Below are positions 1-43,484 of a stretch of DNA of 43,484 bases, piece after piece. Position numbers and translations under genes: made by a program. The notes under the pieces were generated by a model. That model was not told where the DNA came from. It ran no database searches and saw nothing but the letters and a program-made list of their open reading frames with translations. The stretch's first letter is position 1, and every line of letters begins with the position of its first letter. Source of the DNA: Acidilobaceae archaeon (GTDB lineage: Archaea > Thermoproteota > Thermoprotei_A > Sulfolobales > Acidilobaceae); assembly GCA_026413755.1 (NCBI GenBank), contig JAOAKH010000001.1, forward strand, positions 96,210-139,693, read 5' to 3'.

Positions 1-1345
1 CCAGCGGCATGTCCTTGAAGAGCGCCCCATACAGCACCAGCAGCCCCATAGCTATTGAGAGCCCCGGGATGGCGAGCGGGCTCATGACCAGGGCGTCTAG
101 GGCGGAGATCCCCCTTATGCTCAGCCTGCTAACTATATATGAGCTCGTGGTGCCTATGACAACTATGAGCGCCAGCGCTAGTAGGGAGTAGAGCACGCTG
201 TTCCTCAGCCCCCTCATTACGTTGTCGTCAGAGAGCACGGCAGAGAAGTGCTCAAGCGTGAAGCCCTCCGGGAGGGTCCCTCTCCAGCTCTCTGAGAAGG
301 CGTAGACGAAGACGCCTATCTGCGGGAGGGCGCTGAAGAGCACGAGGGGAAAGAGGAGGAGGTATATGAGAGCGGCCATGAGAGGTCCTGGCTTGAAGGT
401 CCTGGGCTTCCACCTACCGCCGCGCGACAGCATAGCATACTGGCTGAGGCTCACGTAGTGCCTCACTGCCAGGAACCAGCTGAGGGCCACGAGGAGCAGC
501 AGGCCCGCCACCACTACGACCTCAGTGCCCAGCTCCTCTATGTTTCCTGAGGCAAGTATGCTCTCCACTATGCGCACCGACATGACGTCCCTTACCTTGA
601 AGGCCAGGGGGGCCGCCAGGTCCTCGAGGGAGAAAATGAAGACGAGCCCAGCACCAGCTGCTATCCCGGGGAGGCTCAAGGGGAGCGTTATGCTCCTGTA
701 GAGCGTTAGCCCCCTTGCGCCCAGGTTCTCAGCCTGCTCCTCGAGCGTAGGGTCTATCTGGAGCATGGAGGCTAGCGTGTTGAGGTAAACTATGGGCCAG
801 AACATTATTGTCTGCGCTACTATAACGCCAGCTATGCCGGCAAATTCCACCGAGTAGGGGAGGCCTATTGAGAGCATGAAGCTGCCCAGCAAGCCGCCGT
901 CGCCGAAGATCTTGTAGAGCACAAATGCGCCCACGAAAGGCGTGTAGAGAAGGGGCACGACGGAGAAGATCCTGAGCAGAGTCTTGCCCGGGAACTCGTA
1001 GCGGGCCATGACGCTTGCCACAGCTACCCCTATTGTGGTAGCGAGCAGGGTTACGACAGTAGCTATGTAAAGGGAGTTAGCTATGACGCCGTAGTTCTTG
1101 CCCATGAGCCTCACGAGGCTATAGCCCTCTCTCTCCGCGACCACGTACCACTCTCCGAGAGGCGGCAGGCTAAGGTAAGGGTAGTGGAGGAGGTCGAGGA
1201 AGGGCTCGGCAGAGAGGTACGAGAGGGGCCTGAGGAGCAAGAAGGAGAGCGGCGCTACAAGGAAGAGGGCAAACAGGGAGAGAGTAAAGGAGAGCAGAGC
1301 GAAAAGGGGCAAGTCGAAGACGTAGGCGATCCTGCGGAGCAGCAA
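1..1345 (-). CDS. ABC transporter permease, two fused permease domains (3' end outside the window)
   Basis: The minus-strand frame is open from a TTG at 1345 to the window edge, 448 codons with no stop. It encodes a polytopic membrane protein of the iron(III)/thiamine/spermidine-type permease family (BPD_transp_1, AfuB/ThiP-like). A hydrophobic N-terminal segment is followed by a first permease half carrying the cytoplasmic EAA loop (EEQAENLGARG, then the ITLPLSLPG part), where the ATPase docks. A linker leads into a second permease half whose own EAA loop lies beyond base 1. The start directly follows the stop of the binding-protein gene (TAG 1346-1348), and AGGAGG on the minus strand lies about 9 bases upstream, so the two genes are probably co-transcribed. 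An ATPase gene is expected further along but is not in the window. The family is clear; the substrate cannot be read from the sequence. Confidence 0.88.
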   Translation of the reverse strand, partial: MLLRRIAYVFDLPLFALLSFTLSLFALFLVAPLSFLLLRPLSYLSAEPFLDLLHYPYLSLPPLGEWYVVAEREGYSLVRLMGKNYGVIANSLYIATVVTLLATTIGVAVASVMARYEFPGKTLLRIFSVVPLLYTPFVGAFVLYKIFGDGGLLGSFMLSIGLPYSVEFAGIAGVIVAQTIMFWPIVYLNTLASMLQIDPTLEEQAENLGARGLTLYRSITLPLSLPGIAAGAGLVFIFSLEDLAAPLAFKVRDVMSVRIVESILASGNIEELGTEVVVVAGLLLLVALSWFLAVRHYVSLSQYAMLSRGGRWKPRTFKPGPLMAALIYLLLFPLVLFSALPQIGVFVYAFSESWRGTLPEGFTLEHFSAVLSDDNVMRGLRNSVLYSLLALALIVVIGTTSSYIVSRLSIRGISALDALVMSPLAIPGLSIAMGLLVLYGALFKDMPL

Positions 1346-2851
1346 CTAGCCCAGCCTCCTGAGCTCTGCAATGAGGTCCGTGTACCTCTTCTCCGCAGCC
1401 CTCCTCCACTCCCTCATGTAGCTCTCCTCGAGCCTTGGGTCTGCCAGAATGGCGCTCGTGATCTTAGCTGCCTCCTCCTCCGTGAACTTCACGGCCCTGC
1501 CAGTCGTGGGGTCCCTGAACTCCAGCGGCTCCCCGAGCCTCCTCAGGTACTCCTTGAACTTTGCCTCGTCTATCTTCCTGTCAAAGTATGCCTTCACTAG
1601 CGTCCTCCAGGCCTCCTTGAGCAGGTTGTCCAGATCCACTAGCGTTGCCTTGAAGTACGCTTGCATGGCCCTCTCTGTCCTCATAGCCTTCTCGTCGTCA
1701 AAGGGCATCCCCCTTGCCATCATGGCCGCCTCAAAGGCCTCCTTGAGATCTTTCCTTACCGCCCCCTCTGGCAGCTCAAAGGCCTTGGGGTTAGAGGGAA
1801 GCCTGTTTATGTCGCTCCTGAACCATATCTTCTGGCCCTCTGTGAGAGCCCAGGCTATGAAGGCCTTTGCCGCCTCGGGGTTCTTGCTGGTCGTCAGCAA
1901 TGCTATGGGGTCTCCGTTTATTATGGTCTCCCCCGGCGGGATGATGTACTTCGTTGCCGGGTTAGCCTGCATGGCCGTGTAGCCGAAGAAGTCTATAGTT
2001 ATAGCGACTGCCACCTTGCCTGCTATCACGTTGTCCCTTGCCTCCGTGCTGCCGCCCTCTATGAGCGAGTTTGCAGCCATGGCAGTGAGGTTCACCCACC
2101 CCCTTTCCCAGCCGTAGGCCTGGAGGATAATCTGGTACATGCGCGTGTGGCTGGTGGACCTCGTGGCATCTGCTATGGAGACCATGGGCTTCAGCTCAGT
2201 CACAAGGGGCCTAGCGAGCTCAGGGGAGCCTAGGTCTTTCCAGCTCGTAGGGGTCCTCAAGCCGTACTTCTTGAGCACGTCCGCGTTAACCGTGAAGCCG
2301 AAGCTGGCTATGCTAGCTGCCACCCAGTACGCCTTTCCTCCAATCACCCTCTTCATGGGAGCCCCAGCTATTGTGTCGGGTATCTGTGCTATCGCTGAGG
2401 CCACCAGGTCTCCCTCCAGAGGGGAGAGCAAGTTCCTAGCTAGCAAGCTATCAAACAGGGTGGGCCCTCCACCCCAAGCTATGTCGAAGTCTCCTCTCCT
2501 CTGTATAGCAGAAACCCAGGCCACAGGGTCCACGGTGTAGAACTCAACGTCGACTATGTTGTACCTTTTTGCCAGCTCGCTCTTCAGGAACTCATTTTTT
2601 GCAGCGAGCTGGATCTCGCCCGGGTGCCTTGTTATTATAGTGAGAGTCACGGGGCCTGCAGGCTGTTGGGGCTGCGTGGGGGAAGGCGCCGGCAATGTGG
2701 GGGCCGGCGTGGCCGGAGCAGTAGGGGTGGGCTGAGCCTCGGGCCCTCGTAAGAAAGAGGGAGCTACCAGGAGGGCTGCTATGAGCACTGCCAGTGCTCC
2801 GACCGCTACAGCCGCCCTTAGGGCTAGAGACCCCTTCACTGAAGCCACCAC
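1346..2851 (-). CDS. ABC transporter substrate-binding protein (AfuA/COG1840-like)
   Basis: This 501-residue protein has a short N-terminus, a hydrophobic segment (about residues 10-32) and a Pro/Thr/Ala-rich linker (about 37-67). That layout is typical of crenarchaeal binding proteins tethered outside the membrane. The ligand-binding fold follows: it starts with VTLTIITRHPGE and contains GDFDIAWGGGPTLFDSLL and TPTSWKDL, which resemble iron(III)/spermidine-type periplasmic binding proteins. The permease gene abuts its 3' end. GTG codons at 2851, 2848 and 2839 are all possible starts, and GGTGG just before 2839 makes the last attractive. The C-terminal 130 residues are rich in charged helix and extend beyond a minimal binding protein. 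The ligand is unknown; a metal ion, polyamine or small oxyanion are all possible for the family. Confidence 0.85.
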   Translation of the reverse strand: MVASVKGSLALRAAVAVGALAVLIAALLVAPSFLRGPEAQPTPTAPATPAPTLPAPSPTQPQQPAGPVTLTIITRHPGEIQLAAKNEFLKSELAKRYNIVDVEFYTVDPVAWVSAIQRRGDFDIAWGGGPTLFDSLLARNLLSPLEGDLVASAIAQIPDTIAGAPMKRVIGGKAYWVAASIASFGFTVNADVLKKYGLRTPTSWKDLGSPELARPLVTELKPMVSIADATRSTSHTRMYQIILQAYGWERGWVNLTAMAANSLIEGGSTEARDNVIAGKVAVAITIDFFGYTAMQANPATKYIIPPGETIINGDPIALLTTSKNPEAAKAFIAWALTEGQKIWFRSDINRLPSNPKAFELPEGAVRKDLKEAFEAAMMARGMPFDDEKAMRTERAMQAYFKATLVDLDNLLKEAWRTLVKAYFDRKIDEAKFKEYLRRLGEPLEFRDPTTGRAVKFTEEEAAKITSAILADPRLEESYMREWRRAAEKRYTDLIAELRRLG

Positions 2852-2969
2852 GCGTAACGGGTCCCTAGGGCTTTATTTCTTTCTGGAGTTTTCATCTATA
2901 TTCTTCTATATAGCTAACTTGAGATAACGGTTAAGGCTCCTCCAGGGGCCCCCTAGCCTGAGTGGGAGC
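2852..2969. promoter_or_regulatory. Divergent promoter region between the ABC operon and the secreted protein gene
   Basis: This is a 118-base AT-rich gap between two divergent genes. It holds two TATA-like stretches, TCTATATTC (2892-2900) and CTATATAGC (2906-2914), either of which could serve one direction. I see no clear operator repeat. Confidence 0.45.
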
Positions 2970-4127
2970 ATGAAGCTAGCCGCCCTGGCCTTTGCGGCCC
3001 TGCTACTCGTGGCCTTCGTGCCGCTGCCCTCTGAGGGAGGGAGGCTAGTAATAGCCTTCGACGTAAGCCACAGGCAGTCCCCTGCGGGCCTCGAGATCTT
3101 GGCTTTGGCTAACATGACGGGGAGGCTCTACAAGGTCCTCATAATCTTCGATAGTTCAGACCTCCAGAGGATCCCCAACGCTACGCTGAGGATGTTCAAC
3201 GAGATAAGGGCAGGGGGCTTCAATGCTGAGAATCTGAGGGACGTGGACATACTCATCATCGGCCAGCCAGAGGCTTTGCTGAGGAGCGGGGAGCTGGAGG
3301 CACTTAGGGCCTGGTTCTCCCAGCCAAACAGGGCCCTCTGGATAGCTGCGGACAGCGACTACCCGGCGCAGGGCAGCGAGAGGGCCCAGCAGTTCATGAA
3401 CCAGGTGCTCGAGGCTCTTGGCAGCGTGATCAGGATCGATCACATAAGCGTTGAGGAGCCCACCTTCAACATAGGCGGCGCCGCATACAGGGTAATGGGC
3501 ACCATAGACCCGAGCCCCGAGATAGCCGGCATAATAATGCAGGACGTGAAGCACAGGAGAGCCCTCTTCCACGGTCCTGGAGGACTGTACGTGCTAGTTA
3601 ACAACAGACCAGTTAACCCGGTGAAGCAGCTCGACCTCAAGCCGAGGAACGTTTACATCATAGTTAGGACCACCAACGAGTCCCGCGTGGTGGACAACAA
3701 CCCGCAGGAGAGGGGAGGCCTGCCGCCAGTCTTCTATGATCCGTTGGGTCCTGCCGCAGTCAGCAGAGGGCCGTTCCCGCTAATGCTGGCAGAGCTCATG
3801 CCTAATAACAGGATAATCATTGCCTCTTCAGAGACCCCCTACGGAGGCTATGCTCACATGACGCAGTCGGTGCACAGGGGCGTAGCGCTGGACGGCCACG
3901 TGTTAGTGAGGAACCTCATAGTCCTCATGGAGCAGGTAGTCTCGAGGCCTCAGGTGGTGACCGAGACTAGGACCGCCACAGTTACCCTAACTCAGGTGGT
4001 CACTCAGGTGGTCACCGAGACCGCCACGACAACTGAGATCAGGGGCATAGACACCCCGATAGCCGCAGCGCTAGCTGTCCTGGCCCTCATCGTGGGCGTA
4101 GGCCTTGCCTTCCTCCTCAGGAGGTAG
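2970..4127 (+). CDS. Secreted, membrane-anchored protein with a Thr-rich stalk
   Basis: The 385-residue protein has a signal peptide (about 1-23, ending in an alanine/proline-rich hydrophobic run). An ectodomain of about 300 residues follows, with alternating strands and helices (LVIAFDVSH, DVDILIIGQ, ALWIAADSDYP), a pattern like the glutamine-amidotransferase-like or IFT52/DUF4350-type folds used as non-enzymatic binding domains. A Thr/Val-rich stalk (about 325-355) with repeated QVVT units and a C-terminal transmembrane helix ending in LLRR complete it. It is divergent from the ABC transporter genes and may be a cell-surface partner, but that is inference. I do not recognise a defined family and see no catalytic triad. 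A T-rich stretch (4130-4143) follows the stop. Confidence 0.7.
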   Translation: MKLAALAFAALLLVAFVPLPSEGGRLVIAFDVSHRQSPAGLEILALANMTGRLYKVLIIFDSSDLQRIPNATLRMFNEIRAGGFNAENLRDVDILIIGQPEALLRSGELEALRAWFSQPNRALWIAADSDYPAQGSERAQQFMNQVLEALGSVIRIDHISVEEPTFNIGGAAYRVMGTIDPSPEIAGIIMQDVKHRRALFHGPGGLYVLVNNRPVNPVKQLDLKPRNVYIIVRTTNESRVVDNNPQERGGLPPVFYDPLGPAAVSRGPFPLMLAELMPNNRIIIASSETPYGGYAHMTQSVHRGVALDGHVLVRNLIVLMEQVVSRPQVVTETRTATVTLTQVVTQVVTETATTTEIRGIDTPIAAALAVLALIVGVGLAFLLRR

Positions 4128-4129
4128 CC

Positions 4130-4143
4130 TTTTTCTCTACTTT
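4130..4143 (+). terminator. Probable T-rich terminator
   Basis: TTTTTCTCTACTTT follows the stop of the secreted-protein gene with no strong hairpin. Crenarchaeal transcripts commonly end at such pyrimidine/T-rich stretches. It overlaps the last codons of the convergent fumarase beta gene. Confidence 0.4.
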
Positions 4144-4739
4144 ATCCCCAGCCTTGGATATATTTCCTCGTCTATCCTCCTCCTAGCCTCCCTGTAGATC
4201 TCCTCGTACAGGTTCCTCCCCTTGCTGTCTATGGCTACCGTGAGGGGCCCTAGATCCTTCACCTCCAGCACCCACATGGCGTCCGGCACCCCTAGGTCCA
4301 GCCAGTGGACGCCGAGAACTCTCACGACCTGCTCTGCCTGCAGGGCAGCGGCGCCGCCGGGGTAGACGGCATAAACGGCCCCGTGCTTCCTGCAGGCCTC
4401 TGCCGTCCTCGCTCCCATGCCTCCCTTGCCTATGATCATCCTGACGCCCGTCCTCTCTATCACTTCTGCTTCGTAGATCTCCATGCGGGTGCTTGTGGTG
4501 GGGCCTATGACTACCACCTCCCACCCCTCTCCAGCCCTCCTCACCACGGGGCCAGCGTGGTAAAGCGCTAGCCCCCTCAGATCCACCGGCAGGCTCTCCC
4601 CCCTTGCGAAGAGCTCCGCTGCCCTCCTATGGCCTGCGTCCCTCATGGTGACTACTGTTCCTGTGAGGTAAACTACGTCCCCTACGTTGAGCTCCCTTAC
4701 CTCCTCCCCCAGGGGGGTCTTGAGCCTGATCATGATCAC
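4137..4739 (-). CDS. Class I fumarate hydratase, beta subunit
   Basis: This 200-residue protein is the C-terminal half of the iron-sulfur fumarase (fumarate + water = malate), which is encoded as two genes in most archaea. Family motifs visible are the start LKTPLGEEVRELNVGDVVYLTGT, the substrate-loop HAGPVV, and GPTTSTRMEIYEA followed by the glycine-rich GKGGMG. The length matches stand-alone beta subunits. Its start overlaps the alpha-subunit stop by 4 bases (4736-4739), so translation is probably coupled. It acts in the cytoplasm in the citric acid cycle. L-tartrate dehydratase has the same two-subunit plan and cannot be excluded from sequence reading alone, but fumarase is far more likely in a central-metabolism context. 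Confidence 0.9.
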   Translation of the reverse strand: MIMIRLKTPLGEEVRELNVGDVVYLTGTVVTMRDAGHRRAAELFARGESLPVDLRGLALYHAGPVVRRAGEGWEVVVIGPTTSTRMEIYEAEVIERTGVRMIIGKGGMGARTAEACRKHGAVYAVYPGGAAALQAEQVVRVLGVHWLDLGVPDAMWVLEVKDLGPLTVAIDSKGRNLYEEIYREARRRIDEEIYPRLGIK

Positions 4740-5632
4740 ACCTCGTTGAGCTCGGGGTGAGATGTGTACTCCACCTTCCCGTCCTTCTTTATCCTCATGC
4801 TAGCTCTCCTGGTGGCCCAGCAGCCGAGGACCACGGCAACGCTCAGCGACGCAGGGTGCCTTGCGGCGTAATCTATGTGAACGTCAAAAGCAGTGACCTT
4901 GCCCCCCATGCCGTGGGCGCCGTAGCCTATGTCGTTTATCGCCCTCAGCAGCGTCTCCTCTAGCTTTGCAACCTCTGGGTCCTCGTGTCTCTGCCCCACA
5001 GGCCTTAGCAGGGCCTTGGAGGCGAGCTTCATGGCCACGCTCACGGTGGGCCCTATGCCCACCCCGACTATCACGGGCGGGCAGGGCTGGGGGCCAGCTT
5101 CGTATATAGCTTCTATAACGTACTTCATGATCCCCTTTATGCCCTCCGCGGGCACGAGGGTCTTCGCCCTCCCCACTACCTCGCTCCCCCCTCCCTTCAG
5201 CATTACTGTGACCTCCGCCTCCTCTCCCTCCACTACCTCCCACTCTGCCCATGGCATGTTCCTCCCCGTGTTGTCTCCAGGGTTCTTGCCTGAGAAGACG
5301 TCTATGGTGTTGGGCCTCAGCGGCACCCTCCTCGTGGCCTCCACTGTGGCTTCCCGCAGGGAGGAGAGGAGAGCGCCGGTGAAGGGGAACTTGTCCCCTA
5401 CCTTTACGTAGAACAGCACCACGCCCGTGTCTTGGCATATGGGGAGCTTCTTTTTCCTCGCTATCTTTACGTTCTCCACCATAGCCTTCAGGAAACTCTT
5501 CGCCGCGGGCGAGCTCTCGATCTCGTAGGCCCTCACCAGCGCCTCCTCCACGTCCCTTGGAAGGCTAGTCGCTGCGGCCTCTATGAGCTTCACCAACGCC
5601 TCCCTGAGCGTCTCCTTTACTTCCAAGACCAT
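4736..5632 (-). CDS. Class I fumarate hydratase, alpha subunit
   Basis: This 298-residue protein is the N-terminal, cluster-binding part of the oxygen-sensitive [4Fe-4S] fumarase. The first cluster cysteine is in LPICQDTGV (Cys66). The others are likely the cysteines of GPQPCPPVI (about 195) and VLGCWATRR (about 272). The SGKNPGDN stretch is also characteristic. With the beta subunit immediately downstream (4-base overlap) it forms a complete enzyme. A strong TATA element lies 18-35 bases before the ATG, so the transcript is probably leaderless or nearly so. The length is normal and no key residue appears to be missing. Confidence 0.92.
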   Translation of the reverse strand: MVLEVKETLREALVKLIEAAATSLPRDVEEALVRAYEIESSPAAKSFLKAMVENVKIARKKKLPICQDTGVVLFYVKVGDKFPFTGALLSSLREATVEATRRVPLRPNTIDVFSGKNPGDNTGRNMPWAEWEVVEGEEAEVTVMLKGGGSEVVGRAKTLVPAEGIKGIMKYVIEAIYEAGPQPCPPVIVGVGIGPTVSVAMKLASKALLRPVGQRHEDPEVAKLEETLLRAINDIGYGAHGMGGKVTAFDVHIDYAARHPASLSVAVVLGCWATRRASMRIKKDGKVEYTSHPELNEV

Positions 5633-5649
5633 CGCCAGCTCGTATTAGG

Positions 5650-5667
5650 CGATATGAAAATATATAT
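5650..5667 (-). promoter_or_regulatory. TATA promoter of the fumarase operon
   Basis: On the minus strand this reads TAATATATATTTTCATAT. The TATA core is centred about 28 bases before the ATG at 5632, which predicts a leaderless transcript. It touches the stop codon of the upstream CitG-like gene (5667-5669). Confidence 0.65.
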
Positions 5668-6464
5668 TACGCTCTCCAAGGCCACCTCTCGAGGGCAGCA
5701 AGGGAGAGGGCTAGGAAAGCCGCTCCCACCAGCCTGTCGAAGCCCCCCTTCTCCCTGAGCGCCTGATCTAGTTTCAGCATCTCCCTCGGCTCCTCCTTGC
5801 ATATAATGCCCCTCTCTGCCAGGAGGGCCATGTAGGCCCTCTGAGCCCCCGCAGCCATTCCCCTCTCCCCCTCAGCCACGCGAGCTAGCGAGAGCAGTCT
5901 CTCCAGGTCCCTCAGGTTAAGCCAGAAGCCGCTCTCCAGCTCCCCCAGCGCCTCGTATATCTGGCCAGGCGAGAGCGCGTTTACCCTCACGGAGCCCCTG
6001 CTTATCCCCCTCCTCTCGAGCAGAGCATTCAGCTCCCCGTCGCCCGAGGCCTCCACGGCGTCCAGGAGCCTCAGCGACTCCTCCACGTTAGCCCTGTAAA
6101 GGGCTGTGGAGAGGAGAGCCCTCAGGCTGGCCCGCAAAGGCTTCCCTGACCCGTCGGCTAGCCCCTTGAGGAAAGAGAGCGTTAGGGAGGCAGCTAGCAA
6201 GCCCAGCGTGGGCCTCTCGCCTGTGGCCCTAGTTACCTCGCTCGAAGCGCTGTAGAGCATTGAGCCCAGGCTGAAGGCCTGCAGGGAAGACCTCCCCTCG
6301 CTCACTTCCCTCCCTCTCAGGTAGGCCCTCTCTGCCTCCTCGAGCATAACGGCGGCCTCTAGCAGCCTCCTCTCGAAGGCGGGCGATAGCCTGCTCGTGG
6401 CGCCCGGCTTGAAGGCTGAGAGCGAGAGGAAGAGCGAAGCCTTTATGGGGAGGAGCTCCCTCAA
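5667..6464 (-). CDS. Possible triphosphoribosyl-dephospho-CoA synthase-like protein (CitG/COG1767 family, divergent)
   Basis: This 265-residue all-helical soluble protein has an N-terminal segment, AFKPGATSRLSP (about 18-29), resembling the KPG-containing active-site segment of the CitG/MdcB family. A helical stretch TLGLLAASLTL (about 87-97) sits where the family has its conserved helix after the N-x-H/N-L-G motif. Archaeal members of this family have no citrate lyase partner, and their true substrate is unknown. The start is TTG 6464, supported by TAGGTGG upstream. It lies just upstream of the fumarase genes in the same direction, but those have their own promoter. The family assignment is a judgement from two weak motifs; a lineage-specific helical protein of other function is possible. 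Confidence 0.4.
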   Translation of the reverse strand: MRELLPIKASLFLSLSAFKPGATSRLSPAFERRLLEAAVMLEEAERAYLRGREVSEGRSSLQAFSLGSMLYSASSEVTRATGERPTLGLLAASLTLSFLKGLADGSGKPLRASLRALLSTALYRANVEESLRLLDAVEASGDGELNALLERRGISRGSVRVNALSPGQIYEALGELESGFWLNLRDLERLLSLARVAEGERGMAAGAQRAYMALLAERGIICKEEPREMLKLDQALREKGGFDRLVGAAFLALSLAALERWPWRA

Positions 6465-6515
6465 GGCGCCACCTAGCTAAAATATTACGGCTCCCCTTTA
6501 TATAGGAGAGGATTC

Positions 6516-6830
6516 ATGTATAGGCTAAAACTGAAGGCCTTCGTGCCGGAGATCATGGCGCTCCCCTCGCTCCTGCTAACGCTCTCTGCCCGCCTCTCAG
6601 CTGCAGGCTGCAGCGTGGTGAGGAGGCCCTCCTGGGTGCTGGCGGCCTGCGGGGAGGTGCTGGTGAAGGCCTCGATATATACTCACGCCGCCTCGCGGCC
6701 CCCGATAGAGCTCGAGGGATCTCTTACGGTAAGCGTGGAGGGGCCAGACCCAAGGAGGGCGGTGGAGCTGGCGGAGGCGATAGCTAGCTCTCTTGAGGGA
6801 GGAGGGGCCGGCGTGGCGCTGCAGGAGTAA
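6516..6830 (+). CDS. Small conserved-looking protein of unknown function
   Basis: This 104-residue protein has about one alternating alpha/beta domain: a strand (YRLKLKAFV), a helix (about 15-30), strands around two cysteines (Cys32 and Cys45), then LTVSVEGPDPRRAVELAEAIASSL, which reads as strand-turn-helix. The ATG at 6516 has GGAGAGG five bases upstream. Its last 47 bases overlap the convergent rhomboid gene. The size and the final strand-helix recall small archaeal proteins such as the KEOPS subunit Pcc1, but I cannot support that identification. I do not recognise it. Confidence 0.6.
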   Translation: MYRLKLKAFVPEIMALPSLLLTLSARLSAAGCSVVRRPSWVLAACGEVLVKASIYTHAASRPPIELEGSLTVSVEGPDPRRAVELAEAIASSLEGGGAGVALQE

Positions 6831-7425
6831 GCACGATAGCTAGAGCGTAGCCTGCGAGGAGGCCTCCTATGTGTGCCCAGAAGGCAATCTGAGTGCCCCC
6901 GAAGACGGCGCTGAAGCTAGAGAGGAGCTGGTAGGCGGCCCAGAGGACAAGGAACGCGATGACGGCAGGCGTGGGGCCTTCCTTCAGCCTCCCCGCTACC
7001 ATGAAGGCCATGTATGCTCCTATAACCCCCGAGACTGCGCCGGAAGCCCCCACGGCAGGGAGGCGGAGCACCTGGGGGTCGAAGAGGAGGAGGGAAAAGG
7101 CGTGGGCGAAGGAGGCGGCTATGCCGGAGAGGAGGTAGAGGAGGAAGTACCTCAGGTGCCCAAGGGAGCTCTCGACAGGCCCGCCAAATATGTATAAGTA
7201 GAGCATGTTTGCTGCCAGGTGGAGGAGGCTTGCGTGGAGGAACATGGAAGTGATCAGGGTGTGGAGCCTTTCGCCCTCAAGCAGGGCCGCTGGGATGAGC
7301 GAGAGCCTAAGCAGAGCCTCCCTCGGCCCTGAGGCGCCGGGAGCGAGCAGAGAGGGCGTTAGGACAGACAGCAGGAACATGCTCACGTTCACGGCTATCA
7401 GGACGTCGTTAACTATGGAGCGCAT
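6784..7425 (-). CDS. Rhomboid-family intramembrane serine protease
   Basis: This 213-residue protein has six predicted membrane segments. The family signatures are complete: HLAANMLYLY in the second helix (His69, Asn73, oxyanion-hole region), GASGAVSG (nucleophile Ser128) and AHIGGLLAGY (catalytic His185). It should cleave transmembrane helices within the membrane; its substrates are unknown. The N-terminal segment before helix 2 contains the L1-loop-like region with LHTLITSMFLH. The gene is divergent from ctaB and overlaps the 3' end of the small unknown gene by 47 bases. No extra cytosolic domain is present. Confidence 0.9.
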   Translation of the reverse strand: MRSIVNDVLIAVNVSMFLLSVLTPSLLAPGASGPREALLRLSLIPAALLEGERLHTLITSMFLHASLLHLAANMLYLYIFGGPVESSLGHLRYFLLYLLSGIAASFAHAFSLLLFDPQVLRLPAVGASGAVSGVIGAYMAFMVAGRLKEGPTPAVIAFLVLWAAYQLLSSFSAVFGGTQIAFWAHIGGLLAGYALAIVLTPAAPRRPLLPQES

Positions 7426-7459
7426 AGAGGCCCCATATTGATGCGTTTTATTAAGGCAT

Positions 7460-7470
7460 TTTAATATATC
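7460..7470 (+). promoter_or_regulatory. TATA promoter of ctaB
   Basis: TTTAATATATC is centred about 26 bases before the TTG at 7491, which suggests transcription starts at or next to the start codon. This agrees with the later of two possible ctaB starts. Confidence 0.55.
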
Positions 7471-7490
7471 TACTTCTGCAGGTGGAGCCC

Positions 7491-8354
7491 TTGGGGAAGC
7501 TAGCGGATATATTGGAGCTGACCAAGCCGAGGCAAACTGCCTTGCTCCTCCTCACTATGTTCAGCGCTTACTTCGTAGCTGGAGGTCCTCTCGACCCTGT
7601 GCTCCTCGCCAAGATGGCCATCATGGGCTTCGCCGCAGTGGGGGGAGTCACGGCGCTGAACATGTACCTAGACGCAGATATAGACGCCATCATGAGGAGG
7701 ACCAGCAAGAGGCCCCTGCCCGCCGGGAGGATCAGCGCTGCTGAGGTGTCCTTCATCACATCGCTCATGATCCTGGTGGGGGCCTTCGTTGCATCCACCA
7801 TAAACAACTACGTGCTGTTCACCGTGCTGGCAGGGCTCTACTTCGATATAGTGGGCTACACCGAGCTCACTAAGCGCTACACGCCCTTCAGCATAGTGTT
7901 CGGCAGCATAGCAGGCGTCATGCCGGCCCTGGGCGGCTGGGCTGCGGGCGCCGGGGCTATAACGCTGCCGGGCCTGCTCCTCGCGGGAGTAATATATGCC
8001 TGGCAGCCCCTCCACGTTTGGTTCCTTGCATACGCCGCAGAGGAGGACTACAGGAAGGCCGGAGTGCCTGTGGCCTCGCTCCAGTACAGCCCCAAAGTCT
8101 TCTCCTCCCTCGTCATAGCCCACCTGCTGATCATGGCTTTCTCAGTCTGGGGCCTAGCTTACCTGCTCGGCTTCGGCATAATCACGGCTGCCCTCTCTAC
8201 CGTTTTCATAGCCCTCGCCGTAACGAGGGTGGCAAGCTTCTACAGGAGCCCCAGCAAGGAGGAGGCCTTCAAGATCTTCAAGTTCGCTACCCCCACGCTA
8301 GCGATAGTATACCTACTCCTGCCGTCGGAGCGCTACCTGCTTTACTTGCTCTAA
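7491..8354 (+). CDS. ctaB: Protoheme IX farnesyltransferase (heme O synthase)
   Basis: This 287-residue UbiA-superfamily membrane prenyltransferase transfers a farnesyl group to heme b to make heme O, the first step toward heme A or archaeal As-type hemes of terminal oxidases. Both prenyl-diphosphate/Mg sites are visible: NMYLDADIDAIMRRTSKRPLP (Asp-rich) and DIVGYTELTKRYTP. WQPLHVWFLAYAAEEDYRKAGVP is the CtaB-type signature that separates it from other UbiA enzymes. GTG 7482 would add three residues, but AGGTGG at 7479-7484 and the TATA position favour TTG 7491. The gene implies a heme-copper oxidase elsewhere, so the organism can probably respire oxygen. A membrane-protein gene follows after 9 bases. 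Confidence 0.92.
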   Translation: MGKLADILELTKPRQTALLLLTMFSAYFVAGGPLDPVLLAKMAIMGFAAVGGVTALNMYLDADIDAIMRRTSKRPLPAGRISAAEVSFITSLMILVGAFVASTINNYVLFTVLAGLYFDIVGYTELTKRYTPFSIVFGSIAGVMPALGGWAAGAGAITLPGLLLAGVIYAWQPLHVWFLAYAAEEDYRKAGVPVASLQYSPKVFSSLVIAHLLIMAFSVWGLAYLLGFGIITAALSTVFIALAVTRVASFYRSPSKEEAFKIFKFATPTLAIVYLLLPSERYLLYLL

Positions 8355-8363
8355 GGTGAGAGC

Positions 8364-8948
8364 TTGAAGGCATATGTGCAGCTGGCCCCCTACGGCCTGC
8401 TGGCCCTCTCAGGTTTCCTGGCACTCCTCTCGCTCCTACAGCTCAGCGGCCGCGAGGCCTTCCTCCTCCCCTCCCTCGCCCTCTCCCTTGCTACTCTTCT
8501 GTTCCTCCTCCGCGAGAGCCCCCCTGCGGCCTCGTTAGCGCTCGTTTCCCTCGCGCTCGTCTCTGCTTACGCTGCCGGCCTTTCCCCAGCCCTCCCCCTC
8601 TCAGTGCTGTCGCTCTCGGCTCTCGCCTACCTCATTTCTCGCAGGCTCCATACGCTAGTGCTCTCCCTCGGCGCGCTAGTCCCCCTGCTCGACCCCCTAG
8701 TGGGCCTCATGGCAGCCCTCACGGCTGTCCTCGTGGTGGTCGGCATTGTGCCAGGAAGGGAGCAGAGGGGCTGCCCATTCAGGATCGACTCGAAGTTGGT
8801 CTTCTACGGCGCCGTAATAGCTAGCGCTGGGATCCTCCTGGGCATAGCGGGGATCTCCTGGGCATACGCCGCCTGGCTTACCGGCCTACTGATCTTGCTC
8901 TCTGGGCTAATAGTGCCTCTAGGGCCCTCAGGTCAGAGGCCTTCTTAG
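8364..8948 (+). CDS. Polytopic membrane protein of unknown function downstream of ctaB
   Basis: The 194-residue protein is almost entirely hydrophobic, with about six or seven predicted membrane segments and a polar loop (GREQRGCPFRIDSK, about 131-144). The TTG start at 8364 follows GGTGAG and lies 9 bases after ctaB, so the two are likely co-transcribed. An accessory role in oxidase or heme maturation is a guess from position only. The composition is extremely Leu/Ala/Ser-rich and I recognise no family signature. The last 71 bases overlap the convergent moaA gene. Confidence 0.6.
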   Translation: MKAYVQLAPYGLLALSGFLALLSLLQLSGREAFLLPSLALSLATLLFLLRESPPAASLALVSLALVSAYAAGLSPALPLSVLSLSALAYLISRRLHTLVLSLGALVPLLDPLVGLMAALTAVLVVVGIVPGREQRGCPFRIDSKLVFYGAVIASAGILLGIAGISWAYAAWLTGLLILLSGLIVPLGPSGQRPS

Positions 8949-9954
8949 GCAGGAAGGCCCTCAGCTCCCCCCTGGGGAAGGAGTCCTCCCCGATCTTGGG
9001 GAGGTAGAAGGGCCTCCTGAGCCAGTTTGCCTCCAATATGCCCCTCATGGCCTCCTCCACCGCCTCCTCCCTCTGCTTGCCCCTTATGCGGGAGAGCAGG
9101 TCCACCCTCTCCCCCCTCCAGTTTATGCAGGGGCTCAGCTTCCCATCTGCGTCGAGCCTCAGCCTGTCGCAGCCGGCGCAGAAGAGGGCCGAGCTGGGCT
9201 TCACGAGCTCCACCGCGCCCCCGTTCGGGAGGAGGTAGACGGGCCTATTGTGGAGCTCCCTCACCTCTGCCTTAGCGCCCATCTCTATTAGCTTCTCCTC
9301 CAGCTTGCTGAGGGAGAAGCGGTGCGTTCTCAGCAGCTTCGCCCCCAGGCCCACCGGTATGAGCTCTATGAGCTGTAGCACGGCCCCTACCTTGCGGGAG
9401 AACTCTATGAGCTCGAACACCTCGTCCTCGTTAACCCCTGCGAGGATCAGGGCGTTAATCTTAGCCCTAATGCCGACCCTCACCGCAGCCTCGAGGCCCT
9501 TGATCGCCCTCTCTAGCCCGTCCACGCCTGTTATGAACTTATACCTCTCTCTCCTCAGGCTGTGTATCGAGACGTTTACCCTCCTCAAGCCTGCCTCTGC
9601 CAGCTCGTTAGCATACCTCTCTAGCAGGAGGCCGTTGGTAGTCATTGAAACGTCTGCTCCAGGGGCGCTTGAGCTGACGGCCTTCACCACTTCAGTTATG
9701 TCCCTCCTGATAAGCGGCTCCCCGCCGGTTATCTTGAAGCTCCTCACCCCTAGCCTATGCGCTGCCTCCGCTATCACCTCGTAGTCCTCGGGCCTGAGGG
9801 CCGGCGGGCGGGAGCCAACGAGGGCAGGCCCTCCCAGCGGGTCGCCCTCTAGGTGGCAGAAGAAGCAGCGGTAGTTACATTCTTTTGTAACAAGAAGCCT
9901 CATGCTCCTCAGCGGCCTGCCGTAGGCGTCACGCAGCACCAGCCCTTCTCCCAT
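8878..9954 (-). CDS. moaA: GTP 3',8-cyclase MoaA (molybdopterin biosynthesis)
   Basis: This 358-residue radical SAM enzyme converts GTP to (8S)-3',8-cyclo-7,8-dihydro-GTP, the first step of molybdopterin synthesis. The N-terminal cluster motif is CNYRCFFC (Cys26, Cys30, Cys33), followed by the GGEP SAM-binding motif in KITGGEPLI. The C-terminal [4Fe-4S] substrate cluster is represented by FCAGCDRLRLDADGKLSPC. The length is usual, with a modest C-terminal extension after the second cluster. The product feeds the Mo/W enzymes encoded at 17575 and 42787. The ATG at 9954 is 19-26 bases from a TATA element. The 3' end overlaps the convergent membrane-protein gene by 71 bases. Confidence 0.93.
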   Translation of the reverse strand: MGEGLVLRDAYGRPLRSMRLLVTKECNYRCFFCHLEGDPLGGPALVGSRPPALRPEDYEVIAEAAHRLGVRSFKITGGEPLIRRDITEVVKAVSSSAPGADVSMTTNGLLLERYANELAEAGLRRVNVSIHSLRRERYKFITGVDGLERAIKGLEAAVRVGIRAKINALILAGVNEDEVFELIEFSRKVGAVLQLIELIPVGLGAKLLRTHRFSLSKLEEKLIEMGAKAEVRELHNRPVYLLPNGGAVELVKPSSALFCAGCDRLRLDADGKLSPCINWRGERVDLLSRIRGKQREEAVEEAMRGILEANWLRRPFYLPKIGEDSFPRGELRAFLPKKASDLRALEALLAQRARSVGR

Positions 9955-9972
9955 TTCTCCCCATATCCTCCC

Positions 9973-10001
9973 ATATTATACATTACATTCATTGTTGTAA
10001 T
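9973..10001. promoter_or_regulatory. moaA TATA element and adjacent inverted repeat
   Basis: The minus-strand TATA TATAATAT (9973-9980) lies upstream of moaA. Immediately behind it is the inverted repeat ATTACA (9982-9987) / TGTAAT (9996-10001), separated by 8 bases and placed like an operator or activator site. It differs from the palindrome shared by the two Mo-enzyme genes. Confidence 0.45.
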
Positions 10002-10070
10002 CAGGATCGTTTACTTCTGCTCCCCCTCTCGTTTTAGCCTCCAGAAGGCCTCCCTTTTCTGGGGGCAGAG

Positions 10071-11141
10071 GTGCTCCGCTCTAACTTCAGGGAGGCAAGG
10101 CTGTGGAGGAGGGCGGAGAGGGAGGGCTGGGTGATCTGCGACCTGTGCCACAGGAGGTGCCTCATAGCCCCTGGTAAGTACGGCGTATGCGGAGTTAGGG
10201 TGAACAGAGGGGGGACGCTGTACACGGCCGTTTACGGCCTCCTCACGGCCTTCAACATAGACCCCATAGAGAAGAAGCCTCTCATGCACTTCCACCCCGG
10301 GAGCGCTGTAGCTAGCATATCAACAGTGGGCTGCAACTTCTTCTGCAAGTTCTGTCAGAACTGGGAGATAAGCCAGAGCAGGCTGGAGAAGGGGCTCTAC
10401 GGCACCCAGTTCTCCCCCGAGAGGGTCGTAGAGGTCTCGCTTGCTTACGGCGCAGACGGGATAAGCTATACTTACAATGAGCCCACAATATTCTTCGAGT
10501 TCATGGAAGACACTGCGAGGCTTGCAAAGAGGAGGGGGCTCTTCAACACCATGGTAACCAACGGCTACATGACGCCAGAGGCAGTGGACCAGCTGGGGAA
10601 CCTCATGGACGCAGCTACGGTGGACTTCAAGGGAGGGGGGAGCAAGGAGTTCTACGATAAGATAATGAACGTGAGGGACCCGGACCTCATATACGAGACC
10701 CTGCTCGCCATGAGAGATAAGGGGTGGTGGATAGAGGTCACTAACCTGGTGGTGCCGAAGTACGGCGACGACGAGGGGCTAGTTAGGAGGATGGCCCGCT
10801 GGATCGCGGAAAACCTAGGCCCCGAGACCCCCTTCCACCTCCTCCGCTTCCACCCCGACTACAAGCTGCACGACGTGGGGTGGACGCCCGTAGAGACCTT
10901 GGAGAGGCTGGCAAAGGCGGCAAGGGGAGAAGGGCTGAAGCACGTCTACATAGGCAACGTGCCCGGCCATGAGCTGGAGCACACATATTGTCCTTCTTGC
11001 GGCCTCCGGGTCATAGAGAGGAGGGGCTTCTATGTCCTCGGCTATGAGCTCACTGAGGACAACAGGTGCCCCCGCTGCGGCTATAGGCTGAACATAAGGG
11101 GGAAGAGGAGGAAGCCGAGGGCTATAACGACGTTCTGGTAG
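10071..11141 (+). CDS. AmmeMemoRadiSam system radical SAM enzyme (PflA-like, COG1180)
   Basis: The 356-residue protein has an N-terminal cysteine motif (CDLCHRRC and Cys40 in GKYGVCGVR). It is followed by a radical SAM domain whose cluster motif is CNFFCKFC (Cys88, Cys92, Cys95). The phrases VGCNFFCKFCQNWEISQ and YTYNEPTIFFEF are hallmarks of this pyruvate-formate-lyase-activase-like family. A C-terminal zinc ribbon (CPSCG...CPRCG, about 307-340) is present. The family often co-occurs with AMMECR1 and Memo proteins; neither is in this window, and the substrate is not established. The GTG start at 10071 is the first reasonable one. The intervening 9955-10070 contains the divergent moaA promoter. 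Confidence 0.88.
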   Translation: MLRSNFREARLWRRAEREGWVICDLCHRRCLIAPGKYGVCGVRVNRGGTLYTAVYGLLTAFNIDPIEKKPLMHFHPGSAVASISTVGCNFFCKFCQNWEISQSRLEKGLYGTQFSPERVVEVSLAYGADGISYTYNEPTIFFEFMEDTARLAKRRGLFNTMVTNGYMTPEAVDQLGNLMDAATVDFKGGGSKEFYDKIMNVRDPDLIYETLLAMRDKGWWIEVTNLVVPKYGDDEGLVRRMARWIAENLGPETPFHLLRFHPDYKLHDVGWTPVETLERLAKAARGEGLKHVYIGNVPGHELEHTYCPSCGLRVIERRGFYVLGYELTEDNRCPRCGYRLNIRGKRRKPRAITTFW

Positions 11142-11161
11142 GAGCCCAGCAGCCAGCGTGG

Positions 11162-11251
<90 letters not shown>

Positions 11252-11277
11252 AGCGCCCTCAAGAGGGGGAGCAGTTA

Positions 11278-11290
11278 GCCTAATTAATCT
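11278..11290. promoter_or_regulatory. Shared AT-rich promoter element between tRNA-Arg and the C/D sRNA
   Basis: GCCTAATTAATCT contains a near-symmetric TAATTA core. It sits about 35 bases from the tRNA 5' end on the minus strand and about 23 bases from the predicted sRNA 5' end on the plus strand. One element could therefore serve both directions. Confidence 0.45.
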
Positions 11291-11307
11291 TTACCCCCCG
11301 TCTGATC

Positions 11308-11368
11308 GCGGCGGTGAGGAGCTCGGCGTGGCTGAGCGGTGAGGAGGGTCTTGAGTGCTGAGCCGCTC
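11308..11368 (+). ncRNA. Box C/D guide sRNA (2'-O-methylation guide)
   Basis: All four boxes are present in order with typical archaeal spacing: C GTGAGGA (11314-11320), an 11-base guide, D' CTGA (11332-11335), a 3-base spacer, C' GTGAGGA (11339-11345), a 12-base guide, and D CTGA (11358-11361). GCGGC before box C can pair with GCCGC after box D to close the terminal k-turn stem. Box C and C' both deviate in the same way from RTGATGA (G in place of the second T). Guides are GCTCGGCGTGG (before D') and GGGTCTTGAGTG (before D). The methylated target nucleotide pairs with the fifth base upstream of D or D'. I have not identified the rRNA or tRNA targets. Confidence 0.75.
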
Positions 11369-11425
11369 CTGTTTTATAGTTAAGATATTTAACTCGTAAG
11401 GATATCAGCTAACGAGGTGTTGCCC

Positions 11426-14578
<3,153 letters not shown>

Positions 14579-14620
14579 AGTTCTCCCCCCGCAGGAAAAG
14601 GGGGAGCCCTATAGACATGG

Positions 14621-14632
14621 ACTATATATTCT
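14621..14632. promoter_or_regulatory. TATA element between oxidoreductase and hps operons
   Basis: ACTATATATTCT reads AATATATAGT on the minus strand, about 45 bases before the oxidoreductase ATG, leaving a short leader with the GGGGGGAG site. Read on the plus strand it could also drive transcription beginning near 14655, at the first hairpin of the hps leader. Confidence 0.5.
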
Positions 14633-14654
14633 TGGCTAAAATGCTGCTCCTGTC

Positions 14655-14733
14655 GGAACGGCGTTCCTTAGGCTGGCGAGAGACGGCTCGCCCTCTCGCA
14701 CCTCTCCCCCGCCTCCTTCGGCTCCGCGGAGCC
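14655..14733 (+). other. Hairpin-rich intergenic region / possible hps leader RNA
   Basis: Three exact inverted repeats occur in 79 bases: GGAACG-G-CGTTCC (14655-14667), GGCGAG-6-CTCGCC (14675-14692, with the alternative pair GCGAGAG 14676-14682 / CTCTCGC 14693-14699) and GGCTCCGCGGAGCC (14720-14733). The region is GC-rich, non-coding and lies 56 bases before hps. It could be a structured leader or a separate small RNA. No known riboswitch consensus was recognised. Confidence 0.4.
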
Positions 14734-14788
14734 TGAGTCTCACGCTCGCCCTCAAAGGCTCTCCCTGCGCAAAGAAGGGGGAGAGCTC

Positions 14789-15472
14789 ATGAGGACCCTT
14801 GAAAGGTTGAGGTCCTGCGGCGCGGCCCTCCAGGTAGCGCTGGACTTCTCAGACCTCAAGGAGGCCCTATCTGTTGCTTCCCTCCTCCCTAACGACCCTC
14901 GGCTCTTCCTCGAGGCCGGCACCCCTCTCATCAAGGCCTGGGGCCTCGTGGCCCTCTCCTCCCTGAGGGCCCTGAGGCCTGAAGCGGTCATCGTAGCTGA
15001 CACCAAGACGGTGGACGCGGCAAGGGTGGAGGCAGAGATAGTAAGGAGGGGGGGCGCGGATGCCTTCAGCGTCCTCTCCCACTCTGAGGAGGCGATAGCA
15101 GAGGCATCTGAGGCCTCCAGGGAGCTGGGCCTAACGCTTTATGGAGACTCAATAGCCTCCGAGCCCAGGCCGGCTATCGAGAGGCTCTCGAGGCATGTAG
15201 ATGTGCTCCTCCTCCACGTCGGCATTGACGTGCAGAGGAGGCTGGGCATAACTGCCTCAGCCCTCCTGGATCTTGTGAAGGAGGCCTCCGAGACCTTCAG
15301 AGGGCCCTTGGCGGTAGCGGGCGGCATAAGGGTGCAGGAGGTCAGGAAGTTCCTAGATGCCGGCGCAAGGATCGTGATCATAGGTTCAGCCATAACGAGG
15401 GCCCAGAGTCCCAGGGAGGAAGCTCTGAAGGCCCTCAACGCCCTGGAGGAGGCTGGCTACAGGTGCCGCTAG
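14789..15472 (+). CDS. hps: 3-hexulose-6-phosphate synthase (OMP-decarboxylase superfamily)
   Basis: This 227-residue (beta/alpha)8 enzyme belongs to the HPS/KGPDC family. The active-site motif DTKTVD (Asp71, Lys73, Asp76) and the phosphate-binding VAGGI and IIGSAI segments are intact. In archaea lacking the oxidative pentose phosphate pathway, HPS with 6-phospho-3-hexuloisomerase runs in reverse to supply ribulose 5-phosphate from fructose 6-phosphate. No isomerase gene or fusion is seen here. The ATG follows AGGGGGAG. The stop overlaps the next gene by 10 bases, so the two are translationally coupled. Orotidine-phosphate decarboxylase is a relative but lacks this family's motif context. Confidence 0.82.
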   Translation: MRTLERLRSCGAALQVALDFSDLKEALSVASLLPNDPRLFLEAGTPLIKAWGLVALSSLRALRPEAVIVADTKTVDAARVEAEIVRRGGADAFSVLSHSEEAIAEASEASRELGLTLYGDSIASEPRPAIERLSRHVDVLLLHVGIDVQRRLGITASALLDLVKEASETFRGPLAVAGGIRVQEVRKFLDAGARIVIIGSAITRAQSPREEALKALNALEEAGYRCR

Positions 15473-16134
15473 AGTACTCTAGGCTCAGCTCTCGGCAAGC
15501 GGAGGAGGTAGCAGAGAAATCTATAGCAGTCCTCCCGCTGGGGAGCCTTGAGCAGCACTGCGAGGGACCGCTCGGCTTCGACTCCCTCGTCGCGGAGAGG
15601 CTGGCCTGGAGGGCTTGCGAGGAGCTAGAGAGGAAGGGGAGGCTTTGCGTGATCCTGCCCACGCTTCACTACGGCTTCTCGCCGGAGTGGAGCGAGGTGA
15701 AAGGCACTGTTAGCATAGGGCTGCACGCATATGTGCAGCTGATCTCCTCCATACTAGAGTCGCTGATCAGGGCGGGCTTCAGGCGCATAGCCCTTCTCAA
15801 CGCGCACGGCGGCAACGCGGGGCTTCTGGAGGCAGCCGCGAGGGAGCTCTCGAGGGAGGGGGTGGCTATAGCAGTGATCAACTACTGGCAGGCAGCCGGC
15901 CTGAGCCTAGATCACGCAGGCCCTGCAGAGGAGAGCGTGGCGAGGGCCCTGGGGCTCGACGTCAGCTTCGGGAGCTGCGAGGAGGAGGTGGGGCACGAGA
16001 GGCCCCCCATAGTGGTCGGGAGGGCGAGGAGGAGGGCCGGCATGAGGGGGGAGGCGGCGGAGCTGAAGGATCTGGCGAGGAGGGTCGCTGCGGTCCTGGA
16101 GAGGCTCTACGAGGCGAGGGGCACCATGATCTAG
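15463..16134 (+). CDS. Creatininase-family metal-dependent amidohydrolase (possibly ArfB, riboflavin/F420 pathway)
   Basis: The 223-residue protein has the creatininase-family metal site: LPLGSLEQH (Glu30, His32), GFDS (Asp40), NAHGGN (about 114-119) and DHAGPAEES, which is slightly divergent from the common HAGE-x-ETS. In archaea one family member, ArfB, deformylates 2-amino-5-formylamino-6-ribosylaminopyrimidinone phosphate on the way to riboflavin and F420. Co-transcription with hps, which makes ribulose 5-phosphate (the other riboflavin precursor), supports that role, but creatinine or mycofactocin-type activities are also known. GTG 15463 overlaps hps. Its stop shares CTAG with the convergent polyferredoxin gene. 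Confidence 0.72.
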   Translation: MPLEYSRLSSRQAEEVAEKSIAVLPLGSLEQHCEGPLGFDSLVAERLAWRACEELERKGRLCVILPTLHYGFSPEWSEVKGTVSIGLHAYVQLISSILESLIRAGFRRIALLNAHGGNAGLLEAAARELSREGVAIAVINYWQAAGLSLDHAGPAEESVARALGLDVSFGSCEEEVGHERPPIVVGRARRRAGMRGEAAELKDLARRVAAVLERLYEARGTMI

Positions 16135-17456
16135 TCGAAGAGGGCCTCTGCCTTGCACACGGGGCAGAGCCTAAGGCTCTTGAGGGCCTGCTCCGCTCCC
16201 GCGGCCCTCAGCCTCCTCTCCACAGCAGCTATGATCCTCTCCGAGGCCAGCTCTGCCCCGCACCTAATGCATTTTGCTATGAGGGAGCTTGCCAAGAGCC
16301 TCTCGGCAGGCGAGGAGAGGAGCCAGGGCACGCGCCTTATCGCACCCTCCGGGCAGACCTGCTGGCACTTCCTGCAGCCTATACACTCGTCCCTCACGAG
16401 CAGTAGCTCCATCGAGTCCCCCCTCCTCTCCACCCTCAGCGCCCCCGTGGGGCAGTACCTCGCGCAGGCCTCGCATAGCGTACAAGCCTGCTCTTCCACC
16501 TCCACGTCGGCGTAGCCTGGGAAGAGCAGCTCCCCCTCGGCGAGCAGCTCCCTCACGAAGCCCCTGTAGCTCCTCTGCTCCCCCTTATCTGCCAGCTCCA
16601 CAGGCCTCCTCAGCAGCTCCCCCGCCTCGGAGGGGCTGGAGGCTAGGTCTACCACGGCGCTTAGGTTCTCGTAGACCTTCCTCACCTCTCCGAAGCCTTC
16701 TGAGAGCAGCAGGGGCCTGAAGCCCCTGTGGGCAAGCCTCAGGAGGTCCAGCGGAGAGAGCTCCTCTGCCCTTGTCACCGGCAGCACTACCGTGGGCTTT
16801 GCCCCCTCTCTAGGCACCTCCCTCAGCAGCCTGAGGGGCGCTATGAGGAGGTGCGCTGGGGAGCCGCTTTGGCTCCTCAGCTCCCTGGCGAACTCCTCCA
16901 GAGCGTCCGTGCTCACGCTGGGGGTAGCTATGGCCTCTATGGGGCAGAGGGCTATGCAGAGGCCGCACATGGTGCACTTGTCGTAATCCACCTGCGGGGG
17001 CTTGCCGGAGAGCGCTCCGTGAGGGCAGCTCTCTACGCATAGCTGGCAGCGGTCCAGCACGTTGCACGTCTCTGCATCTATCAGCGGTGCGTTGACGTAA
17101 GCTATGGCGGAGAGGGGCCTTGAGAGCAGGGCCCTCCTGCTCACCCTTTTCCCCAGGCCCACCCGCACTGGCGCAAGCATGGCAGGGGAGGAGAGGAGCC
17201 TCTTGTGCCTGGCCGAGGCTATGGCCTCGGTGCTAAAGGCCCCTGCGGCCAGCTCTGCCTCAGCTTTTAGGTCAAGCAGGTCCACCGCGAAGGGGTTGAG
17301 CCCCTTGCCTTCCAGGAACTCGAAGACCTCCTCTGCCCTGCTCCAAGCTTCTTCGAAGGCCAGGAGGGCAGGCTCCTCTGCCCCCTCTAGCGCCTTAAGG
17401 GCCTCCCCGAGGTCTGCAAAGGCCTTGCCGAGCCGGGGGGAGCTGCTGAGGATCAA
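16131..17456 (-). CDS. Polyferredoxin with four 4Fe-4S motifs, associated with the Mo reductase
   Basis: This 441-residue protein has an N-terminal helical region of about 125 residues without cysteines. Two cluster motifs follow (CQLCVESCP and CTMCGLCIALCP, about 133-175), then a Rossmann-like middle part (LLIAPLRLL, PTVVLPVTRAEEL) and two more motifs (CTLCEACARYCP and CIGCRKCQQVCP, about 320-375). It ends with a CIRC...CPVC pair, probably zinc- or iron-binding. It is divergent from the catalytic subunit at 17575 across a 118-base regulatory region. Archaeal sulfur reductase clusters of Acidianus include an extra iron-sulfur protein gene (sreD), and this may be the equivalent. An electron-transfer or cofactor-insertion role is inferred. 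The start is TTG 17456 after GGGGAGAG. Confidence 0.7.
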   Translation of the reverse strand: MILSSSPRLGKAFADLGEALKALEGAEEPALLAFEEAWSRAEEVFEFLEGKGLNPFAVDLLDLKAEAELAAGAFSTEAIASARHKRLLSSPAMLAPVRVGLGKRVSRRALLSRPLSAIAYVNAPLIDAETCNVLDRCQLCVESCPHGALSGKPPQVDYDKCTMCGLCIALCPIEAIATPSVSTDALEEFARELRSQSGSPAHLLIAPLRLLREVPREGAKPTVVLPVTRAEELSPLDLLRLAHRGFRPLLLSEGFGEVRKVYENLSAVVDLASSPSEAGELLRRPVELADKGEQRSYRGFVRELLAEGELLFPGYADVEVEEQACTLCEACARYCPTGALRVERRGDSMELLLVRDECIGCRKCQQVCPEGAIRRVPWLLSSPAERLLASSLIAKCIRCGAELASERIIAAVERRLRAAGAEQALKSLRLCPVCKAEALFD

Positions 17457-17509
17457 CGTCTCTCCCCTTCTGACGCTATCAAAAGGTTAATATGACTTCG
17501 GCAAAAGTA

Positions 17510-17524
17510 TTTAACATTGTTAAA
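17510..17524. promoter_or_regulatory. Palindromic operator upstream of the Mo reductase operon
   Basis: TTTAACATTGTTAAA is a perfect 15-bp palindrome centred on 17517. The centre lies 15 bp before the TATA box AAATATATAA (17532-17541) of the catalytic gene. The same palindrome, with the same spacing, precedes the second Mo enzyme (42719-42735). It may also act on the divergent polyferredoxin gene. Confidence 0.75.
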
Positions 17525-17531
17525 CTATAGA

Positions 17532-17542
17532 AAATATATAAG
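17532..17542 (+). promoter_or_regulatory. TATA box of the Mo reductase operon
   Basis: AAATATATAAG is identical to the element at 42742-42752. It predicts transcription from about 17560, giving a very short leader that contains GAGGTGGTG and the ATG at 17575. Confidence 0.75.
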
Positions 17543-17574
17543 GTTTTGATGGATTAAAAGAGGTGGTGTGCGGT

Positions 17575-20500
17575 ATGGGTAAATTAAGCAGGAGGGACTT
17601 CATTAAGGTCGCTGGCGTTGCCGCTGCCGCAGCCTCCATACCCATAGTCCACCGCTACAAGCCCTACGAGGCCCTCTTGGCCGCAGTGAAGGACGTGGAG
17701 CCATTTGAGGCCCACTCGGTCCCCGGCATATGCGGCATGTGCATGGCTCAGTGCGCTATTTATGTAGACGTAGTTAACAACGTGCCTGTGAGGATAAGGC
17801 CGAACACTAACGCACCCACCAGCTCTATGGGCATATGCTCTAGGGGAGTATCTGGCATGTACAACGCCTTCCTCAACCCGGACAGGCTAACTAAGCCCCT
17901 CGTCAGGAAGCCCCTGCTGGACTGGATAGAGGGCAAGATAAGCTGGGAGGAAGCGCACAGAAGGCTCAAGGAGGTGAGGGGGACCGAGGCTGACTTCGTG
18001 GAGGTGGACGACTGGTGGAAGGTGGCTGAGATAATAGCGAGGAAGCTGAAGGAGCTCGCAGATGCTGGGGAGAGGCACGCGCTGGTCTTCCTCTACGGCG
18101 CCTGGGGCCCCATAGCTTCCATGAGGCTGGGAGTGCCGCTCGCGAGGTTCCTTGACGCTTTTGGCTCCCCCAACGAGATCCAGTTCGACATGCCCGCCTG
18201 CGTCACTGCAACGATCCTCGGCCACACTCTCACCGGCGTTCACGGCCACCAGGCGGCGCACGCGGTTACCGACTACTTGAACGCTAGGGCAATAGTCGTG
18301 GTGAGAAGGAACAACCTAGGCTCTGGCGTAGTCACGAGCGGTTGGAGGCTTGGGGTTAGCAGGGGAGAGGGAGCTAAGCTAATAGCGATAGACCCCGCGT
18401 TCTCAGAGACAGCAGGGATGGCTGACATATGGCTTCCTGCAAGGCCCGGCACTGATCTTGCAATTATCCTCGCGGCCATAAGGTTTGTGCTGGAGAACCC
18501 GCACTACATGGACGTGGAGTACCTCAAGAGGTACACTAACGCTCCTCACCTGGTGGTGGTGACTAGGGGCCACAGGCTCTCCGGGCTCCCCATACCCATT
18601 GCAGAGGTGGACTGGGCTCACCACGGCTTGCCGGAGCCCACACCGGCGAGGGTTGCGTTTACCGTAATAGACTCCAGGACCAGGAGGCCCTCCCCAGACG
18701 ACGCTACTATGGACCCAGCGCTTGAGGGCACCTTCAGGATAAGGCTGAAGGACGGGAGCGAGGTGGAGGCAAAGACCGTCCTCACGCTGCTCAGGGAGTG
18801 GGTCACCGCTAACCTCGACGCGCTAGCAAAGGCCCGCGGCGTGGTAGACTACATTGAAGCTGTTGCAAAGGAGGCCGACGTGCCGGTGGAGAGGCTCAGG
18901 CAGGCGATAAAGACCATAGTAGAGGAGAGGGCCCTCTTCGATCCGGGCTGGCACGACCCGAGGTTCAGCAACTCTGCGCAGATTCGGAGGGCCATGGACA
19001 TCCTAATGGCCCTATATGGGAAGATCCAGAGGCCGGGAGGCCTCTTCGTGGCCACCCATCTATACGGAGCCCACGCAGCTCTCTACGCCAGGCTAAAGCT
19101 AACGGTGAGCGGGAACCCGTTCTACAGCATAAGGGGAGACACCATATCAGCCTACAACTCCAAGTTCGCAGGCCCTCTACACATAATCCCGCTGGTGCCG
19201 CCTCTCCCAGGCCCCGCTGAGAGAGGGGCCCCCGCTATACCCAGGGCCCTCACTGCAGAGTGGGCCTCTATGATGGCGGCCGCAGGGTACCCGATACTGT
19301 TCCCATACCACCAGGTGCAGGCGCTCTACGATGCAGTGGTTCACGGCAAGCCCTACAAGGTAAAGGTCATCATGATGTTCGGAACTAACCCAATACCCGA
19401 GAACCCGAACGTGGAGATGTTCAAGAAGATCTTCAAGGAGGTGGAGCTCGCCGTAATACACGATGTGGTGTTCAACGACACTGCGCTCTACTCTGACATA
19501 GTGCTACCGGACATGACCTACTTGGAGAGGCTGGACCTGCCACTGGTGGGCACCTTCAGCCCATTCCCTGCCGTGAGCGTGAGGTTCCCGTGGTACTACA
19601 GGCTCTACAAGGAGGGCAAGATCAAGAGGGAGGTGAGGCCCTTCAACGTCAGGACAGGCTTCGAGGTCCTGCTTATGGTGGCCAAGAAGCTGCAGGAAAT
19701 GGGCGTCAAGGCAAGGGACGGCACCGAGTTCTCTGCAAACATGCCCGTAACTATGCTTGACGAGGAGGGCAAGTTCCCGCTGGACAGGCTGGAGACCTTC
19801 GTGAACAATATATTCAGGAGGGTCATGATAAGGGAGAAGGACGGCACCGTTAGGAGGCTAACCATCGACGACATATACAAGGCGGGCGGCTACCTGCTGT
19901 TCAGGTTCACGGGAACTACCACGACCATAGTGGACGAGCTCTGGAGCAGGGCGCTCGGCAGGGAGGTGAGGGTCACAGTCCCGGTCTGGGAGGCCTTCCA
20001 GTACGACGTGAAGAGGGAGAAGGAGTTCTGGGTGATGTATCACCACAGCAGCAGGGTAGGACTCGACATACCCTTCCCAACTCCCACCGGCAGGATAGAG
20101 ATCTACAGCGTGGAGCTGGCAAGGGAGATCAAGGACGTGCTAAAGAGGGACCCGCTGGAGGTGAGGCCCGACATATTGGAGAGCAGCCCCGTAGATCAGC
20201 TGTTCTCCCCCATACCTCTGTACGCCGGCAAGGCCCTCCCAGACTACGTATGGGGCTCCAGACTACCTGCTACCCCCGGCCACGAGGTCAACGGCCTCAA
20301 GGAACCAGACCCAGCTAGGGGAGAGCTGTTCCTAGTGTACCGCCACAGCCCGTTCACACATACTCACATGAGCTCTCAGAACAACCCCCTGCTCAACAAG
20401 ATAACTGCAAAGCACCTCTACGGCGCATGGATACATCCTGAGACCGCGAAGAGGATCGGGGTGAAGGACGGCGACTGGGTGATCGTGGAGCCCGCAGTGC

Positions 20501-20787
20501 CGAAGGTGCTAGAGCAGCTGAAGGCTGCGGGGGTGGAGAAGGTGCCTAAGATGAAGATCAAGGTGAGGGTGACCACGATGGTGAGGCCAGACGTGCTATA
20601 TATGGTGCACGGATGGCCTACTGAGTCGAAGAGGGAGACCGTGAGGCTAAAGACGATAAGGGAGTTCAGGGACCCAGAGTTCGGAGTGACGGACGACAAC
20701 TACTTCATTCCCTTCGTGACGGTTCAGCTGGGCGGCAGCTACGCCCTAGGGACAGGGGTGGTTAAAGTGAGCAAGTTCGGGGGGTGA
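17575..20787 (+). CDS. Tat-exported molybdopterin oxidoreductase catalytic subunit (sulfur/polysulfide reductase-like)
   Basis: This protein of about 1070 residues belongs to the DMSO-reductase superfamily. It begins with a twin-arginine signal (LSRRDFIKVAG) and hydrophobic run, so it is exported folded and faces outside. The [4Fe-4S] motif is CGMCMAQC with the fourth cysteine in MGICSRG. The likely Mo/W ligand is Cys in MPACVTATILGH. The C-terminal molybdopterin-dinucleotide-binding domain begins near LFLVYRHSPFTHTHMSSQN. With the next two genes it forms a catalytic/Fe-S/anchor set of the PsrABC/SreABC type. The ATG 17575 is preferred over GTG 17563, which overlaps the ribosome-binding site. 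Substrate is inferred from layout: sulfur or polysulfide most likely, with thiosulfate, tetrathionate or arsenate possible. Confidence 0.85.
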   Translation: MGKLSRRDFIKVAGVAAAAASIPIVHRYKPYEALLAAVKDVEPFEAHSVPGICGMCMAQCAIYVDVVNNVPVRIRPNTNAPTSSMGICSRGVSGMYNAFLNPDRLTKPLVRKPLLDWIEGKISWEEAHRRLKEVRGTEADFVEVDDWWKVAEIIARKLKELADAGERHALVFLYGAWGPIASMRLGVPLARFLDAFGSPNEIQFDMPACVTATILGHTLTGVHGHQAAHAVTDYLNARAIVVVRRNNLGSGVVTSGWRLGVSRGEGAKLIAIDPAFSETAGMADIWLPARPGTDLAIILAAIRFVLENPHYMDVEYLKRYTNAPHLVVVTRGHRLSGLPIPIAEVDWAHHGLPEPTPARVAFTVIDSRTRRPSPDDATMDPALEGTFRIRLKDGSEVEAKTVLTLLREWVTANLDALAKARGVVDYIEAVAKEADVPVERLRQAIKTIVEERALFDPGWHDPRFSNSAQIRRAMDILMALYGKIQRPGGLFVATHLYGAHAALYARLKLTVSGNPFYSIRGDTISAYNSKFAGPLHIIPLVPPLPGPAERGAPAIPRALTAEWASMMAAAGYPILFPYHQVQALYDAVVHGKPYKVKVIMMFGTNPIPENPNVEMFKKIFKEVELAVIHDVVFNDTALYSDIVLPDMTYLERLDLPLVGTFSPFPAVSVRFPWYYRLYKEGKIKREVRPFNVRTGFEVLLMVAKKLQEMGVKARDGTEFSANMPVTMLDEEGKFPLDRLETFVNNIFRRVMIREKDGTVRRLTIDDIYKAGGYLLFRFTGTTTTIVDELWSRALGREVRVTVPVWEAFQYDVKREKEFWVMYHHSSRVGLDIPFPTPTGRIEIYSVELAREIKDVLKRDPLEVRPDILESSPVDQLFSPIPLYAGKALPDYVWGSRLPATPGHEVNGLKEPDPARGELFLVYRHSPFTHTHMSSQNNPLLNKITAKHLYGAWIHPETAKRIGVKDGDWVIVEPAVPKVLEQLKAAGVEKVPKMKIKVRVTTMVRPDVLYMVHGWPTESKRETVRLKTIREFRDPEFGVTDDNYFIPFVTVQLGGSYALGTGVVKVSKFGG

Positions 20788-20793
20788 TAGGCC

Positions 20794-21489
20794 GTGAGGC
20801 CCGTGTTCGTGATAGACCCTAAGAAGTGCATTGGCTGCATGGCGTGCGTAGCTGCGTGTTCCATAGAGCACGGAGTGCTGTTCACCACAGCAGACAATGA
20901 GCCCATGGGTTGGTCTCACACTCAGCGCCTGAGGACCTGGGTCTCCTGGATAGAGACAGAGAACCCGCAGCCAAGGAGGACCTTCATGCCGGTGCTCTGC
21001 TTCCACTGCCAGGACACGCCGTGTGAGAGGGTCTGTCCGACCGGCGCTACCTTCAAGACAAAGGAGGGAGTGGTGCTGATAAACAAGGACAAGTGCATAG
21101 GCTGCGCATACTGTATCATAGCCTGCCCCTATGGAGCTAGGTACAAGGTGAAGGCAGGGGACAAGGAGAAGGCGAAGAAGGAGTTCAACATGAAGAGCGT
21201 GGAGGAGAGGTACGCGAAGACAGAGCTCAAGGTAAGGCTCTTCGAGCCGCCAGTGCCTAACAAGTGGGCTGTGGCAGAGAGGGCCGTGGACAAGTGCACC
21301 CTCTGCTACCATAGGAAGGAGCTAGGCAACTGGATTCCGGCATGTGTGGAGGTCTGCCCGCCAAAGGCAAGGATGTTCGGAGACCTCGACGACCCCAACG
21401 ACCCCGTGGCTGAGCTAGTCAGGAGCGGCAAGGCAAAGCAGCTGAGGCCTGACCTGAAGACGGAGGGCCTCGTATATTACGTGAGGTGA
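20794..21489 (+). CDS. Iron-sulfur electron-transfer subunit (DmsB/PsrB/NrfC-like)
   Basis: The 231-residue protein carries four [4Fe-4S] cluster motifs: CIGCMACVAAC with a distal CP, CFHCQDTPCERVCP, CIGCAYCIIACP and CTLCYHRKELGNWIPACVEVCP. That spacing pattern is the signature of this subunit family. It passes electrons between the membrane anchor and the catalytic subunit; it has no signal of its own and is presumably carried out by the Tat partner. GTG 20794 starts 6 bases after the catalytic-subunit stop. Its end overlaps or abuts the anchor gene. The subunit appears complete. Confidence 0.92.
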   Translation: MRPVFVIDPKKCIGCMACVAACSIEHGVLFTTADNEPMGWSHTQRLRTWVSWIETENPQPRRTFMPVLCFHCQDTPCERVCPTGATFKTKEGVVLINKDKCIGCAYCIIACPYGARYKVKAGDKEKAKKEFNMKSVEERYAKTELKVRLFEPPVPNKWAVAERAVDKCTLCYHRKELGNWIPACVEVCPPKARMFGDLDDPNDPVAELVRSGKAKQLRPDLKTEGLVYYVR

Positions 21490-21494
21490 GGGGG

Positions 21495-22358
21495 ATGGAG
21501 AACATAGTGTTCAACGAGGTCTGGGGCTTTGACATAGCTGTGGAGATGACCTTCCTGGCAATAGCGAGCTTTGCCACCCTGTTTGCCCTCCTTGCCTATA
21601 GGGAGGGCCGCCTCCGCGAGGCACTTATAGGCGCTGCAGTGGCGGCCGTGCTGCCGGTGTTCTCCCTCATAATACTGAACCTGCACTTGCTCAAGCCGGA
21701 GGCCTCCTACCTGCTCTTCCTGAGCCCCCAGCCCAGGAGCTGGATGGTATACGGCGGCATAGGTATGACGTCCCTAATAGTCCTCTCTGCCGTCTTCGCG
21801 CTCCTCCTCCTGAGCCAGCTGGCTAGGCTGCCTCTCATAGGCAGGCTCAGCCCTCTGGCAGCCAACTCTGCCCTAATGAACGCTGTGGGCATACTGATGG
21901 TGCTTGCGGGCGCCTTCGTGGCGCTATACACAGGGCTCCTCATGTCATATGAGAGGGGCATCCCATTCTGGCACAGCGCCGCAATCCCAGCCATAGCCTT
22001 CCTCATGGGGCTAACGGGAGGCTCCTCCCTCTACTCCCTGATAACGCCTCAGGACAGGCGCGTGAGCCTAGCGCTGATCTCCTCCCTCTCCCTGCTGCTG
22101 GTAATATACCTGGCCCACCTGCTGATCTCCCTGCTCGGTAGCCCCGCTGCCAATGTCTCTGCCAAGACAGTGCTCGACAGCGGCCTCTTCCAGGTCTCCC
22201 TGCTGCTGGCGTTGCTGGCGATAGTAGGGCTTGCGGCAAACCTTTACTTCAGGACTAGATACATTCCAATAGTCGCCGGGCTGATAGGAATATTCGTGAT
22301 ATTTGCGCTGAGGCTCCTGCTGCTAGAGGCAGGCGCCTGGGAGCTCCCTGTCGTATAA
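21495..22358 (+). CDS. NrfD/PsrC-like membrane anchor subunit
   Basis: The 287-residue protein has about eight predicted membrane helices and a start (NIVFNEVWGFDIAVEM) resembling NrfD/PsrC quinol-binding anchors. It links the quinone pool to the Fe-S subunit. GAGGTGA at 21483-21489 is best placed for ATG 21495; GTG 21486 would add three residues and overlap the upstream stop. The two-gene arrangement before it supports the assignment more than residue-level motifs do. SreC-type anchors of other archaea are larger (about ten helices), so the exact anchor class is uncertain. A T-rich terminator follows. Confidence 0.78.
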   Translation: MENIVFNEVWGFDIAVEMTFLAIASFATLFALLAYREGRLREALIGAAVAAVLPVFSLIILNLHLLKPEASYLLFLSPQPRSWMVYGGIGMTSLIVLSAVFALLLLSQLARLPLIGRLSPLAANSALMNAVGILMVLAGAFVALYTGLLMSYERGIPFWHSAAIPAIAFLMGLTGGSSLYSLITPQDRRVSLALISSLSLLLVIYLAHLLISLLGSPAANVSAKTVLDSGLFQVSLLLALLAIVGLAANLYFRTRYIPIVAGLIGIFVIFALRLLLLEAGAWELPVV

Positions 22359-22364
22359 CCCCTC

Positions 22365-23459
22365 CTAGCTTCCCTTTTTCTCTCTTTTCCTTTCTACCTG
22401 GAGGAGGAGTAACGAGAGGAGGGAAGGTAGGAGCGCGAAGTGAGGAGCAAGGGGACCCAGGAAGGACATTGCCACGTTGCCCGCTGCCCACCCTAGCCCC
22501 ATGTAGAAGTAGAGCAAGGAGTACGCAGCTCCCCTCTCGCCGGGCTTTGTCACGAGGGCTACCGCAGCCCTCGGCAACGTCTCCACGGCTGCCATTGCAG
22601 CGCCCCAGAGGAGGGCGAAGAGGAGGGGGCTGCCGTAGAAGAGGGAGAGCGTGGAGAGGAGGGCCAAGGTCGGCACGAGAGAGAGGGCCCTTAGCCCATA
22701 GCGATCTAGCGCCGCTCCCATGGGGAGGGCAAGGAGGCCGTCGAGGGCCATAGCTATCGCGTAGAGGAAGGCCACCTGTGCCCCCATCTCGCTGAAAACG
22801 TACGACGCCTGGCCCCAGTGGGCCAGGGAGGCCATGGCAAGGCCCATGGAGATGAAGAGCAGGCGAGTGCCCCTAACGCTCAGGCCTTCTGCCCGCGCGC
22901 TCTGAGGGGCAGGGTATAGGTAGTAGGCCCCGAAGAGGAGCGCCAGCGAGAGGGCCGCGGGGACGGCGAGGAAGATCATTGCATGAGAGTAGCCTCTCGC
23001 GGCGAGGAGGGCCACGGCGAGGGGGCCCGCCACTGCGCCAAGCTGGTCGAGAAGTTCGTGGAGCGCGAAGGCCCTCCCCCTCCCCATGCCCGCGGAGACC
23101 TCCGCTATCAGCGCGTCCCTTAGCGGTGCCCTGAGGCCCTTGCCTGCCCTCTCTATCATGTATAGGAGGAAGGCGTGCTCCCAGCTCTGGACAAAGGCTA
23201 AAGCAGGGATCGCGAGGTTGGCAGAGTAGCCCAAGAAGAGCAGGGGCCAAAAGGACTTGCTCCCTAGCTTCTGCGCAAGGAAGCCGCCGGCGGAGCGGAA
23301 GGAGTGCGCCACGAGCTCCCCGGCGCTGAGGCTGCCCGCCACCAGCAGCGAGGCCCCCAGCGCCTCCAAGTATGGGCCTGAGATGCTCCTCCCGCCCTCG
23401 TAAGTCATGTCCGCTAGCAATGAGACTAGGGAGAGCAGGAGGAAGACGAGGAGCTTCAC
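22365..23459 (-). CDS. Major facilitator superfamily transporter
   Basis: This 364-residue membrane protein has about eleven or twelve predicted helices. It is short for an MFS protein because its loops are minimal. MFS features include the loop-2/3-type basic segment (FLAQKLGSKSF) and ERAGKGLRAPLRDALIAEV between helices 4 and 5, a phrase common in a prokaryotic MFS subgroup of unknown substrate. The GTG start overlaps the NadE stop (GTGA, 23456-23459), so it is probably co-transcribed downstream of nadE. The substrate is unknown; transport of a nicotinate-type compound is only a guess from position. Confidence 0.8.
   Translation of the reverse strand: MKLLVFLLLSLVSLLADMTYEGGRSISGPYLEALGASLLVAGSLSAGELVAHSFRSAGGFLAQKLGSKSFWPLLFLGYSANLAIPALAFVQSWEHAFLLYMIERAGKGLRAPLRDALIAEVSAGMGRGRAFALHELLDQLGAVAGPLAVALLAARGYSHAMIFLAVPAALSLALLFGAYYLYPAPQSARAEGLSVRGTRLLFISMGLAMASLAHWGQASYVFSEMGAQVAFLYAIAMALDGLLALPMGAALDRYGLRALSLVPTLALLSTLSLFYGSPLLFALLWGAAMAAVETLPRAAVALVTKPGERGAAYSLLYFYMGLGWAAGNVAMSFLGPLAPHFALLPSLLSLLLLQVERKREKKGS
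22371..22395 (+). terminator. T-rich terminator of the Mo reductase operon
   Basis: TCCCTTTTTCTCTCTTTTCCTTTCT has four T-runs within 25 bases shortly after the anchor-subunit stop, without a strong hairpin. This is the typical archaeal termination signal. It overlaps the 3' coding end of the convergent MFS gene. Confidence 0.5.
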
Positions 23460-24265
23460 CTCAGCGGCTCCGGGAGCTTTGCCCCGAGCCTCTTGTGGGC
23501 GCTCCTCTCATGCATCGTAAGCACCCTCTCCACCACTTCTGCCCTCACCCCTGTGAGCCTTGGTATCTCTTCCCTGCTTACCCCCAGGTCAAAGTAGGAG
23601 TAGAGGACGAGGTCTATCTCCTCGTAGCTCATGCCGAGCTCCTTCTCTGCCTCGTGATCTTCCCACAGCCTAGGCGAGCTGGGCTTCATGGCTATAGCCT
23701 CTGGGACCCCTAAGTGCAACGCAAAACTCCTCACCTGAGTCTTGTAGAGGACAGCTAGGGGAGCTACGTCCACTGCGCCGTCCCCGTACTTCGTGAAATA
23801 ACCTATTAGCAGCTCGCTCCTGTCGCTAGTGCCCAGCACCAGGTAGTCGAGCTTGTTAGCGTAGTAGTAGAGCAAGCTCATCCTGATCCTTGCCCTCAGG
23901 TTCCCGAGGGCTACCCTGTCTGCTCCCTCAGACTCGTATATCGGTATTGCGCCCCTGTAGACGTCTACTATGGGCGCTATATCTATCACGTGGTACTTTG
24001 CCCCGAACTGGGCAGCCAGAGCCTTTGCGTCCTCCACGTCCCTCTTTGGGGTTACCGCCGAGTCCGGCATTATTATGGGGAGCACGCGCTCCCTCCCCAC
24101 GCTCCTCGCCGCTAGAGCAAAGGAGGCAGCCGAGTCTACGCCGCCGCTGAGGCCCAGCACGTAGCCCCTTTTGCCGGAGGCCTCCAGCTCCCTCCTCAAG
24201 AACTCCCCCAGGTGCCTCTCCGCCCTAGCGTAATCTATCCTCAGCAGCCTCTCCAGAGAGATCAT
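23456..24265 (-). CDS. nadE: NH3-dependent NAD+ synthetase
   Basis: This 269-residue N-type ATP pyrophosphatase makes NAD from deamido-NAD, ATP and ammonia. The PP-loop SGGVDSA is at residues 40-46, with IIMPDSAVTPKRDVEDA following. LVLGTSDRSELLIGYFTKYGDGAVDVAPLA is the NadE signature. There is no N-terminal glutaminase domain, so free ammonia is the amide donor, as in most archaea. Next to it on the same strand are glutamine synthetase (22 bases upstream) and a nitrilase-family amidase. That groups nitrogen-handling genes and suggests one transcription unit. Confidence 0.94.
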   Translation of the reverse strand: MISLERLLRIDYARAERHLGEFLRRELEASGKRGYVLGLSGGVDSAASFALAARSVGRERVLPIIMPDSAVTPKRDVEDAKALAAQFGAKYHVIDIAPIVDVYRGAIPIYESEGADRVALGNLRARIRMSLLYYYANKLDYLVLGTSDRSELLIGYFTKYGDGAVDVAPLAVLYKTQVRSFALHLGVPEAIAMKPSSPRLWEDHEAEKELGMSYEEIDLVLYSYFDLGVSREEIPRLTGVRAEVVERVLTMHERSAHKRLGAKLPEPLR

Positions 24266-24287
24266 CCCGCTCCCCAGAGGAGGGAGG

Positions 24288-25631
24288 CTAGAGGTTAAGA
24301 TATAGGTAGTACTCGTAGGGGTGGGGCCTCATCTCGACCTCTTTCACTTCCCTCCTCTTCAGCTCCATGTACCTCTCCAGCAGCTCCCTGCCGAAGGCGG
24401 GCCTCAGGTATTCGTTATCTGACTCGAGCTCCTCCAGCGCCTCCTTCAGGCTCGCCGGCAAGGTGCCTATTCCCAGCCTCCTCCGCTCCTCATCGCTTAG
24501 CCTGTAGGCGTTCCCAGCATATGGCTCGCCTGGATCTATTTTCTTAGCTATGCCATCAAGCCCCGCCAGGAGCGTGGCAGCCACAGCGAGGTATGGGTTG
24601 GCAGTAGGATCTGGCGCCCTGAACTCCACCCTCGTCCTCCTCTCGCTCGTAGCTGCAGGCACTCTCACCACTGCAGTCCTGTTGTAGAAGCCCCACGTCT
24701 TGTAGACCGGCGCCTCATAGCCCGGCACCAGCCTCCTGTAACTGTTTGTTGTGGGCGCAACTATGGCTGCCAGGCTCGAGGCGTGCTCGAGGATGCCGCC
24801 TATGAAGTACCTCGCCGTTTGGGTGAGGCCTCCGTTGGAGAAGAGGTTCCTGCCGTTGCTCCAGAGGCTCAGGTGGAGGTGCATGCCGCTGCCGTTGTCG
24901 CCGTAGAAGGGCTTCGGGAGGAAGACCGCCGTCAGCCCCAGCTGCCTCGCCACGTTCCTTGCAGCCCACTTGGCAGTAACTATCTCATCTGCCACGAAGG
25001 GGGGATCGCCTGCGCCGAGCGAAGACTCCACCTGCGATATCGCCACCTCGTGATGAGCTACCTCGCACGAGTAGCCCAAGTGCCTTAAGGCCTTCGAGTA
25101 CTCTAGCCTGAAGGTCAGCAGGGAGTCCATGGGCTCCACGGAGTGATATGAGAACTTAGCCATACCGAAGTACGCCCTCCCGGAGGCGGGGCTCTCCTTT
25201 GAGCGTATCTGCACGCCGTAGCCCGAGTAGTTGTTGAAGACCTCTACCTTCACCTCCTCCACGAGGAAGAACTCCAGCTCTGCGCCGAGCACAGGCTCGT
25301 AGCCTAGGCTCCTGGCGTACTGTAGCGCCCTCTCTGCTGCAAGCCTGGGGTCTAGGGGGTGCCTCTCCTTGTTGGGCTTATGAACAGTAGAGAGGACCCT
25401 CCAGAGCTCTTGTGCCCAGGGGACCTGCTTCAGGCTGTAGAGGAGAGGCCTCAGCAGCAGGTCGCTCTCCTCCACGTTAGCCATCCCAACGCTGCTGCCG
25501 TCAAAAGAGGCTGGGAACTCGCTGCCGTTGGCAGGGTCGTAGAGGACCTCCACTCCCCTGAGGAAGCCCAGCAAGTCGGTGTACTGGAACTGGACTACCT
25601 TAGGCCCGCTCATATCTTCTATCACGGGCAA
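24288..25631 (-). CDS. glnA: Glutamine synthetase, type I
   Basis: This 447-residue enzyme forms glutamine from glutamate, ammonia and ATP. Visible motifs are the metal/ATP-site NGSGMHLHLSL, the glutamate-site EFRAPDPTANPYLAVAA, and the central GAELEFFL. The flap-region segment is NAYRLSDEE, where adenylylated bacterial enzymes have NLYDLP; archaeal enzymes of this class are not known to be adenylylated. TTG 25631 or ATG 25613 could be the start. The TATA GCTTATAACC (25660-25651) favours a leaderless start near the TTG. The gene sits between nadE and a nitrilase-family gene on the same strand. Confidence 0.94.
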   Translation of the reverse strand: MPVIEDMSGPKVVQFQYTDLLGFLRGVEVLYDPANGSEFPASFDGSSVGMANVEESDLLLRPLLYSLKQVPWAQELWRVLSTVHKPNKERHPLDPRLAAERALQYARSLGYEPVLGAELEFFLVEEVKVEVFNNYSGYGVQIRSKESPASGRAYFGMAKFSYHSVEPMDSLLTFRLEYSKALRHLGYSCEVAHHEVAISQVESSLGAGDPPFVADEIVTAKWAARNVARQLGLTAVFLPKPFYGDNGSGMHLHLSLWSNGRNLFSNGGLTQTARYFIGGILEHASSLAAIVAPTTNSYRRLVPGYEAPVYKTWGFYNRTAVVRVPAATSERRTRVEFRAPDPTANPYLAVAATLLAGLDGIAKKIDPGEPYAGNAYRLSDEERRRLGIGTLPASLKEALEELESDNEYLRPAFGRELLERYMELKRREVKEVEMRPHPYEYYLYLNL

Positions 25632-25650
25632 GATTATACTTCTCGGGAAA

Positions 25651-25660
25651 GGTTATAAGC
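25651..25660 (-). promoter_or_regulatory. TATA element of glnA
   Basis: On the minus strand it reads GCTTATAACC, about 25 bases upstream of the TTG at 25631, consistent with a leaderless transcript. It lies in the 29-base gap after the nitrilase-family gene. Confidence 0.5.
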
Positions 25661-26428
25661 TTACAAGCCTTTTTTGCTAGTATATAAGTGCGCATAGTAC
25701 CTCTCTAGATCTTCCCTGAAGGCCCAGCGCCTCATGGCCTCCTCCAGCTCCTCCTCCTTGAGCGTCACCGTGAGAGAGGCCCTCCCTGGGCCCAGCATCC
25801 CCTTCAGCTTGCCGTAAGGAGAGTACGCGGCACTCGCTCCCCCCGTGAGCCGCCCGTCGGGGTACTTGTTACCCCAGGAGTTGACTCCTATGACGAAGGC
25901 CACGTTCTCTATTGCCCTAGCCCTCAGCGCCGAGTGCCAGCTGGCGAGCCTGTCGAGGGTTATGCTAGCTGGGTTGTAGATCACGCTGGCCCCCATCACT
26001 GCCAGCTTCCTGGATATCTCCGGGTAGAAAATGTCCACGCAGGCCACGCACCCTATGACCCAGCTGCCGTACTTAACGGGCTCCAGGAGGGAGCCCCCCT
26101 TTACCAGCTCCCTCTCGCCTGTGGCCTTGGAGGGGTGGACCTTTTCGCACATCCTCACAGACCTACCGCCTATAGCCGCGAGCCCCACGCTCCTCAGCTC
26201 CCCTCCCTCCAGCACGGTGTTCAGCCCGCCTAGCACATCTACTTTGAGCCTTTCGTGGAGATCGAGCAGTGCCTCCTCGTACTCCTCTATGCTCCTCCCG
26301 CTCCTGGTGGCGGAGAACCAGTGCTCCGGCAGGGCGAGGAGGTCCCCCAGCTCCTCCCCCTTTAAGGCCTCCAGGACCTCCCTCACGGGCTGCTCGGACA
26401 GCCCTAGCTGCAGGAGCGTTACCCTCAA
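25661..26428 (-). CDS. Carbon-nitrogen hydrolase (nitrilase superfamily)
   Basis: This 255-residue protein has the complete Glu-Lys-Cys triad of the superfamily: ALPEHWF (Glu), CEKVHPSK (Lys) and VACVDIFYPE (Cys). Enzymes of this fold hydrolyse amides or nitriles, releasing ammonia. Being next to glnA and nadE, it may supply or recycle ammonia, but the substrate is unknown. TTG 26428 overlaps the upstream stop as TTGA, is preceded by GAGGGGG and gives the usual family N-terminus (RVTLLQLGL). That makes it better than TTG 26452. The cysteine loop GCVACVDIFYP has a second cysteine three residues earlier, which may be incidental. Confidence 0.85.
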   Translation of the reverse strand: MRVTLLQLGLSEQPVREVLEALKGEELGDLLALPEHWFSATRSGRSIEEYEEALLDLHERLKVDVLGGLNTVLEGGELRSVGLAAIGGRSVRMCEKVHPSKATGERELVKGGSLLEPVKYGSWVIGCVACVDIFYPEISRKLAVMGASVIYNPASITLDRLASWHSALRARAIENVAFVIGVNSWGNKYPDGRLTGGASAAYSPYGKLKGMLGPGRASLTVTLKEEELEEAMRRWAFREDLERYYAHLYTSKKGL

Positions 26429-27543
26429 CCCTTCAGCCCCCTCTTGTCCCAAGCTAGTAGCACGAGCTCGGCTATAGCTCCAGCGGCCGCGGGGGACAGC
26501 TGCACCGCGTAAAAGCTGTAGAGGGTCCTGTTCCCGGCAAGGAAGACAGACCAGTATGCGAGAGTTATCGCCGCGTAGAAGAGCGGGGAGCTGAGCCTCT
26601 GCTCCAGCCTCCCCCAGAGGCCCAGCAGGAGGGCGTAAACGCTGAAGGCCAGGGCTACCAGGTGCACTGCGGTGTTCACCTCCGCTAGCACAGGCCGGGG
26701 ATCGTAGGAGAAGACGAAGGGCGCCACGTTGAGTATCCAGCCGGAGGGGCTGGAGGAGGGAGGGCCGTCTGGGGGCCTGCTAGTGAGGTGCCACCTCACC
26801 GCTCCCACGGTCTCCTCCGCTATCCTCAGCGGCCCAAAGTGTGCCATGAGGGGGGCGTGGAGGAGGAGGGAGAGCGCTGCCGTAGCGATGGCGCCTATGG
26901 CGAGGAGCTTCAGCCTCTCTCTCCTGCCCTCCAGCCTATAGAGGTTCATCACGGACCCTAGCATCGTCCCTGCGCCGCTTATCTTCACGTTAAGGGAGAG
27001 CGCAGCTGCAAGGAGGGAGGGCAAGTAGTTGCCCCTTACCGCAAGGGCTATCGAGAGGGCGGTGAAGAAAGAGAGATATATGTCCAGCATTGCCACGCTC
27101 GCAGACCGAGCCACTATGGGGTCAGCCGCGAGGGCTATCGCCGCCACAGCGCCGGCCGCAGGCCCTGCGGGGTGGCGGGAGGAGGCGTATGCTGCATATA
27201 GCACCAGAGGCATGAGGCTCCCCAGCAGCACGCCGGGAAGCCTCCAGCAGAGGGGCTGGTCGCCGCAGAGGAGCATGCCGAGGGCTATAATGTACTTCCC
27301 GAGCGGCGGGTGCTCTAGGTTGTAGTAGTCCTCCCTCGTCTTCCCGCTGTACTCCCCCGGCTGCTCCAACCCGAAGACCCTTTCCAGCAGCCTCCTGGCG
27401 GAGTCCACGTAGTAGATCTCGTCTGTCACGTAGGCGCTGCCGTATGCGCCAGCGAGCGAGAAGGCCTCCAGGAAGACGAGGAGAGAGGAGGCGAGCGCTG
27501 CTAGAGCTGTCAGGAGGTAGTAAGCTATATGCAGTGCCCTCAA
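26425..27543 (-). CDS. PMT/ArnT-like membrane glycosyltransferase (GT-C fold)
   Basis: This 372-residue protein has about nine predicted membrane helices. The first extracytoplasmic loop carries DEIYYVDSARRLL (Asp41-Glu42), as in protein O-mannosyltransferases, and NLEHPPLGKYIIALG, which matches the E-H-P-P-L-x-K motif of the GT39/PMT group. It probably uses a polyprenyl-phosphate sugar to glycosylate proteins or lipids outside the membrane. The fused polyprenyl-phosphate-sugar synthase at 41661 could make its donor. TTG 27543 follows GAGGGAG. It is shorter than eukaryotic PMTs and lacks a MIR domain. Its stop overlaps the nitrilase-family start. Confidence 0.78.
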   Translation of the reverse strand: MRALHIAYYLLTALAALASSLLVFLEAFSLAGAYGSAYVTDEIYYVDSARRLLERVFGLEQPGEYSGKTREDYYNLEHPPLGKYIIALGMLLCGDQPLCWRLPGVLLGSLMPLVLYAAYASSRHPAGPAAGAVAAIALAADPIVARSASVAMLDIYLSFFTALSIALAVRGNYLPSLLAAALSLNVKISGAGTMLGSVMNLYRLEGRRERLKLLAIGAIATAALSLLLHAPLMAHFGPLRIAEETVGAVRWHLTSRPPDGPPSSSPSGWILNVAPFVFSYDPRPVLAEVNTAVHLVALAFSVYALLLGLWGRLEQRLSSPLFYAAITLAYWSVFLAGNRTLYSFYAVQLSPAAAGAIAELVLLAWDKRGLKG

Positions 27544-27596
27544 GCGATCTCCCTCAGGCGGGCCTCTTATTACCCTTATAGCCTCCTCCGCATTAG

Positions 27597-28184
27597 GTGA
27601 GGGGTTTGCAGGAGTGCAGGGCTAGGAAGGACTTCCTGAGGCACATAGCGAACAGGGTGTTCATGAACTACGCAGATAGGACCCCCGTGAGGTTAATGGA
27701 GGAAATAAAGGAGAGGCTCGCGAGGGGGGAGGACAAGTACAAGTTCAGCGTTTACGGCGGTAGCCCGGAGAGGCTTGCTGACTTCCTTTCCAGCGAGGAG
27801 TGGGCTGACATAGTTAAGTTCGCAAAGAACGTGGGGCTGAGCCCCCTCGTACAGGACATCTTGAAAAGGCTGGCAGAGGAGTACCGCGACTGCCCCCAGG
27901 TGGCCTCGAGGGCCCTCGAGGCCTTGAGCAAGCTGGAGAAGGGGACAGCGCCTGAGGAGCCAAAGATCACCCTGTCCCAGCTCGTGAACAAGCTAGAACT
28001 ATACGGCCTAAGGCCCGAGGTGGTGGAGAGGGAGGAGGGGAGCGTCATTATAGTTAGGGACGCCATAGTGAGCCTGGAGCTCTCCGTCTCGGAGGGGATG
28101 ATAAGCTACACAATTAGTAAGAGAGGGAAGGCCTCCACCTTCGAGGCCGTCCTCGCAGTTTTGCAAAAAGTGAGGGAGCTGTAG
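27597..28184 (+). CDS. Protein of unknown function
   Basis: This 195-residue soluble protein has a basic helical N-terminal half (about 10-105, with EEIKERLARGEDKYKF and SSEEWADIVKFAKNVG) and a C-terminal domain (about 118-195). The C-terminal part alternates strands and ends in a helix (SVIIVRDAIVSLELSV, then AVLAVLQKVREL). I do not recognise the family. GTG 27597 lies about 22 bases from a possible TATA (CTTATAGCC, 27575-27583), consistent with a leaderless transcript. The last 71 bases overlap the convergent flavoprotein gene. Codon use matches the neighbours, so it is probably a genuine gene. Confidence 0.65.
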   Translation: MRGLQECRARKDFLRHIANRVFMNYADRTPVRLMEEIKERLARGEDKYKFSVYGGSPERLADFLSSEEWADIVKFAKNVGLSPLVQDILKRLAEEYRDCPQVASRALEALSKLEKGTAPEEPKITLSQLVNKLELYGLRPEVVEREEGSVIIVRDAIVSLELSVSEGMISYTISKRGKASTFEAVLAVLQKVREL

Positions 28185-29166
28185 CGGGGAGAAGGGAGAG
28201 GAGCCTCTGGAACGTTAACTCTGTCCTCAGCCAGCTCTCCCAGAGGGCCTTCGGCGCGTTCGTAATGGCCTCCTTTGCCACGGCGTAGGGGAGGGAGCCC
28301 AGGAGGTCAAGGAGGAGCGCAGAGGCCATCACCTCGTTCGCGAACCTCCCCGTTAGCTGGGCATACTTCTGCAGAGCTCCGCTCCCCCTCTCGAGGGCCT
28401 CCGCAAGGGCCGCGGCGCTGTAAAGGGCCATCCTGTTCCCTTCCCCGTTCAGCCTTCCCACGAAGCCGGCCGCCTCCCCCACGAGGAAGGAGCTCCCCTC
28501 CTTGAGCTTTATAGGCCTCCAGAGGGCTATTGGGGCTGCTGCCGACTTGATCACCTCCAGCCTCCCGAACCTTTTCTCAAAACGCTTTACTGCCAGCTGC
28601 CTCAGGAGCGCAGCGCTCCTCCAGGAATCGAAGCCCACCCCGAGGTTAACGAGCCTCCCGTCATCGTCCAGCGGGAAGACCCAGTAGGTGCCCCTCCTCC
28701 TAAGCGTGAGATCTAGGGAGACCTCCCTCGGCTCCCACTTCGTCTTTGCCACTATAACAACGGCGTTAGTGAGCTCCTCCCTCCTTGCCGCAAAGGGTCC
28801 CCTGGCGTCCACGAGCGTCGCTCCTTGGGACTTTCCGTACTTCAGCACAGCCCCTTCCGCTGCTGCCATCTCCCTTAGCGCCTCCACGAGCTTCTCTTTG
28901 TTAACTATGGTCCAGGGAGGGGGCTTGAGGCTGAGGTACGCTACTTCTTCCCCTTCTAGCATTATGGAGAAGCCCTTTGGCTTAGAGAGCTCGCTCTCCG
29001 TGGCCCTGACTACCCTATTGCTGAGCTCCTTAAGGGCCATGGCATCCCCGCAGGCCTTGAAGTATCTCTTGCTCAGGTCGTAGCCCTCCACTACGAAGCC
29101 CCTCGAGGCTAGCAGGTACGCGAGGAAGGAGCCGCTTACGCCCAGGCCGAGCACCCTCACCTTCAA
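28114..29166 (-). CDS. Geranylgeranyl-reductase-family FAD-dependent oxidoreductase
   Basis: The 350-residue flavoprotein begins with the FAD Rossmann motif VLGLGVSGSFLAYLLA and an acidic strand-2 end (EGYD). The family motifs KACGDAM (usual form KxCG), YWVFPLDD...VNLGVG and the second FAD contact LVGEAAGFVGRLNGEG are all present. In archaea such enzymes saturate the double bonds of archaeal lipids or of respiratory quinones. It is shorter than the main lipid reductase and may be a paralogue acting on quinones or polyprenols. TTG 29166 is the first supported start. It overlaps the convergent unknown gene by 71 bases at the 3' end. Confidence 0.82.
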   Translation of the reverse strand: MKVRVLGLGVSGSFLAYLLASRGFVVEGYDLSKRYFKACGDAMALKELSNRVVRATESELSKPKGFSIMLEGEEVAYLSLKPPPWTIVNKEKLVEALREMAAAEGAVLKYGKSQGATLVDARGPFAARREELTNAVVIVAKTKWEPREVSLDLTLRRRGTYWVFPLDDDGRLVNLGVGFDSWRSAALLRQLAVKRFEKRFGRLEVIKSAAAPIALWRPIKLKEGSSFLVGEAAGFVGRLNGEGNRMALYSAAALAEALERGSGALQKYAQLTGRFANEVMASALLLDLLGSLPYAVAKEAITNAPKALWESWLRTELTFQRLLSLLPATAPSLFAKLRGRPRRWRPSLSY

Positions 29167-29217
29167 TAGGGCTCCCCGACGTGAGAGTCCGGGAGGGCTT
29201 ATCTAAGGGGAGATGGC

Positions 29218-29655
29218 ATGCCCGTGAGGCTGCTCGTTGAGGCTTCCAGGAGCAGGAGCGGGCTACACGCAGAGAGGAAGATAGCGTTGATAGTGAGCAG
29301 CGATGGGAAGGTGAGGGAGGCCTCAGGGGAGACAAGGCCTGTCAAGCCCCTGTATGCGGTAGGGGAGGCGAGGGAGGTGGAGGCAGAGGTAGGGGAGGGG
29401 GAGCTGGCAGTGCAAGTGAGGCTAGTAAGGGGGCCTAGGGGGAGAGTGAGGGGATATGTGGCAGTAATAGATAGAGAGGGGAGGGAGCTCTACCGCACGG
29501 TCCTCCGGAAGAGGAAGGTGAGGCCCAGCAGGGGCGATGAGCGCTACCACAGGGCGGTGGAGCTGGCTCTGGAGTACCTCTCTATAGCTAAGTATCTACG
29601 AAGTTATAAGCCCTCTAGTCGCTCGGGCTCAGCGCGGCCCCACGAGGAAGGCTAG
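29218..29655 (+). CDS. Small basic protein of unknown function
   Basis: This 145-residue, strongly charged protein is mostly strands (about residues 1-100, for example IALIVSSDGKV and YVAVIDREGREL). A helix and a basic, serine-rich tail (about 125-145) follow. ATG 29218 has GGGGAG eight bases upstream. The tail may be disordered. It is divergent from the flavoprotein gene with a 51-base gap. I do not recognise a family. AGG/GTG-rich coding and a clear ribosome-binding site support a real gene. Confidence 0.6.
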   Translation: MPVRLLVEASRSRSGLHAERKIALIVSSDGKVREASGETRPVKPLYAVGEAREVEAEVGEGELAVQVRLVRGPRGRVRGYVAVIDREGRELYRTVLRKRKVRPSRGDERYHRAVELALEYLSIAKYLRSYKPSSRSGSARPHEEG

Positions 29656-29716
29656 AGCTGGCATCGCTGCTCCAGAACGATATCCTCCTCACGCGACGGC
29701 ACCGTTTTCTCTAGCT

Positions 29717-29724
29717 CTTATAGG
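29717..29724 (+). promoter_or_regulatory. TATA element of the coiled-coil surface protein gene
   Basis: CTTATAGG is followed by a predicted start of transcription near 29743. This lies just before the ATG at 29757 and after the in-frame ATG at 29733, so the later start is preferred. Confidence 0.45.
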
Positions 29725-29756
29725 CTCCAAACATGGGGCGGGAGGAGGCGGTCGGC

Positions 29757-31034
29757 ATGAGGGGCTTAGCGCTCTTGAGCTTGGCGCTGCTGCTCTCTGC
29801 CCTCCCGGCAGAGGCGCTGGCGTTAAGGTTAGCTGTAGATCCAGACAACGTCTCGATAACGGGGCCTCTAGTGAGCGTCAACCTAAGGCTGAGCACGGGG
29901 GGAGGAGTCACGACGTGGAGGACTGTGGACGAGGGGAGAGAAAGGGACATGACGGAGCTTGCCTACCCGTTGCCCTCCCTCGTCATCAGCGCCTTCACGA
30001 GAAACGTTACGGGGAGGTACTCTTTCGTCCTCGACAACAGAGCCTTCACGGCTGCCCTCCCCACCGTGACATACCTGCCTTGGAGAGCGGAGGTAGCGGT
30101 CAACAGCAGCGAGCTCATCGTTATTAACATGAGCCCCAGCGAGGAAGCGCAGAGGGACATAAGCCCCTTGAGGCTCACTGTAACCGTAAAGGCCCGGCTC
30201 TGGAGCCCAGCGCTCGAGTACTACGTTACCTTCGAGAACCCCTCCTCGGAGAGCGTCACGCTCAGGGGCCCATATAGAGGTCCGCTCGTGTACCTCATAG
30301 TCTACACTAGCGAGCCAGCCAAGTGGGCAGGGATCGTGGTAGACACCGGCACAGACAGGCTCAGGGCTCAGGTGTTTAACGGCACGGCGGGCATGAGGTT
30401 CACGGTGGAGGCAGACGCGATAGCCCTCGCGCTGTTCGAAGACCCAAAGAACCCCAAGAGCCTTAGGCAGGTGGTGGGCATAGAGCCGCTCAGGCCGAAG
30501 AGCCTCTTCGTGAACTTCAGCAGGGGCCTGAGGCTAGGGGACGCCACGATAGGCAACGCCGTGGCTATGCTGATTTCTACTCAGGAGGTCACCTTGGCCC
30601 CCGAGGAGAGCTTCACCATGGCCTTCCGCGTCTCGTATTTGCCTTATAACCCCGTGATCCTCTCGATGGCGGGCCTCGACGCGGCTGCTATCGTCGCAAG
30701 CAGGGGCCACCTGACTAACATTACGACGCTGGCCTACAGGGATCCCCTCAAGTCCATGGCGGAGCTCAGGGCAGAGGTAGAGGGTCTCAGCAGAGAGGTG
30801 GACAAGCTGAAGGCAAGGATAGGGGAGCTGGAGGGGCTGAAAAGCTATTTAGAGAACGAGATGAAGATAAAGGACAAGGAGATAGCGGACCTGAGGAGCA
30901 GCCTAGCTGGGAAGAACACGATCTCCCTTGGGCTGCTGGTGCTAGGCCTCGTGCTAGGCCTCGTGGGAGGCCTCGTGGCCGCGAGAGGGAGGGAAGCTGT
31001 GACAAGGGAGGTGCCTAAGAAGAAGAGGGGCTAG
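29757..31034 (+). CDS. Secreted coiled-coil membrane-anchored protein with SlaB-like architecture
   Basis: The protein of about 425 residues has a signal peptide (1 to about 22), a beta-strand-rich ectodomain (about 23-335) with multiple N-x-S/T sites, and a heptad-patterned coiled coil (about 340-390, AELRAEVEGLSREVDKLKA onward). It ends with a single glycine/leucine-rich transmembrane helix (LVLGLVLGLVGGLVA) and a basic tail. This is the layout of SlaB, the S-layer membrane stalk of Sulfolobales, although I cannot show sequence homology. Start ATG 29757 has GGGAGGAGG upstream. Alternative roles are a generic surface adhesin or a chaperone-type anchor. The stop shares CTAG with the convergent PrpD-like gene. 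Confidence 0.7.
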   Translation: MRGLALLSLALLLSALPAEALALRLAVDPDNVSITGPLVSVNLRLSTGGGVTTWRTVDEGRERDMTELAYPLPSLVISAFTRNVTGRYSFVLDNRAFTAALPTVTYLPWRAEVAVNSSELIVINMSPSEEAQRDISPLRLTVTVKARLWSPALEYYVTFENPSSESVTLRGPYRGPLVYLIVYTSEPAKWAGIVVDTGTDRLRAQVFNGTAGMRFTVEADAIALALFEDPKNPKSLRQVVGIEPLRPKSLFVNFSRGLRLGDATIGNAVAMLISTQEVTLAPEESFTMAFRVSYLPYNPVILSMAGLDAAAIVASRGHLTNITTLAYRDPLKSMAELRAEVEGLSREVDKLKARIGELEGLKSYLENEMKIKDKEIADLRSSLAGKNTISLGLLVLGLVLGLVGGLVAARGREAVTREVPKKKRG

Positions 31035-32383
31035 AAGATCCTGAGCCTCCTGGCTAGGCTGCCCACGCTGTCCAGCCTCTCTAGGCTCCAGGCGAGGGAG
31101 AGGAACTCTTCCCCCCCAGCCACCCTCTCCTTCAGAAGCCTCCAGAACTTCCTCTCCACCCCCTCCTTACTCAGCGGGTTCATGAAGTGCCCCGGCGGGT
31201 AGACGCTCTCCTCTGCCGCGCTCCTCCCGTCCTTTAGCTTCACCTCCACCCTGTTAGGTATCCCCTTCGGGTAGACCTCATCGTACTTTGGGTCCACCTC
31301 GACCCTTGTCCTCCTCATGACCTCCCTCACGTCCTTCGCCAGGAACCTCTGGGGGCTGAAGCTCTCCACCCACACGTCTCCGTCGAGCAGCGCCGCAGCT
31401 ACTATGTATGGGAGGCTGTGGTCAGCAGTCTCCCTTGTCTTTGGGTCCCACTTCTCTGGGTCCTCCGCTATGATCTTGTAGCTAACTGTGAAGGTCTTGA
31501 TCTCCACGGACTCAACCTCCTCTGCCCTTATGGGCCCCAGCCTCTCCCTCACCCTTATGGCCGCCTCGACGGCGCTCATGGAGTGGTACTCGACGGGCCA
31601 GTTCTTTATGCTGTTCTCCATGACCTTCAGCGGCTTGCCGAACTGTATGTCGAAGGGTTCTTTGGAGATCACGTTGAAGAACCCGAACTTTCCCTCGAAG
31701 ACAGGAGAGGGCCCCGTCATGCCCAGGGAGGCCAGAAGGGCCGCCAGCAGCCCTTCCTTTGCAGCGTTTGCAGCAGCGCAGGCCTTCCACATGCTTATCT
31801 CCCCCGCCCTCGTCTGCCGCAGCGCTGGCGCTATCGTGGTAGCTATGTTGATGGCATGCTCCGTGGCCTCCTCGCCGAGCCCTAGCACCTTAGCTACTCC
31901 CGCAGCAGCCCCTATCGCTATGTACGTCACGTGGTCGAAACCCTTCCCCCTCACGCTGAACGCATCTGCTAGCCTGCTAGCTATCTCGTAAGCCACGGCC
32001 ATCCCCTCCAGAAGCCTCTTGCCATCTGCGTCGGCAGCCTCCGCGGCGGCCAGTAGGGCGGGGATCATGTCGCTGGGGTGGAGGGCCTCCTTCGAGAGGT
32101 ACGTGTCGTTAAAGTCCAAGTACCTCACCGCGCAGGCGTTAGCGAAGGCCGCCTGCTCCAGGAAGCCCCTCCTGCCTGTCCCCCAGATCGTTGCAGAGAG
32201 CTGTTGGGAGGCTGTGAGCTCGGCCAGCTGCCTAGCTACCCTTACTGGCCCCTCGTGGAAGGCAGCCAGCGCCACTGCAAAACTATCTACCACCCTTTTC
32301 TTGAGCTCCTCCGCCTCCTCTGTGCTAATTTCCTTGTAGCTGAAGGAGGAGGCCCACTCCGCTATCTTCTTCGAGAGCCTCAT
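31031..32383 (-). CDS. MmgE/PrpD family protein
   Basis: The 450-residue protein matches the MmgE/PrpD (2-methylcitrate dehydratase) family, with a helical N-terminal domain (VVDSFAVALAA, then RYLDFNDTYLSKEALHPSD) and the central KMWKACAAANAA-like segment (EISMWKACAAANAA). The sequence WPVEYHSMSAVEAAI and the C-terminal NRVEVKLKDG are also typical. PrpD dehydrates 2-methylcitrate in propionate use, but the family includes cis-aconitate decarboxylase and uncharacterised archaeal members. No prpB/prpC neighbour is present, so the substrate is open. ATG 32383 is the natural start. Confidence 0.85.
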   Translation of the reverse strand: MRLSKKIAEWASSFSYKEISTEEAEELKKRVVDSFAVALAAFHEGPVRVARQLAELTASQQLSATIWGTGRRGFLEQAAFANACAVRYLDFNDTYLSKEALHPSDMIPALLAAAEAADADGKRLLEGMAVAYEIASRLADAFSVRGKGFDHVTYIAIGAAAGVAKVLGLGEEATEHAINIATTIAPALRQTRAGEISMWKACAAANAAKEGLLAALLASLGMTGPSPVFEGKFGFFNVISKEPFDIQFGKPLKVMENSIKNWPVEYHSMSAVEAAIRVRERLGPIRAEEVESVEIKTFTVSYKIIAEDPEKWDPKTRETADHSLPYIVAAALLDGDVWVESFSPQRFLAKDVREVMRRTRVEVDPKYDEVYPKGIPNRVEVKLKDGRSAAEESVYPPGHFMNPLSKEGVERKFWRLLKERVAGGEEFLSLAWSLERLDSVGSLARRLRIF

Positions 32384-32430
32384 GGGCGTCGCCGCTTAAG
32401 GGGCGGCGAGAAGAAATATAATAGGGGACC

Positions 32431-33387
32431 ATGAGCCTTAGAAAGTACCCTTTCCTTGCAGACCCTAGGGACGTCGCTGCTGCCACCTTCCAGAGCCATA
32501 ACGCCCTAGAGGAGGCGGCCTCGGAGCTCTTCGAGATATGCGTGAGGAGGCTAGAAGCCATAGCCAGAGGGGAGGCATATGAGGCGAGGGGAGCAGAGGA
32601 GGAGGTGCTCTCCTTCTGGCTCTCCCTTATGGCGCTCAGGGAGGCGGGCAGCACGAGGCTGCTGGAGAGGGCGCTGAGAAGGGAGGGGGAGAGGCTCTAC
32701 GCGTTGCTGGAGGGCGCTAGCCTGGAGGAGCTGGTGGGGCTGGCGAGCGCCATGGGGGCTGAGGTGAAGCGGGAGGCGCTGGAGATCCCCTGGGCGATAC
32801 AGAGGGGCAAGGAGGTAAGGATAAGGCTAGAGGTAGCCATAAGCGCCCCCAGCTACCTCTCCCTCGTGGCGGGCACGCGGGAGGAGAGGCTGAAGCTAGT
32901 TAACTCCTTCCTCCTTGGCGGCTGGGTGTACATGGACGCGAGGCTGCTCAGGCTCTTCCTCAAGGAGGCGCTGCCGAGGTATTTGCTAAGGAGGCTGAGG
33001 GAGCTGGAGCCGCCGGAGGGCAGGTTCATAGAGCTCGTGATGAAGGCCAGGGCGCTGGAGGCAAGGGAGGCGGGGGTTAGGGAGGAGCTCTTCCCGAAGT
33101 GTATAGTGGACCTGCTGGCTAAGGCCCGCGTCTCTGTGCCCTCAGACGAAGAGGTGTTCGTGATCCTTTCCTTCCTAAGGGCCATAGGAGCTCCCTCAGC
33201 ATACGTGGAGGAGCTGCTGAGGGAGACAGGCCTGGGGGCTGGGAGGGAGGGGGTGATAGCTGCAGCCCTCGCCAGACTCGAGGTCTCTCCATACTCCTGC
33301 AAGGAGCTCAAGGAGAGGGGGATGTGCGAGTGCGAAGAGGACCTAGTTAAGGAGTACCTCAGGGCCCTTCGGAAGGCCTCGCGCTGA
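32431..33387 (+). CDS. priL: DNA primase large subunit PriL
   Basis: The 318-residue protein starts with the conserved KYPFL and ends with the iron-sulfur domain. The four cluster cysteines are in FPKCIVDLLA, SPYSCKELKERGMC and the following EC. The YSC-x(4-7)-G-(L/M)-C pattern is the archaeal/eukaryotic PriL signature. It partners the catalytic small subunit PriS, not in the window, to make primers for replication. The AT-rich AAATATAAT (32414-32422) just before ATG 32431 serves as promoter. Its last 29 bases overlap the convergent methyltransferase gene. The length is slightly shorter than most homologues. Confidence 0.85.
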   Translation: MSLRKYPFLADPRDVAAATFQSHNALEEAASELFEICVRRLEAIARGEAYEARGAEEEVLSFWLSLMALREAGSTRLLERALRREGERLYALLEGASLEELVGLASAMGAEVKREALEIPWAIQRGKEVRIRLEVAISAPSYLSLVAGTREERLKLVNSFLLGGWVYMDARLLRLFLKEALPRYLLRRLRELEPPEGRFIELVMKARALEAREAGVREELFPKCIVDLLAKARVSVPSDEEVFVILSFLRAIGAPSAYVEELLRETGLGAGREGVIAAALARLEVSPYSCKELKERGMCECEEDLVKEYLRALRKASR

Positions 33388-36247
33388 CCATGTCCAGCGC
33401 CCTCTCCAGCAGCCCCTGCCTGCCGCCCCTCATAAGATAGTCGTCGAAGGCCTCCACTATCTCCCTGAACTGCCAGTGCCTCGAGTACAGGAACTCCAGG
33501 GCTTCCCTTGAATTCCCCTCCGGATACTCTATGCCCTCCAGCGCGAGCTGCCTCGAGAGCTCTGCGACGCGGCCCACAAGCTCTGCTCCCACCTCTCTCG
33601 TCGAGAGGCCTAGCATGGCTATCGCCATAGCAGGCCTTGCTGCCTGCTTCCTTATGAACGACCTCCCCTCGCGCACTACGAGGTAGGCAAGGTAGTTGAG
33701 GGCCCCCGCATAGTAGTGCGCAGCGACGCTATCCCTCAGCTTTATGTAGGCCACGCTGTCGTGAGCTACCGAGCCCCTCACGTCTGCTGGCACGCAAGCC
33801 ACGAAGGCCCGGGAGGCGCGATACGTAACGTAGTGGGAGGAGGGATCTAGGGAGGAGAAGCCAGCCCGCGCCTCCTCTGCCAGCGTCATGATCTTCTGCC
33901 TGTCCTCGGCGCTCATGCGGCCCTCGTTCAGCCTTACGTACTCCTCCAGGAAGGCCCTCAGAGCCCTCCAGCCCTTCCTGGAGAGCAGCACCAGCTCATG
34001 GTCGCAGCGGAAGGGCCTTATGGTGCCCAGGTAGAGCAACCTGTATGCCCCCACGGCGAAGGCCTCCATTACATGCTTAGGCACGGCGTAGGGGAGCGCG
34101 TTGTACAGCTCCAGCTCCACCGCTCCCCCTTGCTCCCTGAAGGATCTGAGGACGAGCCCCGCGTAGCCCGCCCTCCCCCTTGCTTTGTGGCCCCCGTAGA
34201 GGCCGGTTATGTAAGTTGCCTTTGGGACGAGCTCCTCAGCGCCCAGCCTCTCCGCGACGACCCTCTCGTCCTCCAGCGCCCACCTCCGCGCGGCCTCCAT
34301 GTACTCCTCGTAGCTGAGGGGCAGCACTTCCTCCCTGAGGGCTCCCCCCTCCAGGAATGCCCTCGCCAGCCTGGCTTCCCTCCTGGAGCCCTTCCTAGCT
34401 ATGACGAGGGCAGGCGGCATGCCGTGGCCGAAGGCGTCGTAGTCCACTTCCACCAGCTCCACGTAGCAGTCCTTGCATGCTTCCTCCAGGACCATGAAGG
34501 TGGTTATTATGCCGGCGTTCATGGAGCTCCCGCTCCTGAAGGACTGCTCCCTGTACATAACGAAGGCAACCCCCTCTCGGCTCGCCCTGAGGGCCTTGAG
34601 GAGGGCGCCGCAGGCTATGTCTGAGCCGTTAACTATGTCTGCGGCCTTCTTCCTCCTCACCCCCTGCCTCTCTAGCACTTGCGTCAGCTCCTCCCTGAGG
34701 CGCTTAACGTACTCTGCCTTGGCGGAGCTCGTCTGGAGCCAGGGGGGATTAGTGATCACGTAGTCAGGCCTCATCGAGCTGAAGAGGTAAGAGGAGAGGA
34801 GGGACGCAGCGTAGGCTGCCCAAGCCCCGCCGTACGCCCTCAGCCCCTCCAGGCCCTCGGCCAGCGCAGAGGCCTTGGAAGCCAGCCCGCCCAGCCTCCT
34901 CGCGATCCCTCTCTCGAGGGCCGCCGCAAAGGCGGCCTCCCCTCGCTGCTCGGCAAGCTCCGCCTCCCTCAGAGAGGCGTGGAGCAGCGCCTCGAAGGAG
35001 GAGAGGAGCGAAAGGATCTCCCCCAGCTCCCTCCCTTTGGCGGCCCTGGCTATTTCTGCAACCCCCTCCGCGAGCCTCTCATGCGCCCTCCCCTCTAGAA
35101 AAATGCCCCTTCCCCCGAACCAGGCCGCAAGAGTGTCTAGGAGGTACACCCTGGGAGGGCCGGGCGGCAGGGAGCCTGCGGCTCTCCTATATGCCATTAT
35201 CAGCGCGGCCCTGGCTATCACCACAGCTAGGGGGTTAACGTCGAAGCCTACGAGGCTGCCGTAGGCCTCCTCAGGCCTCTCGCCCTCCTCCAGCTTTTTG
35301 TAGAACGCCCTCACGAGGAACGTGCCGGAGCCGCAGAAGGGGTCCATAACGGTCTTCCCCTTTAGTTCGAAGCGTGCGATAGCTCTATCTACTAGCCAGG
35401 GGGGAGTGTAGTATTCTCCGATCTCCCTGCGGGCCCTCTTCTCTATTAGCGCCTCGTAAAGGGTCCTGAAGGCGTCCTCCTCGCTCCCAGCCTCCCAATC
35501 TAGCAGGCGGATCCTCGCAGCTACAGCCTCCGCAACCCTCCTCGCCCTCCTCCGCCCCTCCTCGCTCAGGAGCCACCAGTTAAGGTGGGGGAGGGCCACC
35601 TCGTATCCTAGCCCTCTTGCTGCCAGCGCGCCGCTGGCCGCCTCCAGCAGATCTCCCTCTAGCCTCAGCGCGGCAGCAAGGCTGATCATGGCTATCATCT
35701 GCATGAGGGAGTGCTTTGCCAACATACCTGCTAGCCGCTCCCGAGGAACTGCCCTGCCGTAGAGGGCGGCCAGCACCCCCTCGTACGCCTTCAGAAGGGC
35801 CTCTAGCTCCGCGCTGCCCTGCGCCTCCTCGAGGGCCTCCAGCAGCTCCCTCTCCAGCCCGTCCGTCCCGGAAGAGAAAAGGGCCTCCACGCTGGCGGCG
35901 GAGGCAGGAGGCTTGAGGGAGCAGAGCAGGGGCCGCAGGTAGTTCCTCACCTCCTCCCAAGGGCCTTTCTTTGCTAGCAGCAGGGCCCCTCCCGAGGCCT
36001 CGTATACTTCCCAGGTGCTCCCCTCTATGACGACGTAGTGGGTCACCGCTGCAAGGCGAGGGATCCCCGGGGCTCCCCCCTCTAACAGGGCTAGCCTGCT
36101 GCCCAGCAGGACAACCCTCTGCCCGCCTACCTCGACCTCGCGCACGAGCGCTCCTCGGCGCAGCAGGAGTGAAAGATCTCCCGCCGCCTTTTCATGCAAG
36201 CACCTCGCGTGCTCTAGCAGGAGCTGCTCTGCTCCTCGCTCCCTCAT
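33359..36247 (-). CDS. Large stand-alone N6-adenine-type DNA methyltransferase
   Basis: The 962-residue protein has an N-terminal region (about 1-270, first strands then helices). A class I methyltransferase domain follows, beginning GEYYTPPWLVDRAI, with SAM-binding motif I DPFCGSGTF (302-310) and catalytic motif IV NPPW (about 500). The helical insert between motif I and motif IV is long (about 190 residues). The C-terminal 400 residues include a probable target-recognition region. It resembles Eco57I/type IIG-like or PglX-like enzymes, but I see no PD-(D/E)xK nuclease motif and no partner nuclease or specificity gene. It lies between primase and TatD genes. Function as an orphan methylase or solitary defence enzyme is open. 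Confidence 0.8.
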   Translation of the reverse strand: MRERGAEQLLLEHARCLHEKAAGDLSLLLRRGALVREVEVGGQRVVLLGSRLALLEGGAPGIPRLAAVTHYVVIEGSTWEVYEASGGALLLAKKGPWEEVRNYLRPLLCSLKPPASAASVEALFSSGTDGLERELLEALEEAQGSAELEALLKAYEGVLAALYGRAVPRERLAGMLAKHSLMQMIAMISLAAALRLEGDLLEAASGALAARGLGYEVALPHLNWWLLSEEGRRRARRVAEAVAARIRLLDWEAGSEEDAFRTLYEALIEKRARREIGEYYTPPWLVDRAIARFELKGKTVMDPFCGSGTFLVRAFYKKLEEGERPEEAYGSLVGFDVNPLAVVIARAALIMAYRRAAGSLPPGPPRVYLLDTLAAWFGGRGIFLEGRAHERLAEGVAEIARAAKGRELGEILSLLSSFEALLHASLREAELAEQRGEAAFAAALERGIARRLGGLASKASALAEGLEGLRAYGGAWAAYAASLLSSYLFSSMRPDYVITNPPWLQTSSAKAEYVKRLREELTQVLERQGVRRKKAADIVNGSDIACGALLKALRASREGVAFVMYREQSFRSGSSMNAGIITTFMVLEEACKDCYVELVEVDYDAFGHGMPPALVIARKGSRREARLARAFLEGGALREEVLPLSYEEYMEAARRWALEDERVVAERLGAEELVPKATYITGLYGGHKARGRAGYAGLVLRSFREQGGAVELELYNALPYAVPKHVMEAFAVGAYRLLYLGTIRPFRCDHELVLLSRKGWRALRAFLEEYVRLNEGRMSAEDRQKIMTLAEEARAGFSSLDPSSHYVTYRASRAFVACVPADVRGSVAHDSVAYIKLRDSVAAHYYAGALNYLAYLVVREGRSFIRKQAARPAMAIAMLGLSTREVGAELVGRVAELSRQLALEGIEYPEGNSREALEFLYSRHWQFREIVEAFDDYLMRGGRQGLLERALDMVSARPSEGP

Positions 36248-36310
36248 CTCCTTGCCCTCGCCAGGGTGGAGAGTAATAAGCGCTCGAGGTCAGAGCGGGC
36301 GGGGGAGAGC

Positions 36311-37057
36311 TTGAGGGTCATATACGACATCCACAGCCACGCCCACCAGTACAGCGAGCGGGAGCTCGAGGCCTTCCTCGAGGGCGACAGGGAGCTCCGC
36401 ATAGTGGCGGTCTCAGAGGACCTCTCCTCTGCGCTCAGGGCCCTCGAGCTGGAGAGGGCCTTCCCCGACAGGATCATAGCTTGTGTGGGCCTCCACCCGT
36501 GGAACATAGGCAGGGAGCCGCTTCACACTGCCCAGGCCCTCGTGGCACTGGCGTACAAGGCGGGCGCGAGGTGCATAGGGGAGGTGGGGCTGGACAGGAG
36601 GTTCCTGGACCAGCACACTTGGCATGTGCAGCTGAGGGTCTTCAGGGAGTTCGTGACTGCAGCAAAGGAGCTGGGGGCTTTCCTTAACCTTCACGCCCCA
36701 GATGCCTGGAGCAAAACGCTTGGAGTTCTGGTGGAGGAGGGAGCTGAGAGGGCCGTCTTTCATTGGTACACAGGCCCCCTAGAGCTCGTGGAGATTATGG
36801 GCCCCAGGGGGTACTACGTGTCCATAAACCCAGCTCTGAGGATCCAGGAGAAGCACGCCGCCATAGCCAGGCAGGCGCCGCTGAACTACCTGGTCTTCGA
36901 GAGCGACGGGCCTTACGAATATAGGGGCATGAGGCTCTCCCCAGCCATGGTAAGGGAAACGATAGCCGCAGTGGCGAGGATGAGGGGGATCCCTGCGGAG
37001 CAGCTAGAGGAGGCTAGCAGGCAGAACAGCGAGAGGCTCATAGGCTCCTCAGCCTGA
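36311..37057 (+). CDS. TatD-family metal-dependent hydrolase/DNase
   Basis: The protein of about 248 residues has the TatD metal-binding set: DIHSHAH near the N-terminus, GLHPW, GEVGLDRRF, LNLHAP, VFHWYTG and the final Asp in ESDGP. TatD enzymes are 3'-5' exonucleases or phosphoesterases. HSHAH replaces the common D-x-H-x-H wording but keeps the two histidines. TTG 36311 gives a normal N-terminus (RVIYDIHSH) and is preceded by GGGGGAGAG. A TATA-like AGTAATAAG (36271-36279) lies inside the longer frame from 36266, arguing against that start. The stop region overlaps the convergent ribK gene by 20 bases. Confidence 0.87.
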   Translation: MRVIYDIHSHAHQYSERELEAFLEGDRELRIVAVSEDLSSALRALELERAFPDRIIACVGLHPWNIGREPLHTAQALVALAYKAGARCIGEVGLDRRFLDQHTWHVQLRVFREFVTAAKELGAFLNLHAPDAWSKTLGVLVEEGAERAVFHWYTGPLELVEIMGPRGYYVSINPALRIQEKHAAIARQAPLNYLVFESDGPYEYRGMRLSPAMVRETIAAVARMRGIPAEQLEEASRQNSERLIGSSA

Positions 37058-37442
37058 ACTCCACCCTATCGCCGTCCTCTAACCCCAAGCTGCTCCTTAG
37101 GTGCACCTCGGAGAGCAGCTCCGCCACGTCGTCCCTGTAAACCGTTATCTCGGGCCTCACAAGGAAGACCAGCAGGTCCGGCGCGGCCCTGAGCTCTACG
37201 CCGTAGACGAGCACTCCGCCCAGCCGCGCGCCGGGGATCTCGGGCGGCGGCACGCGCAGGGATGGGAACGCGCGGAGGCAGGAGGAGAACGAGGAGGGGT
37301 CCTCTAGCCTCAGGTTCAGCGTGCCAGGGTAAGGCACTATGCCGAGGGCTTCCTTGAACCTTCTAGCATAGATGCTTACGTAGAAGCCCCCTTCTCCTAT
37401 GCCGCTGAAGATCCTCCCCGCAAAGTAATCGCTGCAGCCCAA
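37038..37442 (-). CDS. ribK: CTP-dependent riboflavin kinase
   Basis: This 134-residue archaeal-type riboflavin kinase makes FMN using CTP rather than ATP. The family features are GRIFSGIGEGGFYVSIYARRF near the N-terminus, PYPGTLNLRL in the middle and RPEITVYRDDVAELLSEVHLR toward the end. It is a compact cradle-loop barrel of normal length, with no HTH domain fused at the N-terminus as some archaea have. TTG 37442 follows GGGGAGAG. The gene fits with the putative ArfB upstream in the riboflavin pathway, although the two are far apart. Confidence 0.92.
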   Translation of the reverse strand: MGCSDYFAGRIFSGIGEGGFYVSIYARRFKEALGIVPYPGTLNLRLEDPSSFSSCLRAFPSLRVPPPEIPGARLGGVLVYGVELRAAPDLLVFLVRPEITVYRDDVAELLSEVHLRSSLGLEDGDRVEFRLRSL

Positions 37443-37646
37443 GCCTCTCCCCGGCAGAGGAGAGCGGAGAACCTATAGGAGAGAAGTCTTGCAGAGGGCG
37501 CCCTGGCAGGGCCGCTCCCCTACTCGACGCGCTCTGAGGGAGCTCGCGAGCTCTGCCCTGAGCTGAGGCCCTCGGCGGTGCCAGGCATATCTTGTCCACG
37601 CCGGAAGGCTGACTTAAGAGCCTTAACGTGCATGAGATGGGGGATC
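37443..37646. other. Structured non-coding gap between ribK and the AcoX-like gene
   Basis: The gap is GC-rich with nested complementarity. CCTGGCA (37502-37508) pairs with TGCCAGG (37579-37585), AGGGCC (37508-37513) with GGCCCT (37567-37572), and GCTC-TG-AGGG-AGCT (37531-37544) with AGCT-CTG-CCCT-GAGC (37549-37563) around CGCG. The palindrome GAGCTCGCGAGCTC is at 37540-37553. It may encode a structured RNA of about 85 nt. ATA follows the outer stem after one base, as an ACA-type box might. No frame in the gap looks coding. Confidence 0.35.
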
Positions 37647-38717
37647 ATGAGGCTAGGGCTCATAGTTAACCCCATAGCAGGCATAGGGGGTAGGCTGGGC
37701 CTGAAGGGGAGCGACGGGGCGGCGGGGCTCAAGGCTCTCGTTGAGGGGGCGCCGCTGGTCTCGCCGGAGAGAGCTAGGGCCTTCCTGAGGGCGCTGCCTG
37801 GGGAGGTGAGGCTGTTAGTCCCCGCGGGCAAGATGGGGGCAGAGTGGGCAGAGGGGGCGGAGGTGGAGCGCTGCGTCCCAGAAGTGTGGCCTACTACTGC
37901 CGTAGATACGATAAGGTGCGCGAGGAGGATGGCAGAGAAGGTGGACCTCCTGGTCTTCGTGGGAGGGGACGGGACTGCGAGGGACCTCGTGAAGGCCATA
38001 GGCACCTCCCGGCCCGTCCTCGGGGTCCCTGCGGGGGTGAAGTGCTACAGCGCCGTCTTTGCGGAGAGCCCGCGGGCCGCCGCTTCTATGGCCTGGAGGT
38101 TCTTGAGGGAGGGGGGCAGCACGGCGGAGAGGGAGGTGCTGGACGTGGACGAGGACGAGTACAGGGAGGGGAGGCTCAGGGTCAGGCTCTACGGCTATTT
38201 GAGGGTGCCGGCGCTAGAGGGCCTGGTTGAGGGGAAGGCCTTCTCGGAGGAGGAGAACCTCGACGCAGTTGCGGAGCAGGCAGCTGAGGCCCTGGAGAAG
38301 GGGGTGCTCTACATCCTAGGGCCGGGGAGAACGGTAGAGGCCGTTGCCAGGAAGATAGGGGTGGAGAAGACCCCTCTCGGAGTTGACGCTGTGCTGGACG
38401 GGAAGCTGGTGGGAAGAGACCTGAACGAGAGGGCGCTGCTGGAGCTAGTGGCTAGGCACCCAAAGGTTAAGATAGTGGTCTCGCCGCTGGGCGGACAGGG
38501 CTTCCTCTTCGGAAGGGGGAACCAGCAGATCAGCCCGGAGGTGCTGAGGAGGGTGGGGCTAGAGAACGTTATAGTGGTCGCGAGCAGCGCTAAGCTGAGG
38601 GCCCTCAAGTCCCTTAAGCTAGACACGGGCGACGAGAGGCTGGACGAGGAGTGGAGGGGGAGGTACGTGCGGGTCATCACGGGCTACGGGAAAGAGAAGG
38701 TAATGAAGATAGAGTGA
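37647..38717 (+). CDS. ATP-NAD kinase-like protein, AcoX/COG3199 type
   Basis: This protein of about 356 residues has the diacylglycerol/NAD-kinase fold. Its N-terminus is MRLGLIVNPIAGIGGRLGLKGSDG, typical of the COG3199/AcoX group. The nucleotide motif FVGGDGTARD (about 100) and GVPAGVKCYSAVFA follow. A second domain ends with VVSPLGGQGFLFGRGNQQISP, specific to this group. Members are proposed to phosphorylate NAD or NADH, but function is proven for few. ATG 37647 and ATG 37632 are the candidate starts; the first gives the family N-terminus and has GGGGG nearby. Confidence 0.85.
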   Translation: MRLGLIVNPIAGIGGRLGLKGSDGAAGLKALVEGAPLVSPERARAFLRALPGEVRLLVPAGKMGAEWAEGAEVERCVPEVWPTTAVDTIRCARRMAEKVDLLVFVGGDGTARDLVKAIGTSRPVLGVPAGVKCYSAVFAESPRAAASMAWRFLREGGSTAEREVLDVDEDEYREGRLRVRLYGYLRVPALEGLVEGKAFSEEENLDAVAEQAAEALEKGVLYILGPGRTVEAVARKIGVEKTPLGVDAVLDGKLVGRDLNERALLELVARHPKVKIVVSPLGGQGFLFGRGNQQISPEVLRRVGLENVIVVASSAKLRALKSLKLDTGDERLDEEWRGRYVRVITGYGKEKVMKIE

Positions 38718-38761
38718 TAGCACAATATTCTCTCGCGATAGAGCTATAGTTGGGAGCGCCT

Positions 38762-39028
38762 CTAGATCTTCGGTTTGCCCTTTTTCATCACGTACTCCCT
38801 TATCGGCCTAGCCAGGTTGTAGCAGCCCTCCCCCTCCTCCAGTAGGCCAAGGCTGAGCAGCTTCCTTATTGCCTGGGCTGGGTTGGCTATCTCCCTTTTT
38901 AGGTCCTTCAAGGCCCTTATCTCTCCTACCGAGACGTTCTCTAGGAAGTAGTTCAGGGCGGCCTTCTCCTCCTTGCTGAGCTCCTTTGCCCTCTCTAACA
39001 GCTTTGAGGCCTCGAGGAGCTCCTCCAT
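38762..39028 (-). CDS. Small winged-helix-like protein
   Basis: The 88-residue protein is almost all helical. LSKEEKAALNYFLENVSVGEIRALKDLKREIANPAQAIRKLLSLGLLEEGEG reads as helix-turn-helix with a recognition helix, followed by a short wing (CYNLARPIREYVMKKG). It fits archaeal wHTH regulators and may bind DNA. Start ATG 39028 (MEELLEASKLL); a longer frame exists but its extra residues look antisense to trm5. It is divergent from trm5 with a 40-base gap, so it may regulate or share that promoter. The target is unknown. Confidence 0.6.
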   Translation of the reverse strand: MEELLEASKLLERAKELSKEEKAALNYFLENVSVGEIRALKDLKREIANPAQAIRKLLSLGLLEEGEGCYNLARPIREYVMKKGKPKI

Positions 39029-39068
39029 ATGGCCCCAGCTGGGCGGGGGCGGGGCGGCTAATATAGGT

Positions 39069-39878
39069 TTGAGGGAGCTGCTAAAGGAGCTGCTAGGGCC
39101 TGGGGCTTGGAGCAGGGTAGAGATAGTAGGGGACATAGCGATAATCAAGAGGCCCTTTGGCTCCCCGCTGAAGGAGGAATACAGGAGGGCAGCGGAGGAG
39201 ATCCTCAAGAGGGCCCCCCACGTTAAGTCCGTTTGGCTAGCAGCTACTCCCGTCGCGGGAGTTCATAAGGTAAGGCAGTACGAGCACTTAGCGGGGGAGA
39301 AGAGGAGCGAGACGATATATAGGGAGCACGGCTGCTCCTTTAAGCTGGACATAACTAAGGTCTTCGTGTCCCCCAGGCTAAACTATGAGCACCTGCGCGT
39401 GGCCAAGCTGGTGAGGGAGGGGGAGGCGGTGGTGAACATGTTCGCTGGGGTAGGGGTGTTCTCCATAGTGATAGCAAAGAAAGCAAAGCCCAGCGTCGTT
39501 CACAGCATAGACATAAACGAGGAGGCCTACAGGTACATGCTGGAGAACGTGAGGCTCAACAGGGTGGAGGGCATAGTTATCCCCCACCTTGGGGACGCAG
39601 CGAAGGTAATAGAGGAGAAGCTAGTGGGAGTAGCAGACAGGGTGCTCATGCCGCTCCCCGACCTAGCGCTTGACTACTTGCCGCATGCCCTCCTAGCCCT
39701 CCGGGGGAGGGGCTACCTCCACCTCTACCTCCATGCACATAGCGAGGAGGAGGCGGCGCGGGCTGCCATGGAGAGGCTTGGGGAGCTGGGGAGGAGGGCT
39801 AGGCTGCTGGGCCATAGGGAGGTGAGGAGCGTGGGGCCTAGGCTGCTGCAGGTGGCGGTGGACGTTGAGGTTGGCTGA
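39069..39878 (+). CDS. trm5: tRNA (guanine37-N1)-methyltransferase Trm5
   Basis: The protein of about 269 residues makes m1G37, the first step of wyosine synthesis in tRNA-Phe and needed for reading-frame maintenance. The Trm5 core is clear: FKLDITKVFVSPRLNYEH, then motif I VVNMFAGVGVFSIVIAKKA, SIDINEEAYRYMLENVRLN, and DRVLMPLPDLALDYLPHAL, where the NLP-like motif reads MPLP. TTG 39069, right after the AT-rich CTAATATAGG, is the likely start. Upstream in-frame codons would be antisense to the wHTH gene. It overlaps taw3 by 14 bases. It lacks the long N-terminal domain of Trm5a, so it resembles the Trm5b/c types. Confidence 0.87.
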   Translation: MRELLKELLGPGAWSRVEIVGDIAIIKRPFGSPLKEEYRRAAEEILKRAPHVKSVWLAATPVAGVHKVRQYEHLAGEKRSETIYREHGCSFKLDITKVFVSPRLNYEHLRVAKLVREGEAVVNMFAGVGVFSIVIAKKAKPSVVHSIDINEEAYRYMLENVRLNRVEGIVIPHLGDAAKVIEEKLVGVADRVLMPLPDLALDYLPHALLALRGRGYLHLYLHAHSEEEAARAAMERLGELGRRARLLGHREVRSVGPRLLQVAVDVEVG

Positions 39879-40437
39879 GTGGGAGCGCTACAAGAAGTCC
39901 CTGACGTCTCAGCTGAGGGAGGAGAGGCTCATAGGCTACCTGGACCCGGGGGCAGAGAGGTATTTGGAGCTCCTTAACAGGCCTTTGCTGATAGCCACCA
40001 CTAGCAGCTGCACGGGAAGGATAACGGTGATCGAGGGGGAGTGGCACTGGCTGAGGGATGAGGCAAGGATCGTCTTCAAGACCCACGAGCCCGTGAGCGA
40101 GGAGGAGCTGAGGAGGGTGCGCTCTAGGTTCAGCGGCAGGCTCTGGCTAAAGCTCACGGGCCCCATAGTGCACCTCAGGACGCCTAGTCTAAGGTGCGCT
40201 GCGAGGGTGCTGAGCCACGCGAGGGCCAGCGGCTTCAAGCACAGCGGCCTCATATCGCTCAGCAAGAGGGGCCATACGGTGGAGCTCATGAGCGGGGTGC
40301 AGCTGGCCTTCCCGCTGCTCTCGCTGCCAGAGGGGCTGGCGGCACTGCTGAACGAGGCGCTGCTGGAGGGGAGGAGGAGGCTGTGGGAGCTAAGCAGGAG
40401 GGTGGCGGAGGACCCCGGGCCCTGCGAGCCCAGCTAG
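39865..40437 (+). CDS. taw3: Wyosine N4-methyltransferase Taw3 (TYW3)
   Basis: The 190-residue protein has the TYW3 signature TTSSCTGRITVIEG in the N-terminal third and FKHSGLISLSKRGHTVELM toward the C-terminus. It methylates N4 of the aminocarboxypropyl-demethylwyosine intermediate at position 37 of tRNA-Phe. It overlaps trm5, which acts on the same base one pathway earlier, so the two are likely co-translated. TTG 39865 follows GGTGGACG; a second TTG lies at 39871. No SAM-binding Rossmann motif is evident, as is normal for this SWIRM-like family. Confidence 0.87.
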   Translation: MRLAEWERYKKSLTSQLREERLIGYLDPGAERYLELLNRPLLIATTSSCTGRITVIEGEWHWLRDEARIVFKTHEPVSEEELRRVRSRFSGRLWLKLTGPIVHLRTPSLRCAARVLSHARASGFKHSGLISLSKRGHTVELMSGVQLAFPLLSLPEGLAALLNEALLEGRRRLWELSRRVAEDPGPCEPS

Positions 40438-40445
40438 AGGCTGCT

Positions 40446-41336
40446 TCAAGACAGCAAGACGCTTAAGTACCTAAAGGCCGAGTCGGGCGCTATCGTGACG
40501 AGGTTGCTGCCGGGCGGTAAAGACTTCGCTACGAGTAGGGAGGCGTAAACGTTTGCCCCAGCCGATAGGCCGGCCAGTATTCCCTCCTCCTTTATCAGCC
40601 TCCTGGCCATCTCTATCGCCTCCGCCCTGGAGACCTCTACTATAGCGTCCACAACGCTCTTGTCGAAATTAGGGTGGACGGCCTTTGATGATAGGCCGTC
40701 TATCGCCTCTGTCCCCTGCCCTCCCACCGCCCTCGCGCCCTTGGGGACCACGGCTACCACCTTCGCCGAGGACCTCTCCTTGAGGAACCTCCCCACGCCG
40801 CTTATAGTGCCCCCGGTCCCCACGCCCATGACGAAGGCGTCCACGTTGCCCCCCAGCGCCTCCCAGATCTCCCTTGCTGTGGTCTCGTAGTGCGCCCTTA
40901 CGTTAGCGGGGTTTGCGTACTGGTTGAGGAAGACGCCGCCGGCCTCATATGCTACCCTTTCCGCTACTCTCACGTAGTAGTTCTGCACGGCGGGGTCGCT
41001 GCTGCCGAAGAGAACCTCAGCGCCCAGGAGCTTGAGCATGGAGACCTTCTCCTGGCTCGTCCCCTCCTCGACGACTATTATGGGCCTTAGCCCAAAGCTC
41101 TTGGAGACGAAGGCCACAGATATGGCAGTGTTGCCGCTAGAGGCCTCAACGACTACGTCGCCTTCCCCAAGGCCTTCCCTCTCCACCGCGTCCCTCACCA
41201 TGTACAGGGCTATCCTATCCTTGTGGCTCCCGGTGGGGTTCAGGTACTCTAGCTTCACGTAAACGTTAATGCTTGGAGGGGAGAGCCTCCTCAGCTTCAC
41301 GATGGGCGTGTTGCCTATCAGCCTCAGTGGATCCAT
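40446..41336 (-). CDS. Cysteine synthase family PLP enzyme (CysK/CysM-like)
   Basis: This 296-residue fold-type II PLP enzyme starts MDPLRLIGNTPIVKLRRL. The PLP lysine is in NPTGSHKDR, the phosphate-binding glycine loop is GTGGTISGVGRF and the SSGNT asparagine loop is intact. It makes cysteine from an activated serine (O-acetylserine or O-phosphoserine) and sulfide. The archaeal phosphoserine-type enzyme is a little longer, so the donor remains uncertain. ATG 41336 is preferred because upstream residues are not family-like and AGGTGCC lies about 7 bases before it. Cystathionine beta-synthase is related but longer. Confidence 0.86.
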   Translation of the reverse strand: MDPLRLIGNTPIVKLRRLSPPSINVYVKLEYLNPTGSHKDRIALYMVRDAVEREGLGEGDVVVEASSGNTAISVAFVSKSFGLRPIIVVEEGTSQEKVSMLKLLGAEVLFGSSDPAVQNYYVRVAERVAYEAGGVFLNQYANPANVRAHYETTAREIWEALGGNVDAFVMGVGTGGTISGVGRFLKERSSAKVVAVVPKGARAVGGQGTEAIDGLSSKAVHPNFDKSVVDAIVEVSRAEAIEMARRLIKEEGILAGLSAGANVYASLLVAKSLPPGSNLVTIAPDSAFRYLSVLLS

Positions 41337-41396
41337 GAAAGGCACCTGAGACCTCGTGCAGCTAGGAGCTATTAAGGCGAGCGGCTGGGGAGAACT

Positions 41397-41432
41397 GTTA
41401 TAAGAGCGCCAATAAGGGAGGCGCAGGGGAGA
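41397..41432 (+). promoter_or_regulatory. Promoter and ribosome-binding site of the small crenarchaeal protein gene
   Basis: TGTTATAAGAG (41397-41407) is a TATA-like element about 30 bases before ATG 41436. AGGGGAGA (41425-41432) is the ribosome-binding site. Confidence 0.45.
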
Positions 41433-41435
41433 AAG

Positions 41436-41642
41436 ATGGGCGGCAAGCACGGCAAGTACGCATATGTGAGGAGAAAGGACGGGATGTACGTCAAGCTCCG
41501 GCTCCTGAAGAGTAGGGACGAGAAGGAGGCAGAGAGATATATAGTGATAGGGCCCGTGAGAAAGACTGCCCCCTTCGGCTTTGAGGTGTTGAACGAGGAG
41601 GACCTCCCGGAGCAGGCGAGGGCGGAACTCTACAAGGTCTAG
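41436..41642 (+). CDS. Small basic crenarchaeal protein of unknown function
   Basis: This 68-residue protein has a strongly basic start (MGGKHGKYAYVRRKDGMYVKLRLL) and an acidic C-terminal half (FEVLNEEDLPEQARAEL). It looks like a small single-domain family conserved in Crenarchaea (possibly Pfam DUF5622, from memory). A clear ribosome-binding site and codon use like the neighbours support it. It lies upstream of the glycosyltransferase-GtrA fusion with an 18-base gap and could share its transcript. The role is unknown; RNA or DNA binding is only suggested by its charge. Confidence 0.72.
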   Translation: MGGKHGKYAYVRRKDGMYVKLRLLKSRDEKEAERYIVIGPVRKTAPFGFEVLNEEDLPEQARAELYKV

Positions 41643-41660
41643 CCCCCTAGGGGGCCCTCT

Positions 41661-42698
41661 GTGAAGCTAACTGTAGTGATCCCCACGTACAACGAGGCAG
41701 AGAACGTCCCAAGGCTCATAGCTGCCCTCCGCGAGGCGCTGAAGGGCATAGAATACGAGCTGCTTTTCGTGGACGACGACAGCCCAGACGGGACCTGGAG
41801 GATAGTGGAGGAGGAGTCGCGAAAAGACCCGCGCGTTAGGCTCCTGCGCAGAATAGGGAGGAGGGGGCTGGGGACTGCCATAGTGGAGGGAATAGCCGCA
41901 GCCAAGGGGGAGTTCGTTGCCGTTATGGACGCGGACTTCCAGCACCCTCCCGAGCTCCTGCCGGAGCTGCTAAAGAGGGCGGAGGCCGGGGCGGACGTGG
42001 TGGTTGCGTCCAGATACGGAAAGGGGGGAGGGGTGAGGGGCTGGAGTCCCTTGAGAATGATCATAAGTTTTGGCGCGCTCCTGCTGGCATACCTTCTTCT
42101 GGAGGAGGCCAGGAAGACGAGCGACCCAGTCTCGGGCTTTTTCTTGATCCGCAGGGGCCTTAGCATGAGGGGCGTGGAGGGGAGGAGCTACAAGGTGTTG
42201 CTGGAGATACTTGCAGCTAACCCCAGCGCTATGGTGGCAGACGTGCCCTACGTCTTCTCAGGCAGGGCGGCGGGGAGGAGCAAGCTAGGGGCAAAGGATA
42301 TAGCCCAGTACGCCCTCGACGTGCTAGGACTCTCTCGGCCACTTCGCTTCGCGCTAGTGGGGGCTAGCGGAGTCCCCGTTAACCTCGGCACTATGGCCCT
42401 CCTGCTCTCCTTAGGAGCGCCGGTGGACGTCGCAAGCATAGCAGCGATAGAAGTCAGCATTATCTGGAACTTCTCGCTCCACGAGCTCTGGACGTTTGGC
42501 TCTAGGTTCTCGAAGGGGGCGCTGGGGAGGTATCTCGGCTATCACGCCTCCGTGCTGCTGGGGGCGGCAACGCAATACCTAGTGATGAGGGCCCTCTACA
42601 CGCTCCTCTCCCTTAACCCCCTTCTGGGCCAACTGATCGGCATATTTGTAGGCTTCCTCGTCAACTATACCTTCTCCCGCAGGCTAGTTTGGAGGTGA
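41661..42698 (+). CDS. Polyprenyl-phosphate sugar synthase fused to a GtrA-like membrane domain
   Basis: The 345-residue protein has an N-terminal GT2 glycosyltransferase of the dolichyl-phosphate-mannose synthase type (TVVIPTYNEAENV, FVDDDSPDG, DADFQHPPELL, GKGGGVRGWS). A GtrA-like domain of four membrane helices follows (from about residue 225, LRFALVGASGVPVNLG, ending FLVNYTFSRRLVW). It should transfer a sugar to a polyprenyl phosphate, with the GtrA part aiding membrane anchoring or flipping. The product could feed the PMT-like enzyme at 26425. Start GTG 41661. The fusion is common in archaea. Confidence 0.9.
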   Translation: MKLTVVIPTYNEAENVPRLIAALREALKGIEYELLFVDDDSPDGTWRIVEEESRKDPRVRLLRRIGRRGLGTAIVEGIAAAKGEFVAVMDADFQHPPELLPELLKRAEAGADVVVASRYGKGGGVRGWSPLRMIISFGALLLAYLLLEEARKTSDPVSGFFLIRRGLSMRGVEGRSYKVLLEILAANPSAMVADVPYVFSGRAAGRSKLGAKDIAQYALDVLGLSRPLRFALVGASGVPVNLGTMALLLSLGAPVDVASIAAIEVSIIWNFSLHELWTFGSRFSKGALGRYLGYHASVLLGAATQYLVMRALYTLLSLNPLLGQLIGIFVGFLVNYTFSRRLVWR

Positions 42699-42718
42699 TT
42701 TTACGGAGCGAAGACGAT

Positions 42719-42735
42719 GTTTAACAGTGTTAAAC
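42719..42735. promoter_or_regulatory. Palindromic operator upstream of the second Mo enzyme
   Basis: GTTTAACAGTGTTAAAC is a perfect 17-bp palindrome centred on 42727, 15 bp before the TATA box. It matches the 17510-17524 site in all seven bases of both core arms. Confidence 0.78.
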
Positions 42736-42741
42736 AAAAAT

Positions 42742-42752
42742 AAATATATAAG
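42742..42752 (+). promoter_or_regulatory. TATA box of the second Mo enzyme gene
   Basis: AAATATATAAG is identical to the element at 17532-17542. The following CTTTTGTTAG resembles GTTTTGATGG at the first promoter. Transcription is predicted from about 42770, before TTG 42787. Confidence 0.72.
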
Positions 42753-42786
42753 CTTTTGTTAGTATATGTATAGTGAGGGTCAGGTA

Positions 42787-43484
42787 TTGACAACGCTCTC
42801 TAGAAGGGATTTTGTTAAGCTCGCTGGCGCCTTTGCCGGCCTTGCCCTCGTGGGCGGGGCCGCTTATGCTGCTAGAACACAAGTGCAGAGGATGGCCCTA
42901 GCGCAGAAGAAGGAGCCTCTAAGGCTCGAGTACGTCAGCACCTTCTGCAGCATGTGCGGCGCCCTGTGTGGCATTGAGATCGTTCTCAACGAGGGGAAGC
43001 CCATAGCGGTAAGGGCCATAGATGGCCAGCCGCAGACGGGAGCCTGTGGGAGAGGCGCCTCCCTCCCATGGCTATACAACAACCCGCTCAGGCTGAGGAA
43101 GCCGCTGAAGAGGGTGGGCGAGAGAGGGGAGGGCAAGTTCGTGGAGGTAGACTGGGACACGGCGCTTAACGAGATAGCGGCAAAGCTGAAGGCAATAGTG
43201 GAGAAGCACGGCTTCAGGTCCATAGCGCTAACGCACCATGACATATGGAGCGGGTACATGAGCCTGCTGCAGTACCTGTTCGGCACCACTAACAGGGTAG
43301 ATCACAGCGGCTCCTGCTTCGGCCATGGCACTGTGGCGAGGAGGCACACCTTCGGCATAGAGCACCATAGGTTCGTGGACCCGGACTACGACAACGCGAA
43401 CTACCTGCTGGCCGTGGGCCGCACTATAAGCACTGCGAGCATGGGCGTCGTGAACAGGGTGATGAGGAACGAGAACCTCAGGAT
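42787..43484 (+). CDS. Second Tat-exported molybdopterin oxidoreductase (3' end outside window)
   Basis: The first 232 codons lie in the window. TTG 42787 is the only possible start because a stop lies in frame at 42775, and GAGGGT precedes it. The protein has a twin-arginine signal (LSRRDFVKLAGAFAG) and a [4Fe-4S] motif CSMCGALC with the fourth cysteine in TGACGRGAS. A probable Mo/W-ligand cysteine is in DHSGSCFGHGT. It is a paralogue, not a copy, of the enzyme at 17575, with sequence only loosely similar. Electron-transfer partners presumably follow downstream. The substrate is unknown. Confidence 0.85.
   Translation, partial: MTTLSRRDFVKLAGAFAGLALVGGAAYAARTQVQRMALAQKKEPLRLEYVSTFCSMCGALCGIEIVLNEGKPIAVRAIDGQPQTGACGRGASLPWLYNNPLRLRKPLKRVGERGEGKFVEVDWDTALNEIAAKLKAIVEKHGFRSIALTHHDIWSGYMSLLQYLFGTTNRVDHSGSCFGHGTVARRHTFGIEHHRFVDPDYDNANYLLAVGRTISTASMGVVNRVMRNENLR

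Follow-up and report, generated by a model that had tools for sequence, protein, structure and literature searches.

The bacterial regulators SufR and IscR bind DNA through winged-helix or Rrf2 domains and carry cluster-binding cysteines. They govern iron–sulfur (Fe–S) cluster assembly, are autoregulated and are encoded in some lineages by the first gene of the suf cluster, SufR acting at suf (PMC6034842), while SUF has been reported as the only Fe–S assembly system in acidophilic archaea (PMC9628965). Among archaeal regulators, SurR and OxsR activate from sites upstream of the TATA box and BRE and repress from sites downstream (PMC12162507, PMC9426492), and Haloferax PhoU2, which reportedly retains the iron-cluster residues of PhoU, is linked to pst genes (PMC6267482). 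In Saccharolobus solfataricus, the SpoVT/AbrB-domain gene SSO0923 lies directly upstream of suf and is upregulated together with sufB and sufD upon exposure to H2O2; Maaty et al. (2009) suggested that iron and/or sulfur metabolism is under its control, and in the same treatment the CISM-type pair SSO2794/2795 (COG0437/COG0243) and porD-1 decreased about 2-fold (PMC2739297). In the open-licence literature we found no further paper mentioning SSO0923, no operator and regulon described for SUF in these lineages, and none for an AbrB–PhoU regulator of suf.

We analysed a 43,484-nucleotide stretch of the genome of a heat-loving archaeon of the Acidilobaceae (hereafter the window), in which the palindrome preceding a partial Mo-enzyme operon is one of six near-identical sites in the genome that, judging from comparison with dozens of relatives, most likely bind REG and exert Fe–S, iron and redox control. 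REG, an AbrB/MazE-domain and PhoU-like protein of about 300 aa, is encoded elsewhere in the window's own 1.12-Mb genome (G000, C50:27564–28460). Across genera, putative sites stand before sufC/sufB and before REG itself, so that at sequence level both suf and the regulator's gene carry the operator. The candidate would resemble SufR and IscR as an autoregulated Fe–S assembly regulator whose gene, in some lineages, heads the suf cluster, but it has an AbrB/MazE domain and a PhoU-like bundle. With SurR of the Thermococcales it would share an archaeal setting, a regulatory sign set by site position relative to TATA and control of electron-transfer enzymes, whereas its DNA-binding fold and motif differ from those of SurR (GTTn3AACn5GTT). 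Haloferax PhoU2 likewise joins an N-terminal DNA-binding domain to a C-terminal PhoU-like domain (PMC6267482), but REG is tied to suf and lacks the conserved acidic cluster ligands. SSO0923 has the gene order seen at the Sulfolobaceae REG-type/suf loci described below, but neither operator nor regulon was described for it (PMC2739297).

The palindrome of the second Mo operon (site 2, 42719–42735, GTTTAACAGTGTTAAAC) is perfect, as the initial annotation stated, with 7-bp arms around a 3-bp spacer (GTTTAAC-AGT-GTTAAAC). It is followed on the forward strand by an A-rich gap of 9 bp (42736–42744), inside which the BRE is presumed to lie (an inferred call), and by the TATA box TATATAAG (42745–42752), recognised by sequence and by TATA matrix. 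Its counterpart at the first Mo operon (site 1, 17509–17525, ATTTAACATTGTTAAAC, ATTTAAC-ATT-GTTAAAC) is a 15-bp perfect palindrome whose next base pair, A/C, is unmatched, in line with the annotated one-base extension of site 2 on each side, and precedes a TATA box of the same sequence, TATATAAG (17535–17542, forward strand). Both are proposed REG operators, assigned to neither strand. The annotated equality of spacing was also confirmed: palindrome centres at 17517 and 42727 and TATATAA centres at 17538 and 42748 give 21 bp at both sites. Perfect 7-3-7 symmetry is not evidence in itself, since the window holds six such palindromes against 1–6 in mononucleotide shuffles; the other five (2783, 26783, 28604, 35622 and 39246) are all G+C-rich and unrelated to the motif. 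At up to three mismatches the window contains only sites 1 and 2, against 0.16 ± 0.39 copies in shuffles, and these shuffles together with the genome-wide count of the core indicate that it is the particular sequence, rather than its symmetry, that is special.

Relative strength was assessed with a symmetrised matrix built from 52 target sites of the family (consensus cTTTAAC-RSY-GTTAAAg), which gives 32.3 bits for site 2 and 25.0 bits for site 1. Site 2 is accordingly predicted to be the stronger site, as had been suggested, but the extra outer pair is not the cause: the family prefers C..G at that position (59%) over the G..C of site 2, which rules out the outer pair as the source of strength, and the difference is attributed to the central base, which is S in 96% of target sites and T in site 1. 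Perfect symmetry is likewise kept at site 2 of the sister species (G001), where A..T forms the outer pair. Site 1 and its TATA box are conserved between G000 and G001 inside an otherwise diverged intergenic region, with the 21-bp distance retained, whereas a 4-bp deletion places site 2 of G001 at 17 bp from TATA. This deletion argues against the proposal that helical phase matters and rules out strict phasing; with the gap shortened by 4 bp, site 2 of G001 touches the presumed BRE, an arrangement that fits repression as well as activation.

Both operons encode components of PsrABC/CISM-type respiratory complexes. Mo operon 1, on the forward strand, comprises a CISM/PsrA-like Mo oxidoreductase of 1070 aa with a Tat signal (17575–20787), a 4Fe–4S subunit (PsrB/DsrO/ArrB-like, 20794–21489) and an NrfD/PsrC-like membrane subunit (21486–22358), that is, a Mo-bisPGD subunit with an Fe4S4 domain, a 4Fe–4S subunit and an NrfD subunit in that order. 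Mo operon 2 is partial because the window ends at the contig end, and only the start of its CISM/PsrA-like Mo oxidoreductase is present (42787–43484, forward strand; Tat signal TTLSRRDFVKLAG); the G001 counterpart is intact and encodes a PsrA-like catalytic subunit (839 aa) followed by the 4Fe–4S and NrfD subunits. NCBIfam equivalog cut-offs for a substrate-specific assignment of the Mo enzymes were not reached. A polyferredoxin with several 4Fe–4S motifs (16131–17456, reverse strand) is divergent from Mo operon 1, an arrangement also kept in G001 (L082), and shares the intergenic region that holds site 1; it is a possible further target of that site, on the strength of this position. Elsewhere in the window, the reverse strand encodes a 2-oxoacid:ferredoxin oxidoreductase (alpha/gamma fusion plus beta, 11749–14578), a class that carries the site in other genera, and a large N-6 DNA methylase protein of 962 aa, possibly a combined restriction-modification enzyme (33359–36247). 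The window's own 2-oxoacid:ferredoxin oxidoreductase operon has no full site, and AACGGCGTT in front of it (14657) was not counted, as it holds only the 6-base core, whose frequency in the window is about that given by base composition.

Among six genomes of the genus, Mo-operon sites occur only in G000 and G001, and the site is absent upstream of enzyme 2 homologues of 54–55% identity from other species of the genus (upstream regions read in L070 and L071). Control of the Mo operons through the site is therefore indicated by sequence for two species, and their recruitment into the regulon is either recent or locally kept. A related site, AATTAACTCTGTTAAAGG, closely follows the TATA box of a Mo enzyme 1 homologue in a Sulfolobaceae genome (G146; L183, about 700–860).

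The annotated idea of an operator common to the two Mo-enzyme operons was borne out and can be widened to a genome-wide regulon. Exact TTTAACNNNGTTAAA occurs four times in the whole 1.12-Mb genome, each time before a gene start, against an expectation of about 0.01–0.07 from base composition, and the reversed control pattern has no matches in this genome. Across 48 Acidilobaceae genomes, TTTAACNNNGTTAAA is found 80 times, in 42 genomes and all 14 genera, compared with three times for the composition-matched control (the same pattern read backwards). Allowing up to two mismatches, G000 contains six sites, in front of REG, sufC, sufB, a thioredoxin reductase and the two Mo operons, with no control matches. 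We retrieved 74 distinct sites from the family and read the adjoining genes, which are most often REG (28 sites, nine genera), followed by sufC (13), 2-oxoacid:ferredoxin oxidoreductase (11, of which 7 are divergent with REG) and sufB (5). Mo enzymes account for three sites besides site 2 of the window, the iron permease FTR1 for two, and a peroxiredoxin, a DtxR-type regulator (L089) and a multihaem cytochrome for one each; the cytochrome gene (G011, L125 2001–3727) is divergent from another gene. Automatic classes recognised no target for 19 of the 74 sites. The RSY spacer is present in 24 of the 28 REG sites and in most target sites, but in only three of these 19, so many of the latter are probably chance occurrences.

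The association between REG and suf extends beyond the family. Each of the ten Sulfolobaceae genomes examined has a REG-type gene immediately before sufC in the same orientation. The REG-type promoters read in nine of them carry TATAAACNNNGTTTAA (TATAAAC-NNN-GTTTAA) or a close variant beside the TATA box, with conserved flanks and variation in the three central bases. In G083, which belongs to another family, the same variant with a 4-bp spacer precedes both the REG-type gene and sufC. The palindromes at the REG-type genes of G008 and G083 (TTTAAC-ATGA-GTTAAA and TTTAAC-ATAT-GTTAAA; L146 and L147, reverse strand) lie within about 60 bases upstream of the gene, and the encoded proteins have GSSS where REG proteins associated with 3-bp spacers have GGSS, a possible change of specificity. 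None of 11 paralogous AbrB–PhoU genes, mostly from the same genomes, has the site. Deep branches were without resolution in a tree of REG, suf-linked Sulfolobaceae proteins and paralogs; gene order, the site and the order of best hits make it likely that the suf-linked genes of Sulfolobaceae are REG orthologues.

REG itself belongs to the AbrB/MazE group, residues 11–54 matching PF04014 above its cut-off (E = 9.9e-11). In its AlphaFold2 model (pLDDT 83), an AbrB-like part at the N-terminus is accompanied by a small alpha/beta domain and a bundle of six helices, and the best fold matches are to PhoU (3l39 and 4q25; probability 1.0, but weak with E about 0.02). Pfam gave no PhoU match; Pfam and NCBIfam returned AbrB/MazE-type domains only, with no winged-helix or Rrf2 domain, and searching PDB sequences with the REG profile yielded nothing credible. 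Among 28 sequences, no acidic residue outside the DNA-binding domain is invariant or nearly so, and the conserved E(D)XXXD iron-cluster motifs of the PhoU family are absent. Outside this domain and its immediate C-terminal edge, only C79, G84, S247, R250 and C297 are invariant. The value of the two cysteines as a REG-specific signature is weakened by their occurrence: paralogs mostly have the C79/C297-type pair as well, and in G076 the first cysteine is missing from the suf-linked protein. For this reason, Fe–S cluster binding by REG through the two conserved cysteines is a speculative suggestion.

Taken together, the target set, the linkage to suf, the absence of the site from paralogs and the induction of SSO0923 argue that the palindrome is most likely not a sulfur switch but a REG operator for Fe–S, iron and redox functions. 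We consider it probable that REG is the protein that binds the palindrome and controls itself and the SUF genes, the Mo operons having been added to its regulon; in this best explanation, the sites with their distribution, targets and geometry and the linkage of REG to suf are observed, whereas we infer that REG is the binding protein, what it senses and in which direction it acts on the Mo operons. A REG dimer would occupy cTTTAAC-RSY-GTTAAAg and govern its own gene together with the SUF genes, and in this lineage two PsrABC-like Mo/Fe–S respiratory operons would have joined the regulon. The C-terminal region of REG, with its two strongly conserved cysteines, may serve to sense Fe–S, iron or oxidative status.

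The geometry of the sites differs between target classes. At REG promoters the TATA box is mostly at about +13.5 bp from the site, which then covers the presumed BRE; at sufC and sufB the site usually follows TATA at a distance of about 16 bp or more, close to the inferred transcription start; and at both Mo operons of G000 and site 1 of G001, TATA lies 21 bp downstream of the site, leaving the BRE free. A 9-bp gap keeps the site clear of BRE and TATA at three of the four Mo promoters, unlike at the REG and suf promoters, and the ferredoxin oxidoreductase sites do not have this upstream arrangement. By the position rule published for SurR and OxsR, downstream sites fit repression and upstream sites activation. 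In the sufficient state, REG would repress its own gene by sitting on the BRE there, and sufC/sufB by binding close to their start site, whereas at the Mo operons REG placed just upstream of BRE/TATA (centre about −48) could aid TBP/TFB binding, so that activation is plausible from position. Cluster damage or a shortage of iron would then derepress suf and deprive the Mo enzymes of activation. We put forward only tentatively the full reading of an archaeal AbrB–PhoU Fe–S regulator, neither SufR nor IscR, that represses suf and itself and activates the Mo complexes from a site upstream of the BRE. Iron limitation and oxidative cluster damage are the main signals predicted, and a comparison of aerobic with sulfur-reducing conditions would miss them.

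The sign at the Mo operons could instead be the same as at suf, with all targets repressed by the same regulator and derepressed by cluster damage or iron limitation. Most regulon sites overlap the BRE or sit downstream of TATA, as does the related site of the Sulfolobaceae Mo enzyme (L183), and the short distance at site 2 of G001 points the same way; set against this are the free BRE at the three other Mo promoters and the fall of the S. solfataricus CISM pair as suf rises (PMC2739297), a pair to which no site was tied in this analysis. Uniform repression is in our judgement possible, if somewhat doubtful. The identity of the regulator is a separate matter. A different Fe–S or iron regulator might bind the sites, with REG merely one of its targets, and the DtxR-type gene that carries a site in one genome (L089) could be cited for this; we think it unlikely, as the site precedes REG in nine genera, Sulfolobaceae show linkage of REG-type genes with suf, and in G083 the site has varied together at REG and sufC; autoregulation accounts for this most simply.

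The sulfur-reduction switch implied by the initial annotation would call for a SurR-like sulfur/redox winged-helix regulator that binds the site and switches sulfur respiration, a reading favoured by the PsrABC-like complexes that both operons encode and by the way in which SurR acts through position relative to TATA. It did not hold up and appears very improbable: the SurR motif GTTn3AAC(n5GTT) is absent within 60 bp of both sites, the same site stands before suf, FTR1 and the AbrB–PhoU gene across the family, and the targets are Fe–S assembly, iron uptake, ferredoxin oxidoreductases and redox enzymes. Even less credit can be given to the suggestion that the two sites are alike only through duplication of a promoter along with the Mo operons, in the absence of any regulon. 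Both sites do precede paralogous PsrA-like genes with similar start regions, but around site 1 the two species differ in flanking sequence and share the site and TATA, and identical cores precede unrelated genes (REG, sufC, sufB and thioredoxin reductase); these unrelated targets rule out promoter duplication, which the family-wide distribution also contradicts.

The novelty proposed here is a candidate suf regulator that would parallel those of bacteria but be built on another protein family. The motif, the matrix and the REG gene make the question of an archaeal suf operator directly testable in a tractable Sulfolobaceae host, and a function is suggested for one member of the large archaeal AbrB–PhoU family, which is usually annotated after phosphate. 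In this lineage, two cluster-rich respiratory operons have apparently been recruited into an Fe–S regulon and so tied to the cell's iron–sulfur supply; if the dual-sign reading is true, production of these enzymes would track the supply of clusters.
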